From the IMG/VR virus record IMGVR_UViG_3300033816_000522, positions 1-44,451 of that record: a stretch of DNA of 44,451 bases; one strand, 5' to 3'. This DNA is from a virus. This document shows positions 1 through 44,451 of the stretch, piece after piece; the stretch's first letter is position 1, and every line of letters starts with the position of its first letter. The notes under the pieces are model-generated. The model worked only from the letters and a program-made list of their open reading frames with translations. It searched no databases and was not told the origin of the DNA. The translations under genes and the position numbers were made by a program.

Positions 1-13
1 GGTGTTTGTCGAC
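1..13. repeat. Left copy of 13-bp terminal direct repeat
   Basis: The first 13 bases (GGTGTTTGTCGAC) recur exactly as the last 13 bases of the window. This means the molecule is circular or has very short terminal redundancy or cohesive ends. When the ends are joined, the junction reads TCGAC-GGTGTTT-GTCGA, a 5-bp inverted repeat around 7 bases. The site lies about 150 bp upstream of terS, where cos sites of lambda-like phages usually lie. Whether it is a filled-in cos overhang or an assembly overlap cannot be decided from the sequence. Confidence 0.85.
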
Positions 14-94
14 CGCAGACGCGAGCTAGCGTCAGCAAAAAGCAGTCTCAAACGGGACTCAACGTGAGACAAACGGCCATAGCGCGCCCCACCC

Positions 95-118
95 GTTCAG
101 TAGTTCAATAGTTCACTA
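95..118 (+). repeat. Three tandem octamers (GTTCANTA)x3 upstream of terS
   Basis: GTTCAGTA, GTTCAATA and GTTCACTA follow one another without a gap at 95-102, 103-110 and 111-118; only the sixth base varies. The block sits between the joined genome end and the small terminase start. It is therefore a candidate binding array for the terminase small subunit (cosB or pac-like), or a short regulatory iteron. Its function is inferred from position only. Confidence 0.6.
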
Positions 119-149
119 CCATTCAAGAGGCGTAGGAGCCTGCAACAGC

Positions 150-692
150 TTGCTTGTCACCTTCAGTGAGTTTGCAGCGATCAAGGGCTGCGCGAAGGGA
201 ACCGTGACGGCTGCCAGCAAGTCCCGCATTGCTGCTGCGGTGGTGGAGAAGGACGGCAGAAGGTGGCTGGATCGCGACCAGGCGCTCGAGCTGTGGAACC
301 GGAACACCAAGGCGACCCACAACGCGAAGGTGAGCCAGGCCGACCCGATCGAGGCCCCGGCACCGCGCACCCCGGTGGAGTTGAAGCGCGCGATCGAGGC
401 GCTGCCCGACGATGCGATCCCCGAGCTGAACGAGAGCCGGGCACGGCGGGAGCACTACCAGGCCGAGCTCAGCAAGCTACAGGTGGCGCAGCAGCGCCGC
501 GAGCTGGTGCCGGCCGAGGAGGTGAAGAAGGACGCCTTCCAGGTGGGCCGGAGCATCCGCGAAGCGCTGAGCAACCTGGCGGACCGGCTGAGCCACCAGC
601 TGGCCGGCGAGACCGACCCTGCGGTGATCCACCAGCTGCTGAGCGATGAGCACCGTGACGCGCTGCTGTCGCTGCAGGAGGCAGGGCTGTGA
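150..692 (+). CDS. Terminase small subunit (Nu1-like)
   Basis: This 180-aa protein is the likely DNA-recognition subunit of the packaging motor. The N-terminal part (about residues 4-30, TFSEFAAIKGCAKGTV) looks like the winged HTH of Nu1-type small terminases. The rest is a charged helical region with a run of Q, R and E residues (about 100-125), followed by a C-terminal helix expected to contact the large subunit. The start is a TTG at 150 with AGGAG at 134-138. The stop overlaps the GTG start of the large subunit, indicating translational coupling. It lies directly downstream of the genome junction and the octamer array, as expected for a cos or pac-binding protein. Assignment rests on position, size and the HTH pattern. 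Confidence 0.8.
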   Translation: MLVTFSEFAAIKGCAKGTVTAASKSRIAAAVVEKDGRRWLDRDQALELWNRNTKATHNAKVSQADPIEAPAPRTPVELKRAIEALPDDAIPELNESRARREHYQAELSKLQVAQQRRELVPAEEVKKDAFQVGRSIREALSNLADRLSHQLAGETDPAVIHQLLSDEHRDALLSLQEAGL

Positions 693-2557
693 GCGTCTGG
701 CGCACGGCGTTCATGGACGGGCTGCGCCCCGAGCCCCCGCTGACGGTGAGCGACTGGGCGGACAAGCACCGGCGGCTTAGCAGCAAGGCAAGCGCGGAGC
801 CGGGACCATGGCGCACGAACCGGACCCCGTACCTGCGCGAGCCGATGGACTGCCTGAGCACCACCAGCACGGTGCAGCGGGTGGTGATGATGTTCGCGGC
901 GCAGACGGGCAAGACCGAAAGCGGCAGCAACTGGCTGGGCTACGTGATCGCACACGCGCCGGGGCCGATGCTGCTGGTGCAGCCGACCGTGGAGATGGCG
1001 AAGAGGCTGAGCAAGCAGAGACTCGAGAGTCTCATCACCGAGACCCCGATCCTCGCGGAGAAGATCGCGCCGAGCCGCTCGAGGGACTCGGGCAACACGA
1101 TGTTTTCGAAGGAGTTCCCAGGCGGGATGATGCTGCTGACCGGCGCGAACAGTGCCACCGGCCTGCGCTCGACACCGTGCCGGTACATCTTCTGCGATGA
1201 GGTGGACGCCTTCCCGCTGGACGTGGACGGCGAGGGCGACCCGGTGAGCCTTGCCGAGAAGCGGGCCACCACCTTTGCGCGGCGCAAGATCCTGCTGACC
1301 AGCACGCCGACCGTGAAGGATTTCAGCCGGATCGAGTCGGAATATGAGCGCAGCGACCAGCGGCGCTTCTTCGTGCCGTGCCCCTGCTGCGGGGCGATGC
1401 AGTGGCTGAAGTGGCCGCAGCTGAAGTGGGAGAAGAACGACCCGGCCACCGCGGCCTACGAGTGCGAGGTGTGCCACGAGCGGTTCGCCGAGATCCACAA
1501 GCCGGCCATGTTGCGGAAGGGCGAGTGGCGCGCGACGGCCCCGAGCGACGGCAAGACAGCAGGCTTCCAGCTGTCGGGGCTCTACAGCCCGCTGGGCTGG
1601 CTGAGCTGGGCGGACATGGTGGACGACTTCCTGCGGGCGAAGACCGACGCGCCGATGCTGAAGAGCTTCGTGAACACGCGGCTGGCCGAGACGTGGGAGG
1701 AGGACTTTGCCAGCAAGGTGAGCGCGGATGCGCTACTGGAGCGGTGCGAGGCCTACCAGTCGGGACAGCTGCCTGAGGGTGCGCTGGCGGTGACGATCGG
1801 TGTGGACGTGCAGGGCGGCGGCGGCTCAGCGGGTGACCGGCTGGCGGTGAGCGTGTGGGCCTGGGGCCGCGAGGAGGAGGGCTGGCTGGTGGACCACCAG
1901 GAGATCTTCGGCGACCCGTGCCGGCCGGAGGTGTGGAAGCAGCTGGACGTGCTGGTGCTGCACGAGTGGGAGCACGCGAGCGGCGCGAAGCTGCGGGCGG
2001 ACGTGGTGGCGATCGACTCGGGCGGTCACGCGACGGCGGAGGTTTACCAGTACGCGCGGGAACGGCAGGCGGTGGGCGTGATCGCGATCAAGGGCCAGAG
2101 CCAGAGAGGCAAGGCGCCGATTGGCAAGGCGAGCAAGGTGGACATCAACGCGCAGGGGCGGACGCTGAAGCGCGGCGCGCAGGTGTTCCCGGTGGGCGGC
2201 GACACGATCAAAACCACGCTGTTCGGGCGGCTGAAGCACAACGAACGCGGGCCGGGCTACCTGCACTTCCATGCGCAGACGGGCGGCGACTATTTCGAGC
2301 AGCTGACGGCCGAGAAGCAGGCGCTGCGGTACGTGAAGGGCTTCCCCGTGAGGGAGTGGGTGAAGAAACCAAGCGCGCGTAACGAGGCGCTGGATTGTCT
2401 GGTGTACAGCTACGCAGGCCTGCACAGGCTCTATCAGAAATTCGATCGACGCAGCATCTGGGATCAGTTCGAGCGTCGCCTGCAAGATGCGCAGGAAGGC
2501 AAGGCGCAGAAGCGGGTCAAGGCGCAGCGTGGAACTTCGTTTACGACGCAGTGGTAG
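689..2557 (+). CDS. Terminase large subunit (GpA family)
   Basis: This 622-aa protein is the ATP-driven packaging motor and nuclease. The ATPase P-loop is AAQTGKTE (residues 70-77), and CDEVDAF (about 169-175) is the Walker B. A Cys pair cluster (CPCCG ... CEVC, about 230-265) is typical of the GpA family. The C-terminal nuclease is suggested by GVDVQGG, AIDSGGHAT and NEALDCLVY. The length matches lambda gpA (about 640 aa). The GTG start at 689 overlaps the terS stop. It is followed not by the head-tail joining gene, as in lambda, but by a foreign-looking cassette at 2541-3965. Confidence 0.95.
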   Translation: MSVWRTAFMDGLRPEPPLTVSDWADKHRRLSSKASAEPGPWRTNRTPYLREPMDCLSTTSTVQRVVMMFAAQTGKTESGSNWLGYVIAHAPGPMLLVQPTVEMAKRLSKQRLESLITETPILAEKIAPSRSRDSGNTMFSKEFPGGMMLLTGANSATGLRSTPCRYIFCDEVDAFPLDVDGEGDPVSLAEKRATTFARRKILLTSTPTVKDFSRIESEYERSDQRRFFVPCPCCGAMQWLKWPQLKWEKNDPATAAYECEVCHERFAEIHKPAMLRKGEWRATAPSDGKTAGFQLSGLYSPLGWLSWADMVDDFLRAKTDAPMLKSFVNTRLAETWEEDFASKVSADALLERCEAYQSGQLPEGALAVTIGVDVQGGGGSAGDRLAVSVWAWGREEEGWLVDHQEIFGDPCRPEVWKQLDVLVLHEWEHASGAKLRADVVAIDSGGHATAEVYQYARERQAVGVIAIKGQSQRGKAPIGKASKVDINAQGRTLKRGAQVFPVGGDTIKTTLFGRLKHNERGPGYLHFHAQTGGDYFEQLTAEKQALRYVKGFPVREWVKKPSARNEALDCLVYSYAGLHRLYQKFDRRSIWDQFERRLQDAQEGKAQKRVKAQRGTSFTTQW

Positions 2558-2687
2558 CCCGCAGTGATGCTTCGAGCAGATAAGCCGCAAGGTTTGAGAC
2601 CGTGCGCTGTTCGCTGCAGGCTCGAGCCCTGAGCAACTCAGCAACTGAAGCCGACAGCACGACTTGAACCCGAACACCCTGCGCCAT
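2541..2687 (-). CDS. Small ribbon-helix-helix (CopG/Arc-like) protein
   Basis: This is a 48-aa minus-strand gene inside an otherwise plus-strand late region. The sequence fits a ribbon-helix-helix fold: a beta strand VRVQVVL, then helix SVAELLRARACSEQ, the turn RTVSNL, then helix AAYLLEASL. Starting at the internal ATG (2687) gives exactly one RHH domain. It ends tail-to-tail against terL, with a 17-bp overlap, and is divergent from the HNH gene. It could repress the shared intergenic promoter and thereby the following cassette. A toxin-antitoxin antitoxin is an alternative, but no toxin is visible. Confidence 0.65.
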   Translation of the reverse strand: MAQGVRVQVVLSASVAELLRARACSEQRTVSNLAAYLLEASLRATTAS

Positions 2688-2697
2688 TGTCTGATCG

Positions 2698-2706
2698 TGG
2701 TATGAT
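2698..2706 (+). promoter_or_regulatory. Candidate extended -10 promoter for the HNH cassette
   Basis: TG-G-TATGAT (2698-2706) matches an extended -10 element in the gap between the divergent RHH and HNH genes. No good -35 lies 17 bases upstream, which extended -10 promoters tolerate. The 9-mer GGTATGATT here recurs at 43346-43354, and with one change at 3932-3940. Confidence 0.45.
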
Positions 2707-2752
2707 TTGAGTGTGAAAGGCGGCAACCGTGCGCCGATCGCCTTTGATCCTA

Positions 2753-3295
2753 ATGCCAACGGAGGACTACTACCGATCATCTCAGTGGCGCACCAAGCGC
2801 CAGCAGCGCCTCAACCACGACCAGCACACCTGCCAAGGCTGCGGCATCACGCAGCAGCAACTGGCCGAGCTTGGGTGGCCTGCCCTTCAGGTTCACCACC
2901 GCAATGCCGGACCACCGGACTATCGCTACCCGTCATTCGGCAACGAGCCGCTGTCAGATCTGCTGACGCTGTGCTCCGAATGCCACGACGGCATTACCAA
3001 CTCAGTCCGCCGCCAGCGCTTCAAGCTCGACCCCCGCAAGCAGGTGCAACCAGTCACGGTGCAAGCGCCATCACTTGCCCTTCCGTCACGACATCAACGT
3101 GTCCAACCTGACTCAGATTCAAATCTCAATCACGGGCGAGAGCCCATTGCTCTGCCACAACGGACAGACCGCCGACCCTCGGAACGCCTACGCGAAAGCC
3201 ATGAAGGCGGTCAGCAGCAAGCGCAAGAAAACCGACTCCGACTACGAGGAGATGGCACGCTTGGAATGGCTGGCAGGTCTGTACAGGTTCCGTGA
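2753..3295 (+). CDS. HNH endonuclease, long C-terminal overlap with next gene
   Basis: The likely start is ATG 2753 (MPTEDYYRSSQW); an ATG at 2729 is also in frame. Residues 20-90 form an HNH nuclease: CQGCG, then LQVHHRN, then CSECHDG, with the two Cys pairs binding the structural zinc. HNH proteins near terminase genes in many phages assist packaging or act as homing nucleases. After about residue 100 the sequence becomes Arg/Gln-rich and lies over the next gene in another frame (3099-3295). That tail may be non-native, from loss of an ancestral stop. Base composition is visibly less GC-rich than terL. The HNH assignment is firm; the role is not. Confidence 0.8.
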   Translation: MPTEDYYRSSQWRTKRQQRLNHDQHTCQGCGITQQQLAELGWPALQVHHRNAGPPDYRYPSFGNEPLSDLLTLCSECHDGITNSVRRQRFKLDPRKQVQPVTVQAPSLALPSRHQRVQPDSDSNLNHGREPIALPQRTDRRPSERLRESHEGGQQQAQENRLRLRGDGTLGMAGRSVQVP

Positions 3296-3695
3296 TCAGC
3301 TGGTCATACCCGATTACGTGCTAGAAGCGGTGTTCATTGCCGGTGGAAAGAAGTCAAAGCGTGGACCACAAGTGAAGTGCGGCATGTTTTTTACAGACCA
3401 TGCTCAACTTGACTTTGAAGGTAAGCCTGACACCATTACGGACGACAAACTGAGCGAGATGTTCGCTTCCGGCGACTTCACGCACACTGTGGGCGTAAAG
3501 GTGGGCATGGCCAAAGTGATGCGCACACGGCCGATCTTTCGCCGGTGGAGCCTTGATGCCACCGCGCACTTTGATCCTGACGTTCTGAACCTTCGCGACA
3601 TCGAGGAGGTGGCTGCCGATGCTGGCAAGCTGGTCGGCATTGGCGACTGGCGTCCCAAGCATGGGCGGTTCAGCGCTGGCATCCGAGAGGTGTAA
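3099..3695 (+). CDS. Unassigned phage protein downstream of HNH
   Basis: This 198-aa protein is read from GTG 3099 (MSNLTQIQISITG); a TTG at 3075 would add 8 residues. Neither start has a clear ribosome site, so the choice follows the domain start. Notable segments are GESPLLCHNGQTADP, a Lys/Arg-rich helix (KAMKAVSSKRKKTDSDYEE), LEWLAGLY and GDWRPKHGRF at the end. I recall related phage proteins annotated only as hypothetical and can assign no function. It ends 10 bases before the start of the pentamer-repeat region at 3706, and may be functionally tied to that RNA or DNA. Confidence 0.75.
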   Translation: MSNLTQIQISITGESPLLCHNGQTADPRNAYAKAMKAVSSKRKKTDSDYEEMARLEWLAGLYRFRDQLVIPDYVLEAVFIAGGKKSKRGPQVKCGMFFTDHAQLDFEGKPDTITDDKLSEMFASGDFTHTVGVKVGMAKVMRTRPIFRRWSLDATAHFDPDVLNLRDIEEVAADAGKLVGIGDWRPKHGRFSAGIREV

Positions 3696-3705
3696 GTCCA
3701 GATCT

Positions 3706-3921
3706 GGTTTGGCAGGGCTGGGCGCGTTCCTGCGTGGCGGGGTAGGGCCAGGCGCGGTGGGGCATGGCGGGGTCGGGCTGGGCAAGGGCCACAGACGGTG
3801 GCACGGAGGCTTCGGCCTCCCTGCCCCCCTCACAAGGGTGGACAAGGCCGGGTTAGGCGAGTTTTTGGCAGAACACCGCATGGCTGGGCGAGTTCAGGCC
3901 TGGCGAGGCAAGGCATGGACC
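3706..3921 (+). repeat. Period-5 (GGYNN)n non-coding tract with hairpins
   Basis: From 3706 to 3790, 17 consecutive pentamers keep one phase: GGTTT GGCAG GGCTG GGCGC, then 3726 GTTCC, 3731 TGCGT, and GGY/GGG units to 3786. Fifteen of the 17 begin GG, while the last two bases vary freely. A second tract runs at 3846-3865 (4 units) and, after a one-base shift, at 3867-3921 (11 units, 8 with GG). The UUCG hairpin at 3805-3820 lies between them. A period of five with variable spacers is neither codon structure nor slippage, so the triplet positions look selected. Function is unknown. Confidence 0.8.
3805..3820 (+). other. UUCG tetraloop hairpin inside the pentamer region
   Basis: GGAGGC-TTCG-GCCTCC is a perfect 6-bp stem with the very stable UUCG tetraloop. 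No T-run follows, so it is not an ordinary terminator. It separates the two pentamer tracts and supports the idea that the region works as folded RNA. Confidence 0.7.
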
Positions 3922-3934
3922 CACTTCGGTGGGT
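3919..3934 (+). other. Second UUCG tetraloop hairpin at end of pentamer tract
   Basis: ACCCAC-TTCG-GTGGGT is a second perfect 6-bp stem with a UUCG loop. It lies at the downstream edge of the pentamer tract, 31 bases before the next start codon. It overlaps the GGTACGATT box at 3932-3940. No T-run follows. Confidence 0.7.
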
Positions 3935-3940
3935 ACGATT
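3932..3940 (+). promoter_or_regulatory. GGTAYGATT box before the joining-protein gene
   Basis: GGTACGATT differs by one base from GGTATGATT at 2699-2707 and 43346-43354. In each case it lies some 25-50 bases upstream of a start codon. TACGAT could serve as a -10 element. Two of the three copies follow a GG-pentamer tract. Confidence 0.35.
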
Positions 3941-3965
3941 GACGAAATGCAGGTGGGTCGAGCCC

Positions 3966-4532
3966 GTGAACATCCCCGCGCAGATCAGGGCCGGCGACAC
4001 GATCCGCTGGCGGGACGTTCCGGGCCGCGACAACCTCGGCAATGCGATCGATAGCAGCTGGACGCTCACCTACTACCTGCGCACCAACACCAACCACGAA
4101 GGCGCGACGGTGGTGGGCACGGCCTACGGGACCGGGTGGGAGTTCCTGATCGCGCAGGGCACCAGCGCGGGCTTCGACGCAGGGCAGTGGTACTGGCAGG
4201 CCGAGGCCAGGAAAAGCGGCGAGCATGTGACCCTCGGGGCCGGGCAGCTGACGGTGCAAGCTGGGCTGAACTACACGGGCCAGCCGGCGGCATTTGACGG
4301 CCGCAGCCAGGCGCAGAAAGACCTCGACGCGGTGCAGGCGGCGATCCGCTCGATCATCTCCGGCGGTGCGGTGGCCGAGTACACGATCGGCAGCCGGCGG
4401 CTGAAGAAGATGGAGATGGCCGATCTTCTGGCGCTGGAATCTAAGCTGAAGGCCGAGGTTAAGCGGGAACAAGCGGCTGCAATGGTCGCTAACGGCCTGG
4501 GTAACCCACACAACCTGTTCGTGCGGTTCTGA
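3966..4532 (+). CDS. Head-tail joining protein, gpW-like with extra N-terminal domain
   Basis: The chosen start is GTG 3966, preceded by AGGTGGG at 3951-3957; in-frame TTG 3939 and ATG 3915 lie upstream but inside the repeat/hairpin region. The 188-aa product has a beta-rich N-terminal domain (residues 1-100, starting NIPAQIRAGDTIRW, with GQWYWQAEARKSG). The C-terminal part (about 105-188) has the layout of lambda gpW: QAQKDLDAVQAAIRSII, a tyrosine-containing turn, then MEMADLLALESKLKAEVKRE. gpW itself is only about 68 aa, so this appears to be a fusion. It sits just upstream of the portal gene, as W does in lambda, and its stop overlaps the portal start. Confidence 0.7.
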   Translation: MNIPAQIRAGDTIRWRDVPGRDNLGNAIDSSWTLTYYLRTNTNHEGATVVGTAYGTGWEFLIAQGTSAGFDAGQWYWQAEARKSGEHVTLGAGQLTVQAGLNYTGQPAAFDGRSQAQKDLDAVQAAIRSIISGGAVAEYTIGSRRLKKMEMADLLALESKLKAEVKREQAAAMVANGLGNPHNLFVRF

Positions 4533-6079
4533 TGGGCATCCGATCTGCGATCTTCGGGTGGCTGCAGCGGGGAACCCCCGAGGCGACCCCAACACGGCCG
4601 ACACGGCGGCGGATGTATGAGGGCGCGAAGTTCTCGCGGCTGACATCGGACTGGGTGACCGGCAACACCAGCGCCGACAGCGAGATCTACGGCAGCGCGC
4701 AGAAGCTACGGGACCGGGCACGGCAGCTGTGCCGCGACAACGACTACGCGCGGCAGGCCCTGCGCGCGATCGAGGGCAACGTGGTGGGGCAGGGCATCCC
4801 CTTCCAGGCGCAGGTGCGGATGCTGCGCGGCGGCCGGCTCGACAAGACCGTGAACGACCAGATCGAGCTGGCGTGGAAGCAGTGGACGAAGGCGCGGCAC
4901 TGCCACACCGGCGGCAAGCTGACGTTCGCGGATGTCGAGCGGCTGGCGATCAGGAGCGTGGCCGAGTCGGGCGAGGTGTTCATCCGCCTGGTCAAGCAGA
5001 GCTTCGGCGGCTCCGCGGTGCCGATGGCGCTCGAGGTGCTCGAGGCCGACCAGCTGGACGATGGCCTGAACGGCCGCAGCCAGCAGGGCAATGAGATCAG
5101 GATGGGCGTCGAGGTGAACCGCTGGGGCCGGCCGGTGGCCTATCACTTCCTGGCGTACCACCCCGGCGACTACCAGTTCAGCAACCAGCAGATCTCGACG
5201 CAGCGCCACCAGCGCATCCCGGCCGAGGAGGTGATCCACCTCTACCGGATGGAGCGGCCCGGCCAGACGCGCGGCGTGACGTGGATGGCCTCGGCGATCC
5301 AGCGGCTGCACCACCTGCAGGGTTACGAGCAGGCCGAGATCGTGCGGGCACGCGCCTCAAGCGCGCTGATGGGCTTCATCACCAGCCCCGAGGGCGAGCT
5401 GATGGGCGATGAGGTGCTTGAGGGCGAGCGGGTGTCGAATTTCGAGCCCGGCGTGTTCAAGTATCTGGCTCCCGGCGAGAGCGTGACGGTGCCGCAGCTC
5501 GACGCGCCGGATGGGCAGTTCGAGCCGTTCCTGCGGGCGATGCTTCGGGCGATGGCGGCCGGCATCGGCTGCTCCTACGAGACCGTGAGCCGCGATTTCA
5601 GCCAGACGAACTACAGCAGCTCAAGGCTGAGCCTGCTGGAGGACCGCGACCACTGGCGCATCCTGCAGAACTGGATGATCGAGAACCTGCATCAGCGGGT
5701 GTTCGATGTCTGGCTCGACATGGCCGTGCTGAGCGGCGCGCTGCCGCTGGCCAACTATGAGCTCGGCGCCGATCGTTACAAGGCGGTGCGGTGGATGCCG
5801 CGCGGCTGGGCATGGGTGGACCCCTCGAAGGAGGTGGAGGCCTACGCCATGGCGGTGCGCAACGGCTTCAAGACGCTGGCCGAGGTGGTGGCCGAGCAGG
5901 GCGGCGACCTTGAGGAGCTGATGCAGGCGCGCCGGCAGGAGCTGGATGTGGCCGAGGAGCTCGACCTCAGATTCGACACCGACCCGGCAAACGACCCCGA
6001 ACCTGCGCAGCCTGGACCGGCTCCGGCCGCCGATAATGAGCAAGACAACCCGGACGATGGTGATGGATCTATCGCGTGA
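4532..6079 (+). CDS. Portal protein (lambda gpB family)
   Basis: This 515-aa protein forms the dodecameric portal ring at the capsid vertex through which DNA enters and leaves. The family is recognisable from the N-terminal RDRARQLCRDNDYARQALRAIEGN segment and GNVVGQGI. The central core supports it: VEVLEADQLDD-type strands, IHLYRMERPGQTRGV and the ASSALMGFI/GSY region, with SQTNYSSSRLS near residue 360. The length matches lambda gpB (533 aa). The C-terminus is acidic and Pro-rich. The ATG start overlaps the previous stop, and the 3' end overlaps the protease-capsid gene by 44 bp. Confidence 0.93.
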   Translation: MGIRSAIFGWLQRGTPEATPTRPTRRRMYEGAKFSRLTSDWVTGNTSADSEIYGSAQKLRDRARQLCRDNDYARQALRAIEGNVVGQGIPFQAQVRMLRGGRLDKTVNDQIELAWKQWTKARHCHTGGKLTFADVERLAIRSVAESGEVFIRLVKQSFGGSAVPMALEVLEADQLDDGLNGRSQQGNEIRMGVEVNRWGRPVAYHFLAYHPGDYQFSNQQISTQRHQRIPAEEVIHLYRMERPGQTRGVTWMASAIQRLHHLQGYEQAEIVRARASSALMGFITSPEGELMGDEVLEGERVSNFEPGVFKYLAPGESVTVPQLDAPDGQFEPFLRAMLRAMAAGIGCSYETVSRDFSQTNYSSSRLSLLEDRDHWRILQNWMIENLHQRVFDVWLDMAVLSGALPLANYELGADRYKAVRWMPRGWAWVDPSKEVEAYAMAVRNGFKTLAEVVAEQGGDLEELMQARRQELDVAEELDLRFDTDPANDPEPAQPGPAPAADNEQDNPDDGDGSIA

Positions 6080-7859
6080 CCTGGAGGGACAGCTTCTGAA
6101 GCGCGCCGAGGTTGCTGACTTTCAGGTCAGCGACGATGAGCGGGTGATGGAGTTCCCCTTCTCCTCCGAGTTCCCCGTGGCCCGCTACTTCGGCAACGAA
6201 GTGCTGAGCCACGATCGCGAGGCTGCCGACCTGGCGCGCCTCAACGATTCAGCGCCGCTGCTGTTCAACCACGACCCGAACAAGGTGGTGGGTGTGGTCG
6301 AGCGCGCGTGGATCGACGGCAAGAAAAAGCGCGGCTACGTCAGCGTGCGCTTCAGCCGGAATAGCTTCGCCCAGGAAGTGATGGCTGATGTCAAAGACGG
6401 CGTGCTGCGAAACGTGAGCTTCGGTTACCAGATCGAGGACATGGAACAGCGCGGCTCTGGCGACTTCGTGGCGACTCGCTGGAGTCCCTACGAAGTGAGC
6501 GTGGTTAGCATACCTGCAGACCCAACGGTCGGCGTCGGGCGTGCTCTCGACGCTCAACCTGCGGCCCCCGCCGCAACTCCAACCCCCCAACCAGAACCTG
6601 AGGTTCCGATGGAAAACACCCCTGACATCTCAGCGGTGCGGGCTGAAGCGGCTGCCGAGGCTGCTAAGGCTGAGCGCGCTCGCATCTCCGGCATCTCTGC
6701 CCTGACTGAGAAGCACGGCATGGCTGATCTCGGCCGCCAGCTGATCGACGGCGGCCGCAGCCTCGATGAGGCCCGCGCTGCTGTGCTCGAGAAGATCGGC
6801 GCCAAGGTGGAGCCCGTCACCGAGAAGGCCGCCGACATCGGCATGAGCTCCAAGCAGGTCCGCGAGTTCTCCTTCCAGCGCGCCATCAACGCTCTCGCCA
6901 ACCCCGGCGATCGCAAGCTGCAGGAAGCTGCCGCTTTCGAGCGCGAGTGCTCCGAGGCTGCCGCTGCCAAGGCCGGCAAGACCGCCCAGGGCATCATGGT
7001 GCCCAACGAGGTGCTGCGCCGCGATCTGACCGTGGGCACCGCTTCCGCTGCTGGTGACCTGGTTGGCACCGACTTCCGCCCCGGTTCCTTCATCGAGCTG
7101 CTGCGCAACCGTTCGGCTCTCGCCGGCCTCGGCGTCGCCTCCCTGACCGGCCTCTCCGGCAACGTGGCGATCCCCCGCCAGACCGGCGCTGCCACCGCCT
7201 ACTGGGTGGCTGAGAGCGGCTCTCCCACCGAGAGCAACCAGACGGTGGATCAGGTGAACCTGAGCCCCAAGACCGTGGGCGCCTTCACCGACTACAGCCG
7301 CAAACTGATGCTGCAGTCCAGCATCGACGTTGAGCAGATGATCCGCCAGGATCTCGCCACCGTGCTGGCGCTCGAGATCGACCGGGTGGGCCTCTACGGC
7401 CTCGGCAACAGCAACCAGCCTCTGGGCGTGAAACTGACCACCGGCATCAACACCAAGGACTTCGCCGCCAACACCCCGACCTACGCCGAGGTGGTGGAGA
7501 TGGAGAGCCTGATCGCGGCCGACAACGCCGACATCGGCGCCATGGCCTACCTGATGAACGCCTCCATGCGCGGCGCTCTGAAGACCAAGGACAAGGGCAC
7601 CGACACCGGCGCCTACGTGTTCGAGCCCGGCGGCACCGTCAACGGCTACAACGCCGTGGTGAGCAACCAGGTGGCCACCAACGACATCTTCTTCGCCGTC
7701 TGGAGCCAGCTGATCATGGCCATGTGGTCCGGCCTGGACCTGACCGTGGACCCCTACACCCACAGCACCAGCGGCACCGTGCGCGTGGTGGCTCTGCAGG
7801 ATGTGGACTTCGCCGTCCGTCATCCCGAGGGCTTCTGCCGCGGCAACAACACCCTCTGA
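6036..7859 (+). CDS. Prohead protease-major capsid protein fusion
   Basis: This 607-aa single reading frame combines three roles. Residues about 20-175 are an HK97/U35-type prohead protease, with LLFNHDP (His), VSFGY (Ser) and RWSPYEVSVVSIPADP. Residues about 190-320 form an Ala/Glu-rich helical scaffold-like delta region. From about residue 325 it is an HK97-fold major capsid protein (IMVPNEVLRRD, GNVAIPRQTGA, GLYGLGNSNQPLGV, DVDFAVRHPEGF). In most phages these are separate genes. ATGs at 6057 and 6063 are alternative starts; all overlap the portal end. An internal start at 6609 could give free scaffold-capsid. Self-cleavage of the fusion is expected from family knowledge. Confidence 0.9.
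   Translation: MSKTTRTMVMDLSRDLEGQLLKRAEVADFQVSDDERVMEFPFSSEFPVARYFGNEVLSHDREAADLARLNDSAPLLFNHDPNKVVGVVERAWIDGKKKRGYVSVRFSRNSFAQEVMADVKDGVLRNVSFGYQIEDMEQRGSGDFVATRWSPYEVSVVSIPADPTVGVGRALDAQPAAPAATPTPQPEPEVPMENTPDISAVRAEAAAEAAKAERARISGISALTEKHGMADLGRQLIDGGRSLDEARAAVLEKIGAKVEPVTEKAADIGMSSKQVREFSFQRAINALANPGDRKLQEAAAFERECSEAAAAKAGKTAQGIMVPNEVLRRDLTVGTASAAGDLVGTDFRPGSFIELLRNRSALAGLGVASLTGLSGNVAIPRQTGAATAYWVAESGSPTESNQTVDQVNLSPKTVGAFTDYSRKLMLQSSIDVEQMIRQDLATVLALEIDRVGLYGLGNSNQPLGVKLTTGINTKDFAANTPTYAEVVEMESLIAADNADIGAMAYLMNASMRGALKTKDKGTDTGAYVFEPGGTVNGYNAVVSNQVATNDIFFAVWSQLIMAMWSGLDLTVDPYTHSTSGTVRVVALQDVDFAVRHPEGFCRGNNTL
6599..6611 (+). promoter_or_regulatory. Internal ribosome site and ATG within protease-capsid gene
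   Basis: TGAGG at 6599-6603 is followed by five bases and then an in-frame ATG at 6609 (MENTPDIS). This gives a well-spaced ribosome site exactly between the protease and scaffold-capsid parts. It would yield a shorter protein lacking the protease, comparable to Nu3 nested in lambda C. No expression evidence is available here. Confidence 0.5.
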
Positions 7860-7871
7860 TCTGATGGAGGC

Positions 7872-7893
7872 GGGGCGGCCTGAGGGCTGCCCC
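7872..7893 (+). other. Strong hairpin just after the capsid gene
   Basis: GGGGCGGCC and GGCTGCCCC pair over 9 positions (one G-U) around a TGAG loop, 12 bases after the capsid stop. There is no T-run, so it more likely protects the capsid mRNA 3' end or attenuates transcription than terminates it. Confidence 0.5.
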
Positions 7894-7901
7894 TTACCCA
7901 C

Positions 7902-8129
7902 ATGAACATCCAGATCCTGAGGACAACGATGGCAGGCGGCGAGCTCGTAAGGGCCGGCGCGACGATCACGGCCAGCGTGGCCGATGCTCGACTGCTGATC
8001 AACATGGGCAAGGCGATCGCGGCCACCGCCGCGGCAGACTTTGCCCCGGAACCCGAGGAGCCGGCTGCTCCCAAACGCAAACCCCGCGCAAAGGCACTGA
8101 CCGATGGCGATCTATCAGCAGACGCTTGA
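7902..8129 (+). CDS. Small head-region protein of unknown function
   Basis: The product has 75 aa from ATG 7902. ATG 7929 (MAGGELVRAG) has a better ribosome site (TGAGGA at 7918-7923) and would give 66 aa. The core (MAGGELVRAGATITASVADARLLINMGKAIA) is followed by a Pro/Lys-rich tail. Short proteins of this pattern commonly sit directly after capsid genes in siphophages. A minor capsid or connector accessory role is possible, but nothing proves it. The 3' end overlaps the next gene by 26 bp. Confidence 0.7.
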   Translation: MNIQILRTTMAGGELVRAGATITASVADARLLINMGKAIAATAAADFAPEPEEPAAPKRKPRAKALTDGDLSADA

Positions 8130-8493
8130 GAAGCTGCAGCACTTCCCGCTGCACCCTGTGGCTCAAGAAACCACAACCTTCACCGGCGCGACCACCAACA
8201 TCGCCGACCTGCTCGAGTTCGACGGTGACATCCAGATCATCCTCGACGCTGGCGCTGCTGGCGGCTCGGGCACGATGACCGGCAAGATCCAGACCAGCGA
8301 CACCACCACCTCCGGCGACTTCTCCGATGTCACCGGCGGCGGCTTCACCGCCGTGGCGCAGGCTGCCTCCAAGCAGGTGATCACCCTCAACCGCGATGAG
8401 CTGAAGCGCTACGTGCGTTTCGTCGGCACCATCGCCTCCAGCGGCACCACCACCTACTCCGTGCAGGGCTACGGCCTGAAGAAGTACGGCTGA
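8104..8493 (+). CDS. Putative head protein (decoration-like)
   Basis: This 129-aa product is rich in Thr, Ser and Gly and predicted mostly beta: IQIILDAG, GTMTGKIQTSD, FTAVAQAASKQVITLN, YVRFVGTIASSGTTTYSVQGYG. This pattern and its place between the capsid and connector genes suit a capsid-surface or head-completion protein. The family is not recognised. The ATG lies inside the 3' end of the previous gene, and the stop overlaps the next start. Confidence 0.65.
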   Translation: MAIYQQTLEKLQHFPLHPVAQETTTFTGATTNIADLLEFDGDIQIILDAGAAGGSGTMTGKIQTSDTTTSGDFSDVTGGGFTAVAQAASKQVITLNRDELKRYVRFVGTIASSGTTTYSVQGYGLKKYG

Positions 8494-8771
8494 TGGCGCT
8501 CACCGAGGATCTGAACCTGTTCCTCGACGACTTCGGCGTCAGCTGCACAGCTGGCGCCGTTTCGGCGTTGGGCATTCTCGACATGCCTAGCCAGATCATC
8601 TCGGGCGACCTGGTTCTGAGCACCGACTATTCGCTGACCGCGCGCGCTGCCGATTTTGGCGGTTTGAAGTACGGCGACAGCATCACCGTGGCCGGCACCA
8701 GCTATCAGGTGCGCGAGACGCGGCAGATCGACGATGGCGCATTTGTTGAGATCGGGCTGACGAAGGTATGA
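8493..8771 (+). CDS. Head-tail connector (lambda gpFII-like)
   Basis: This 92-aa product has the features of FII-type attachment proteins: an N-terminal DLNLFLDDFGV segment followed by a small beta barrel ending KYGDSITVAGTSYQVRETRQIDDGAFVEIGL. Lambda gpFII is 117 aa and binds at the capsid neck to receive the tail. Position directly after head genes and before the tail terminator is as in lambda. Start and stop overlap both neighbours by 1-4 bases. Confidence 0.75.
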   Translation: MALTEDLNLFLDDFGVSCTAGAVSALGILDMPSQIISGDLVLSTDYSLTARAADFGGLKYGDSITVAGTSYQVRETRQIDDGAFVEIGLTKV

Positions 8772-9193
8772 CCACCAAGCGCGAGACGATCCTGGCCGCG
8801 GTCCGCACCGCACTCACGGGCACCACCGGCGTCAGCACGCGGATCTACCGCAGCCGGGTGGAGCCAATCAGCAGGGCCGAGAGCCCGGCGATCGTGGTGG
8901 AGCCGCTCAGCGACAACGCCAGCCAGAACACGGCGCTGCCGACGCTCGACTGGTCGATGACGGTGCGGGTGACGGTGATCGTGCGCGGTGTGATTCCCGA
9001 TCAGCTGGCTGATCCGATCGTGGAGAGCCTGCACGGCAGGCTGATGGCCGATCTGACGCTGGGCGGCTATGCGATCGACATTCAACCGATCGGCGTCACC
9101 TTCAACTTCGCGGAGGCTGATGGCGCAGCTGGAGAGATCCAGTGCGACTATCGTGTGCTCTATCGGACCTCGGTCACAAATCTCGCGAGCTGA
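8768..9193 (+). CDS. Tail terminator-like minor tail protein (gpU-like)
   Basis: This 141-aa product begins with an amphipathic helix (TKRETILAAVRTALTG). It continues as alternating strands and a helix (RVTVIVRG...LADPIVESLHGRLM), ending CDYRVLYRTSVTNLAS. This order is typical of gpU/HK97 gp10-type tail terminators, which cap the tail tube and join it to the head. It lies between the FII-like gene and the tube gene, where U is found in lambda-like genomes, and overlaps the previous gene by 4 bp. Confidence 0.7.
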   Translation: MTTKRETILAAVRTALTGTTGVSTRIYRSRVEPISRAESPAIVVEPLSDNASQNTALPTLDWSMTVRVTVIVRGVIPDQLADPIVESLHGRLMADLTLGGYAIDIQPIGVTFNFAEADGAAGEIQCDYRVLYRTSVTNLAS

Positions 9194-9195
9194 TC

Positions 9196-9369
9196 ATGGC
9201 TACGATGGTGGACGAATACTGGGGCCAGGGCGGGTCTTACCTGCTCGACCCTAAAACCGGCAAGCGAAAGCTCATCGAGCGGACGGAGCCGGCCCAACCC
9301 TCCCAACCTGACGAGGTAGAGAGCAATGCCGCTCCTGAGCCGCAAACGCCTGATCCTGGCGAAAACTGA
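9196..9369 (+). CDS. Small acidic tail-region protein
   Basis: The 57-aa product starts at ATG 9196 (MATMVDEYWGQGGSYLLDPKTGKRKL) and then has a disordered tail rich in Pro, Glu and Gln. The short folded motif GGSYLLDPKTGKRKLIERT precedes the tail. It is probably a real gene because it fills the gap between terminator and tube genes and overlaps the tube gene by 44 bp. Function unknown. Confidence 0.6.
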   Translation: MATMVDEYWGQGGSYLLDPKTGKRKLIERTEPAQPSQPDEVESNAAPEPQTPDPGEN

Positions 9370-10261
9370 GACCACTTACGGGACCGATCCCACGCCGACC
9401 GGTACGGCGAACGCCATCCTGGTGCGGAACCTTGAGATCACCCCGCTGCAGGCCGATACGGTCACGCGCGATCTGATCCGTCCCTATCTCGGCAACAGCG
9501 ACCAGCTGCTGGCGCAGACCCGCGTCGAGGTGACCTTCGAGGTGGAACTGGCTGGCTCCGGCGCTGCCGGCACCGCCCCCGCCTATGGCTCTGTGCTGAA
9601 GGCCTGCGGCCTTGCCGAGACCGTGGTGGCCACCACCAGCGTCACCTATGCGCCGGTGAGCGCGAGCTTCAGCTCGGTGACCCTGTACTTCTTCAACGAC
9701 GGCATCCGCCACAAGGTGACCGGCTGCCGCGGCACCTTCGAGCTGAGCGCCGAGGTGGGCCAGATTCCCACGATCAGCTTCACCATGACGGGGATCTACA
9801 ACGACCCGACAGATACGGCGACCCCCACCCCGACCTATGCCAACCAGGCCGCGCCGCTGATCTTCAAGAACGGCAACACCTCCAACTTCTCCATCTTCAG
9901 CTACAGCGGCTGCCTGCAGTCCCTGAGCTTCCAGATGGCGAATGAGGTGATCTACCGCGAGCTGGTGGGCTGCACGAAGGAGTCGCTGATCGTGAACCGC
10001 GCGCCGGCCGGCGACGTGGTGATCGAGGCCCCGACCATCACCGCAAAGGACTTCTTCGCGATCGCCACTGGCTCGAGCACCGGCTCGATCAGCTTCCAGC
10101 ATGGGGCGACGGCCGGCAACATCGTGACCTTCACCACGGCGCAGTCGGACATTGCCAACCCCAGCTACTCTGACCAGGACGGCATCCAGATGCTGAACCT
10201 GCCCTACGTTGCGGTGCCCACCAGCGCCGGCAACGACGAGCTGAGCCTGGCTTACACCTGA
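9326..10261 (+). CDS. Major tail tube protein
   Basis: This 311-aa protein polymerises into the siphovirus tail tube. The N-terminus (LLSRKRLILAKTETTYGTDPTPTGTANAILV) is the standard opening of this tube family. The rest is beta-rich, with LYFFNDGIRHKVTGCRGTF and QIPTISFTMTG; a C-terminal immunoglobulin-like region may decorate the tube. The start is ATG 9326 with a purine-rich site (AGGTAGAGAG). The next genes are the G/GT chaperone pair and the tape measure, as expected. Confidence 0.85.
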   Translation: MPLLSRKRLILAKTETTYGTDPTPTGTANAILVRNLEITPLQADTVTRDLIRPYLGNSDQLLAQTRVEVTFEVELAGSGAAGTAPAYGSVLKACGLAETVVATTSVTYAPVSASFSSVTLYFFNDGIRHKVTGCRGTFELSAEVGQIPTISFTMTGIYNDPTDTATPTPTYANQAAPLIFKNGNTSNFSIFSYSGCLQSLSFQMANEVIYRELVGCTKESLIVNRAPAGDVVIEAPTITAKDFFAIATGSSTGSISFQHGATAGNIVTFTTAQSDIANPSYSDQDGIQMLNLPYVAVPTSAGNDELSLAYT

Positions 10262-10277
10262 CCCTCGGAGCGCCTGA

Positions 10278-10622
10278 ATGGCATTCGTTCTCTCACAGTC
10301 GAAGTCCTACAGCTGGCCGGTCACCGTCGAGTTCCCCATCGACGGCGGCCGGTTCGACAAACAGAGCTTCGATGCCGAGTTCAAACGACTACCCCAGACC
10401 CGCATCCGCGAGATCTGGGATGCCATTCAGGCCGGTGAGCTGAACGACGATGACCTCTGCGCCGAGGTGCTGGTCGGCTGGGTTGGCATTCAGGACGCCA
10501 AGGGCGGCGATGTTCCCTTCAGCGAGAAGGCGAAAACCGACCTGCTGAACGTGCCGCTGGTGGCGGCCGCGATCGTGACCAGCTGGCTCGACAGCCTGGC
10601 GAAGGGCAAAAGAAAAAACTGA
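10278..10622 (+). CDS. Tail assembly chaperone (gpG-like)
   Basis: The 114-aa product is the upstream half of the lambda-type G/GT pair, which coats the tape measure during tail assembly. It has the usual sequence: a beta start (SWPVTVEFPIDGGRFDKQSFDAEFKRLPQ), helices, then FSEKAKTDLLNVPLVAAAIVTSWLDSL and a basic tail KGKRKN. The stop codon follows immediately after a canonical slippery heptamer at 10613-10619, so some ribosomes should continue into the GT extension. Confidence 0.85.
   Translation: MAFVLSQSKSYSWPVTVEFPIDGGRFDKQSFDAEFKRLPQTRIREIWDAIQAGELNDDDLCAEVLVGWVGIQDAKGGDVPFSEKAKTDLLNVPLVAAAIVTSWLDSLAKGKRKN
10613..10619 (+). promoter_or_regulatory. -1 programmed frameshift site (A AAA AAC)
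   Basis: The heptamer A-AAA-AAC matches the X-XXY-YYZ rule in the gpG frame (codons 10614-10616 AAA, 10617-10619 AAC). It is immediately followed by the TGA stop at 10620. Slipping back one base continues the open frame from CTG at 10619 to the stop at 10934-10936. No strong downstream hairpin was evident by eye. Confidence 0.85.
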
Positions 10623-10936
10623 CGGACGCCGCTGAGCATTGGGCCGGCGGCGCAGTCAAAGATGAGACCGCGGCAGATGCTGCAGCCTTCGGGCTGGAGC
10701 TCCCCGAGCAACGGTCGGACGATTTCGAGGTGTGGCCCGAGAACTGGGACGCTGTGGAGATGTTCCTGCGCAGCGCAACACAGTGGCGCACCACGATGAA
10801 CGGTGCGCTCGGGCTCGATTATTCGGTGCTGGAGTGGCTCTTTAGACTGTACGAAGTCAAGGAGCCGCGCGCCCTTCTGGAGGACCTGCAGGTGATGGAA
10901 GGCGCGGCTCTGGCAATGATGAACAAGGAGGGCTGA
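10619..10936 (+). CDS. GT extension of tail assembly chaperone (via -1 frameshift)
   Basis: This open frame lacks its own convincing start. Read in the -1 frame from 10619 it adds about 105 residues, making a fusion of roughly 219 aa. Recognisable T-domain-like segments are VWPENWDAVEMFLRSATQW, LDYSVLEWLFRLYEVKEPRALLEDL and MEGAALAMMNKEG. In lambda the T domain recruits the tail tube protein while G binds the tape measure. It ends 4 bases before the tape measure start. Confidence 0.82.
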   Translation: MTDAAEHWAGGAVKDETAADAAAFGLELPEQRSDDFEVWPENWDAVEMFLRSATQWRTTMNGALGLDYSVLEWLFRLYEVKEPRALLEDLQVMEGAALAMMNKEG

Positions 10937-10940
10937 CGCC

Positions 10941-13900
10941 ATGGCGATGTCCCTCGACACGGCGATCAAGTTCACGGCCAAGCTGGAAGGCTCGGGGCTG
11001 GACCAGCTGAAGCGCAGCCTGCAGGGGCTGGCGCAGCAGTCCAAGATCACAAAGGTCGCGCTCGGCCAGGCGAACATCGACATCGAGCGGATGGCCCGCG
11101 CGGCCGGCAACACCACCGCCGGGCTGCGCAACCACATTGCCGCGCTGAAGCAGCTCCGCGACAACGTGGACATCAACAGTCAGGCCTACCGCCGGCTGGG
11201 CAAGCAGATCGATGAGCTGGAGGCCAAGCAGCGCAAGCTGAGCGGCGCCGGATCGGGCCGTGGCGGCCTATTCGGCATGATCGGCGGCAGTGGGCTGGCG
11301 GGCCTTGCTGCGGCCGCTGGAGGCGGCCTGGCGGTGAAGTACATCGCCGACGCGGGGCTCGCGGCCGAGAGCGCGCAGGTGCGGCTAAAGGCTCTCACTG
11401 ATGAGTTTGGAGAGTATGGCCAAGCTCAGCAGTCGGTTGCTCGGATTTCCCAGACACTCCGGCTCAGCACGACCGAAGCGACGGAGGCGTTCGCGGGGCT
11501 CTACAACGGGCTGCGCGCCAGCGGCGTCACAATCACAGAGATCGAGGATGCCTACATCGGCATTGCAGCAGCAGCTCGAGCGGCTGGGGCATCATCTGCA
11601 AAAACAAGTGAGCTGATCTTTCAGGTCACGCAAGCTCTTCAGTCGGGCGTTCTGAACGGCGACGAACTGAAAAAGATCCGCGAGGAGGCGCCTGCTCTGC
11701 TTCGCTCTATCGCTAAGGAAATGTCCAAGCTCAAGGGCGTGGACATCGGCGTGGGGCAGCTGAAGGAACTTGGTGCTCAAGGCGAGATCACGTCAGACAT
11801 CGTTCTGCGCGCCGCAGCAAAACTCAAAGACTTGCAGCTTGCCAAACTTGACGCGCAGTTCCAGACCGGCGCGCAAGCGCTGCGCGACCTGCAGATCGAG
11901 CTGGAGAAGGCGGCGCAGGGGATCGCCAAGGCGTTCGGCCCGACCGCAATCAAGCTGCTGCAAGCCTTCACTGATGCCGTTGAGCGGATCTCTGACGGCC
12001 TTGGCCTGAACGCAGGTGCTGCCGAGCGCCGCGGTGATCGCATCCGCGCCGACCTGCAGGCGAACAGGGAATCAAACGCCAAGTTCGGTATCGGCGGCGT
12101 ATTTCGCTACGGCTTCGAGATCGATGAGTTTCAGTACAAGCGATCGAAGGAGCTGTTCGCGCAGTTCCAGGCTGAGCGCGAGCGAGCTGCCCGCAAGGCG
12201 GCCGGCTACGAGGCCCTGACCGCCGACCAGCGCGAGGCCCGCGAGGCCGCTGCTGCAGAGCGGCAGGCCGGCCGCGATCGCGCGCGTGCTGAGGCCCTGA
12301 AGGAGCAGCTGAAGGTCCGCGAGGACATGGAGGAGAAGCTCGCCGATGCCGCGCAGAAGCGCGCGCAGGAGCTCGCCGACTTCCAGAAGGAATCGATCCG
12401 CCGGGCAGCCCAGCTCGAGCGTGATCTGGGCGATCAGCGGCTGCAGGTTGAGCGCTCCATCTCCGAGGCCCGGCGCCGGATCGCCGAGCAGGAGCAGGAC
12501 ATCGCGCTGGAGCAGGAGAAGCAGCGGCTCAGGGCTGCCGGGCTCAGCACCGAGGGCATCGAGGCGGCCGGCCGGATCAACGAGATCTTCCGCCGCTACA
12601 GCGAGCAGCGGATACAGAACGAGCAGAACGCAACCGATCGCCAGACCGATCTGCAGCGCCGGCTCGAGGAGTTCAAGATTCAGACCGCGGACGGCATCGG
12701 CCGGATCCAGGAGGGCTACGCGCGTTCGGTGAGCAACATCCTGCAGGACGCAGGCAAGAAACTCGGCCAGCTGATGGAGGCAGGCGCGCAGAATGCAGCG
12801 TCAACGCTGACCGGCGCAGGTGGTGCTGCGGGTGGTGGTGGCGGCAATGCCACGATCGCGAGCATCGCGGACACCAGCCTGAACGCCAACGCGCGCGCGT
12901 GGCTGGCCGTGATCCGCGCAGCAGAGGGCACTGCTGGCCCGAACGGCTACCGGACGATGTTCGGCGGCGGCCTGTTCTCCGATATGAGCCGGCACCCGGA
13001 CCGGGTGGTGCGCGCGGGCGGCTACGCCTCAGCAGCAGCCGGCGCCTACCAGTTCATGCCCGACACCTGGCGCGGCGTGGGCGGTGGCCCGATGACTCCG
13101 ATCCGACAGGACCGGGCGGCGATGGCGCTGGCCATGAACCGCGGCGTGAACCTCAGCACCGCACCGTTCACGCGCCAGAACGTCGCGATGCTGTCGGGCG
13201 AGTGGGCCAGCCTGCCCATGATGAACGGCGCCAGCGCCTACGGTCAGCCGGTAAAGCGCTTCGACGCGCTCTCGAGCGTGTTCAGCCGCGCGCGCGGCAC
13301 GACCCCGGCAGCGGCAGGTTTCTCCCCGACGATGGCAGCCCCCCCGGCCGGGTTCGATCCGAGCTCGATCATGGGCGGGATCAACAGCCAGGGCGCAGCA
13401 CTCGGCGCTGCGTTCGGCACCGAAACGGCCGTGAAGAACCAGCAGAACTTCAACGACCTGATCAAGGCCCTGCGTGTCGAGCTCGGCGGCATGACGGCCG
13501 ACCTCGACGGCCAGACGAAGAGCACGAAGGATCAGCTGGCTGACACCAACGCGCTGATCGAGGCGCATCGCGCGGGCCTGTCGCCCGAGCTGGCGCAGCA
13601 GACCCTCGACGTGCAGCGGGCGGCGCTGGCTGAGGCCGAGCGGCTCGACGCGATCGAGTTCCGCATCGCCGAGGAGCTGAGGAGCAATCAGCTGACAGAG
13701 GAGCAGCGGGTCGCGCTGGAGAGCGTGCTCCGGTCGGTGCAGCTGCGCCGCGATGCCCAGCCCGAGATCGTGGCCGGCATCCAGCGCGAGAACGTCGAGC
13801 TCGAGCGCGCCAAGCAGAACCTGGAGGCGATGAAGGCCCGCCAGCAGGAGCTGCAGGACCTCTACGCCAGCATCAAGGGCACGCTGGCGCAGGGCGTGAT

Positions 13901-14459
13901 CGGCGGCATCGACGCGGCGATCGAGGCGGCCATGACCGGCGCCAAGGATCTCGACGACCAGCTGAAGCAGATCGCCGCGGGTGTGCTGAAGCAGATCGGC
14001 TCTGCCCTGATCAAGTTCGGCCTCAACTCGCTGTTTCCCGGCTTCGGCTTCGCCAACGGCGGCGTGATGACCAACAACGGCCCGGCGCCGCTGAAGCGCT
14101 ACAGCCAGGGCGGCATCGCCAACCGCCCCCAGCTGGCGCTCTACGGCGAGGGCAGCAAGCCTGAGGCCTACGTGCCCCTGCCGGATGGCCGGCGCATCCC
14201 CGTGGCGCTGCAGGGCGACAAGATGCGCGATGCAATGGGCAGCGGCCCGATGCAGGCCGCCACCAGCCCGGTGCTGAACATGAGTTTCCAGAGCACCAAC
14301 ATCGGCGGCGTCGAATACGTCAGCCGCGATCAGCTCGAGTCGGCGATGGCAGCCACCAGGCGGCAGGCGGCCCGCGACGGCGCCAAGCGCGGGATGTCCA
14401 TGACGCTCGATAAACTGCAGCAGAGCCCGTCCACCCGTTCCCGTGTGGGGCTGCGCTGA
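10941..14459 (+). CDS. Tape measure protein with embedded lambda R-like lytic domain
   Basis: The 1172-aa protein sets tail length and helps DNA entry. The N-terminal 350 residues are the TMP core, with a Gly/Ala hydrophobic stretch at about 110-140. Residues about 410-600 are heavily charged coiled coil (EKLADAAQKRAQELADFQKE). Residues about 645-780 match lambda endolysin R (GH104 transglycosylase): AAEGT with Glu662 as likely catalyst, GYRTMFGGGLFSDMSRHP, GAYQFMPDTW and EWASLP. A second coiled coil (about 890-1000) and a Gly-rich C-terminus follow. The domain should open peptidoglycan locally during infection. The ATG at 10941 has GGAGGG upstream. Confidence 0.92.
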   Translation: MAMSLDTAIKFTAKLEGSGLDQLKRSLQGLAQQSKITKVALGQANIDIERMARAAGNTTAGLRNHIAALKQLRDNVDINSQAYRRLGKQIDELEAKQRKLSGAGSGRGGLFGMIGGSGLAGLAAAAGGGLAVKYIADAGLAAESAQVRLKALTDEFGEYGQAQQSVARISQTLRLSTTEATEAFAGLYNGLRASGVTITEIEDAYIGIAAAARAAGASSAKTSELIFQVTQALQSGVLNGDELKKIREEAPALLRSIAKEMSKLKGVDIGVGQLKELGAQGEITSDIVLRAAAKLKDLQLAKLDAQFQTGAQALRDLQIELEKAAQGIAKAFGPTAIKLLQAFTDAVERISDGLGLNAGAAERRGDRIRADLQANRESNAKFGIGGVFRYGFEIDEFQYKRSKELFAQFQAERERAARKAAGYEALTADQREAREAAAAERQAGRDRARAEALKEQLKVREDMEEKLADAAQKRAQELADFQKESIRRAAQLERDLGDQRLQVERSISEARRRIAEQEQDIALEQEKQRLRAAGLSTEGIEAAGRINEIFRRYSEQRIQNEQNATDRQTDLQRRLEEFKIQTADGIGRIQEGYARSVSNILQDAGKKLGQLMEAGAQNAASTLTGAGGAAGGGGGNATIASIADTSLNANARAWLAVIRAAEGTAGPNGYRTMFGGGLFSDMSRHPDRVVRAGGYASAAAGAYQFMPDTWRGVGGGPMTPIRQDRAAMALAMNRGVNLSTAPFTRQNVAMLSGEWASLPMMNGASAYGQPVKRFDALSSVFSRARGTTPAAAGFSPTMAAPPAGFDPSSIMGGINSQGAALGAAFGTETAVKNQQNFNDLIKALRVELGGMTADLDGQTKSTKDQLADTNALIEAHRAGLSPELAQQTLDVQRAALAEAERLDAIEFRIAEELRSNQLTEEQRVALESVLRSVQLRRDAQPEIVAGIQRENVELERAKQNLEAMKARQQELQDLYASIKGTLAQGVIGGIDAAIEAAMTGAKDLDDQLKQIAAGVLKQIGSALIKFGLNSLFPGFGFANGGVMTNNGPAPLKRYSQGGIANRPQLALYGEGSKPEAYVPLPDGRRIPVALQGDKMRDAMGSGPMQAATSPVLNMSFQSTNIGGVEYVSRDQLESAMAATRRQAARDGAKRGMSMTLDKLQQSPSTRSRVGLR

Positions 14460-14848
14460 TGGCTGACCAGTTCCCGAGGATCAAGCCGACCAGCCGGGCC
14501 TTCAAGCTCGGCGCCTTCCCCACGAAGGTCTACCGCGCGCTGTCGGGCGCCACCGTCAAGCGCAGCTTCGGCAACCGCGCCAGCGGCTACGAGCTGCAGC
14601 TCAGCTACGACAACATCAGCGACACCACCACGGCGCAGCTGCTGGCCCATTACACCGCCACCTCGGGCGGTTTCGAGCGGTTCACGCTGCCGGCCGACAT
14701 CTTCGCCGGGATGAGCGACACGCTGCGCGGCTACATCCAGGCGCCGACCAGCATCAAGTGGGAATACGCCGCGGCCCCTGAGGTGCAGTCGGTCTACACC
14801 GGCCGCAGCCAGGTGAGCATTCAGCTGATCGGAGAGCTCGACTTCTGA
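14459..14848 (+). CDS. Minor tail protein (gpM position)
   Basis: The 129-aa beta-rich product (FPRIKPTSRAFKLGAFPTKVYRALSG, KRSFGNRASGYELQLSYDNI, GGFERFTLPADIFAGM) directly follows the tape measure gene, the position of lambda M. Its ATG overlaps the tape measure stop and its stop overlaps the next start. Similar short proteins are found in cyanobacterial prophages. Distal tail assembly is inferred from position. Confidence 0.7.
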   Translation: MADQFPRIKPTSRAFKLGAFPTKVYRALSGATVKRSFGNRASGYELQLSYDNISDTTTAQLLAHYTATSGGFERFTLPADIFAGMSDTLRGYIQAPTSIKWEYAAAPEVQSVYTGRSQVSIQLIGELDF

Positions 14849-15315
14849 TGACTGAGCTGCGGATCTGCCAGTTCCTGAAGCTGCGCACCACCGATGGGGC
14901 CACCCATCGCTACCAGAACTATTTCGTGGGACAGAACGCCTCGCTGCAGAGCGAGAGCTACGCCTTCGCGCCCTTCCGCGCCGAGGGTGCGCTGGCCACG
15001 CTGAACGGCGAGAACGCGCAGCTGCAGGTGCTGTTTCCGCATGTGGATTTCGCGCTGGTGCTGGTGGAGGCCGGCGACGGCAACCGGCTCAGCGAGCTGA
15101 CGCTGACCACCGCCTGGCTGAATGCCGCGGGCACCATCATCGGCTCTCCTGTCTCTGACTACTACATCGGCCTCGGGGCCAGCTTCAGCGACACCACGAT
15201 CGAGCTGCGCTTCAGGTCGGCGATCGACAGCGTGGGCTCGAGCTTCCCCGGCCGCAGCTTCACCCGCGACATGGTGGGACCGCTGCCGCTCAATTCGGAG
15301 CTCTACCTGCGATGA
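14848..15315 (+). CDS. Minor tail protein (gpL position)
   Basis: This is a 155-aa beta-rich product. Central segments are NASLQSESYAFAPFRAEG, QVLFPHVDFALVLVEAG and TLTTAWLNAAGTIIG; the C-terminal GRSFTRDMVGPLPLNSELYLR ends the domain. It lies between the gpM-like and gpK-like genes and is probably part of the tail tip hub. The lambda L zinc/iron-sulfur cysteines are not evident, so homology to gpL is unproven. Confidence 0.65.
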   Translation: MTELRICQFLKLRTTDGATHRYQNYFVGQNASLQSESYAFAPFRAEGALATLNGENAQLQVLFPHVDFALVLVEAGDGNRLSELTLTTAWLNAAGTIIGSPVSDYYIGLGASFSDTTIELRFRSAIDSVGSSFPGRSFTRDMVGPLPLNSELYLR

Positions 15316-15689
15316 ATGATCTGGTGGGTCTTGCCTACGGCTGGGGCCACCGGCCGGGCGACGGCAGCGGCCGCACCGACTGCTTCCAGCTGGTGTGCGA
15401 GGTGCGCGACCGGCTCGGGCTCCCCAGCTACCGCGAGCAGTTCGAGTGGGTCTACGCGGACTGGACCGAGGAGGCCTTCCCGCGGTCGATGATCGCGCGC
15501 TGGCTGTGTGAGCACGGCACGCGCCTCAAGGCCCCGCGGCGCGGCGCTGTGGCCCTGCTGCCGGCCGGCGCCGGCGCAGCGCTCGGCACCCACCTCGGCG
15601 GCCCTGTGCTGTTCATCGGGCCGGGGCAGAATGTGATCCAGGCACCGCTGCCCGATGGCGTCGGGCACTACTTCTGGATGGATCGATGA
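15312..15689 (+). CDS. NlpC/P60-like tail protein (gpK-like)
   Basis: The 125-aa product begins with YGWGHRPGDGSGRTDCFQLVCEVRDRLGL. The Cys in TDCFQLV aligns with the NlpC/P60 catalytic cysteine, and THLGGPVLFI supplies a likely histidine. The reaction would be cleavage of peptidoglycan stem peptides at entry, complementing the glycan-cleaving domain in the tape measure. Lambda K also has a JAB domain, absent here, so this is the NlpC/P60 half only. Overlaps both neighbours by 4 bases. Confidence 0.75.
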   Translation: MNDLVGLAYGWGHRPGDGSGRTDCFQLVCEVRDRLGLPSYREQFEWVYADWTEEAFPRSMIARWLCEHGTRLKAPRRGAVALLPAGAGAALGTHLGGPVLFIGPGQNVIQAPLPDGVGHYFWMDR

Positions 15690-18600
15690 CGCGCAAGCTG
15701 CTGCCCTACGAGCACGAGCTGATCGAGATCCTGAAAGTCTCGGAGGAGGACTACCTCGAGTTCCTGGCGGTGCAGCACGACTACACCCGCTCGCGCGAGG
15801 AGAAGCTGCAGGAGCTGCGCGGCGATCCGGTCTCGATCGTGCTGGTGGTGGTCGGCATCATCCTGCAGGCGGTTTCCTACCTGCTGGCCCCCAAGCCGGA
15901 GGAGCCGAAAAACCAGCGGCAGCGCCGCGATCAGGTGTTCGCCCCGCGCTTCGGCTTCAACAGCCAGCAGGAGCTGGCGAAGTACGGCGACACGGTGAAC
16001 CTCGCCTACTGCAACGTGGAGGACAACCCCACGGGCGGCGTGCGGGTGGCCACCTCGCTGCTGTGGAGCTCGGTGCATAGCGAGGGCTCGAGCCAGTTCA
16101 TGCAGATGCTGCTGGCGATCGGCGCCTCGCGGATCGAGCAGATCGCAGGCGGCCGGATCGCCTTCGGCCAGACCCCGATCCGTCAGTTCGCGGCGACGAA
16201 GAACTGGACCTACTTCGGCCACAACCGGCCGCTGCAGTACGCCGACATCTTCCGCCCCACCGGCAGCACCACCGATCCGACGCGCGACGGCCAGGGGCCG
16301 GGTGACTTCGCCTACCGCGCCAACCTGATCGGCAACGGCTACACCGAGGGCTTCAGCCAGGCGTTCTCGCCAAGCACGATGACCCGCTGCGGGATCTACG
16401 CGCCGATCCCGATCAACGTCAACTTCTACGACCGCGATGAGGACGGCCGGCGGCAGGATGCCGAGCTCGGCGTGGATCTGGAGGACTCGGGCAGCTACTG
16501 GCCCCGCAACGTGCTGGACGACACCCGCAACGTGGTGCCGGTCGGCGCTGTGTTCACGCTGGTGTTCAAGCGCATTCCGCACGGCAACGACGACGACGTG
16601 AAAGAAGCGGCCGCCGAGCTGCGCCGTTCGCTGTCGAGCTACATCGACGCGGCGAGCACGTACAAGCTGGGCAGCGCGCTGTTCAAGGTGGCGCAGCCGA
16701 TCAGGAACGTAGAGCTCGACGACGGCGCCATGCGCGTGAAGCTCGAGTGCGTCGAAAGCGGCATCTGCCCCACCGAGGATTACGGCACCACCAACTTCAA
16801 GCAGAACGAGGACGAAGCGAACGATGAGATCGTGCTGCTTGAGCAGCAGGTCGCGACGCTGAACGAGCAGCTGCTGAAGAACGAGCCGATCCTGAAGCCC
16901 GGCCTGCAGGGTGTGTACCTGAAGCTGGAGGAGATCAGGAACCTCAAGGATCTGGTCGAGGATCTCGCTGATCGAAAGTGGACATCCGGCGAGCTCGATT
17001 ATCTGCTCAACAACGCGGAGCAATTCGACCCTGTGGTGGTCGATTATGCGAATCGGGTGGACGGGCTGCGTGATCGCCGCAAGCAGCTGCGCGACCAGAT
17101 CGAGGATGAGCTCGACAAGCCAAGCAACCAGCGCAACCGCGATCGCATTCGCCAGTGGCGCAGTGAGCTCGCTGATACCAACCGGCAGCTGAAGAGGGCG
17201 CAGGCCAAGCTCGACAAGGCATTCCAGCAGTACGGCCTCGCCGATGGCATCATCCCCGGCCGCGGCAAGACACTCAAGCAGGAGAAAAAGTGGCTAAACA
17301 ACCGCGAGCGTGATCTAAACCTCGAGATCGCGCAGCTCACCTCCAACGCCAACAACCTCGACACAGGCGCGATGGCGGCGCGCGATGACGGCCTGCGCTC
17401 TGAAATCAGCAGCAAGCAGAGCCGCATCCGCACGCTGCAGGACTTCCTGAAGAACCCGGAGAAGTGGAACGACTGGTTCAACGTGAAGTGCCTGGTGAAG
17501 TCGGAGGAAGCCAAATACGAGACCATCACCGAGTGCCGGGTGGTGGACTTCGCGCTGAAAGCCCGCGTGTTCAAGCGGGTGCAGGGCCGCGCGAAGAAGT
17601 ACGGCAAGGTCAGCATGAAGAACTACAAGATCAGCGATAACGGCATCAAGCTGCGATCGATGTTCTTCTGGGTCTGGTATCGCCGCACCGCTTCCGAGGA
17701 CGGCAGCTGGCAGCGTGTGCCCTACATCTTCGCGATCCGCCGTGGCTCGGACGTGGACAACTTTGTCTCACTGAAGTTCATCGCCGACGACAACATCGGC
17801 AAATGGCAGTTCCGCTTCGAGCCGATCGCCGACACCGGCGCCGAGATGAGCTACCACGGCCTCGCCGACTTCGCCTACATCGAGAACAGCGGCGACGTGC
17901 AGGTGGTCCCCGGCCCCCGCGGCGGCCAGTTCACCTTCGTGGGCACCATCCGCAGCCGGAGGGGCAAGCTGCCCCCGGTGAACGTCAACCCCTCCGAGAT
18001 CGATGAGTGGGGCCTGTTCTCGATGTTCTCCGACACGCAGCTGACCTTCAGCTTCGATCAGGGGCCGGAGCTGGCGATCACCGCCGTGACCGAGCAGCGC
18101 ACCGAAACCTTCGCCAACTACCCGAACCTCTATGACGGCCTCAGCCTGATCGGCTTCAACGCCTACAGCGGCCAGGGCATTCAGGATCTGCGCTCGATCT
18201 CGGTGTTCGTGCAGAAGGGCAAGATGCTCCGCAGGCTGCGTGATGACGGCACCTATCCGGCCTCACCCGATGGCTCGAGCAGCTACGCGCCCGACATCTT
18301 CCTCGACACCATCCTCGACGGGCAGAACGGCATCGGCCGGTTCGCCAAGGTCGGCGGTGTGGATCTGCAGGCGCTCGCCTTCGCGAAGCAGTTCTGCCGG
18401 CAGAACAACCTCTACATGGACGGCGTGATCGCCGAGCAGACCCCATGGCGGCAGTTCTGGGCTGAGGTGGCGCCGTTCTCCCTGCTCGAGCTCGGGCGCG
18501 TGGGTGGCCGCGAGACGCTGGTGCCAGCCGTGCCAACCGACAGCGCCGGCAACATCACCCGACAGGTGACGATCTCGGCCCTGTTCAACCAAGGCAACAT

Positions 18601-19300
18601 CCTCGAGGACTCCTACAAAGAGGAGTTCATCGACTTCGGCAGCAACGTCCAGGACCTGATCGCCTCGGTGATCTACCGCGACACCGAGATCGATGGCGTG
18701 TTCCCGCGCAACCGCAGCGTGGAGGTGAGCCGTGCCGATTCCGCCGAGGCGAGCTCGGTGCGCCAGACCTTCGATCTCTCCCAGTACGTCACCAACCGCA
18801 GCCAGGCGATCCTGTTCGGCAAGCTGCTCTGCAACCAGCGCCGGCACGTTCGCCGCGCGATCGAGTTCTCCACCTTCCCCACGGACAGCGTGCTGGAGCC
18901 CGGCGCCTACATCTACGTGGCGATCGGCGAGAACCAGTGGGATCAGGTGACCACCGGCGTGATCGAGGCAGGCGGCGCGCTGAACACGCCGATCGCGGGC
19001 GGCCCGGTGAACGGCAGCGGCTACCGCGCGCTGGTCTACCAGTCGGGCAGCGACGTGCTCAGCCTGTCGAGCATCACCGTCTCGAATGGCACCGCTGCCG
19101 ATCTCGCGCCCTATGCCGGCCGACTGTTCGTGCTCGGCACCACCGTCACCCGGCAGCGGGTATTCCGGGTGACGGAAGTGCAGATGGATGAAGAGGGCGA
19201 GGTGAGCGTGAGGGCGATCGAACATCCGTGCATCGTTTCGGATGGCCAGACCTTGAGCCAGATCGCCTCCTTCGCGGATAGTGCGTTTTCTATTCGCTAG
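15686..19300 (+). CDS. Tail tip / host-specificity protein (J-like) with N-terminal membrane segment
   Basis: This 1204-aa protein occupies the place of lambda J. Residues 50-67 are strongly hydrophobic, as in the tail-assembly protein I, which appears fused or replaced here. Hub-like segments follow (FGFNSQQELAKYGDTVNLAYCN, RPTGSTTDP, GTVFTLVFKRIP-like strands). About residues 380-590 are coiled coil. The C-terminal part carries tip domains with conserved-looking NLYDGLSLIGFNAYSGQGIQDL and DQVTTGVIEAGGALNTPIAGG. It is expected to form the central tip trimer and contact the receptor. Shorter than some J proteins (lambda 1132 aa), but complete. Confidence 0.85.
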   Translation: MTRKLLPYEHELIEILKVSEEDYLEFLAVQHDYTRSREEKLQELRGDPVSIVLVVVGIILQAVSYLLAPKPEEPKNQRQRRDQVFAPRFGFNSQQELAKYGDTVNLAYCNVEDNPTGGVRVATSLLWSSVHSEGSSQFMQMLLAIGASRIEQIAGGRIAFGQTPIRQFAATKNWTYFGHNRPLQYADIFRPTGSTTDPTRDGQGPGDFAYRANLIGNGYTEGFSQAFSPSTMTRCGIYAPIPINVNFYDRDEDGRRQDAELGVDLEDSGSYWPRNVLDDTRNVVPVGAVFTLVFKRIPHGNDDDVKEAAAELRRSLSSYIDAASTYKLGSALFKVAQPIRNVELDDGAMRVKLECVESGICPTEDYGTTNFKQNEDEANDEIVLLEQQVATLNEQLLKNEPILKPGLQGVYLKLEEIRNLKDLVEDLADRKWTSGELDYLLNNAEQFDPVVVDYANRVDGLRDRRKQLRDQIEDELDKPSNQRNRDRIRQWRSELADTNRQLKRAQAKLDKAFQQYGLADGIIPGRGKTLKQEKKWLNNRERDLNLEIAQLTSNANNLDTGAMAARDDGLRSEISSKQSRIRTLQDFLKNPEKWNDWFNVKCLVKSEEAKYETITECRVVDFALKARVFKRVQGRAKKYGKVSMKNYKISDNGIKLRSMFFWVWYRRTASEDGSWQRVPYIFAIRRGSDVDNFVSLKFIADDNIGKWQFRFEPIADTGAEMSYHGLADFAYIENSGDVQVVPGPRGGQFTFVGTIRSRRGKLPPVNVNPSEIDEWGLFSMFSDTQLTFSFDQGPELAITAVTEQRTETFANYPNLYDGLSLIGFNAYSGQGIQDLRSISVFVQKGKMLRRLRDDGTYPASPDGSSSYAPDIFLDTILDGQNGIGRFAKVGGVDLQALAFAKQFCRQNNLYMDGVIAEQTPWRQFWAEVAPFSLLELGRVGGRETLVPAVPTDSAGNITRQVTISALFNQGNILEDSYKEEFIDFGSNVQDLIASVIYRDTEIDGVFPRNRSVEVSRADSAEASSVRQTFDLSQYVTNRSQAILFGKLLCNQRRHVRRAIEFSTFPTDSVLEPGAYIYVAIGENQWDQVTTGVIEAGGALNTPIAGGPVNGSGYRALVYQSGSDVLSLSSITVSNGTAADLAPYAGRLFVLGTTVTRQRVFRVTEVQMDEEGEVSVRAIEHPCIVSDGQTLSQIASFADSAFSIR

Positions 19301-19326
19301 CCTGATTTCAGACTGGGCCACCGTTC

Positions 19327-19776
19327 ATGGGCTTCTACACCGGCCGCACCGGCAAGCTGGAGTTCTGGGACGGCGCGGCCTACAAGCCCGTGGCGAAGAT
19401 CCGCGACTGGTCGCTCGAGGCCAGCGTGGAGCTGCTCAGCACCACCGCGATCGACAGCACCGCGAGCACGTTCACGCCAGGCCTGAAGAGCGCCAGCGGC
19501 TCGGCCACGCTGCTCTACTACCGCCTCGAGGCCGGTGAGTCGGCCACGCTGACGCAGTTCACCGCGCTGCTGGGCAAGATCCAGAAGGTGGGCGCCGTGA
19601 CCGAGGCCGACCGGGTGAAGCTGAAGCTCAAGGTCAGCGATGCCGCGAACGACGATCTGGAGTTCTTCGCCTACATCACCGCAGCGCAGGTCGGCGTGAG
19701 CACCGGCGAGCTGGTGGTGGTGCCGATCCAGTTCACGGTCGATGGCGACTTCCTGGCTGACGGCGTGATCGGATGA
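19327..19776 (+). CDS. Second tail-tube-like protein after J
   Basis: This 149-aa product (MGFYTGRTGKLEFWDGAAYKPVAKIRDWSLE, STFTPGLKSASGSATLLYYRLEAG, VVVPIQFTVDGDFLADGVIG) has the strand order of the TP901/lambda-V type tail tube fold. A full tube protein already exists at 9326-10261. This copy may therefore form a ring at the tip or side of the tail or serve as a fibre adaptor. Its stop overlaps the next start. Function inferred. Confidence 0.6.
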   Translation: MGFYTGRTGKLEFWDGAAYKPVAKIRDWSLEASVELLSTTAIDSTASTFTPGLKSASGSATLLYYRLEAGESATLTQFTALLGKIQKVGAVTEADRVKLKLKVSDAANDDLEFFAYITAAQVGVSTGELVVVPIQFTVDGDFLADGVIG

Positions 19777-20648
19777 CGTTCTTCCTCGGCACCAAGGGCA
19801 ACGTGCGGCTGCGGCGCGCCACGTCGGTGCAGATCAGCGCGCTGCAGGACCAGATCGACGCAGCCGACGTGAACACCACGCTGAACCGCCTCAGCTTCGA
19901 TTCAGCCGGCGACAACCTGCTGACCGGCGACCGGGTGGACATCTCCACCACCGACCCGCGCGGGCTGGTCTGCTTCACCAGCGCGGCCTGGTCCAGCGGC
20001 ACCGTGGAGCCCGGCATCTCGGGCTACGTGAACGTAAATGCAGCCGGCGGCCTGCGCTTCTTCGGCACCTTCGAGGACGCGATCAACAACACGCGCGCGA
20101 ACGAGCTGGCGCTCTACGCCTTCACCGGCGAACCGATCCCGATCGAGTGCCGCGTGCGGGACGTGTCCTACAGCGTGCTCGGGAATGTGGTCGACTACAC
20201 GCTGGCCACCGACCGCGAGGCCATCGACAGCACCAGCCTCAGCGACCGATTCCGGCAGCTCTACTCCGCGGGGCTGCTGTCGGGCAGCGGCACCATCACC
20301 TGCGCCTTCGACTACACCACGGCCGGCGTCACCGAGACGCCGCTGCTGATGCTGCAGCTGATCCAGCGGCTTGAGCTCGGCAGCTCATTCGACTGCGCGC
20401 TCTACCTGACCGACAGCTCGGTGGATGCGACGGTGAACAGCGTCTTCTACCAGTTCGACGCGATGGTGACGAAGGCCGGCGTGCAGGTGGCGGCCGGCGA
20501 CATCATCAACTGCACGATCGACTTCGTGACCACCGGCGAGATCCGGCTGCTGATCGGTTCGATCGAAGAGTTCATCCTCAAGGAAGACAACGATCGACTG
20601 AGCCTCGAGCAGTCCCTCGACTTCCTGCTGAAAGAAACCGAGGACTAA
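19773..20648 (+). CDS. Tail-associated protein of unknown family
   Basis: The 291-aa beta-rich product starts MTFFLGTKGNVRLRRATS and has ISTTDPRGLVCFTSAAW, CRVRDVSYSVLGNVVDYTLATDRE and a C-terminal helix ending EDNDRLSLEQSLDFLLKETED. It is coupled to the tube-like gene before it and precedes the fibre gene, so it is probably a structural tail protein such as a fibre-attachment adaptor. No recognised domain. Confidence 0.6.
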   Translation: MTFFLGTKGNVRLRRATSVQISALQDQIDAADVNTTLNRLSFDSAGDNLLTGDRVDISTTDPRGLVCFTSAAWSSGTVEPGISGYVNVNAAGGLRFFGTFEDAINNTRANELALYAFTGEPIPIECRVRDVSYSVLGNVVDYTLATDREAIDSTSLSDRFRQLYSAGLLSGSGTITCAFDYTTAGVTETPLLMLQLIQRLELGSSFDCALYLTDSSVDATVNSVFYQFDAMVTKAGVQVAAGDIINCTIDFVTTGEIRLLIGSIEEFILKEDNDRLSLEQSLDFLLKETED

Positions 20649-20685
20649 CATGGGTCCTAGCAGTGGTGCCCACGGAGGCTGAGCC

Positions 20686-23600
20686 TTGGCTGACCAGCGG
20701 ATTACTCAGCTCACAGCGCTGCCCAAGGCCTCGGTGGCTGCCACCGACGTGCTGCCCATTGCGGACATCTCGGCCTCGCAGACGAAGAAGGTCACGGCGA
20801 AGGACCTGGTGGATGCCGGCCTCGATCTGATCGATGTCGCCTCGATCGACCTCGACAAGCTCGACCAGTCCAGCACCACGAAGATCGGCACGTCTGCGCT
20901 CGCTGCTGATGCTGTCACGGCCGCCAAGCTGGCGGACGACTCCAGCATCCACGTCGCCACCACGGCGCCGGTCAGCGACAACTTCGAGGGCCGCGGCTAC
21001 CTCAACAGCAGCACTGGCGCGCTGCAGGTCTACAGCGGCGGCACCTTCACCGACGTGACCCCGACGCTGGTGGACGGCTCGGTGACCACGGCCAAGCTGG
21101 CCGATGGCGCCGTCACCACCGCGAAAGCATCGAACCTCGGCACCGCAGCGCTGGCTGATGGCGCCGTGACCTACGCCAAGCTGCAGGACGTTTCAGCCAC
21201 CGACAAGCTGCTCGGCCGCAGCTCCTCGGGCTCTGGTGATGTCGAGGAGATCACCTGCACCGCTCAGGGCCGCGCGCTGCTGGACGATGCCGACGCTGCC
21301 ACCCAGCGCACCACGCTGGGGCTGGGCACGCTCGCCACGCAGTCGGGCACCTTCTCCGGCACCCACAGCGGCACCACCTCCGGCACCAACACCGGCGACC
21401 AGACGATCACCCTCACCGGTGACGTGACCGGCTCCGGCACCGGATCGTTCGCGGCGACGATCGCCAGCGGCGCCGTGGTGGAGGCCAAGATCGGCACGGG
21501 CGCCGTCAGCACCGCGAAGGTGGCCGATGACGCCATCACCGCGGCCAAGCTCGCCGACAGCTCGGCCGCGATCGTGTCGGCCGCCACGCCATCCGGTTCG
21601 GGCGCCTTCGTCGGTCAGCAGTGGGTCAACACCAACACCGGCATCGAATACACCTGGGACGGCTCCACCTGGCTGCGGCAGGCCTCGCTGGGCACGCTGA
21701 CCTTCACCGATTCCACGCCGATCTCGTTCGCTGTCAGCTACCCCGACAACTACAGCGCAACGATCACCACCACGCTGGACAGCCAGGCCGCGGCGCGCGT
21801 GTTCGCTGGCCCCACCTCCGGCGCTGATGCCACTCCCACCTTCCGCGCGCTGGCCGCCTCAGACCTGCCGGATGCCACCGCCAGCACCAAGGGCATCATC
21901 CAGCCCGGCACCGGCTTGTCGGTCAGCAGCGGCACGCTGAACCACAGCAACAGCGCCACCGCTGGCACCTATCCCAAGGTGACGATCGACGCGCAGGGGC
22001 ACGTCACCTCCGGCGACACGCTGGTGGCCGCCGACATCCCCGCGCTCGACGCCAGCAAGATCACCACCGGCACCTTCGCCACCGCGCTGCTCGCCGACGA
22101 CGCGGTGACCGGCGCCAAGCTCGCCAACTACTCCACCGCGAAGTTTGGCGAGGCGCTGCCCACCGCCGACTACATCGGCCAGATCTTCTTCAACCCACTC
22201 GATGAGTCGTTCTTCCTGTGGGACGGCAACGTCTGGCAGCCGCTGGGCATCTCGGCCGGTTCGGTGATCTTCGCTGGCACCTATGACGCCAGCACCAACC
22301 AGATCGCCACGGTGACCACCGAGGGCTCCTCGATCGGCCTCACGGTTGGTAACTCGCTGCCGGCCGCCAGCTCGAGCAACAACGGCTACTACGTGGTGGT
22401 CTCGATCAGCGGCACCGGCACCGCCCCGGCGCCCACGGTTGCGCTGGCACCGCCCGACCTGGTGCTCAGCAACGGCTCCACCTGGACCGTGATCGATGTC
22501 AGCTCGACGTTCGTGGCGCAATCCGCCAACAACGTCAGCTTCACCCCGGCCGCGAACATCTCCGCCACCAACGTGCAGGCGGCTGTCGAGGAGGTATCGA
22601 ACGAGACCCGCAACGCCGACAACATCACCAGCGGCACGCTGGCGGCGACCCGCGGCGGCACCGGCACCGGCACCTACACCAAGGGCGACCTGCTGGCGGC
22701 CTCCAGCAGCACCGCGCTGAGCAAGCTGGGCGTGGGCACCAACGGGCAGGTGCTGCGCGCCAACAGCGCCACAGCCACCGGCCTCGAGTGGGGCCTCGAC
22801 TATCTGGGCACCGTCACCAGCGTCAGCGGCAGCGGCGCCATCTCGGTGGCGAACGGGACCACCACCCCGGCGATCTCGGTGGCCGCGGCCAGCACCAGCG
22901 TGGCCGGCGTGGTGCAGCTCAGCGACAGCACCAGCACCACCAGCTCAGTGCTCGCGGCGACCGCCACCGCTGTCAAGGCCGCCTACGACCTGGCTGCTGC
23001 GGCGATGCCCAAGGCAGGCGGCACCTTCACCGCCGACGTGACGCTTGGCGCAAGCGTGGGGCTGATCTTCGAGGGCAGCACCGACGACGCCAACGAGACG
23101 AAGCTGCTGGCCGCCGATCCGACCGCGGACCGGCTGATCTACCTGCCGAACGCAGACGGCACGCTGGTGCTCTCCGGCGCGATCGTGAACGCCGACATCG
23201 CCTCAGGCGCGGCGATCAGCGGCAGCAAGATCGTGGCCGGCACCACCAGCGTGGTGGGCGTGGTGCAGCTGACGGATTCGACCAGCAGCACCAGCACCTC
23301 GACAGCGGCCACGCCGAACGCGGTGAAGTCCGCCTACGACCTGGCGAACGCTGCCCTGCCCAAGGCCGGCGGCACGATGACCGGCGCCATCACCTTCGCG
23401 GCCGGCCAGACCATCTCGGGCTATGCCGCTCTGGCGACAGCGCAGAGCTTCAGCGCAGCGCAGCGGGGCAGCGTGTCGGCGCTCACCGATGGCGCCACGA
23501 TCACCGCAGACTTCGCGGTGGCCAACAACTTCAGCGTGACGCTCGGCGGCAACCGGACGCTGGCCAACCCCAGCAACCTCACCGCCGGCCAGTCGGGCAC

Positions 23601-23778
23601 GATCGTGATCACGCAGGACGGCACCGGCTCGCGGACGCTGGCCTACGGCAGCAACTGGAAGTTCCCCGGCGGAACTGCGCCTACACTCACGACAACGGCC
23701 AGCGCAGTGGACGTGATCGCCTACTACGTGGAATCGGCCACCCGCATCACCGCCCGCCTGATCTCGGACGTGAAATGA
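20686..23778 (+). CDS. Tail fibre protein (repeat-rich shaft)
   Basis: This 1030-aa protein starts at TTG 20686, with GGAGG at 20674-20678. The N-terminus (DQRITQLTALPKASVAATDVLPIADIS) is the virion-anchoring motif found in many phage fibres. The body is low-complexity Thr/Ala/Gly with repeats of VTTAKLADGAV type. Two longer units of the lambda Stf kind (GVVQLSDSTS ... AVKAAYDLAAAAMPKAGGT) are present, and GDLLAASSSTALSKLGVGTNGQVL is a classic fibre motif. The C-terminus (FSVTLGGNRTLANPSNL ... ARLISDVK) is a common fibre tip. The role is host adsorption. Confidence 0.88.
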   Translation: MADQRITQLTALPKASVAATDVLPIADISASQTKKVTAKDLVDAGLDLIDVASIDLDKLDQSSTTKIGTSALAADAVTAAKLADDSSIHVATTAPVSDNFEGRGYLNSSTGALQVYSGGTFTDVTPTLVDGSVTTAKLADGAVTTAKASNLGTAALADGAVTYAKLQDVSATDKLLGRSSSGSGDVEEITCTAQGRALLDDADAATQRTTLGLGTLATQSGTFSGTHSGTTSGTNTGDQTITLTGDVTGSGTGSFAATIASGAVVEAKIGTGAVSTAKVADDAITAAKLADSSAAIVSAATPSGSGAFVGQQWVNTNTGIEYTWDGSTWLRQASLGTLTFTDSTPISFAVSYPDNYSATITTTLDSQAAARVFAGPTSGADATPTFRALAASDLPDATASTKGIIQPGTGLSVSSGTLNHSNSATAGTYPKVTIDAQGHVTSGDTLVAADIPALDASKITTGTFATALLADDAVTGAKLANYSTAKFGEALPTADYIGQIFFNPLDESFFLWDGNVWQPLGISAGSVIFAGTYDASTNQIATVTTEGSSIGLTVGNSLPAASSSNNGYYVVVSISGTGTAPAPTVALAPPDLVLSNGSTWTVIDVSSTFVAQSANNVSFTPAANISATNVQAAVEEVSNETRNADNITSGTLAATRGGTGTGTYTKGDLLAASSSTALSKLGVGTNGQVLRANSATATGLEWGLDYLGTVTSVSGSGAISVANGTTTPAISVAAASTSVAGVVQLSDSTSTTSSVLAATATAVKAAYDLAAAAMPKAGGTFTADVTLGASVGLIFEGSTDDANETKLLAADPTADRLIYLPNADGTLVLSGAIVNADIASGAAISGSKIVAGTTSVVGVVQLTDSTSSTSTSTAATPNAVKSAYDLANAALPKAGGTMTGAITFAAGQTISGYAALATAQSFSAAQRGSVSALTDGATITADFAVANNFSVTLGGNRTLANPSNLTAGQSGTIVITQDGTGSRTLAYGSNWKFPGGTAPTLTTTASAVDVIAYYVESATRITARLISDVK
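22891..23400 (+). repeat. Two shaft repeats within the tail fibre gene
   Basis: Two units of about 150 bp, near 22891-23040 and 23242-23394, encode the same pattern: SV-GVVQLxDSTSxTxS, then AVKxAYDLAxAAxPKAGGTxT. They are diverged copies separated by a distinct beta segment (GLIFEGSTDDANETKLL). This is typical of trimeric fibre shafts. Confidence 0.65.
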
Positions 23779-26174
23779 GCGTGCTCAATAACAGCCTGCT
23801 GCTCGGCGCTCCTGCTGGTGGCGCTGCCGGCTACAGCATCAGCCGTTCGCTCCGCTTCAACTCAGCCGACTCGGCGTACCTTAGCCGCACCCCCGCATCA
23901 GCCGGCAACCGCAAGACGTGGACCTGGGCGGGGTGGGTTAAAAGGAGTGATCTCACAAACCAGCAAACAGTGTGGTCTGCTGGGAGTACGGGAACTAACC
24001 GATCTAATGTACTTTTTCAAGGCAGCGGAGAGATTCGCTTTTTCAATTACGCAGGTAGCGTTGATGTTGATCTTGTAACTACACCTGTTTATAGGGACGC
24101 TTCGGCTTGGTATCACTTGGTTTTTGTGGTCGACACGACTCAAGCCACTTCCACCAATCGTTTTAAACTGTATGTTAATGGCGTTCAGGTAACTGTATTC
24201 GGGACTGCAACATACCCCTCACTTAATCAAGACCTTGTATTTAATAGCGCTATTGCTCACGGCATTGGTCGAGGCGAGCAATCAGGCGGTGAGTATTTCT
24301 CTGGCTACCTTTCCGACATCCACTTCATCGACGGCCAAGCGTTAGACCCCACCAGCTTCGGCGAGTTCTCCGCGACCACCGGCGTGTGGGTGCCCAAGGC
24401 GTACACCGGTAGCTACGGCACCAACGGGTCCCAGCTTAAGTTCGAGGACAACAGCAGCAACACCGCGACCACATTAGGAAAGGACACTAGTGGCAACGGG
24501 AACAATTGGACGCCCAACAACCTCTCCGTCACTGCTGGTGCAGGCAACGACAGTCTCGTAGACGTTCCCACCAACGGCAGCGAGGTTGATACTGGGCTCG
24601 GTGGACAGGTGAGGGGGAATTACTGCTGCTGGAATCCGCTTAACAACCTTGGAGGCTCAACGCTTTCCAACGGAAACCTTGATGTAACCACAGCGGTTTC
24701 TGGCGGTGGCCGAGTCGCCGGCACAATTGGCGTTTCTTCCGGTAAATGGTACTGGGAGATCACGCCTTCATCTCTTGCTGCTGGCTCCTTTATCGGTATC
24801 GCCCCTGCTTCAAGAGTTGCATCTGGCGGCGTGGGAGACTCTGCGGACGAATATGCCTATTACGATTCCGGGCAGAAGTACACGAACGCAACAACCTCTA
24901 GCTACGGCGCTTCCTATGCGGCAAATGATGTTATTGGTTGTGCGTTAAACCTAGATGCGGGAACTCTTACTTTCTATAAGAATGGATCCAGCCAGGGGCA
25001 GGCGTTTTCCGGAATAACAGGAGTATATGTTCCAGCACTGTCCGATACCTCCGGTGGCAGCAGTAGTGCCTTTGTCGCCAACTTCGGCCAACGCCCCTTC
25101 GCCTACACCGCCCCCAGCGGCTTCAAGGCGCTCTGTACGGCTAACCTCCCGGCGCCCACCATCGTCAAGCCGAGCACGGTGTTCGACACCAAGCTCTACA
25201 CCTCCAACGCTGGCACCTTGACCGTCTCCGGCTTGGGCTTCTCGCCCGACTTCGCCTGGCTGAAGTCACGCGGCACCGCCGTCGCCCATGCGCTTTATGA
25301 CACCGTGCGCGGGGCGGGCTATGCGCTGTCGTCCAACCTCACCGACGCGGAGAAGTACGCCACCGATGGCTTTGTGTCGTTCAACTCGGATGGCTTCACC
25401 CTCGGCGCGAACAACAACAGCCCGCAGCCTGACATCAACTACACCAACAACATCGCGCGGGTGGCGTGGTGCTGGGATGCAGGGAGCTCCACGGTTACGA
25501 ATACTGCGGGCAGCATCACTTCTCAGGTGCGGGCTAATGCGAGTGCGGGGTTCAGCGTGGTGACGTTTACACCCTCCGGGGCCAGTTCAGTAGGTCATGG
25601 CTTGGGCGTAGCGCCCGCCTTAATAATTGTCAAGAATCGAAGCATTAGCGATAGCTGGTATACGTATCACGTTGCGGTCGGCACAGGTAAATATATGGTT
25701 CTTAACTCGACTGCGGCCGCGTTAACAGGTGCCAATGGCTTTACAAGCGTCAGTGCTAGCACTTTCACCGTTGGAGCGGATGTAATTAGCAACTATGCAC
25801 ACGTCGCCTACTGCTTTGCCCCTGTGGCTGGCCTGAGCGCATTCGGCAGCTACACCGGCAACGGCAGCGCGGATGGGCCGTTTGTTTATACTGGGTTTAG
25901 GCCAAGGTGGGTGATGATCAAAATCACCAACACAGGCACATCAATCGACCATTGGGTGATGTGGGACACCGCTCGCGATGATTACAACGTCGCCGATTCT
26001 TACCTTCTGGCCAACAACCCACAGCAGGAAGTCACAAGCTCTGCTGTCACGATCGATGCGCTCAGTAACGGCTTCAAGCTGCGCAATAGCTCAATCAACC
26101 AGAACGGCAGCGGATCCACCTACATCTACGCGGCATTCGCCGAGGCGCCTTTCCAATACGCCCGCGCCCGCTAA
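23775..26174 (+). CDS. Lectin-like tail protein (LamG + SPRY-like), mosaic
   Basis: The true start is ATG 23775 (MSVLNNSLLLG), overlapping the fibre stop; upstream in-frame codons are only a shadow of the fibre gene. The product has 799 aa. Residues about 25-210 resemble a LamG/concanavalin domain (YSISRSLRFNSADSAYLSRT, WTWAGWVKRSDL, WYHLVFVVDT, LYVNGVQVT). Residues about 322-455 resemble SPRY (GKWYWEITPSS, SYAANDVIGCALNLDAGTLTFYKNG). The remainder has two beta-rich units with WLKSRGTA and ALIIVKNRS-type motifs. Likely binds host surface glycans. Base composition alternates between GC-rich and AT-rich blocks, a sign of domain exchange. Confidence 0.8.
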   Translation: MSVLNNSLLLGAPAGGAAGYSISRSLRFNSADSAYLSRTPASAGNRKTWTWAGWVKRSDLTNQQTVWSAGSTGTNRSNVLFQGSGEIRFFNYAGSVDVDLVTTPVYRDASAWYHLVFVVDTTQATSTNRFKLYVNGVQVTVFGTATYPSLNQDLVFNSAIAHGIGRGEQSGGEYFSGYLSDIHFIDGQALDPTSFGEFSATTGVWVPKAYTGSYGTNGSQLKFEDNSSNTATTLGKDTSGNGNNWTPNNLSVTAGAGNDSLVDVPTNGSEVDTGLGGQVRGNYCCWNPLNNLGGSTLSNGNLDVTTAVSGGGRVAGTIGVSSGKWYWEITPSSLAAGSFIGIAPASRVASGGVGDSADEYAYYDSGQKYTNATTSSYGASYAANDVIGCALNLDAGTLTFYKNGSSQGQAFSGITGVYVPALSDTSGGSSSAFVANFGQRPFAYTAPSGFKALCTANLPAPTIVKPSTVFDTKLYTSNAGTLTVSGLGFSPDFAWLKSRGTAVAHALYDTVRGAGYALSSNLTDAEKYATDGFVSFNSDGFTLGANNNSPQPDINYTNNIARVAWCWDAGSSTVTNTAGSITSQVRANASAGFSVVTFTPSGASSVGHGLGVAPALIIVKNRSISDSWYTYHVAVGTGKYMVLNSTAAALTGANGFTSVSASTFTVGADVISNYAHVAYCFAPVAGLSAFGSYTGNGSADGPFVYTGFRPRWVMIKITNTGTSIDHWVMWDTARDDYNVADSYLLANNPQQEVTSSAVTIDALSNGFKLRNSSINQNGSGSTYIYAAFAEAPFQYARAR

Positions 26175-26198
26175 CCTTCACCCACGGACCTGATCGCC

Positions 26199-26678
26199 AT
26201 GTTCATCCTCGACGGCCGCCCCCTGAGTCCCGACGTGCCCTTTGAGCACGATGGCATCAGCTATCCCGCCAACTGGCTGAGATGCGCCAGTCCCGAGGAG
26301 CGCGCGGCGATCGGCATCACCGAGGAGCCCGACCCCGCTCCCTACGATCAGCGGTTCTACTGGGGACCCGGCTTGCCCAAGGATCACGGGCAGCTGGTGG
26401 AGCAGTGGACCGCCCAGACCCGCACCACCTGCGGCACTCTGCTGGTGCCCACCGATTGGATGGTGATCCGCCAGCAGGACAACGGCACCGTGATCGACCC
26501 CGCCATTCAGGGCTGGCGTCAAGATCTGCGCCTAGCCTGTGAGCTGAAGATCTCGGGCATCACCGCCACCGCCACCACCGAGGAGCTGGCGGCGTTCATC
26601 ACCAGCCCTGAGTACAGCAGCTGGCCGCCCGATCCCTACGCGCCGCAGCCCGAGCCCGAGCCTGTCCCCGAGGAGTAA
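26199..26678 (+). CDS. Putative tail fibre assembly/tip protein
   Basis: The 159-aa product starts MFILDGRPLSPDVPFEHDGISYPANWLRCA and has GITEEPDPAPYDQRFYWG, then a helical middle (LVEQWTAQTRTTCGTLLVPTDWMVIRQ) and a Pro/Glu-rich end. The order (short beta start, YPxNWL, helical TDWMV segment) resembles fibre-assembly chaperones and short proteins encoded behind fibre genes. Position supports this, but the family match is weak. Confidence 0.6.
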   Translation: MFILDGRPLSPDVPFEHDGISYPANWLRCASPEERAAIGITEEPDPAPYDQRFYWGPGLPKDHGQLVEQWTAQTRTTCGTLLVPTDWMVIRQQDNGTVIDPAIQGWRQDLRLACELKISGITATATTEELAAFITSPEYSSWPPDPYAPQPEPEPVPEE

Positions 26679-26815
26679 TGGCAGTCAAATCCAAGACCGG
26701 CACCGCGCGCCTCGATCACCAACCGGGGCCACCCAAGACCAGCCGCCAAGGGTTCGGCCAACACAGCCGCCCCCGGCGCCGTGGAAAGAAGCCCCTCCGC
26801 GGGCAGGGCCGGTAA
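26678..26815 (+). CDS. 45-aa basic protein
   Basis: A very small, strongly basic protein: MAVKSKTGTARLDHQPGPP, then KTSRQGFGQHS, then RPRRRGKKPLRGQGR. ATG 26678 overlaps the previous stop (TAATG) and its stop overlaps the next start, so it is in a tightly packed operon. Short basic proteins of this kind recur in cyanophage genomes as far as I recall. A nucleic-acid-binding role is plausible from charge alone. Confidence 0.7.
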   Translation: MAVKSKTGTARLDHQPGPPKTSRQGFGQHSRPRRRGKKPLRGQGR

Positions 26816-26988
26816 TGGACCGCGACACGCTCGAAAACTGGCGCAAGATCCGCGACCACCTAGAGCGTGTTGGACAAACCGAGAACCACTACTACCGGCG
26901 TGCCCTTGCCATCCTCGCCGGAAGGCCTGATCCATTCGATCGCTACGATGGAGCTAAGCCAGGATCAGCCGGTGGCGGACGAACCTAA
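26815..26988 (+). CDS. 57-aa cyanophage-type hypothetical protein
   Basis: Starts at ATG 26815, overlapping the previous stop (TAATG). The sequence has the core DRDTLENWRKIRDHLE, then YYRRALAILAGRPDPFD, and a Gly-rich end. It is helical and probably a small cytoplasmic protein. I recall similar short proteins in cyanophage late regions. Function unknown. Its 3' end overlaps the next gene by 41 bp. Confidence 0.65.
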   Translation: MDRDTLENWRKIRDHLERVGQTENHYYRRALAILAGRPDPFDRYDGAKPGSAGGGRT

Positions 26989-27205
26989 AACGGTCGGCAG
27001 CGTGCTCGCTGCTTCCCTCCCGGCAGCACTGTCGGCCGGCATGTTCGCCATCGGCGCCCTGCTCATCTCGCTGCAGGTGCAGTTCGCCCGCGTCGAGGCC
27101 ACCCTCCAGCAGATGGCTGGCACCATCGGAGAACTGAAGAACGACAGCAGGGCAGAGCTCACGCAGCTGGACCAGCGCGTGCGTGCCCTTGAAATGCGGA
27201 ACTAA
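26948..27205 (+). CDS. Single-TM, coiled-coil protein (holin-like or accessory lysis)
   Basis: The 85-aa product starts at ATG 26948. Residues about 16-43 form one hydrophobic segment. They are followed by a coiled coil (about 45-83: VQFARVEATLQQMAGTIGEL ... LDQRVRALE). This layout, next to the endolysin, resembles holin/antiholin or XhlA-like lysis proteins. Single-TM proteins of other roles are possible. Confidence 0.6.
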   Translation: MELSQDQPVADEPKTVGSVLAASLPAALSAGMFAIGALLISLQVQFARVEATLQQMAGTIGELKNDSRAELTQLDQRVRALEMRN

Positions 27206-27220
27206 CCTGAGGCCATCGAC

Positions 27221-27373
27221 GTGGACGCCATGAGCCCCGAGACTGCCGCAATCATCGCCATCGTCATCGCTGCCGGCAGCGAGATCATCGCGATCAGCCC
27301 CCTGAAGTCCAACAGCTGGCTGCAGCTGCTACTGCAGGCCGGCCGGATGATGTTCCCCAAGCAGCGCCGCTGA
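27221..27373 (+). CDS. 50-aa membrane peptide (second holin candidate)
   Basis: GTG 27221 has TGAGG at 27208-27212, 8 bases upstream; ATG 27230 is the alternative and would give 47 aa. The N-terminal hydrophobic segment (ETAAIIAIVIAAGSEIIAIS) precedes an amphipathic helix and a basic tail (MMFPKQRR). It lies directly before the endolysin gene. With the preceding gene it may form a two-part holin system. The hydrophobic segment and context are seen; the role is inferred. Confidence 0.6.
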   Translation: MDAMSPETAAIIAIVIAAGSEIIAISPLKSNSWLQLLLQAGRMMFPKQRR

Positions 27374-27376
27374 TCG

Positions 27377-28459
27377 ATGGCCAACCCCGCGCCGATCACG
27401 CTCGAGCAGCTGTTCAGGTTTTACCGCGGGCTGCCGCACCAGGCTGCCGCGATCGAGACCCTCGAGCAGGATCTCGCCACCAACGGCTACGCGGCCGCCA
27501 TGCGCCGTGACCGGGCGTGGTTCAACACCTGGAGCCAGGACGGCAAGCAGGCGGACCTCGCCGCGGCCCTGAAGCTGATCAAGGATTTCGAGGGCTGCCA
27601 CCTCGAGGCCTATCCCGACCCGCTCAGCGGCGGCGAGCCGTGGACGATCGGCTATGGCACCACCCGCTACGGCGACGGCCGGCCGGTGAAGCCCGGCGAC
27701 AAGATCAACGCGATCGAGGCCGACCTGCTGCTGCGCCAGGAGGTGGACCGGATCGCCGGCAAGCTGCGCGAGACCATCCCCAGCTGGGGCGAGATGGCTG
27801 ACCACCAGAAGTGCGCGCTGATCAGCTTCGCCTACAACCTCGGCACCGGCTTCTACGGCGCCAAGGGCTTCGAGACCATCAGCCGGCGGCTCGGGGAGAA
27901 GGACTGGCCCGGCGTGCCCGATGCGCTGCTGCTCTACCGCAACCCCGGCACCAACGTGGAGGCCGGCCTGAAGCGGCGCCGGATCGCCGAGGGTGACCTC
28001 TGGGGCCGCGACAAGCAGACCACCGGCCCGGTCTCGGCGATGTTCACCCCCGAGTCGCCCTTCAGCTTCAAGCTCACCCCGCACATCACCTACGGCGAGT
28101 TCGCGCTCGGCCAGGAGGCCCGGCGCTTCGATCACCAGTTCCAGTGCGACATCGCCATCAGGCTGGCGCAGTTCCTCGAGAAGGTGCGCGCGCAGTTCGG
28201 CGGCCGGCCGCTGGTGATCACGAGCGGTTATCGCCCCACGGCCGTAAATCGGGCCGTGGGCGGCGCCTCAAGCTCCGAGCACCTCTACGACGCGCCTGGC
28301 GTCGGTGCGGTGGACTTTTTCGTGGACGGCGTGGACATCTACGCCGTGCAGGTCTGGTGCGATCAGAACTGGCCCTACAGCATCGGCTACGGCGCACCCA
28401 AGGGCTTCGTGCATCTTGGCATTCGCAAGGGCGCACCTAGGGTTCGGTGGGTTTACTGA
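27377..28459 (+). CDS. Two-domain endolysin (GH24 lysozyme + M15 peptidase)
   Basis: This 360-aa enzyme degrades host peptidoglycan. Residues about 60-210 are a GH24 lysozyme: IKDFEG (Glu72), AYPDP (Asp81) and WTIGYGTTRYGDG (Thr90), cleaving the glycan backbone. Residues about 230-355 are an M15-type peptidase: SGYRPTAVNRAVGGASSSEH (His302), AVDFF (Asp313) and FVHLG (His346) as zinc ligands, cleaving stem peptides. There is no signal peptide, so export must rely on the small membrane proteins just upstream. Combining both activities is uncommon but known in phage lysins. Confidence 0.92.
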   Translation: MANPAPITLEQLFRFYRGLPHQAAAIETLEQDLATNGYAAAMRRDRAWFNTWSQDGKQADLAAALKLIKDFEGCHLEAYPDPLSGGEPWTIGYGTTRYGDGRPVKPGDKINAIEADLLLRQEVDRIAGKLRETIPSWGEMADHQKCALISFAYNLGTGFYGAKGFETISRRLGEKDWPGVPDALLLYRNPGTNVEAGLKRRRIAEGDLWGRDKQTTGPVSAMFTPESPFSFKLTPHITYGEFALGQEARRFDHQFQCDIAIRLAQFLEKVRAQFGGRPLVITSGYRPTAVNRAVGGASSSEHLYDAPGVGAVDFFVDGVDIYAVQVWCDQNWPYSIGYGAPKGFVHLGIRKGAPRVRWVY

Positions 28460-28466
28460 CGATCGC

Positions 28467-28982
28467 GTGCCTCTCCCCGACTACGAGCTCCACTACCTCT
28501 GCCAGCACCACGCGATGGTGGTGCCGTTTGATCCGAACCTGATCAACCCCGCGAGCCTCGACGTGCTCCTCGGCGATCGGATCATGATCGAGGTGGCCGG
28601 CACCCCCGAGCTGCAGATCCACGGCATCCACGGCCACACCGCAGAGGAGCCGTACTGGCTGCAGCCGGGTGAGTTCTGCCTCGCGGAGACGCGCGAGATC
28701 TTCAACCTGCCCGACAGCGTGGCCGCGCAGTTCGTGCTGAAGTCCAGCCGCGCGCGAGAGGGTCTCGAGCACCTGCTGGCCGGGTGGTGCGACCCTGGCT
28801 GGCACGGCAGCCGGCTGACGCTGGAGCTGAGCAACGCGCGCAAGATGCACCCCGTGGCGATCTGGCCCGGCATGAAGATCGGGCAGATGGTGTTCCACCG
28901 GATGGAGGCGATCCCGCACCGCTCCTATGCGGTTACAGGCCGTTACAACGGCGATGAGGGCGTCACCGCCAGCAAGGGCTAA
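28467..28982 (+). CDS. dCTP deaminase / dUTPase-family protein
   Basis: The start is GTG 28467 (MPLPDYELHYLCQHH), giving 171 aa; the longer frame upstream is a shadow of the endolysin gene. Family motifs are present: NPASLDVLLGDRI, the PGEFCLAETRE strand and KSSRAREGLEH (the Ser and Arg of the active site). GWCDPGWHGSRLTLELSN carries the likely catalytic Glu, and IWPGMKIGQMVF closes the fold. The enzyme would convert dCTP to dUTP or act on dUTP, feeding dTMP synthesis. Its place at the end of the lysis operon is unusual for a nucleotide gene. Deaminase versus dUTPase is not settled. Confidence 0.8.
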   Translation: MPLPDYELHYLCQHHAMVVPFDPNLINPASLDVLLGDRIMIEVAGTPELQIHGIHGHTAEEPYWLQPGEFCLAETREIFNLPDSVAAQFVLKSSRAREGLEHLLAGWCDPGWHGSRLTLELSNARKMHPVAIWPGMKIGQMVFHRMEAIPHRSYAVTGRYNGDEGVTASKG

Positions 28983-29011
28983 GCTGTGCCCGGTAGTGGA
29001 GAGCCAGCCCG

Positions 29012-29041
29012 GCGGTCGGTGTGACATCCGGCCGCTTTTTT
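29012..29041 (+). terminator. Rho-independent terminator of the late operon
   Basis: GCGGTCGG (29012-29019) and CCGGCCGC (29028-29035) pair over 8 positions with one G-T. The loop is TGTGACAT, and six Ts follow at 29036-29041. It lies 30 bases after the deaminase stop and overlaps the integrase stop from the other strand. Confidence 0.85.
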
Positions 29042-30152
29042 ATGCCATCAGCGCGGCGACCTTGGCGGCTGCAGCGGCCGCGGCCTCATCGATCAGGTGG
29101 GCGTAGCGCTGCGTGGTCTGCGGGCTGGCGTGGCCGAGGAGGCCGCCGATCTGCGGCAGCGACAGGCCGGCCGTCACGCCGAGGCTGGCGAAGCTGTGGC
29201 GCAGGTCGTGAACCCGCAGGTTGGTGATCCGCGCCTTGGCCAGCAGCTCCTGCCAGAGGTGCCAGTAGCCCACCAGATGGCCGTCGCCGTCGCCGGCAAT
29301 GATCCAGTCGCTGTTCGACCTGAGACGCAGCTGTCTTAGCGTGAACATCGCTGCAGGCGGCAGATGAATGCGCCGGTCGTTGCCATCGCCTCCTGTCTTG
29401 TGCTGATCAGCGGGAACGATCAACACCGCTGCATCCTCATCCAGCCAGTCCCACCGCGCGTGCATCACCTCCCGGACCCGGCACCCGGTCAGCATCAACA
29501 GCCGGATCAGCTGCGCGAACCGCCACCGCACCCCGGCTTCGGCGAACGCATCCAGTGCGGCCAGCAGCCGCTTCAGCTCCTCGCGGGATAGGTAGCGGCG
29601 CCGCTTGCGCTCGCTGTTTGCCTGGATCCGCGCGCAGGGGTTGGAGCCCTGCGGCCGCAGCTCCCAGAGCTCGGCAAGGTTCATCGCCTTGCTGAGCACC
29701 TCAAGGCAGCGGTTTGCGCGCACCGGCCGCTCCATGCTGGCCCGGTGAAACCATTCGGCGACCTGCCGCTGCTGGACCGCCTGCACCTTCGTGGAGCCAA
29801 ACTCCGGCAGCAGATGGCGGCGCCAGATCAGCTCATTGTTGGCGATCGTGCCGGGCCGCAGCCGGCGCCAGTGCTCCACCTTGATCCGCTCAAGCAGCTC
29901 GGCAACGGTGGGCGATCGGCGCAGCTCCTTCCGGGCGGTGGTGGGCGTCAGACCGCGGGCAGCATCGGCAAGCACCTTCAGGGCCTCCTCGCGCGCCATG
30001 GTGAGGCTGACAATCTCGGCCCGGCCGATCTTGTGGGTCTGCTGTTTGCCGCTCGCCTCGCGGTAGCGCACGTACCAGGTCCGCACCCCGGACTCGAGCA
30101 CCATCTGGCCCAGCCCTGGCACCTTCCGATCGGCCACCCACTGCTTCGTCAT
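29040..30152 (-). CDS. Tyrosine integrase
   Basis: The 370-aa site-specific recombinase is read from the ATG at 30152, preceded by GGAGAGG; an ATG at 30164 adds 4 residues without its own ribosome site. The N-terminal part (VLESGVRTWYVRYREASGKQQTHKIG) is the arm-binding domain of tRNA-targeting integrases, followed by a core-binding SAM-like domain. The catalytic set is complete: R225 (GCR), K252, H315-x-x-R318 (HDLRHS), H341 (LGHAS) and Y350 (RYAH). It lies beside arm-type sites and the tRNA-fMet core, so it should integrate the phage into the host initiator tRNA gene. Transcribed convergent to the late operon. Confidence 0.95.
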   Translation of the reverse strand: MTKQWVADRKVPGLGQMVLESGVRTWYVRYREASGKQQTHKIGRAEIVSLTMAREEALKVLADAARGLTPTTARKELRRSPTVAELLERIKVEHWRRLRPGTIANNELIWRRHLLPEFGSTKVQAVQQRQVAEWFHRASMERPVRANRCLEVLSKAMNLAELWELRPQGSNPCARIQANSERKRRRYLSREELKRLLAALDAFAEAGVRWRFAQLIRLLMLTGCRVREVMHARWDWLDEDAAVLIVPADQHKTGGDGNDRRIHLPPAAMFTLRQLRLRSNSDWIIAGDGDGHLVGYWHLWQELLAKARITNLRVHDLRHSFASLGVTAGLSLPQIGGLLGHASPQTTQRYAHLIDEAAAAAAAKVAALMA

Positions 30153-30160
30153 GCCCCTCT

Positions 30161-30215
30161 CCATTCGCGCACTATTCGCGCAGATTTGCGCGAACGGGGC
30201 GGATCTTGCGCGAAC
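30161..30215. repeat. Left arm-type integrase sites of attP
   Basis: The motif TGCGCGAA occurs twice on the minus strand (30164-30171, 30175-30182) and twice on the plus strand (30187-30194, 30207-30214). It lies between the integrase start and the attP core. The first 23 bases (30161-30183) recur with one change at 30411-30433 on the other side of the core. Such flanking repeats are characteristic of integrase arm sites. Confidence 0.75.
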
Positions 30216-30297
30216 AAGCGGTAAGCCGTCAACCCGAAAACGCTCGACGAATCAGAGGTTTGGTGAGTTTGCGTGAACGCCCGTGAGCTGCTCGGGC

Positions 30298-30346
30298 GGG
30301 GCTCATAACCTGAAGGTCGTCAGTTCAAATCTGGCCCCCGCAACCA
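30298..30346 (+). other. attP core: 3' half of initiator tRNA-Met(CAU)
   Basis: From about 30298 to 30346 the sequence matches the 3' half of an initiator tRNA: anticodon CAT at 30304-30306, variable loop AGGTCG, and T arm with GTTCAAATC. The acceptor strand CCCCGCA ends at ACCA 30343-30346. The T stem pairs fully, but the 5' acceptor half and D arm are absent. This is therefore the fragment that restores the host gene on integration, not a working tRNA. It lies about 145 bp from the integrase start. Confidence 0.88.
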
Positions 30347-30387
30347 AAAAAGCCCGCTAGGTCAATGACTTAGCGGGCTTCTTCTTT
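30346..30387 (+). terminator. Terminator captured with the tRNA end
   Basis: A-rich start, AGCCCGCTA (30351-30359) pairing with TAGCGGGCT (30371-30379), then CTTCTTT. This perfect 9-bp hairpin directly follows the tRNA CCA. It probably derives from, or replaces, the host tRNA terminator. Confidence 0.85.
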
Positions 30388-30410
30388 CCGGGTTCAGGCG
30401 GCGCCGAGCG

Positions 30411-30433
30411 CCATTTGCGCACTATTCGCGCAG
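30411..30433. repeat. Right arm-type integrase site
   Basis: This 23-bp copy differs from 30161-30183 only at position 6 (T for C). It contains TTCGCGCA at 30425-30432 and a near copy at 30414-30421. It lies 65 bp beyond the attP core and overlaps the stop of the 65-aa minus-strand gene. Confidence 0.75.
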
Positions 30434-30619
30434 CCTCGCCATCGGGTGCTTCAGCGGTGCCATCCTGAGCCGCGCGATGCGACCTGGTGCCTCAGCCGGG
30501 TCATCCAGCGGGATCATGCGGAAGTCGTCGATGCCATGCGTCTCGGCGAAGTGCTGCGCCGCGACGTGGGTAGAGAACGGCCCGATATGCCACGGGCCGG
30601 TCTGGAGGATGTAGGTCAT
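30422..30619 (-). CDS. 65-aa hypothetical protein beside attP
   Basis: The start is ATG at 30619 (MTYILQTGPWHIGPFSTHV). The core includes AAQHFAETHGIDDFRMIPLDDP and a basic end. It probably folds as a small alpha/beta domain. It lies next to the attachment site, and its stop is inside the right arm repeat, so its transcription could be affected by integrase binding. An excisionase role is conceivable but no HTH is seen. Confidence 0.55.
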   Translation of the reverse strand: MTYILQTGPWHIGPFSTHVAAQHFAETHGIDDFRMIPLDDPAEAPGRIARLRMAPLKHPMARLRE

Positions 30620-30673
30620 GGGTGGATGGTAGCCGCACTCCGATGGTACGCCACGGGCAGCGCATCCTCTCTC

Positions 30674-30693
30674 CCCGTCACATCCCGTCACAT
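30674..30693 (+). repeat. Two tandem 10-mers (CCCGTCACAT)x2
   Basis: CCCGTCACAT occurs exactly twice in a row at 30674-30683 and 30684-30693. It lies in the 125-bp gap between the divergent genes at 30619 (minus) and 30745 (plus). A one-helical-turn spacing suggests a two-subunit operator for either gene. Confidence 0.5.
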
Positions 30694-30744
30694 TCCGCCG
30701 ATCCTGTTCCCCTCGCTACCGTGAGCCAAGCCGGGGCCACGCCC

Positions 30745-30930
30745 ATGCGCGCGCACATCGCCGAGATCACCGCCAAGGTGATCATCCGCAGCGACACCGA
30801 CCCCGACCAGATCCCCGCCGACCTCTACAGCCAGATCGCCGAGTTCATCCACACCGAGGAGGACCTCCTCGATCTGGGCATCGAGCTGTTCACCCTGCCG
30901 GAAGATCTCGGTGGATCGGCACCACATTGA
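30745..30930 (+). CDS. 61-aa hypothetical protein
   Basis: ATG 30745 (MRAHIAEITAKVIIRSDTDP) gives 61 aa; an in-frame GTG at 30721 is possible. The sequence has a beta start followed by acidic helices (ADLYSQIAEFIHTEEDLLDL). Its 3' end overlaps the HNH gene by 20 bp, so the two are probably one transcript. Function unknown. Confidence 0.6.
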   Translation: MRAHIAEITAKVIIRSDTDPDQIPADLYSQIAEFIHTEEDLLDLGIELFTLPEDLGGSAPH

Positions 30931-31216
30931 CGAGACCCGGCTGGTCACCCGCAGGTCAGCCCGCGATCAGATCCACCTCGCGTGGAACTACCGCTGCGCC
31001 TACTGCGGCGATCCGCTCGGCCGCAGCCCGACGCTCGATCACGTCATCCCCAAGGTCCACGGCGGCCTCACCGTGCGCGAGAACCTCGTGAGCTGCTGCC
31101 TGATGTGCAACAGCCAAAAGGGTCACAAGGGCTGGGTGGACTGGTATCGCCAGCAGCCCTTCTGGTCCGCGATGGGCGAGTGGGCGATCGCGCGCTGGGT
31201 TGCAGGGGAGGGCTAA
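30911..31216 (+). CDS. HNH endonuclease
   Basis: The 101-aa protein starts at GTG 30911. The domain is complete: CAYCGDPL, TLDHVIPKVHGG (His and Asp of the HNH core), ENLVSCCLMCNSQKGHK. The protein is a single HNH_1-type domain with a short C-terminal helix. Stand-alone HNH proteins in phages act as homing nucleases or packaging helpers; location beside attP rather than terminase favours a mobile nuclease or DNA-metabolism role. Confidence 0.85.
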   Translation: MDRHHIDETRLVTRRSARDQIHLAWNYRCAYCGDPLGRSPTLDHVIPKVHGGLTVRENLVSCCLMCNSQKGHKGWVDWYRQQPFWSAMGEWAIARWVAGEG

Positions 31217-31229
31217 GATTCGGATCCAA

Positions 31230-31309
31230 TGACTTTCGGAGTCACTGGGCATTCCGCAGCGGGGAGGCTGCGGCGAGGCCGGCACCTCGTGAGGACCGGC
31301 CACCTCCCC
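31230..31309. other. Multi-hairpin region between converging units
   Basis: The region has TGACT/AGTCA (31230-31244) and CCGCAGC-GGGGAG-GCTGCGG (31254-31273). It also has GGCCGG/CCGGCC (31277-31301) with nested CCTC-GT-GAGG. An alternative long pairing joins GGGGAGG (31261-31267) to CCTCCCC (31303-31309) and excludes the second hairpin. Plus-strand genes end at 31216 and minus-strand genes at 31316, so it could be a two-way terminator or a small structured RNA. No T-run is present. Confidence 0.55.
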
Positions 31310-31315
31310 CCAACA

Positions 31316-31405
31316 TCACGGCAGGATTTTCGACGCCAGCCAGAGCGCCAGGCAGCAGGCCACCACGTAGCCCACCAGCAGCTCGATCATCAGGGGCAGC
31401 GTCAT
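31316..31405 (-). CDS. 29-aa membrane peptide
   Basis: The ATG at 31405 overlaps the AP2 gene stop as ATGA. The peptide is almost wholly hydrophobic (MTLPLMIELLVGYVVACC, LALWLASKILP), one transmembrane helix. It is the last gene of the long minus-strand train. Coding status rests on the coupled start, the hydrophobic pattern and fit to the operon; function unknown. Confidence 0.5.
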   Translation of the reverse strand: MTLPLMIELLVGYVVACCLALWLASKILP

Positions 31406-31671
31406 GGCTCGGGCAGCATGTTGATCACGGCATGATCGCCGATGACGCTCAGCGCCGCACGGTTGTAGGCCTGCGCGGCCTCGAGCTCGGTGGCATGGTT
31501 GCCAAGGTAGTAGCGGCGGCCCCGGTAGCCCAGCGCGGCGCGCCAGGGCAGCTTCGGGTTGGTGCTGCGCGAAACCCCGCGGTAGCGGCTCGAGGCCGTC
31601 GCCGGCCGCGGCCGGTTGGCAAGCGAGAGGTAATACTCCTCGCGGGTGGTGGTGCAGTTGAAATACCCCAT
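31402..31671 (-). CDS. AP2-domain DNA-binding protein
   Basis: The 89-aa product starts at ATG 31671 (MGYFNCTTTREEYYLSL). Residues 29-88 are an AP2/ERF domain: RYRGVSRS, PWRAALGYRGRRYYLGNHATELEAAQAYNRAALSVIG. The conserved Trp, the YLG turn and the EAA-x-AY helix are all present. AP2 domains occur in cyanobacterial and phage HNH/homing proteins; here the domain stands alone, so it is probably a DNA-binding regulator or remnant of a homing nuclease. It starts four bases upstream (31671) of the preceding gene's stop at 31676. Confidence 0.8.
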   Translation of the reverse strand: MGYFNCTTTREEYYLSLANRPRPATASSRYRGVSRSTNPKLPWRAALGYRGRRYYLGNHATELEAAQAYNRAALSVIGDHAVINMLPEP

Positions 31672-31675
31672 CGGG

Positions 31676-31849
31676 TCAGCGTGCGAGCAGGTGGTCCAGA
31701 TAGATCTCGGCCTGCCAGAGATCGGAGCTGTACCGGCAGTAGCCATTCGCGCAGCTGCGGTAATAGAGCTCTCCGCCAGCAGCAGGCTCGAGCGTTTCGA
31801 TGTAGCCGTCGCCGCGATCAGTGCGGCCGAGGATCGTCGGCTCCGACAT
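31676..31849 (-). CDS. 57-aa hypothetical protein
   Basis: ATG 31849 (MSEPTILGRTDRGDGYIETLE) opens a small protein with GGELYYRSCANGYCRYSSDLW and a helical end (AEIYLDHLLAR). Two Cys lie close together but there is no clear zinc site. It overlaps the previous gene by 32 bp. Unknown function. Confidence 0.6.
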   Translation of the reverse strand: MSEPTILGRTDRGDGYIETLEPAAGGELYYRSCANGYCRYSSDLWQAEIYLDHLLAR

Positions 31850-32159
31850 AGATCTCGCACCGGGCAGCAAATCTCCCCCCAGTCTGGCGAGCCTCGGGGA
31901 AGCCGAGCGTGCAGGCCTTGCGGGCCGGCTCCCATTGCAGGCAGTCCCAGCACATGCGTGGAGCCCCTTCAGGCCGCAGATCATGCACCGCGGCCTGATA
32001 GATGCGCTGCGCGCGCAGGAGCGCTTCCTGCAGGTGAACGGTGCCGGTGTCAGCCTCGAGCTGGTGGATCGGCTTGGGGCCGAGGTTCACCCGGCAATGC
32101 CATGTCCGATCAGCGCGATCGCAGAACAGCAGCAGGCGGCCGGCGTGCAGGCTGATCAT
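31818..32159 (-). CDS. 113-aa protein with Cys-rich C-terminus
   Basis: The start at 32159 overlaps the preceding stop by 4 bases. The N-terminal part is alpha/beta (LLLFCDRADRTWHCRVNLG, LEADTGTVHLQEALLRAQRIYQAA). The C-terminal half has MCWDCLQWEPARKACTLGFPEA and FAARCEIYVG, four Cys that could bind one zinc. Family not recognised. Confidence 0.6.
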   Translation of the reverse strand: MISLHAGRLLLFCDRADRTWHCRVNLGPKPIHQLEADTGTVHLQEALLRAQRIYQAAVHDLRPEGAPRMCWDCLQWEPARKACTLGFPEARQTGGRFAARCEIYVGADDPRPH

Positions 32160-32386
32160 TCCCCTTCGCCGTAGGCCGGAGCGTGGTACAGCCGCTCGAG
32201 CAGGTGCGAGGCCGGCTCATCGCTGCCCCCGGTCACGTAGCAGGCGACATCATCGCGCTGGTCGGCGGCAACGAACACCTCCGGCCAGTGGAGCTCCTTC
32301 ACCACCACCAGACTGGTGCGGCGGCTGCGCACCAGCACCCACAGCGCCAGGCGCTCAAGCAGGTTCAGGCTGGGCAGCTGCATCAT
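32156..32386 (-). CDS. 76-aa hypothetical protein
   Basis: ATG 32386 (MMQLPSLNLLERLALWVLV) overlaps the DUF3310 stop. It has an N-terminal amphipathic helix, a strand-rich middle (TSLVVVKELHWPEVFVAADQRDDVACYV) and a helix near the end (SHLLERLYHAPAYGE). The pattern resembles a small alpha/beta domain; function unknown. Confidence 0.6.
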   Translation of the reverse strand: MMQLPSLNLLERLALWVLVRSRRTSLVVVKELHWPEVFVAADQRDDVACYVTGGSDEPASHLLERLYHAPAYGEGE

Positions 32387-32595
32387 CCCTCCAGTTTGCC
32401 GAGCAGTCGGCGGAGATACCACTGGCTTTTGGCCAGCGAGATCGCCTCGCCCTTCATCCGCTCGCGCCACACGTACTTGATGATGTTGCCCTTGCAGTAG
32501 CCGCGGAACTCCTCGGGCGTCAGCGCGGCCTCGATCGCGTCGATGCACTCGATTGCGCCCTGCTTGTAGTGGTCGGGGTTGATCTGGTCGGTCAT
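32383..32595 (-). CDS. DUF3310 protein
   Basis: This 70-aa protein matches the DUF3310 signature along its length: NPDHYKQGAIECIDAIEA, LTPEEFRGYCKGNIIKYVWR and AKSQWYLRRLLGKL. DUF3310 proteins are common in phages and sometimes called nucleotide-kinase-like, but their activity is unproven. The length is that of the minimal family domain. Coupled by 4-base overlaps to both neighbours. Confidence 0.88.
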   Translation of the reverse strand: MTDQINPDHYKQGAIECIDAIEAALTPEEFRGYCKGNIIKYVWRERMKGEAISLAKSQWYLRRLLGKLEG

Positions 32596-32822
32596 TCGGT
32601 GAGCTCCCAGTAGTGGCTGGCCAGTTTCGTGACAATCTCGCGCGCGGCGATCAGCTCATCGAAGAAGTCCTGCGTCACGGCGTACTCAGTCGCGCGATGG
32701 CCGCAGTCGTAGCACTTGCGCCGCTGCCGGCGCACCTGCCCCTCATAGCTGCGTTCGGAGCTATCGCACCTGAAGCGCCCACCACACTGCGGGCACTTCA
32801 TCTCAGTAAACGGACTGGGCAT
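32592..32822 (-). CDS. Zinc-ribbon protein (Ogr/Delta-like)
   Basis: ATG 32822 (MPSPFTEMKCPQCGGRF) opens a 76-aa product. CPQCGG and CYDCGH, about 28 residues apart with Arg-rich sequence between, form a four-Cys zinc ribbon, followed by a helical tail (FFDELIAAREIVTKLASHYW). Ogr/Delta proteins with a similar layout activate late transcription in P2-like phages; a transcription role here is a family-based guess. Confidence 0.7.
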   Translation of the reverse strand: MPSPFTEMKCPQCGGRFRCDSSERSYEGQVRRQRRKCYDCGHRATEYAVTQDFFDELIAAREIVTKLASHYWELTE

Positions 32823-33109
32823 CACCGCCACCTGCCGAGCAGCTGCTGGCGGCACACCTCGATCGCCTGCTGCGCCTGCTTCTGCGTCATCACCGACTCG
32901 GTGGCGTCGATCGCGCGCACCACCTTATCCAGCAGCTCGGGGTAGTCGGTGTCGCGAAAGTTGGTGGCCATCTCCAGCGCAAACTCCTGCCAGAGCCCGG
33001 TATAGGTGCAGCGGAGCGGGTGGCCGTAGGGCAGGTCATCGCGGCCGCTGCGCTCGTAGAGGGCCTCGAGCATGTCGGCACGCTGCTGATCCAGTTGGAC
33101 GCGGTTCAT
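32822..33109 (-). CDS. 95-aa helical hypothetical protein
   Basis: Starts at 33109 (MNRVQLDQQRADMLEALYERSG) and is mostly helical, with YGHPLRCTYTGLWQEFALEMATNF and a C-terminal helix (TQKQAQQAIEVCRQQLLGRWR). Overlaps the preceding stop by 4 bases. No recognised domain. Confidence 0.65.
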   Translation of the reverse strand: MNRVQLDQQRADMLEALYERSGRDDLPYGHPLRCTYTGLWQEFALEMATNFRDTDYPELLDKVVRAIDATESVMTQKQAQQAIEVCRQQLLGRWR

Positions 33110-33303
33110 GGTTCCAGGTGTTGACGGAGGTAGAGCAGTTCGGCACAGAGCTGCTCGCGGTTGCGGATGCCGGCCACGGTGCGCAGCTGATCGATGCGGA
33201 TGTCGATCATGCTCACCAACCGCTGGCGCTCATCCTGCTGGCCCTGGCGGTAGGTCCCGCTGTCGGTGATCAGCTGGCTGATTCTCGCGCGCATGTCGGT
33301 CAT
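33106..33303 (-). CDS. 65-aa helical hypothetical protein
   Basis: Starts at 33303 (MTDMRARISQLITDSGTY). It is a charged helical protein (QGQQDERQRLVSMIDIRIDQ, REQLCAELLYLRQHL), probably a coiled-coil hairpin. 4-base overlaps with both neighbours. Function unknown. Confidence 0.62.
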   Translation of the reverse strand: MTDMRARISQLITDSGTYRQGQQDERQRLVSMIDIRIDQLRTVAGIRNREQLCAELLYLRQHLEP

Positions 33304-33506
33304 CGGCTGCCCTCCAACTCGGCGGCGATGGCGTAGATGTCATCGACATCAATCACCAAGCTGTACCAGCCTGGGCCTTCGACTTCATAGGCGTTGGCAC
33401 CGACTAAAGCGCGGAGGGCTCCAGCAATAGATGGCCCATCCATAAGAGTTGGCACAGCGCGGAATCCTTCCAGCACAGCCTGCGCGGCGGGAGAGAGGTC
33501 AGTCAT
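33300..33506 (-). CDS. 68-aa hypothetical protein
   Basis: Starts at 33506 (MTDLSPAAQAVLEGFRAVP). It has two helices around a glycine-rich middle and a strand (WYSLVIDVDDIYAIAAELEG). This opening is common in short cyanophage proteins that share the MTDLSPAAQAV start. Function unknown. Confidence 0.65.
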   Translation of the reverse strand: MTDLSPAAQAVLEGFRAVPTLMDGPSIAGALRALVGANAYEVEGPGWYSLVIDVDDIYAIAAELEGSR

Positions 33507-33712
33507 AGATTTGACAGAAAAACAAATAATTGTGCAATCAAAAGCAAAGACAAGCCTATCGGACCCGCAATTACAAAAAAGCTGTACATAGTCAACAACA
33601 ACACTGCGTCTACAAGTTCCATTCCTCTAAGGAAACGGCGCTCATTTAGCGTAAAAAGCAGGCATGAACAGATGCCAGAGATAATCCAGAGGGCTGTGCT
33701 GTAATCAGTCAT
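33503..33712 (-). CDS. Small membrane protein, AT-rich
   Basis: The 69-aa product has two to three hydrophobic stretches (ALWIISGICSCLLFTL, ELVDAVLLLTMYSFFVIAGP, LSLLLIAQLFVFLSNL). The gene is clearly more AT-rich than its neighbours, suggesting recent gain from another source. Possible roles include superinfection exclusion, but nothing in the sequence proves this. Overlaps neighbours by 4 and 8 bases. Confidence 0.65.
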   Translation of the reverse strand: MTDYSTALWIISGICSCLLFTLNERRFLRGMELVDAVLLLTMYSFFVIAGPIGLSLLLIAQLFVFLSNL

Positions 33713-34040
33713 TGGGCAGGGCCTCCAGTGCGCGGCGGATGGTGTCGGTGATCTCTGGAATTACCACATTCATCTTTTCAATCGTCCCCAGCATCTGCAT
33801 CGCAATGCTGTTCAAGCTCGGCGGCTTGGGGCGGCGGGCGGCGCGGAGATCAGGTCCATCGAGTCCCCAGTCATCCATCAGAGCGCAACACGCCTCCAGC
33901 TCCTGGTCCGCGCCCCATTGGGCGGCAGCGGTGCAGATGCGCTGCTCAAAGTTGGTCGGGAAAGCGCCAATGCAGTCGTTGGATTCTGTGGCAGCCACCC
34001 ACTGCTGCACCAGTTCTGGCGGTGGGGTGATGTCAGTCAT
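33705..34040 (-). CDS. 111-aa hypothetical protein
   Basis: ATG 34040 (MTDITPPPELVQQWVAAT) is preferred because this opening is shared by similar cyanophage proteins. The middle has AAAQWGADQELEACCALMDDWG followed by a disordered Arg/Pro region and a helical end (DTIRRALEALPND). Overlaps both neighbours by 8 bases. Function unknown. Confidence 0.65.
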   Translation of the reverse strand: MTDITPPPELVQQWVAATESNDCIGAFPTNFEQRICTAAAQWGADQELEACCALMDDWGLDGPDLRAARRPKPPSLNSIAMQMLGTIEKMNVVIPEITDTIRRALEALPND

Positions 34041-34215
34041 CAAACCGCCCCCCATCAACAAGGGCATCGCACCACTCCTTAAAAGGCGCTTCGATCTGGG
34101 CCATGGCCTTGTTGTCGATGGTTTCTGGCTTGAGGATCATGCCGATCGCGAGGCCAAGGGCGTTGCCGAGGCGATCCTCAAGGGTGTTCAGTGACGCGAA
34201 CTTGTAGTCAGTCAT
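34033..34215 (-). CDS. 60-aa hypothetical protein
   Basis: ATG 34215 (MTDYKFASLNTLEDRLGNAL) gives a helical protein with GLAIGMILKPETIDNKAM and IEAPFKEWCDALV. Overlaps the previous stop and the next start by 8 bases each. Function unknown. Confidence 0.6.
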   Translation of the reverse strand: MTDYKFASLNTLEDRLGNALGLAIGMILKPETIDNKAMAQIEAPFKEWCDALVDGGRFDD

Positions 34216-34423
34216 TGTCGTAAAACCTCCAGTTAATGATCTGCGCGACAACTCCAAACAACCCAGCCCACACTCCGAATGGGCATTGCAGCATTGGATT
34301 GGGGATGAAATGGATCTCGCCCCAGCGGGGGAAATCGGGATGGATGCCGCTGTTGTTCCAGAAGATGCGACCGATGTAGCCGCCTGTGCTGGTGATCGCC
34401 ATGAACGCAGGGCGGTGGGTCAT
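34208..34423 (-). CDS. 71-aa membrane-associated hypothetical protein
   Basis: Starts at 34423 (MTHRPAFMAITSTGGYIGR). It is rich in aromatic residues (IFWNNSGIHPDFPRWGEIHF) and ends with a hydrophobic helix (GVWAGLFGVVAQIINW). Possibly a tail-anchored membrane protein. The ATG overlaps the preceding stop (ATGA). Confidence 0.6.
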   Translation of the reverse strand: MTHRPAFMAITSTGGYIGRIFWNNSGIHPDFPRWGEIHFIPNPMLQCPFGVWAGLFGVVAQIINWRFYDND

Positions 34424-34686
34424 CGTTCAGCCTCATCATTCAGCAGCAGCGACTGGGTGCGGTATCCACGCTCCATCAGCCAGATCGCCGCCTCGCGGAT
34501 CGCGGCGCGAGCTTCGTCGTTGCCGTGGGGAAACTCCACATCGTGGATCGCGCCCTGCACTCGCTCCACCAGCGAACTCCCAATTTGGCGTGGGTTAGGA
34601 GTTGGCTTGGAGTTGCCCTCCAGCGCCTCGACCCTGGCGCACAACTTCAGGATGGCGTCGCACAGCTGAGCCTCGTGGGTCGCCAT
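34420..34686 (-). CDS. 88-aa hypothetical protein
   Basis: ATG 34686 (MATHEAQLCDAILKLCARVE) gives a protein with an N-terminal coiled coil (ILKLCARVEALEG), a Pro-rich linker and a helical C-terminal half (SSLVERVQGAIHDVE, ARAAIREAAIWLMERGY). Single-base overlap with the next gene upstream. Function unknown. Confidence 0.6.
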   Translation of the reverse strand: MATHEAQLCDAILKLCARVEALEGNSKPTPNPRQIGSSLVERVQGAIHDVEFPHGNDEARAAIREAAIWLMERGYRTQSLLLNDEAER

Positions 34687-34922
34687 CACACCACCTCCAC
34701 CGCAGCTCCAGGCCAGCGGGCCTCGGCGTAGCGGATGGCGGCGCGCTTCGTCTCGGCCTTCGTGATCCACGTCATGGGGCGGGCACCCTTGGGGTACACG
34801 ATCAGCCGATACTCGCGGGTGCGCGCCTTTGGCAGCGGCCGGCTGATGCCGTCACCGTGATGGCTCTGCGCTGGCTCCTCGGCCCATTGCCAAGGCAGCA
34901 TCGCTCCGGTGGTCTCACGCAT
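34686..34922 (-). CDS. 78-aa hypothetical protein
   Basis: Starts at 34922 (MRETTGAMLPWQWAEEPAQS). The second half (REYRLIVYPKGARPMTWITKAETKRAAIRYAEARWPGA) has a strand-strand-helix order like small viral proteins that modify or mimic host factors, but no family is recognised. Overlaps the upstream gene by 8 bases. Confidence 0.6.
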   Translation of the reverse strand: MRETTGAMLPWQWAEEPAQSHHGDGISRPLPKARTREYRLIVYPKGARPMTWITKAETKRAAIRYAEARWPGAAVEVV

Positions 34923-35073
34923 CGGTTTCCTCGGTGTTGATCCATTCGAGTTCAGACCACCACTGCAGCCACGTGTCCGCGGCGATCAGCTTGGCCTCGG
35001 TGAGGCTGGAGGCGGTGACGCACTCCAGCACGTTTGCGGACTTGATCTGAAAGTAGAAGCGGCGGGTGGTCAT
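34915..35073 (-). CDS. 52-aa hypothetical protein
   Basis: This small frame opens with MTTRRFYFQIKSANVLECVTA, then SSLTEAKLIAADTWLQWWSELEW. The strand-then-helix order matches a small family seen in cyanophages as I recall. ATG 35073 overlaps the preceding stop (ATGA) and the stop overlaps the next gene, which supports it as coding. Function unknown. Confidence 0.6.
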   Translation of the reverse strand: MTTRRFYFQIKSANVLECVTASSLTEAKLIAADTWLQWWSELEWINTEETDA

Positions 35074-35213
35074 GGCTTCAGCGGCTGATGTTCAGCGGCG
35101 CAGTTGTGGTGAGCCTTGACTGTTTCTTGCTTGGCAGCGTCGTAGCCGGCTGCGTAGACGCAGGCCAGCAGCACCACGACGGCGATGCGGTTGACGATGG
35201 GGTTGGTGATCAT
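35070..35213 (-). CDS. 47-aa membrane protein
   Basis: The product starts MITNPIVNRIAVVVLLACVY, a single N-terminal membrane segment, then a short soluble tail (DAAKQETVKAHHNCAAEHQP). The C in LLACVYAAG could be lipidated but the lipobox is weak. ATG 35213 and the stop both overlap neighbours by 4 bases. Function unknown; a spanin-like or envelope protein is possible. Confidence 0.55.
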   Translation of the reverse strand: MITNPIVNRIAVVVLLACVYAAGYDAAKQETVKAHHNCAAEHQPLKP

Positions 35214-35404
35214 GATGCAAGCGCCTTGCGGACGCGGTAGCGGGAGATGTTGAGGCGGGTGGCGATCTGGAGCTGGCTAAGGCCGGTGCGGCGCAGGATG
35301 CGCACGCGGCGATCCTCTGAAGCGGTGAGCCAGTCGATCACGGCGATCAGAAGCAGCAGCGGGATGAGCAGCTTCCAGATCACCAGCACGGTGGTGGTGA
35401 GCAT
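35210..35404 (-). CDS. Membrane-anchored helix-turn-helix protein
   Basis: This 64-aa protein joins an N-terminal transmembrane helix (about residues 4-26, LVIWKLLIPLLLLIAVIDW) to a C-terminal HTH. The HTH (ILRRTGLSQLQIATRLNISRYRVRKAL) resembles the Hin/resolvase DNA-binding motif. Membrane-tethered HTH proteins this small are rare. It could hold DNA at the membrane or sense a membrane signal. It lies in the coupled minus-strand train. Domain reading is confident; function is not. Confidence 0.7.
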   Translation of the reverse strand: MLTTTVLVIWKLLIPLLLLIAVIDWLTASEDRRVRILRRTGLSQLQIATRLNISRYRVRKALAS

Positions 35405-35437
35405 GGCGGTGGAGTGGGTGGGATAGCCCCGGAGGGC

Positions 35438-35608
35438 TCAGAGGTGAGCGCCGCAGGTGGCGATCCAGCGCTGCAGCTCGCCATGACGACGGCTCAGCTC
35501 GAGGTAGCGACCTGGATCCTTGTGAGGCAGGGATCCGCGCAGTTCCTGAGCGATCTCCGTGGCCTCAGCGTTGAACTGAGCGATCAGGCTGATGATCTGA
35601 TCCTGCAT
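35438..35608 (-). CDS. 56-aa helical hypothetical protein
   Basis: ATG 35608 (MQDQIISLIAQFNAEATEIA) gives a helical protein with a second helix (RYLELSRRHGELQRWIATCG). Probably a small coiled-coil dimer. It is separated by 33 bases from the downstream gene and follows a 99-bp gap, so it may start its own transcript. Function unknown. Confidence 0.6.
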   Translation of the reverse strand: MQDQIISLIAQFNAEATEIAQELRGSLPHKDPGRYLELSRRHGELQRWIATCGAHL

Positions 35609-35707
35609 GTTCAGCGCAGCCTCTGGGCTGCCGAGTGGGGCGCTTGGCCCCGGTGAGCAAAGTATGGCCCACCGCCGGCAGCGCATCATCCCGGCTGTGA
35701 CAGTTCT
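35609..35707. promoter_or_regulatory. Gap with CRP-like dyad, probable internal control region
   Basis: This 99-bp gap is the largest within the minus-strand train. At its upstream edge TGTGA-CAGTTCT-TCACA (35696-35712) is a 5-bp dyad with a 7-base spacer, close to the CRP half-site pair but one base too wide. On the minus strand CATACT near 35660 could be a -10 for the 56-aa gene. Function inferred from symmetry and position. Confidence 0.35.
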
Positions 35708-35956
35708 TCACATTGGCCCAAGGCAGCGGATCCGGTAGCCGCCACCGCCAGGGCGGTAGTCGAGCAGGTCGGCCTCCCAAAGGCGGCTGAGGCGTCGGCT
35801 CACGGCCGACTGGCTGCAGCTCCAGTGCTCCATCAGGTCGGCTGTCTTCACCTTGCAAGGCGGCTGCAGCAGCTGCGCCAAGTCGAGCCAGTCAAGCAGC
35901 ACGCTGTCGGGCACTCGATGGCGGAGAGCCAGCAGCTCGGAGGCGGTGGACGTCAT
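35708..35956 (-). CDS. Winged-helix DNA-binding protein
   Basis: The 82-aa product starts at ATG 35956 (MTSTASELLALRHRVPDSVL). Residues about 30-80 form a winged helix: KTADLMEHWSCSQSAVSRRLSRLWEADLLDYRPGGGGYRI, where SQSAVSRRLSRL is the recognition helix and GGGGYRI the wing. Probably a transcription regulator of the train. It overlaps the zinc-ribbon gene by 4 bases. Confidence 0.75.
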   Translation of the reverse strand: MTSTASELLALRHRVPDSVLLDWLDLAQLLQPPCKVKTADLMEHWSCSQSAVSRRLSRLWEADLLDYRPGGGGYRIRCLGPM

Positions 35957-36207
35957 TCTTGCCGTGGCTTCGGTCCCACCTGCTCCACCTCGGTGTGGCT
36001 CAGCGTCAGCGTCACCGGCACGCGCAGCACCGGTTTGCTCGCATGGCCTGCGCACCAGCCCACCGCATAGCGAGCCACCTCAGCCTCGGCCGTGAACCAC
36101 GCGTGGCCGCACTCGAGGCACACTCGGCGGCGCACCACCTGATCGGCTGGCTTGCTGTTCGTCACCGCAGCCCGGTGGCGGCTGCAGCTGCAGTTCGGGC
36201 AGTTCAA
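35953..36207 (-). CDS. Zinc-ribbon protein (NrdR-like N-terminus)
   Basis: The 84-aa product starts at 36207. MNCPNCSC and RRRVCLECGHAWFTAEAE make a four-Cys zinc ribbon like that of NrdR, which binds DNA boxes near ribonucleotide reductase genes. The ATP-cone of NrdR is missing. Probably nucleic-acid binding. Overlaps both neighbours by 4 bases. Confidence 0.68.
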   Translation of the reverse strand: MNCPNCSCSRHRAAVTNSKPADQVVRRRVCLECGHAWFTAEAEVARYAVGWCAGHASKPVLRVPVTLTLSHTEVEQVGPKPRQE

Positions 36208-36683
36208 TTGCTTGCCTCCTGACGCTCGCGATAGAGGATTTTTGCGATCAATGATTCCGAGACGCCGTATTCAGCTGCAAGTCGCAGGCGATCAGAAGCG
36301 GTGTGCTTGTAGTCAGCCTTGATTTGCAGCCGTTGCTGAGGTGTCAGTTTCAATGGCCGCCTATGACTTTTGAACGTGCCTCTGTCTATTGACTGGCGAA
36401 CGTTCTCCAGCTGCGTCATTGGCTGGAGGTGAACAGGATTGCAGCAGCACGGGTTGTGGCATAGATGAGCCACGACCAACCCGGCGGGAAGAACTCCACA
36501 GTGGTGCGCATAGCTGATCACATGAACAAGACGCTGCTGGTTGCCGGGGATGCTCACACGACCGTAGCCGCCAACGCTTTTGGCGCCGGTCCACTCCCAG
36601 CATCCATTTGGCGCCGGGTCTACGTATTTGAGGCATCGCTGCCAGATCGGCGCGAGGTTTGTTGGCAGTGGGCTGCGTTTCAT
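36204..36683 (-). CDS. HNH homing-type endonuclease
   Basis: The 159-aa protein starts at ATG 36683 (MKRSPLPTNLAPIWQRCLKY). The first half is an HNH_3 domain: NGCWEWTGAKSVGGYGRV, HVISYAHHCG, VVAHLCHNPCCCNPVHLQPMT. The second half is a DNA-binding HTH (LTPQQRLQIKADYKHTASDRLRLAAEYGVSESLIAKI). This layout is that of free-standing homing nucleases. It is less GC-rich than surrounding genes, consistent with mobility. A plus-strand gene starts almost back-to-back with it. Confidence 0.85.
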   Translation of the reverse strand: MKRSPLPTNLAPIWQRCLKYVDPAPNGCWEWTGAKSVGGYGRVSIPGNQQRLVHVISYAHHCGVLPAGLVVAHLCHNPCCCNPVHLQPMTQLENVRQSIDRGTFKSHRRPLKLTPQQRLQIKADYKHTASDRLRLAAEYGVSESLIAKILYRERQEASN

Positions 36684-36690
36684 GGCTGGT

Positions 36691-36921
36691 ATGGGCACCA
36701 TGGGGCAGTTCGCCCCAGACAAGATGGACTTCGGACAGTGGCTGGCGGTGGAGATTCCACCCGAGAAGCAGTTCCTGATCGAGAAGCAGTGCCGCGACAT
36801 CGAGCGCCACCCGCAGGTGGGGCCGCTCGCGGCGCAGCTCCTCAAGCAGTGCTACCACCAGCAGGAGATGCTCCAGGCCGCGGTCAACGAGATCGCGCGG
36901 CTGGAGCTCGAGCTGATGTAG
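36691..36921 (+). CDS. Plus-strand gene lodged between minus-strand operons
   Basis: The product has about 76 aa (MGTMGQFAPDKMDFGQWL), with ATGs at 36682, 36700 and 36724 as alternatives. It is helical: EKQFLIEKQCRDIERHPQVG and LLKQCYHQQEMLQAAVNEIARLELELM. It ends one base before the SSB-like stop from the other strand and starts beside the HNH gene. Codon pattern and similarity to short cyanophage proteins favour real coding, but the start and promoter are unclear. Confidence 0.5.
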   Translation: MGTMGQFAPDKMDFGQWLAVEIPPEKQFLIEKQCRDIERHPQVGPLAAQLLKQCYHQQEMLQAAVNEIARLELELM

Positions 36922-36922
36922 C

Positions 36923-37306
36923 TCAGAAGAGATCGGCGTCGATCACCTCATTCACCACCACCCCGCCAGTCGCCTGCGCGAGGCTGGCCGCAGCAGCTGG
37001 TGCCACCGCGGCCTCCTCGATCGCCTTCTGCACCTTGTAGTCGGGCTTGGCCACGATGCTCAGATACTTCACCCCGCTGCTGGCCGTCTTTGCCCAGCCG
37101 CTCAGCCGCACAGGGATCTCCTGCCGGTCGCCCTGGGGCTGAGCGTTCATCAGATACTGGGCCAGCGCAAACGCCTGATCGGCCGGCACGTTGAGGACGC
37201 CATCGAACTCCGGGTAATTCTTCCCGGCCTCGTAGCGGTCGCCCATCCGTTTCTGCCAGTCGGCTGCGGATTGCTTGAACAGTGCGCCGTTCACAGAAAA
37301 AGTCAT
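36923..37306 (-). CDS. SSB-like protein
   Basis: The 127-aa product starts MTFSVNGALFKQSAADWQKR and has EFDGVLNVPADQAFALAQYLM, PVRLSGWAKTASSGVKYLSIVA and a disordered Ala/Val linker, ending NEVIDADLF. A beta-rich core, a flexible linker and an acidic tip ending in Phe are the layout of single-strand-binding proteins. It lies in the recombination operon behind RecT. No classical SSB signature is seen, so the call is inferred. Confidence 0.6.
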   Translation of the reverse strand: MTFSVNGALFKQSAADWQKRMGDRYEAGKNYPEFDGVLNVPADQAFALAQYLMNAQPQGDRQEIPVRLSGWAKTASSGVKYLSIVAKPDYKVQKAIEEAAVAPAAAASLAQATGGVVVNEVIDADLF

Positions 37307-37527
37307 CGATTCGGTTGCGTGTTGGGTGTGTTGGGGATGCCCCGCAGGTTCTTCATCTCGTAGGCCACGACCTCCTCGAGCGGGTAGAGGACGCGGCCGC
37401 CGATTTTCACGAACCGCGGCCCCCGGTTCTGACTGCGCCAGTTATCGAGCGTGGAGAGGGTGACGGTGTTGCGCCACCTGGTCGCCAGCTCGGCCGGCCT
37501 GAGGTATTCGACATCAGAAGAGTTCAT
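37303..37527 (-). CDS. AlpA/excisionase-like HTH protein
   Basis: The 74-aa product starts at ATG 37527 (MNSSDVEYLRPAELATRW). It carries a MerR-type helix-turn-helix of the HTH_17 kind: RPAELATRWRNTVTLSTLDNWRSQ, then GPRFVKIGGRVLYPLEEVVAYE. Proteins of this form act as excisionases or AlpA-type activators. It lies in the recombination operon rather than beside the integrase, so a regulatory role is equally likely. Overlaps the RecT and SSB-like genes. Confidence 0.72.
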   Translation of the reverse strand: MNSSDVEYLRPAELATRWRNTVTLSTLDNWRSQNRGPRFVKIGGRVLYPLEEVVAYEMKNLRGIPNTPNTQPNR

Positions 37528-38197
37528 CCTCGACAAGATCGGCCTCCATCGGTTCAGCTTCAGGCGCGGAGGCCTTGATCTGTTCATTCAGCTCGGTGAT
37601 CGCCACCTTCTTCGGCCGTGGCTCCTCGCGGATGGTGATCGTCTCCACGTCCACCACCTCCTCCTCGGTCTGGATGCCGACCAGCAGCTCGGGGATGAAC
37701 AGCCGGCCCCAGAAGGCCGCGGCCCGATAGCGGATCATCAGCTCGGGCATGGTCTGCCACTTGCTGCCGCTCTTCGTGGCCCACCCTTCTTTCTTCGCCA
37801 TCGCCATCGTGACGGTCGGCCCCTTCTGGTCGGTGCCGCTCGCCAGCTCCGTGGCCACGCAGTAGCAGGCAAGGCTGTCGCCGCTGCCGCTGATCTCGTA
37901 GCGCAGCGGGCTGAACCGGCCGCAGCCGTTGATCAGGCCGATGATGAACTGGCTGCTCCAGCTGGGGCGGCCGTGGATGATGTGGAGGTTCTGGACCACC
38001 ACGAACGGGCTCATCCGCATCCGGCTGGCGATCTCGAGCGCCACCAGGCAGTTCGCGAAGCCCTGCTGCCCCTGAAACTGGGGCGGCACCAGTGTGCTGC
38101 TGGCGAGCGATTTGGCCATTCGCTGGGCATCCTCGAAGGCCTGGATCCCCGAGAACGCCGATCCTGTCGTTGTTGTGAGTGCTGTGCTGTCGCTCAT
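37514..38197 (-). CDS. RecT-family recombinase
   Basis: The 227-aa annealing protein is read from ATG 38197 (MSDSTALTTTTG), which overlaps the upstream stop as ATGA. RecT hallmarks are present: MAKSLASSTLVPPQFQG, LVALEIASRMRMSPFVVVQN, HGRPSWSSQFIIGLING and KWQTMPELMIRYRAAAFWGR. It pairs complementary single strands made by the exonuclease. The C-terminal tail is acidic and ends VEDELF, like an SSB tip. It lies downstream of the exonuclease gene, as in other phage recombination operons. Confidence 0.88.
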   Translation of the reverse strand: MSDSTALTTTTGSAFSGIQAFEDAQRMAKSLASSTLVPPQFQGQQGFANCLVALEIASRMRMSPFVVVQNLHIIHGRPSWSSQFIIGLINGCGRFSPLRYEISGSGDSLACYCVATELASGTDQKGPTVTMAMAKKEGWATKSGSKWQTMPELMIRYRAAAFWGRLFIPELLVGIQTEEEVVDVETITIREEPRPKKVAITELNEQIKASAPEAEPMEADLVEDELF

Positions 38198-38337
38198 GGT
38201 GTGATGCGCAGTGTGAGATAGAGGAAAAGGCATCCGGCCGCGGCCGGCGTGAAGTCAATCGGCCAGAGCTCGGTGACGAACCAGGCCCCGGCCAGCGTGG
38301 CCACAGGCGCTCGGATGACGCTGTAGGACACGCGCAT
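38194..38337 (-). CDS. 47-aa membrane peptide between exonuclease and recT
   Basis: The frame starts at ATG 38337, overlapping the exonuclease stop, and its stop at 38194 overlaps the recT ATG (ATGA on both sides). The sequence has two hydrophobic stretches (VIRAPVATLAGAWFV, AAAGCLFLYLTL). Tight coupling to both genes supports coding. A membrane peptide between the two recombination proteins is unexpected; function unknown. Confidence 0.55.
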   Translation of the reverse strand: MRVSYSVIRAPVATLAGAWFVTELWPIDFTPAAAGCLFLYLTLRITP

Positions 38338-39248
38338 CAGAAGGTCTCGATCTCAGCTGGTGCCGGCATCGATCCGTCTGCGCGCGGGCGCATCCACGGC
38401 GGCAGGTCGATCACCTCCACGCCGTCGCTATACCCCGGCCAGCTGTTCGCGGCCTTGCAGGTGGCCAGCACCTCCAGATCGCGCAGCGCCTGCTCACCGC
38501 CGGCGCCGACCATCTCAGCGCTCGCGGCATAGACGGCCACCACATGGGGCGGCTTCTTCTCCACGCAGATGAAGATGAACTGCTCGGGCCGGGTGCAGGT
38601 GGCCTGCTCAAGGCCGTGCAGATACCAAGCGGCCTGCACGTGATAGCGGAAGTTGGCGATCGACTTCCTGAACCCCGCAGGGCTCGCATCCTCGGTGGTC
38701 TTCAGGTCCACGATCAGCTGGCCGTCATCGGTCAGCCAGTCGGGTCGGCACTTGCACTCGAGGCCCGTCGCCTCATCGGTCCAGATGTGGGTGGTCTCAG
38801 CCTTGCCCTTCAGCCCCAGCAGGTAGGCCGCAGCAGGGTGACCATGCACCGCGCGGCCCATCGCCATCACCTGATCGGCATCGGTACGGCTGATCACCGT
38901 ACGGCCGGCAGACTCGGCCTCGAAAGCGGCCCACGCTTCTTTCCCGGCCTTGGTGCGGCGATCGACGCCATCGGGCGCTGCGATGTAGCGCTGGTCCCAC
39001 TGGTCCAGCTCGAGGATGTGGGTGTGGACCGCGGTGCCCAGCAGCATCGCCGGCGTCGGCTCGGGCTCGATGCGGTTCGGGTCCACGTAGCGCGCCCAGT
39101 AGTGCAGCGGGCTGCGCGCCACCAGATCGAGGTGGCTTTTTGAGACCGCCTTGTGGCGGTGGTAGTCGGCGTTCTCCAAAGGCAGGTGGAAGCGGGAGCT
39201 CACGCAACTTACCACCGCATCCGGCGCATTCACGATTCTTCGCCGCAT
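38337..39248 (-). CDS. RecE-like exonuclease (PD-(D/E)XK)
   Basis: This 303-aa 5'-3' exonuclease is read from ATG 39248, preceded by GGGGGAG; GTG 39203 is an alternative that begins at the domain (FHLPLENADYHRHKAVSKSHLDLV). The nuclease core shows ECKCRPDW, then IVDLKTT (Asp and Lys), with a downstream helix YHVQAAWYLHGL. It degrades double-stranded ends to supply single strands for RecT. It is the first gene of the operon, divergent from the helicase gene. The C-terminus ends PAEIETF. Confidence 0.85.
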   Translation of the reverse strand: MRRRIVNAPDAVVSCVSSRFHLPLENADYHRHKAVSKSHLDLVARSPLHYWARYVDPNRIEPEPTPAMLLGTAVHTHILELDQWDQRYIAAPDGVDRRTKAGKEAWAAFEAESAGRTVISRTDADQVMAMGRAVHGHPAAAYLLGLKGKAETTHIWTDEATGLECKCRPDWLTDDGQLIVDLKTTEDASPAGFRKSIANFRYHVQAAWYLHGLEQATCTRPEQFIFICVEKKPPHVVAVYAASAEMVGAGGEQALRDLEVLATCKAANSWPGYSDGVEVIDLPPWMRPRADGSMPAPAEIETF

Positions 39249-39337
39249 TTCGTTGTATCTCCCCCCAGCTCTCAGTATTTCGATAGTCTCAAGCCTCTCC
39301 ACCTTGGTATTGCTCCTGCATCTGCAGGTCAATCCCC
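39249..39337. promoter_or_regulatory. Divergent control region between recombination and replication units
   Basis: This 89-bp gap lies between the exonuclease (minus) and helicase (plus) starts, so both promoters should be here. CCTGCA-TC-TGCAGG (39315-39328) is a perfect 14-bp dyad 10 bases before the helicase ATG and a good operator candidate. On the minus strand TTGAGA near 39282-39287 could be a -35. No textbook -10 for either direction was found by eye. Confidence 0.5.
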
Positions 39338-40720
39338 ATGAACATCCCGCTCCGCGACTACCAGTCATCCGCGATACACGATCTTCGCGCGGCCTACCGC
39401 GCAGGTCATCGCGCACCATTGCTGGTCTGCCCCACCGGCGGTGGCAAAACCATCGTGTTCGCCGCGATCACGCAGTCGGCCGCAGCCCGCGGTAATCGCG
39501 TGCTGATCCTGGTCCACAGGCGCGAGCTGATCCGGCAGGCCAGCCAGAAGCTCAGCCAGGCAGACGTGCCCCATGGGTTGATTGCAGCTGGTATCCCGGA
39601 AGCCGATCATCCGGTGCAGGTGGCGTCGGTGCAGACCTTGGCGCGCCGGCTTGCGCAACTCGCCTGGAAGCCGGATCTCATCGTGATCGACGAAGCGCAC
39701 CACGCTGTCGCCGGCACCTGGCGCAAGATCCTCGAGCATTGGCCTGATGCGCTACGCCTTGGCGTCACGGCCACCCCGCTGCGCCAAGACGGCCGCGGGC
39801 TCTGCTCGATGTTTGATCATCTGGTCGAAGGCCCCTCGGTGGCAACTCTGGTGGAGCACGGATACTTATCCACAGCGAAGATATTTGCCCCACCTCAGGT
39901 GGCAGACCTCACCGGCCTGCGCACTCGCGCGGGTGATTTCAACGCCGAGGAGCTCACCGAGCGTCTGGACCGGCCCACCGTCACCGGCGACGCCATCGAC
40001 CACTACCAGCGGCTCTGCAACCAGAAGCGGGCGATCGCCTTCTGCTGTTCCACGAAACACGCCGAGTCCGTTGCAACCGCTTTCAACCTGAAGGGAGTCC
40101 CCGCGGCCACGCTCCTCGGCACCACGCCGACTGATGAGCGCGACGATCTGGTGCGTCAATTTGCCGCGGGAACCATTCGCGTACTTGTCACAGTCGACGT
40201 GGTCTCAGAGGGATTCGACTGCCCCGCGGCCGAGGTGGCGATCCTGCTGCGCCCCACGCAGTCCGAGGGCCTCTACCTCCAGCAGGTGGGCCGGGTGCTC
40301 CGCGCCGCACCGGACAAGCCCCACGCGCTGATCCTCGATCACGTCGGCAACGTCCACCGCCATGGCTTCCCCGACGATCACCGCGAGTGGTCCCTCGCCG
40401 ATCGGCCGCGGCGTGGCACCAAGGATGGCCCGCCAGCGCCCACCGTGCGCACGTGTGAGACCTGCTTCGCCGCATTCCCGCCGCAGCCCGTCTGCCCCGT
40501 CTGCGGCACCCCCGCCAAGCTCAGCACCCGCGAGATCCAGCAGAAGGAGGGCGAGCTGCAGGAACTGGCGCGCGCGGCCGTCGAGCAGGCCCGCGCTCGC
40601 GATCGCCGGCAGCAGGGCAAGGCCCGCAGCCTCCCCGAGCTCCTCGCCATAGCCAAGCAGCGCGGCTACAGCGCCGGCTGGGCCTACAAGCTCCACAATG
40701 CGCGCAGCAGCAGAGCGTGA
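39338..40720 (+). CDS. DEAH-box helicase (superfamily 2)
   Basis: The 460-aa helicase has motif I CPTGGGKT (Lys37), motif Ia ILVHRRELIRQ, motif II IDEAHH (118-122), motif III VTATP, and motif V/VI DVVSEGFDCP and QQVGRVLRA. The C-terminal CETC ... CPVCG is a zinc ribbon, followed by a charged coiled coil. Such phage helicases open DNA in replication or recombination. It begins the plus-strand replication unit, 89 bp from the divergent exonuclease gene. Confidence 0.92.
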   Translation: MNIPLRDYQSSAIHDLRAAYRAGHRAPLLVCPTGGGKTIVFAAITQSAAARGNRVLILVHRRELIRQASQKLSQADVPHGLIAAGIPEADHPVQVASVQTLARRLAQLAWKPDLIVIDEAHHAVAGTWRKILEHWPDALRLGVTATPLRQDGRGLCSMFDHLVEGPSVATLVEHGYLSTAKIFAPPQVADLTGLRTRAGDFNAEELTERLDRPTVTGDAIDHYQRLCNQKRAIAFCCSTKHAESVATAFNLKGVPAATLLGTTPTDERDDLVRQFAAGTIRVLVTVDVVSEGFDCPAAEVAILLRPTQSEGLYLQQVGRVLRAAPDKPHALILDHVGNVHRHGFPDDHREWSLADRPRRGTKDGPPAPTVRTCETCFAAFPPQPVCPVCGTPAKLSTREIQQKEGELQELARAAVEQARARDRRQQGKARSLPELLAIAKQRGYSAGWAYKLHNARSSRA

Positions 40721-41108
40721 TGTGAGCAACCCCGAGACCGACCTGCAGCAGCGCATCCGCCTCGCGCTCGGCACGCGGCCTGATCTGAGGCTGTACAGGA
40801 ACCAGACCGGCGCGTTGCCCGATCCCCGCACCGGTCGGCTGGTCACCTTCGGCCTGGCTCGAGGCTCTGCCGATCTGATCGGCTGGCGCACCATCACCGT
40901 CACCCCCGAGATGGTCGGGCAGCAGCTGGCGGTGTTCACCTCGATCGAGATCAAGACCCCCTCGGGCCGCATCACCCCCCAGCAGCGCAACTGGCTCCAC
41001 GCCGTGCGCACCGCCGGTGGCATCGCTGGCGTGGCCCGCACCATCCCTGACGCCTTGCGAATTGTCACAGAGGATGCCTCACCTGCCTCACCTCCCGGCA
41101 AGATCTGA
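40698..41108 (+). CDS. VRR-NUC domain nuclease
   Basis: The 136-aa product has the VRR-NUC order: ETDLQQRIRLALG, LRLYRNQTGA, GLARGSADLIGW (Asp), SIEIKTPSGRITPQQRNWL (Glu-x-Lys) and GGIAGVARTIPDAL. These stand-alone domains resolve branched DNA such as Holliday junctions. ATG 40698 overlaps the helicase by 23 bp; GTG 40722 is an alternative. Lies between helicase and primase. Confidence 0.87.
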   Translation: MRAAAERDVSNPETDLQQRIRLALGTRPDLRLYRNQTGALPDPRTGRLVTFGLARGSADLIGWRTITVTPEMVGQQLAVFTSIEIKTPSGRITPQQRNWLHAVRTAGGIAGVARTIPDALRIVTEDASPASPPGKI

Positions 41109-41130
41109 CGGCTCACCACAGGGAGGCTTG

Positions 41131-43170
41131 ATGCCCCTGCTCACAGACCTGCTCGCCGCGCTCCCCGACCACTGGGGCTTCGTCGCTGTCGGTAACGACA
41201 AGCGCCCCTATCAGCCCGAGTGGCAGAAGAACCCCCTCGATAAGCCCACCCTCACCCGCGAGATCACCGCCGGCCGTGCTGTCGCCGTTGGCGTCATCGC
41301 TGGCCCACAGTCCGGTGGCCTGCTGTTCGTCGATCACGACGGCCTCGGCGCTTCTGAGGTGCTCGAGCAGCTCGGCATCCCGCTCCGCGAGCTCCCCAAG
41401 TCATGGGCCGTCACCTCCGGCCGTGACGGGCGCCTCCAGATCATCTACCAGGTCCCCCGCGCCTTCTGGGACCAGATCAAGACCACCAAGCTCAAAAGCT
41501 CGATCAAGGGCGAGCAGCTCGAGCTTCGCTGGACCGGCTGCCAGTCCGTCGTCGCAGGCGCCCACCCGATCACCGGCAGCTACCGCTGGATGAAGGGCCG
41601 CGCCCCGTTTGACCTGCCGCTCGCTGAGGCGCCATCGCTGCTGCTCCAGCAGATGATGCGCAAGCAGCCCGAGCCCGCACCGCTGCTGCGTCTCCCCGAT
41701 CTCACATCAGACGCAGATCGAGCACGCGACTACCTCTCGCGCATTCCCACCACCCTCGCCGACGACTACGACGACTGGGTGAAGATCGGTATGGCACTCC
41801 ATAGCGTCGGTGACGACGGCCTGCTCGCCGATTGGACCCACTGGTCTGCCGTCTCGGGCAAATTCGAGCCCGGCGTCTGCGAGGCGAAATGGCGCTCCTT
41901 CAACGGCTCCGGTGGCGTCGGCCTCGGCACCCTGTTCCACCTCGCCGATCCACCGCGGCGCACCGTCAACAGCACCCCGCCCAAGGCCGCCCCGGCCGCT
42001 CCCAAGGCGCAGCCCCAGCCCCCCGAGGTGCAGGCCGAGAAGGCCGTCAAGCTCGACGCGCAGGAGCTCATCAAGCTGATGCGCCAGCAGCTGGGCTCGC
42101 GCCTCCGCTGGAACATCTTCACCCAGGCCATCGAGCTCGATGCCAAGCCCATCGAGAAGCTCGAGCTCTACTACCTCCAGTTCGCCGAGATGGGCATCAA
42201 GGTCTCCAAGGACCTCGCCGCTGATGCGCTGGTTCACGTCGCCATGGAGACCCCCTACGACCCCGTGCGCGAATACCTCGAGCACGTCGCCGAGCACGTC
42301 CCGCCCACCTCCATCGACTACCTCAGCACCTGCTACCTCAGGCCCCACGATCAGCCCGGCACCCTCTACGACGCCATGCTGAAGGCCACCCTCATCGCAG
42401 CCGTTCGGCGCATCTTTGAGCCCGGCAGCAAGCACGACTCGGCCTGCGTGCTGATGGGGCCGCAGGGCTGCGGCAAGTCCACCTTCTGGCGCAACCTCGG
42501 CGGCCTCTGGTTCAACGATGCGCTGCGTGACATCAGCTCGAAGGACGACCTGATGGTGCTCCACCGCTCCTGGATCATGGAGTGGGCCGAGCTCGATCAC
42601 ATCACCGGCCGCAAGCACGCAGGCCAGGTGAAGGCCTTCCTCACCCAGCAGACCGACACCTTCCGCGTTCCCTATGGCCGCTCCACAGAGTCGTTCCCGC
42701 GCCGCTGCGTGATCGTGGGCTCCACCAACCGCGACAGCGGCTTCCTGGTGGACGACACAGGCAACCGGCGCTTCTGGGTGATCCCTGTGGCCGTGCAGAC
42801 CCAGATCCCCGTCGATGAGCTCCTGCTGGAGCGTGACGCCATCTGGAGCGCTGCCGTTGCCGCCTACAGGGCCGGCGAGCCGAACCACCTCACCCGAGAG
42901 CTATCAGCGCAGGTGGACATCGAGAACGAGACCTATCTCGTGGAGTCGCCGTGGATGAACACCATCCGCAGCTACCTCGATACCTACCGCGGCGTGGATG
43001 CCATCACCACCGAGAAGCTGCTCACCGATGCCATCTCGAAGCCCGTCGAGCGGCAGACCCGCGCCGATCAGATGCAGGTTGCGTCCATCTTGAGAGAGCT
43101 GGGATACGAGCGCCATCGGGAGGCGAAGGCCGGCTCGAGGCGTTGGATCTACCGGTTTGCCTCACCTTGA
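41131..43170 (+). CDS. Primase-helicase (prim-pol + PriCT + VirE-like ATPase)
   Basis: The 679-aa protein starts at ATG 41131 with GGGAGG at 41121-41126. Residues 1-190 are a prim-pol domain (GNDKRPYQPEWQ, LLFVDHDG with Asp68 and Asp70, SGRDGRLQIIY). Residues about 195-272 are PriCT_2 (DYDDWVKIGMALHS, AKWRSFNG). From about 370 it is a VirE/SF3-like ATPase: LMGPQGCGKST (443-451), HRSWIMEWAELDH, and VGSTNRDSGFLVDDTGNRRFWVI. It would start replication and unwind DNA. It precedes a non-coding region that is a candidate origin. Confidence 0.93.
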   Translation: MPLLTDLLAALPDHWGFVAVGNDKRPYQPEWQKNPLDKPTLTREITAGRAVAVGVIAGPQSGGLLFVDHDGLGASEVLEQLGIPLRELPKSWAVTSGRDGRLQIIYQVPRAFWDQIKTTKLKSSIKGEQLELRWTGCQSVVAGAHPITGSYRWMKGRAPFDLPLAEAPSLLLQQMMRKQPEPAPLLRLPDLTSDADRARDYLSRIPTTLADDYDDWVKIGMALHSVGDDGLLADWTHWSAVSGKFEPGVCEAKWRSFNGSGGVGLGTLFHLADPPRRTVNSTPPKAAPAAPKAQPQPPEVQAEKAVKLDAQELIKLMRQQLGSRLRWNIFTQAIELDAKPIEKLELYYLQFAEMGIKVSKDLAADALVHVAMETPYDPVREYLEHVAEHVPPTSIDYLSTCYLRPHDQPGTLYDAMLKATLIAAVRRIFEPGSKHDSACVLMGPQGCGKSTFWRNLGGLWFNDALRDISSKDDLMVLHRSWIMEWAELDHITGRKHAGQVKAFLTQQTDTFRVPYGRSTESFPRRCVIVGSTNRDSGFLVDDTGNRRFWVIPVAVQTQIPVDELLLERDAIWSAAVAAYRAGEPNHLTRELSAQVDIENETYLVESPWMNTIRSYLDTYRGVDAITTEKLLTDAISKPVERQTRADQMQVASILRELGYERHREAKAGSRRWIYRFASP

Positions 43171-43173
43171 GAA

Positions 43174-43338
43174 GGTGGTGGGGCAGGGTAAAACCGTTGC
43201 GCTGCAGGGCTTTACCCTATCTGTCCTACTACCCCACCCTTCTAAAGGATCCTCTGATAAGAGGAGTAGAGGACAGAAAAGGGACCCTTTAGGAGCGGGT
43301 GGGCAGGTAGGGCCTGGTGGGGCAGTGGGGCATGGGCC
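43174..43338 (+). repeat. Second locus of GG pentamers
   Basis: GGTGG-TGG-GGCAG-GGTAA at 43174-43191 and GGGCA-GGTAG-GGCCT-GGTGG-GGCAG at 43301-43325, then GGCAT-GGGCC after three extra bases, repeat the five-base GGYNN logic of 3706-3921. Five units are in one phase without interruption. The tract is shorter and less regular than the first. Confidence 0.55.
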
Positions 43339-43345
43339 TGTTGAC

Positions 43346-43354
43346 GGTATGATT
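43346..43354 (+). promoter_or_regulatory. GGTATGATT box before the 82-aa gene
   Basis: GGTATGATT is identical to 2699-2707 and lies 25 bases before ATG 43379. TATGAT is a good -10. TTGACG at 43341 is too close to be its -35, but could serve a second -10 (CATAAC, 43365-43370) at 18 bp spacing. Confidence 0.4.
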
Positions 43355-43378
43355 CACCTACCTGCATAACTCCCACCC

Positions 43379-43627
43379 ATGACCTACCCCATCATTTCTG
43401 CCTCTGAGCTCGTGCGGCCCCGGCGCTCCTACCCACGCCTCAACTGGCCCATCGACCAGCTGCAGGTCGGCGATGCCTTCGTGGTGCCCATGGTCGATGG
43501 CCACGACCGCGATGGCCGATCCGAGGCCTACATCCGGGTGCTGGTGGGCAAGGCCGCCAACCGCCTGTTCCGACGCTTCGCCGTGAACAAGCACGACGGC
43601 TCACTCGCGATCAGCCGCACCGCCTGA
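43379..43627 (+). CDS. 82-aa hypothetical protein
   Basis: Starts at ATG 43379 (MTYPIISASELVRPRRSYPR). The middle is strand-rich (LQVGDAFVVPMVDGHDRDGR, AYIRVLVGKAANRLFRRFAV). It stands alone after the repeat-rich region, so it probably has its own promoter. Position behind the primase and the GG pentamers suggests a regulatory or replication link, but the sequence shows none. Confidence 0.65.
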   Translation: MTYPIISASELVRPRRSYPRLNWPIDQLQVGDAFVVPMVDGHDRDGRSEAYIRVLVGKAANRLFRRFAVNKHDGSLAISRTA

Positions 43628-43679
43628 TCCTCACCAGATCCCACTCGATGGGCCCGGCTCGCGCCCTTACCCTTGGGGC

Positions 43680-44393
43680 ATGGCAAGCGTTCGCATCGAC
43701 CTCCAGGCAGACCTAGAGCGCCTCGACAAGCGCGTGCGGCTGCTCACGGATCAGAACCTCAGCTACGTGGCATCCAGGGCGCTCAACGAGGCCGCTGGCG
43801 CAGCCAAGCGGGCGCTCAGGGAGCAGATGCCGCGCTTCATCGACAAGCCCGTGCCGTACACCCTGAACTCGGGCTTTCAGCGGTTCGCTCGGCCGAACAA
43901 CCTCGAGACCGTGGTGGGCATAGCCGACCAGTCACGCAGCGGCCGCCCCGCTGCGGCCAACTACCTCAGGCCGATCGTCAAGGGCACCACCCCCAAGCTC
44001 AAGGGTGCCGACCTCTCGGCCACGAAGATCGCGCGCCAGCCTGCTGGTGCTGTGCTGGTGCCAGCCCGCAACAGCCCCGTGCGCAAGACCGCAGCAGGCA
44101 ACTACACCATCAGCGCCTACGCCAAGGTGCTGGGCTCTGCGCGCCAGGGCGGCGACGGGCGCCCCTACTTCGTGGCCCCTGTGAAGCCCGGCAGCAGCAC
44201 GCAGGCGATCTTCACCCGAGCAGGCCGAGGAGGGCAGCAGCTGCGGCGCGTGTTCACCATCGACCCCAACCCCAAGGCTAGGCGTCCACAGTTCCCGGTG
44301 CAGGACATCCTCACCAAGGCTTTCGGGCAGGCATGGCCCGCTGAGGTGCGCAGGGCCTTCCAGGCCGAGATCGCACGCAAGCTGGGCAACTGA
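43680..44393 (+). CDS. Minor tail protein Z-like
   Basis: The 237-aa product resembles lambda gpZ in layout: N-terminal helices with a basic RALNEAAGAAKRALREQ segment, GAVLVPARN in the middle, and an end FPVQDILTKAFGQAWPAEVRRAFQAEIARKL. Between, PYTLNSGFQRF and YLRPIVKGTTPKLKG recall related phage tail proteins. In lambda Z lies between FII and U, but here no gene stands there and this one lies on the circle just before terS. The tail role is inferred from resemblance only. Confidence 0.6.
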   Translation: MASVRIDLQADLERLDKRVRLLTDQNLSYVASRALNEAAGAAKRALREQMPRFIDKPVPYTLNSGFQRFARPNNLETVVGIADQSRSGRPAAANYLRPIVKGTTPKLKGADLSATKIARQPAGAVLVPARNSPVRKTAAGNYTISAYAKVLGSARQGGDGRPYFVAPVKPGSSTQAIFTRAGRGGQQLRRVFTIDPNPKARRPQFPVQDILTKAFGQAWPAEVRRAFQAEIARKLGN

Positions 44394-44438
44394 GCATAAC
44401 ACTATCGTTATAGGGTCCTGTCCCCACCCCCCATCGAC
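44394..44438. other. Gap between Z-like gene and genome end
   Basis: This stretch holds CATAACACTATCGTTATAG, a partly symmetric AT-rich element, followed by a C-rich run up to the terminal repeat. Joined to the left end it forms an approximately 200-bp intergenic region before terS. A promoter with TATAGG as -10 is possible; nothing firmer is visible. Confidence 0.3.
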
Positions 44439-44451
44439 GGTGTTTGTCGAC
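44439..44451. repeat. Right copy of 13-bp terminal direct repeat
   Basis: Exact copy of bases 1-13 (GGTGTTTGTCGAC), preceded here by CCATCGAC. Joining the two copies gives the TCGAC/GTCGA dyad described for the left end. Confidence 0.85.

What the first reader, a model, noticed from the sequence alone, without database searches (positions are those of the whole stretch)
3706..3921. Strict five-base GGYNN tract: a possible RNA scaffold for a ring-shaped binding protein
Thirty-two pentamer positions in three phased blocks (3706-3790, 3846-3865, 3867-3921) mostly start GG plus C or T, while the two spacer bases vary. Coding would give a 3-base period and slippage would keep the spacers constant, so selection on the triplets is the simplest reading. 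The region also has two UUCG hairpins, so it probably acts as RNA. TRAP of Bacillus binds (G/U)AG triplets spaced by two or three bases around an 11-subunit ring, a logic very close to this. Alternatives are two-layer G-quadruplexes or DNA binding every half helical turn. I know of no named element like it.
Basis: partly seen in the sequence, partly recalled or inferred. Interest (0 to 1): 0.82.

Follow-up and report, generated by a model that had tools for sequence, protein, structure and literature searches.

The report
Phage guide-RNA array in mobile cassette
The odd five-base repeat is a pair of guide RNAs of VIPR, a phage system described in 2026 that resembles CRISPR, and comparison with sister phages suggests that here it sits in a mobile DNA cassette whose last guide is aimed at the spot where rival phages lack the cassette.

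Summary
The tract is real (24 of 32 pentamers are GGY; lag-5 GG pairs 25 versus 9.8±2.8 in shuffles). It follows a phrog_4652 gene, and 79 of 80 IMG/VR homologues carry such tracts there. The protein is a Vipr: it matches solved SUSP1 Vipr (36pp, E=1.7e-75) and its model folds like Csm3/Cas7. So this is a VIPR vrRNA array (PMC13142463). GGY is scaffold and NN is the guide. The published 1-nt-skip rule is reproduced: 34/165 guides match related phages at ≥70%, versus 1-4 for controls.

Apparently new: an HNH gene accompanies vipr in 80/80 loci and 0/175 empty sites. The cassette sits between terminase and head-tail genes. Array-terminal guides mostly target DNA beside the insertion site. In nine cassette/empty sibling pairs the replaced flank ends at or just beyond that target (2-79 nt past its centre), and the bearer usually matches less. 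The window's guide 2 fits rival terminase (12/14 units) better than its own (6/14). This points to a mobile, self-sparing, probably homing cassette. Not shown: transcription, binding, cleavage, guide 1's target. The preprint's supplement could not be read.

The parts
689..2557 (+). terminase large subunit gene (upstream flank of the cassette)
   Evidence: Pfam GpA_ATPase and GpA_nuclease
2401..2557 (+). 3' end of terminase that differs from the empty-site sibling L089 (62% identity inside, 97% outside): co-converted flank
   Evidence: changepoint 157 nt before TerL end
2438..2479 (+). own counterpart of the guide 2 target; only 6 of 14 units match, 12 of 14 in L094
2729..3295 (+). HNH endonuclease ORF (exact start uncertain), overlapping the start of vipr; candidate accessory or homing nuclease
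   Evidence: PHROGs HNH families; present in 80/80 vipr loci; conserved Cys and His residues
3099..3695 (+). vipr gene (PHROG 4652), RAMP protein
3690..3700 (+). conserved leader GTGTAAGTCCA before the first guide
   Evidence: recurs in relatives
3701..3785 (+). vrRNA 1 repeat region, 17 units counting the degenerate first one; NN = CT TT AG TG GC CC GT GG AG CA GC GG AT GG CG TG AA
3786..3843 (+). vrRNA 1 3' tail with covarying hairpin (about 3797-3828, UUCG loop 3811-3814)
3846..3916 (+). vrRNA 2 repeat region (array-terminal guide), 1-nt slip near 3866; NN = CG TA GA TT AG AC AT TG GA CA CT GA AA AT; reads terminase codons of rival phages
3919..3934 (+). terminal hairpin ACCCAC-UUCG-GUGGGU, the different 3' end of the last unit
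   Evidence: sequence; recurs in relatives
3966..4532 (+). head-tail joining gene (downstream flank), probable GTG start
   Evidence: PHROG 5774; identity to L089 resumes about 50 nt into it

Best explanation
The tract is a two-guide VIPR array next to a Vipr (RAMP) gene. Shown by sequence: the GGY units are a conserved scaffold, the NN dinucleotides vary freely, and they match DNA of related phages only when one base is skipped after each NN. Inferred from the preprint: Vipr subunits line up along the RNA and the NN pairs read double-stranded DNA. In this cyanophage-like clade the HNH-vipr-array unit is a cassette inserted between packaging and head genes. Its last guide is usually aimed at the gene end next to the insertion site in relatives, and in most pairs the cassette carries its own, less matching version of that gene end. 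Most likely mechanism: in a co-infected cell the Vipr-guide complex, probably with the HNH nuclease, attacks the empty site of a rival phage, and repair from the carrier copies the cassette with its resistant flank. That cleavage and repair step is inferred (about 0.5 on its own); the VIPR identity alone I put at about 0.97.
For: VIPR identity. Skip rule: (34 guides at 70% or better and 17 at 80% or better with skip 1; shuffles and other skips 1-4 and 0-1). The skip base falls on the codon wobble on either strand, open in 39/39 best targets. Guide 2 target: 116 contigs versus 1 for the reversed pattern, 131 places in TerL, own site spared. Cassette: HNH in 80/80 vipr loci; 175 empty sites without HNH. 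Terminal guides have hits in 31/51, others in 8/113, p=5e-13; best targets of 30/39 guides lie within 500 nt of the junction, null 14%. Breakpoints of the replaced flank lie 2-79 nt beyond the target centre in nine bearer/empty pairs; empty-empty pairs rarely show such a drop, 0/143 and 1%. HNH-vipr 96% identical between W, L002 and L003 while portal genes are 74-85%.
Against: No transcription, binding or cleavage data. Guide 1 has no convincing target. Guide 2 has several non-GGY units and a 1-nt slip, and its matches are not perfect. Own and sibling scores differ by only one unit in L006, L010 and L018. By a fairer rank test over all homologues, sparing is only a tendency (mean percentile 0.37; own near the top for L042, L044, L052, L080). 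The target database was built around these genes, so targets elsewhere were not sampled. The HTJ-targeting class has no close siblings to test. Several bearers are related, so the nine pairs are not nine independent events.
Confidence: 0.8

Rival explanations
1. VIPR plus linked rescue without cutting: the last guide represses the rival's terminase or head gene, and only recombinants that carry the cassette together with the resistant gene end survive. Transfer is ordinary homologous recombination; the HNH gene is a passenger or has another role.
For: The preprint shows transcriptional silencing, not cutting, for type II (PMC13142463). Selection would also keep the resistant flank next to the guide.
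Against: Ordinary recombination should leave breakpoints at any distance beyond the target; here they sit 2-79 nt past its centre. HNH is present in 80/80 cassettes.
Confidence: 0.33
2. Plain VIPR warfare: guides silence competitors, and the position of the cassette next to its targets is incidental or a convenience of local sequence.
For: Hypervariable first guides look like a changing arsenal, as in the preprint.
Against: Positional clustering of terminal-guide targets and the link between target and breakpoint.
Confidence: 0.15
3. Structural RNA scaffold for a TRAP-like ring or other regulatory protein, with meaningless spacers.
For: Periodic conserved triplets.
Against: Spacers match DNA of relatives by the skip-1 rule; the neighbouring protein is Vipr.
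Confidence: 0.01
4. Repeat-derived coding sequence or slippage repeat.
For: A 107-residue ORF crosses the tract.
Against: Guide replacement between near-identical loci and a phase slip; spacers at nearly 2 bits of entropy.
Confidence: 0.01

Closest known systems
VIPR systems, type II, Escherichia phage SUSP1 (PMC13142463; PDB 36pp)
   Same: Homologous Vipr (37% identity), GGY/NN tracts of similar length, structured 3' tail, 1-nt-skip matching with the skip on the codon wobble
   Different: No vap1-like gene beside vipr but an HNH gene; array-terminal unit with a different 3' end; last guides aim at genes flanking the insertion site of relatives rather than satellites or lysogeny switches; mobile cassette with co-converted flanks
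VIPR types III-V with nuclease or helicase vap genes (PMC13142463)
   Same: A predicted nuclease next to vipr
   Different: The preprint places types III and V in defence islands; this is a phage packaging/head module. The type could not be assigned without the supplement
Phage free-standing homing endonucleases, intronless homing (PMC2988022, PMC6083498; abstracts and own knowledge)
   Same: Nuclease gene beside the site it should attack, empty sites in relatives, carrier site altered, co-conversion of the flank
   Different: Target choice appears to be set by a guide RNA; cleavage not shown
Cas7/Csm3 of class 1 CRISPR
   Same: RAMP fold (Foldseek E about 2e-5)
   Different: Single small protein, no CRISPR array, non-contiguous guide
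TRAP of Bacillus
   Same: Triplets spaced by two bases
   Different: Different protein, different triplet, different purpose

Membership tests
VIPR | Vipr protein, an ancestral RAMP | tested here: met
   36pp SUSP1 Vipr E=1.7e-75 by profile and 9.5e-30 by single sequence; Csm3/Cas7 fold
VIPR | vrRNA of about 9-16 YNNGG units with conserved GGY | tested here: met
   17 and 14 units in the window, several degenerate; commonest length 13 in 186 unique tracts
VIPR | hypervariable NN | tested here: met
   Entropy 1.96 and 2.00 bits at NN; 0.56, 0.92 and 1.20 at GGY; guide 1 replaced between loci with 97.5% identical vipr
VIPR | structured, invariable 3' tail | tested here: met
   Covarying hairpin in internal units; pseudoknot not resolved; the last unit ends differently
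VIPR | DNA targets by the 1-nt skip rule | tested here: met
   by sequence only
VIPR | accessory vap gene | tested here: inconclusive
   HNH gene in 80/80; vap1-like phrog_5926 not found in the window, but that search had no positive control
VIPR | vrRNA transcribed, bound by Vipr, binds and represses DNA | not testable with these tools
   needs RNA-seq and biochemistry
Homing element | empty sites in close relatives | tested here: met
Homing element | recognition site near the insertion, altered in the carrier | tested here: met
   difference weak in L006, L010, L018
Homing element | co-conversion of the flank | tested here: met
Homing element | site-specific cleavage that drives transfer | not testable with these tools
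   needs biochemistry and co-infection
TRAP | TRAP protein and (G/U)AG triplets | tested here: not met
   Triplets are GGY and the neighbouring protein is a RAMP

The most novel reading that the evidence does not exclude
RNA-guided homing: the HNH-Vipr-vrRNA cassette uses its last guide, read by the non-contiguous code, to attack the empty site in sibling phages, and spreads by repair together with a recoded, guide-resistant gene end. This would be a natural counterpart, in phages, of a cleave-and-rescue gene drive.
Probability: 0.5. Interest if true: 0.93.

Novelty: new variant of a known kind. Interest (0 to 1): 0.82.

Why it matters
It independently reproduces the 1-nt-skip code in a phage clade not named in the preprint's main text, and gives natural targets: terminase, head-tail and portal-like genes of sibling phages. 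If the homing reading holds, VIPR is not only a weapon but a way for a cassette to copy itself into rivals at a site chosen by a guide RNA, with immunity built in. That would link CRISPR-like targeting to selfish gene drive, and it can be tested directly.

Tried and rejected
Coding repeat: a 107-residue ORF crosses the tract, but NN replacement and the phase slip argue against a conserved protein. Known RNA family: no Rfam match. Promoter/terminator consensus: none. TRAP, G-quadruplex and half-turn DNA binding do not account for skip-1 matches. Guide 1 target: three viral scans gave 1, 1 and 2 contigs, no better than the reversed guide 2 control with 1; the best, L167 (12/17), has a stop in the wobble frame; 23 genome hits are taxonomically scattered; a 3-mismatch search in 47 records was at control level. 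Self-sparing as a universal rule: not supported by the rank test. The 'HNH end to vipr start' distances reflect my truncated query and are not used. The L002/L115 upstream breakpoint (64 nt) comes from a short upstream stretch and was left out of the correlation.

Full report
OBSERVATION. The GGYNN tract is present at the stated place and is far beyond chance. 24 of the 32 listed pentamers are GGY. It is unique in the window. It starts right after a 199-residue ORF of PHROG 4652, of unknown function in that library, between terminase and a head-tail joining gene. The window is a 44,451-base virus record. The nearest named packaging-gene relatives include Synechococcus siphophages S-CBS1, S-CBS3 and S-LBS1, so a picocyanobacterial host is likely but inferred.

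WHAT IT IS. 79 of 80 IMG/VR homologues of the ORF carry GGYNN tracts just downstream on the same strand, mostly two to four and up to eight per locus. Over 186 unique tracts the two variable positions have 1.96 and 2.00 bits of entropy, the first two fixed positions 0.56 and 0.92. The window and L002 have 97.5% identical vipr genes but share only 3 of 13 units of the first guide, while the second is identical. A literature search found VIPR (PMC13142463): a Vipr RAMP protein and vrRNAs of GGY/NN units whose NN pairs read DNA with one skipped base. Membership was tested here. The protein matches solved SUSP1 Vipr (36pp) and SUSP1's own gene at 37%; its AlphaFold model (pLDDT 88) has Csm3/Cas7-type proteins as top structural hits. 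Internal vrRNAs have a hairpin tail with strong covariation.

THE CODE. Shuffled guides and skips of 0, 2 or 3 gave 1-4 and 0-1 (first pass). The skipped base sits on the codon wobble position whichever strand is read, and the frame is open in 39 of 39 best targets. This is an independent test of the published rule, by sequence only.

THE WINDOW'S TARGETS. Guide 2 reads the terminase codons for R-Y-D-(R)-R-T-I-W-D-Q-L-E-K. An exact 9-unit pattern is found in 116 viral contigs, the reversed pattern in 1. Among held loci 131 matches lie in TerL on the coding strand; 112 of them also match three further upstream units that were not in the query; none has vipr in the stretch held. L094 matches 12 of 14 units, the window's own TerL 6 of 14; one of the differences is a synonymous arginine codon. 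No target for guide 1 was found.

THE CASSETTE. An HNH ORF lies directly upstream of vipr in all 80 loci, with conserved Cys and His residues. 175 relatives without vipr have no HNH, and their terminase and head-tail genes are adjacent in all but one. S-LBS1, S-CBS1 and S-CBS3 show the same empty arrangement. Window, L002 and L003 share about 96% identical HNH-vipr but only 74-85% identical portal genes, and each has a different, closely similar cassette-less sibling. So the same cassette has entered different backbones, or been lost from them, at one site.

LAST GUIDE, INSERTION SITE AND BREAKPOINTS. Array-terminal guides have targets in the held data far more often than others (31/51 and 8/113), and 30 of 39 best targets lie within 500 nt of the junction (null 14%). 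In nine bearer/empty pairs the flank next to the cassette is replaced up to a point just past the target centre: target +355, breakpoints 374, 369, 378; +127, 129 and 147; +189, 195; about -96, 157, 148 and 178 nt upstream. Cassette-less pairs of like divergence show no such drop in the portal-like gene (0 of 143) and rarely in terminase (1%). Siblings match the guide better than the bearer in all of these pairs, but by one unit only in L006, L010, L018 and L003. Some bearers are related, so these are not nine independent events.

READING. Shown: a VIPR array, skip-1 matching, a cassette with HNH, and flanks that change at the guide's target. Inferred: transcription, protein-RNA assembly, DNA attack, cleavage by HNH and homing. 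Simple recombination with selection for a resistant target remains the main rival. I could not read the preprint's supplement, so I cannot say whether its authors saw this clade or these targets; 'homing' and 'terminase' do not occur in its main text. I found no paper on RNA-guided intronless homing of this kind in the library searched, which holds only part of the literature.

Noticed in passing
L082:2880-3170 (Gordonia phage MakoManhole) and L085:3650-4020 (Mycobacterium phage LittleE): After their GGYNN tracts the 3' tails look like the acceptor and T arm of a tRNA (for example GGTGGGGTTCGACTCCCCACCCGAGC), which could be a processing signal.
   Followed up: no
window 3786-3843, and tails: Internal vrRNA tails hold four short segments of which each is complementary to the next, so two exclusive folds are possible (three small hairpins, or one long hairpin).
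   Followed up: partly
L068: The one vipr locus of 80 with no GGYNN tract in the short stretch held downstream (about 200 nt).
   Followed up: no
L102:2659-2865: GGYNN tracts about 7 kb upstream of the terminase gene, away from the cassette site; possibly another VIPR locus.
   Followed up: no
L027:2615-3211: The vipr reading frame contains one stop codon in this contig.
   Followed up: no
L082-L085: Named phages with this Vipr carry a phrog_5926 gene directly after vipr, matching the position of vap1 in SUSP1.
   Followed up: partly
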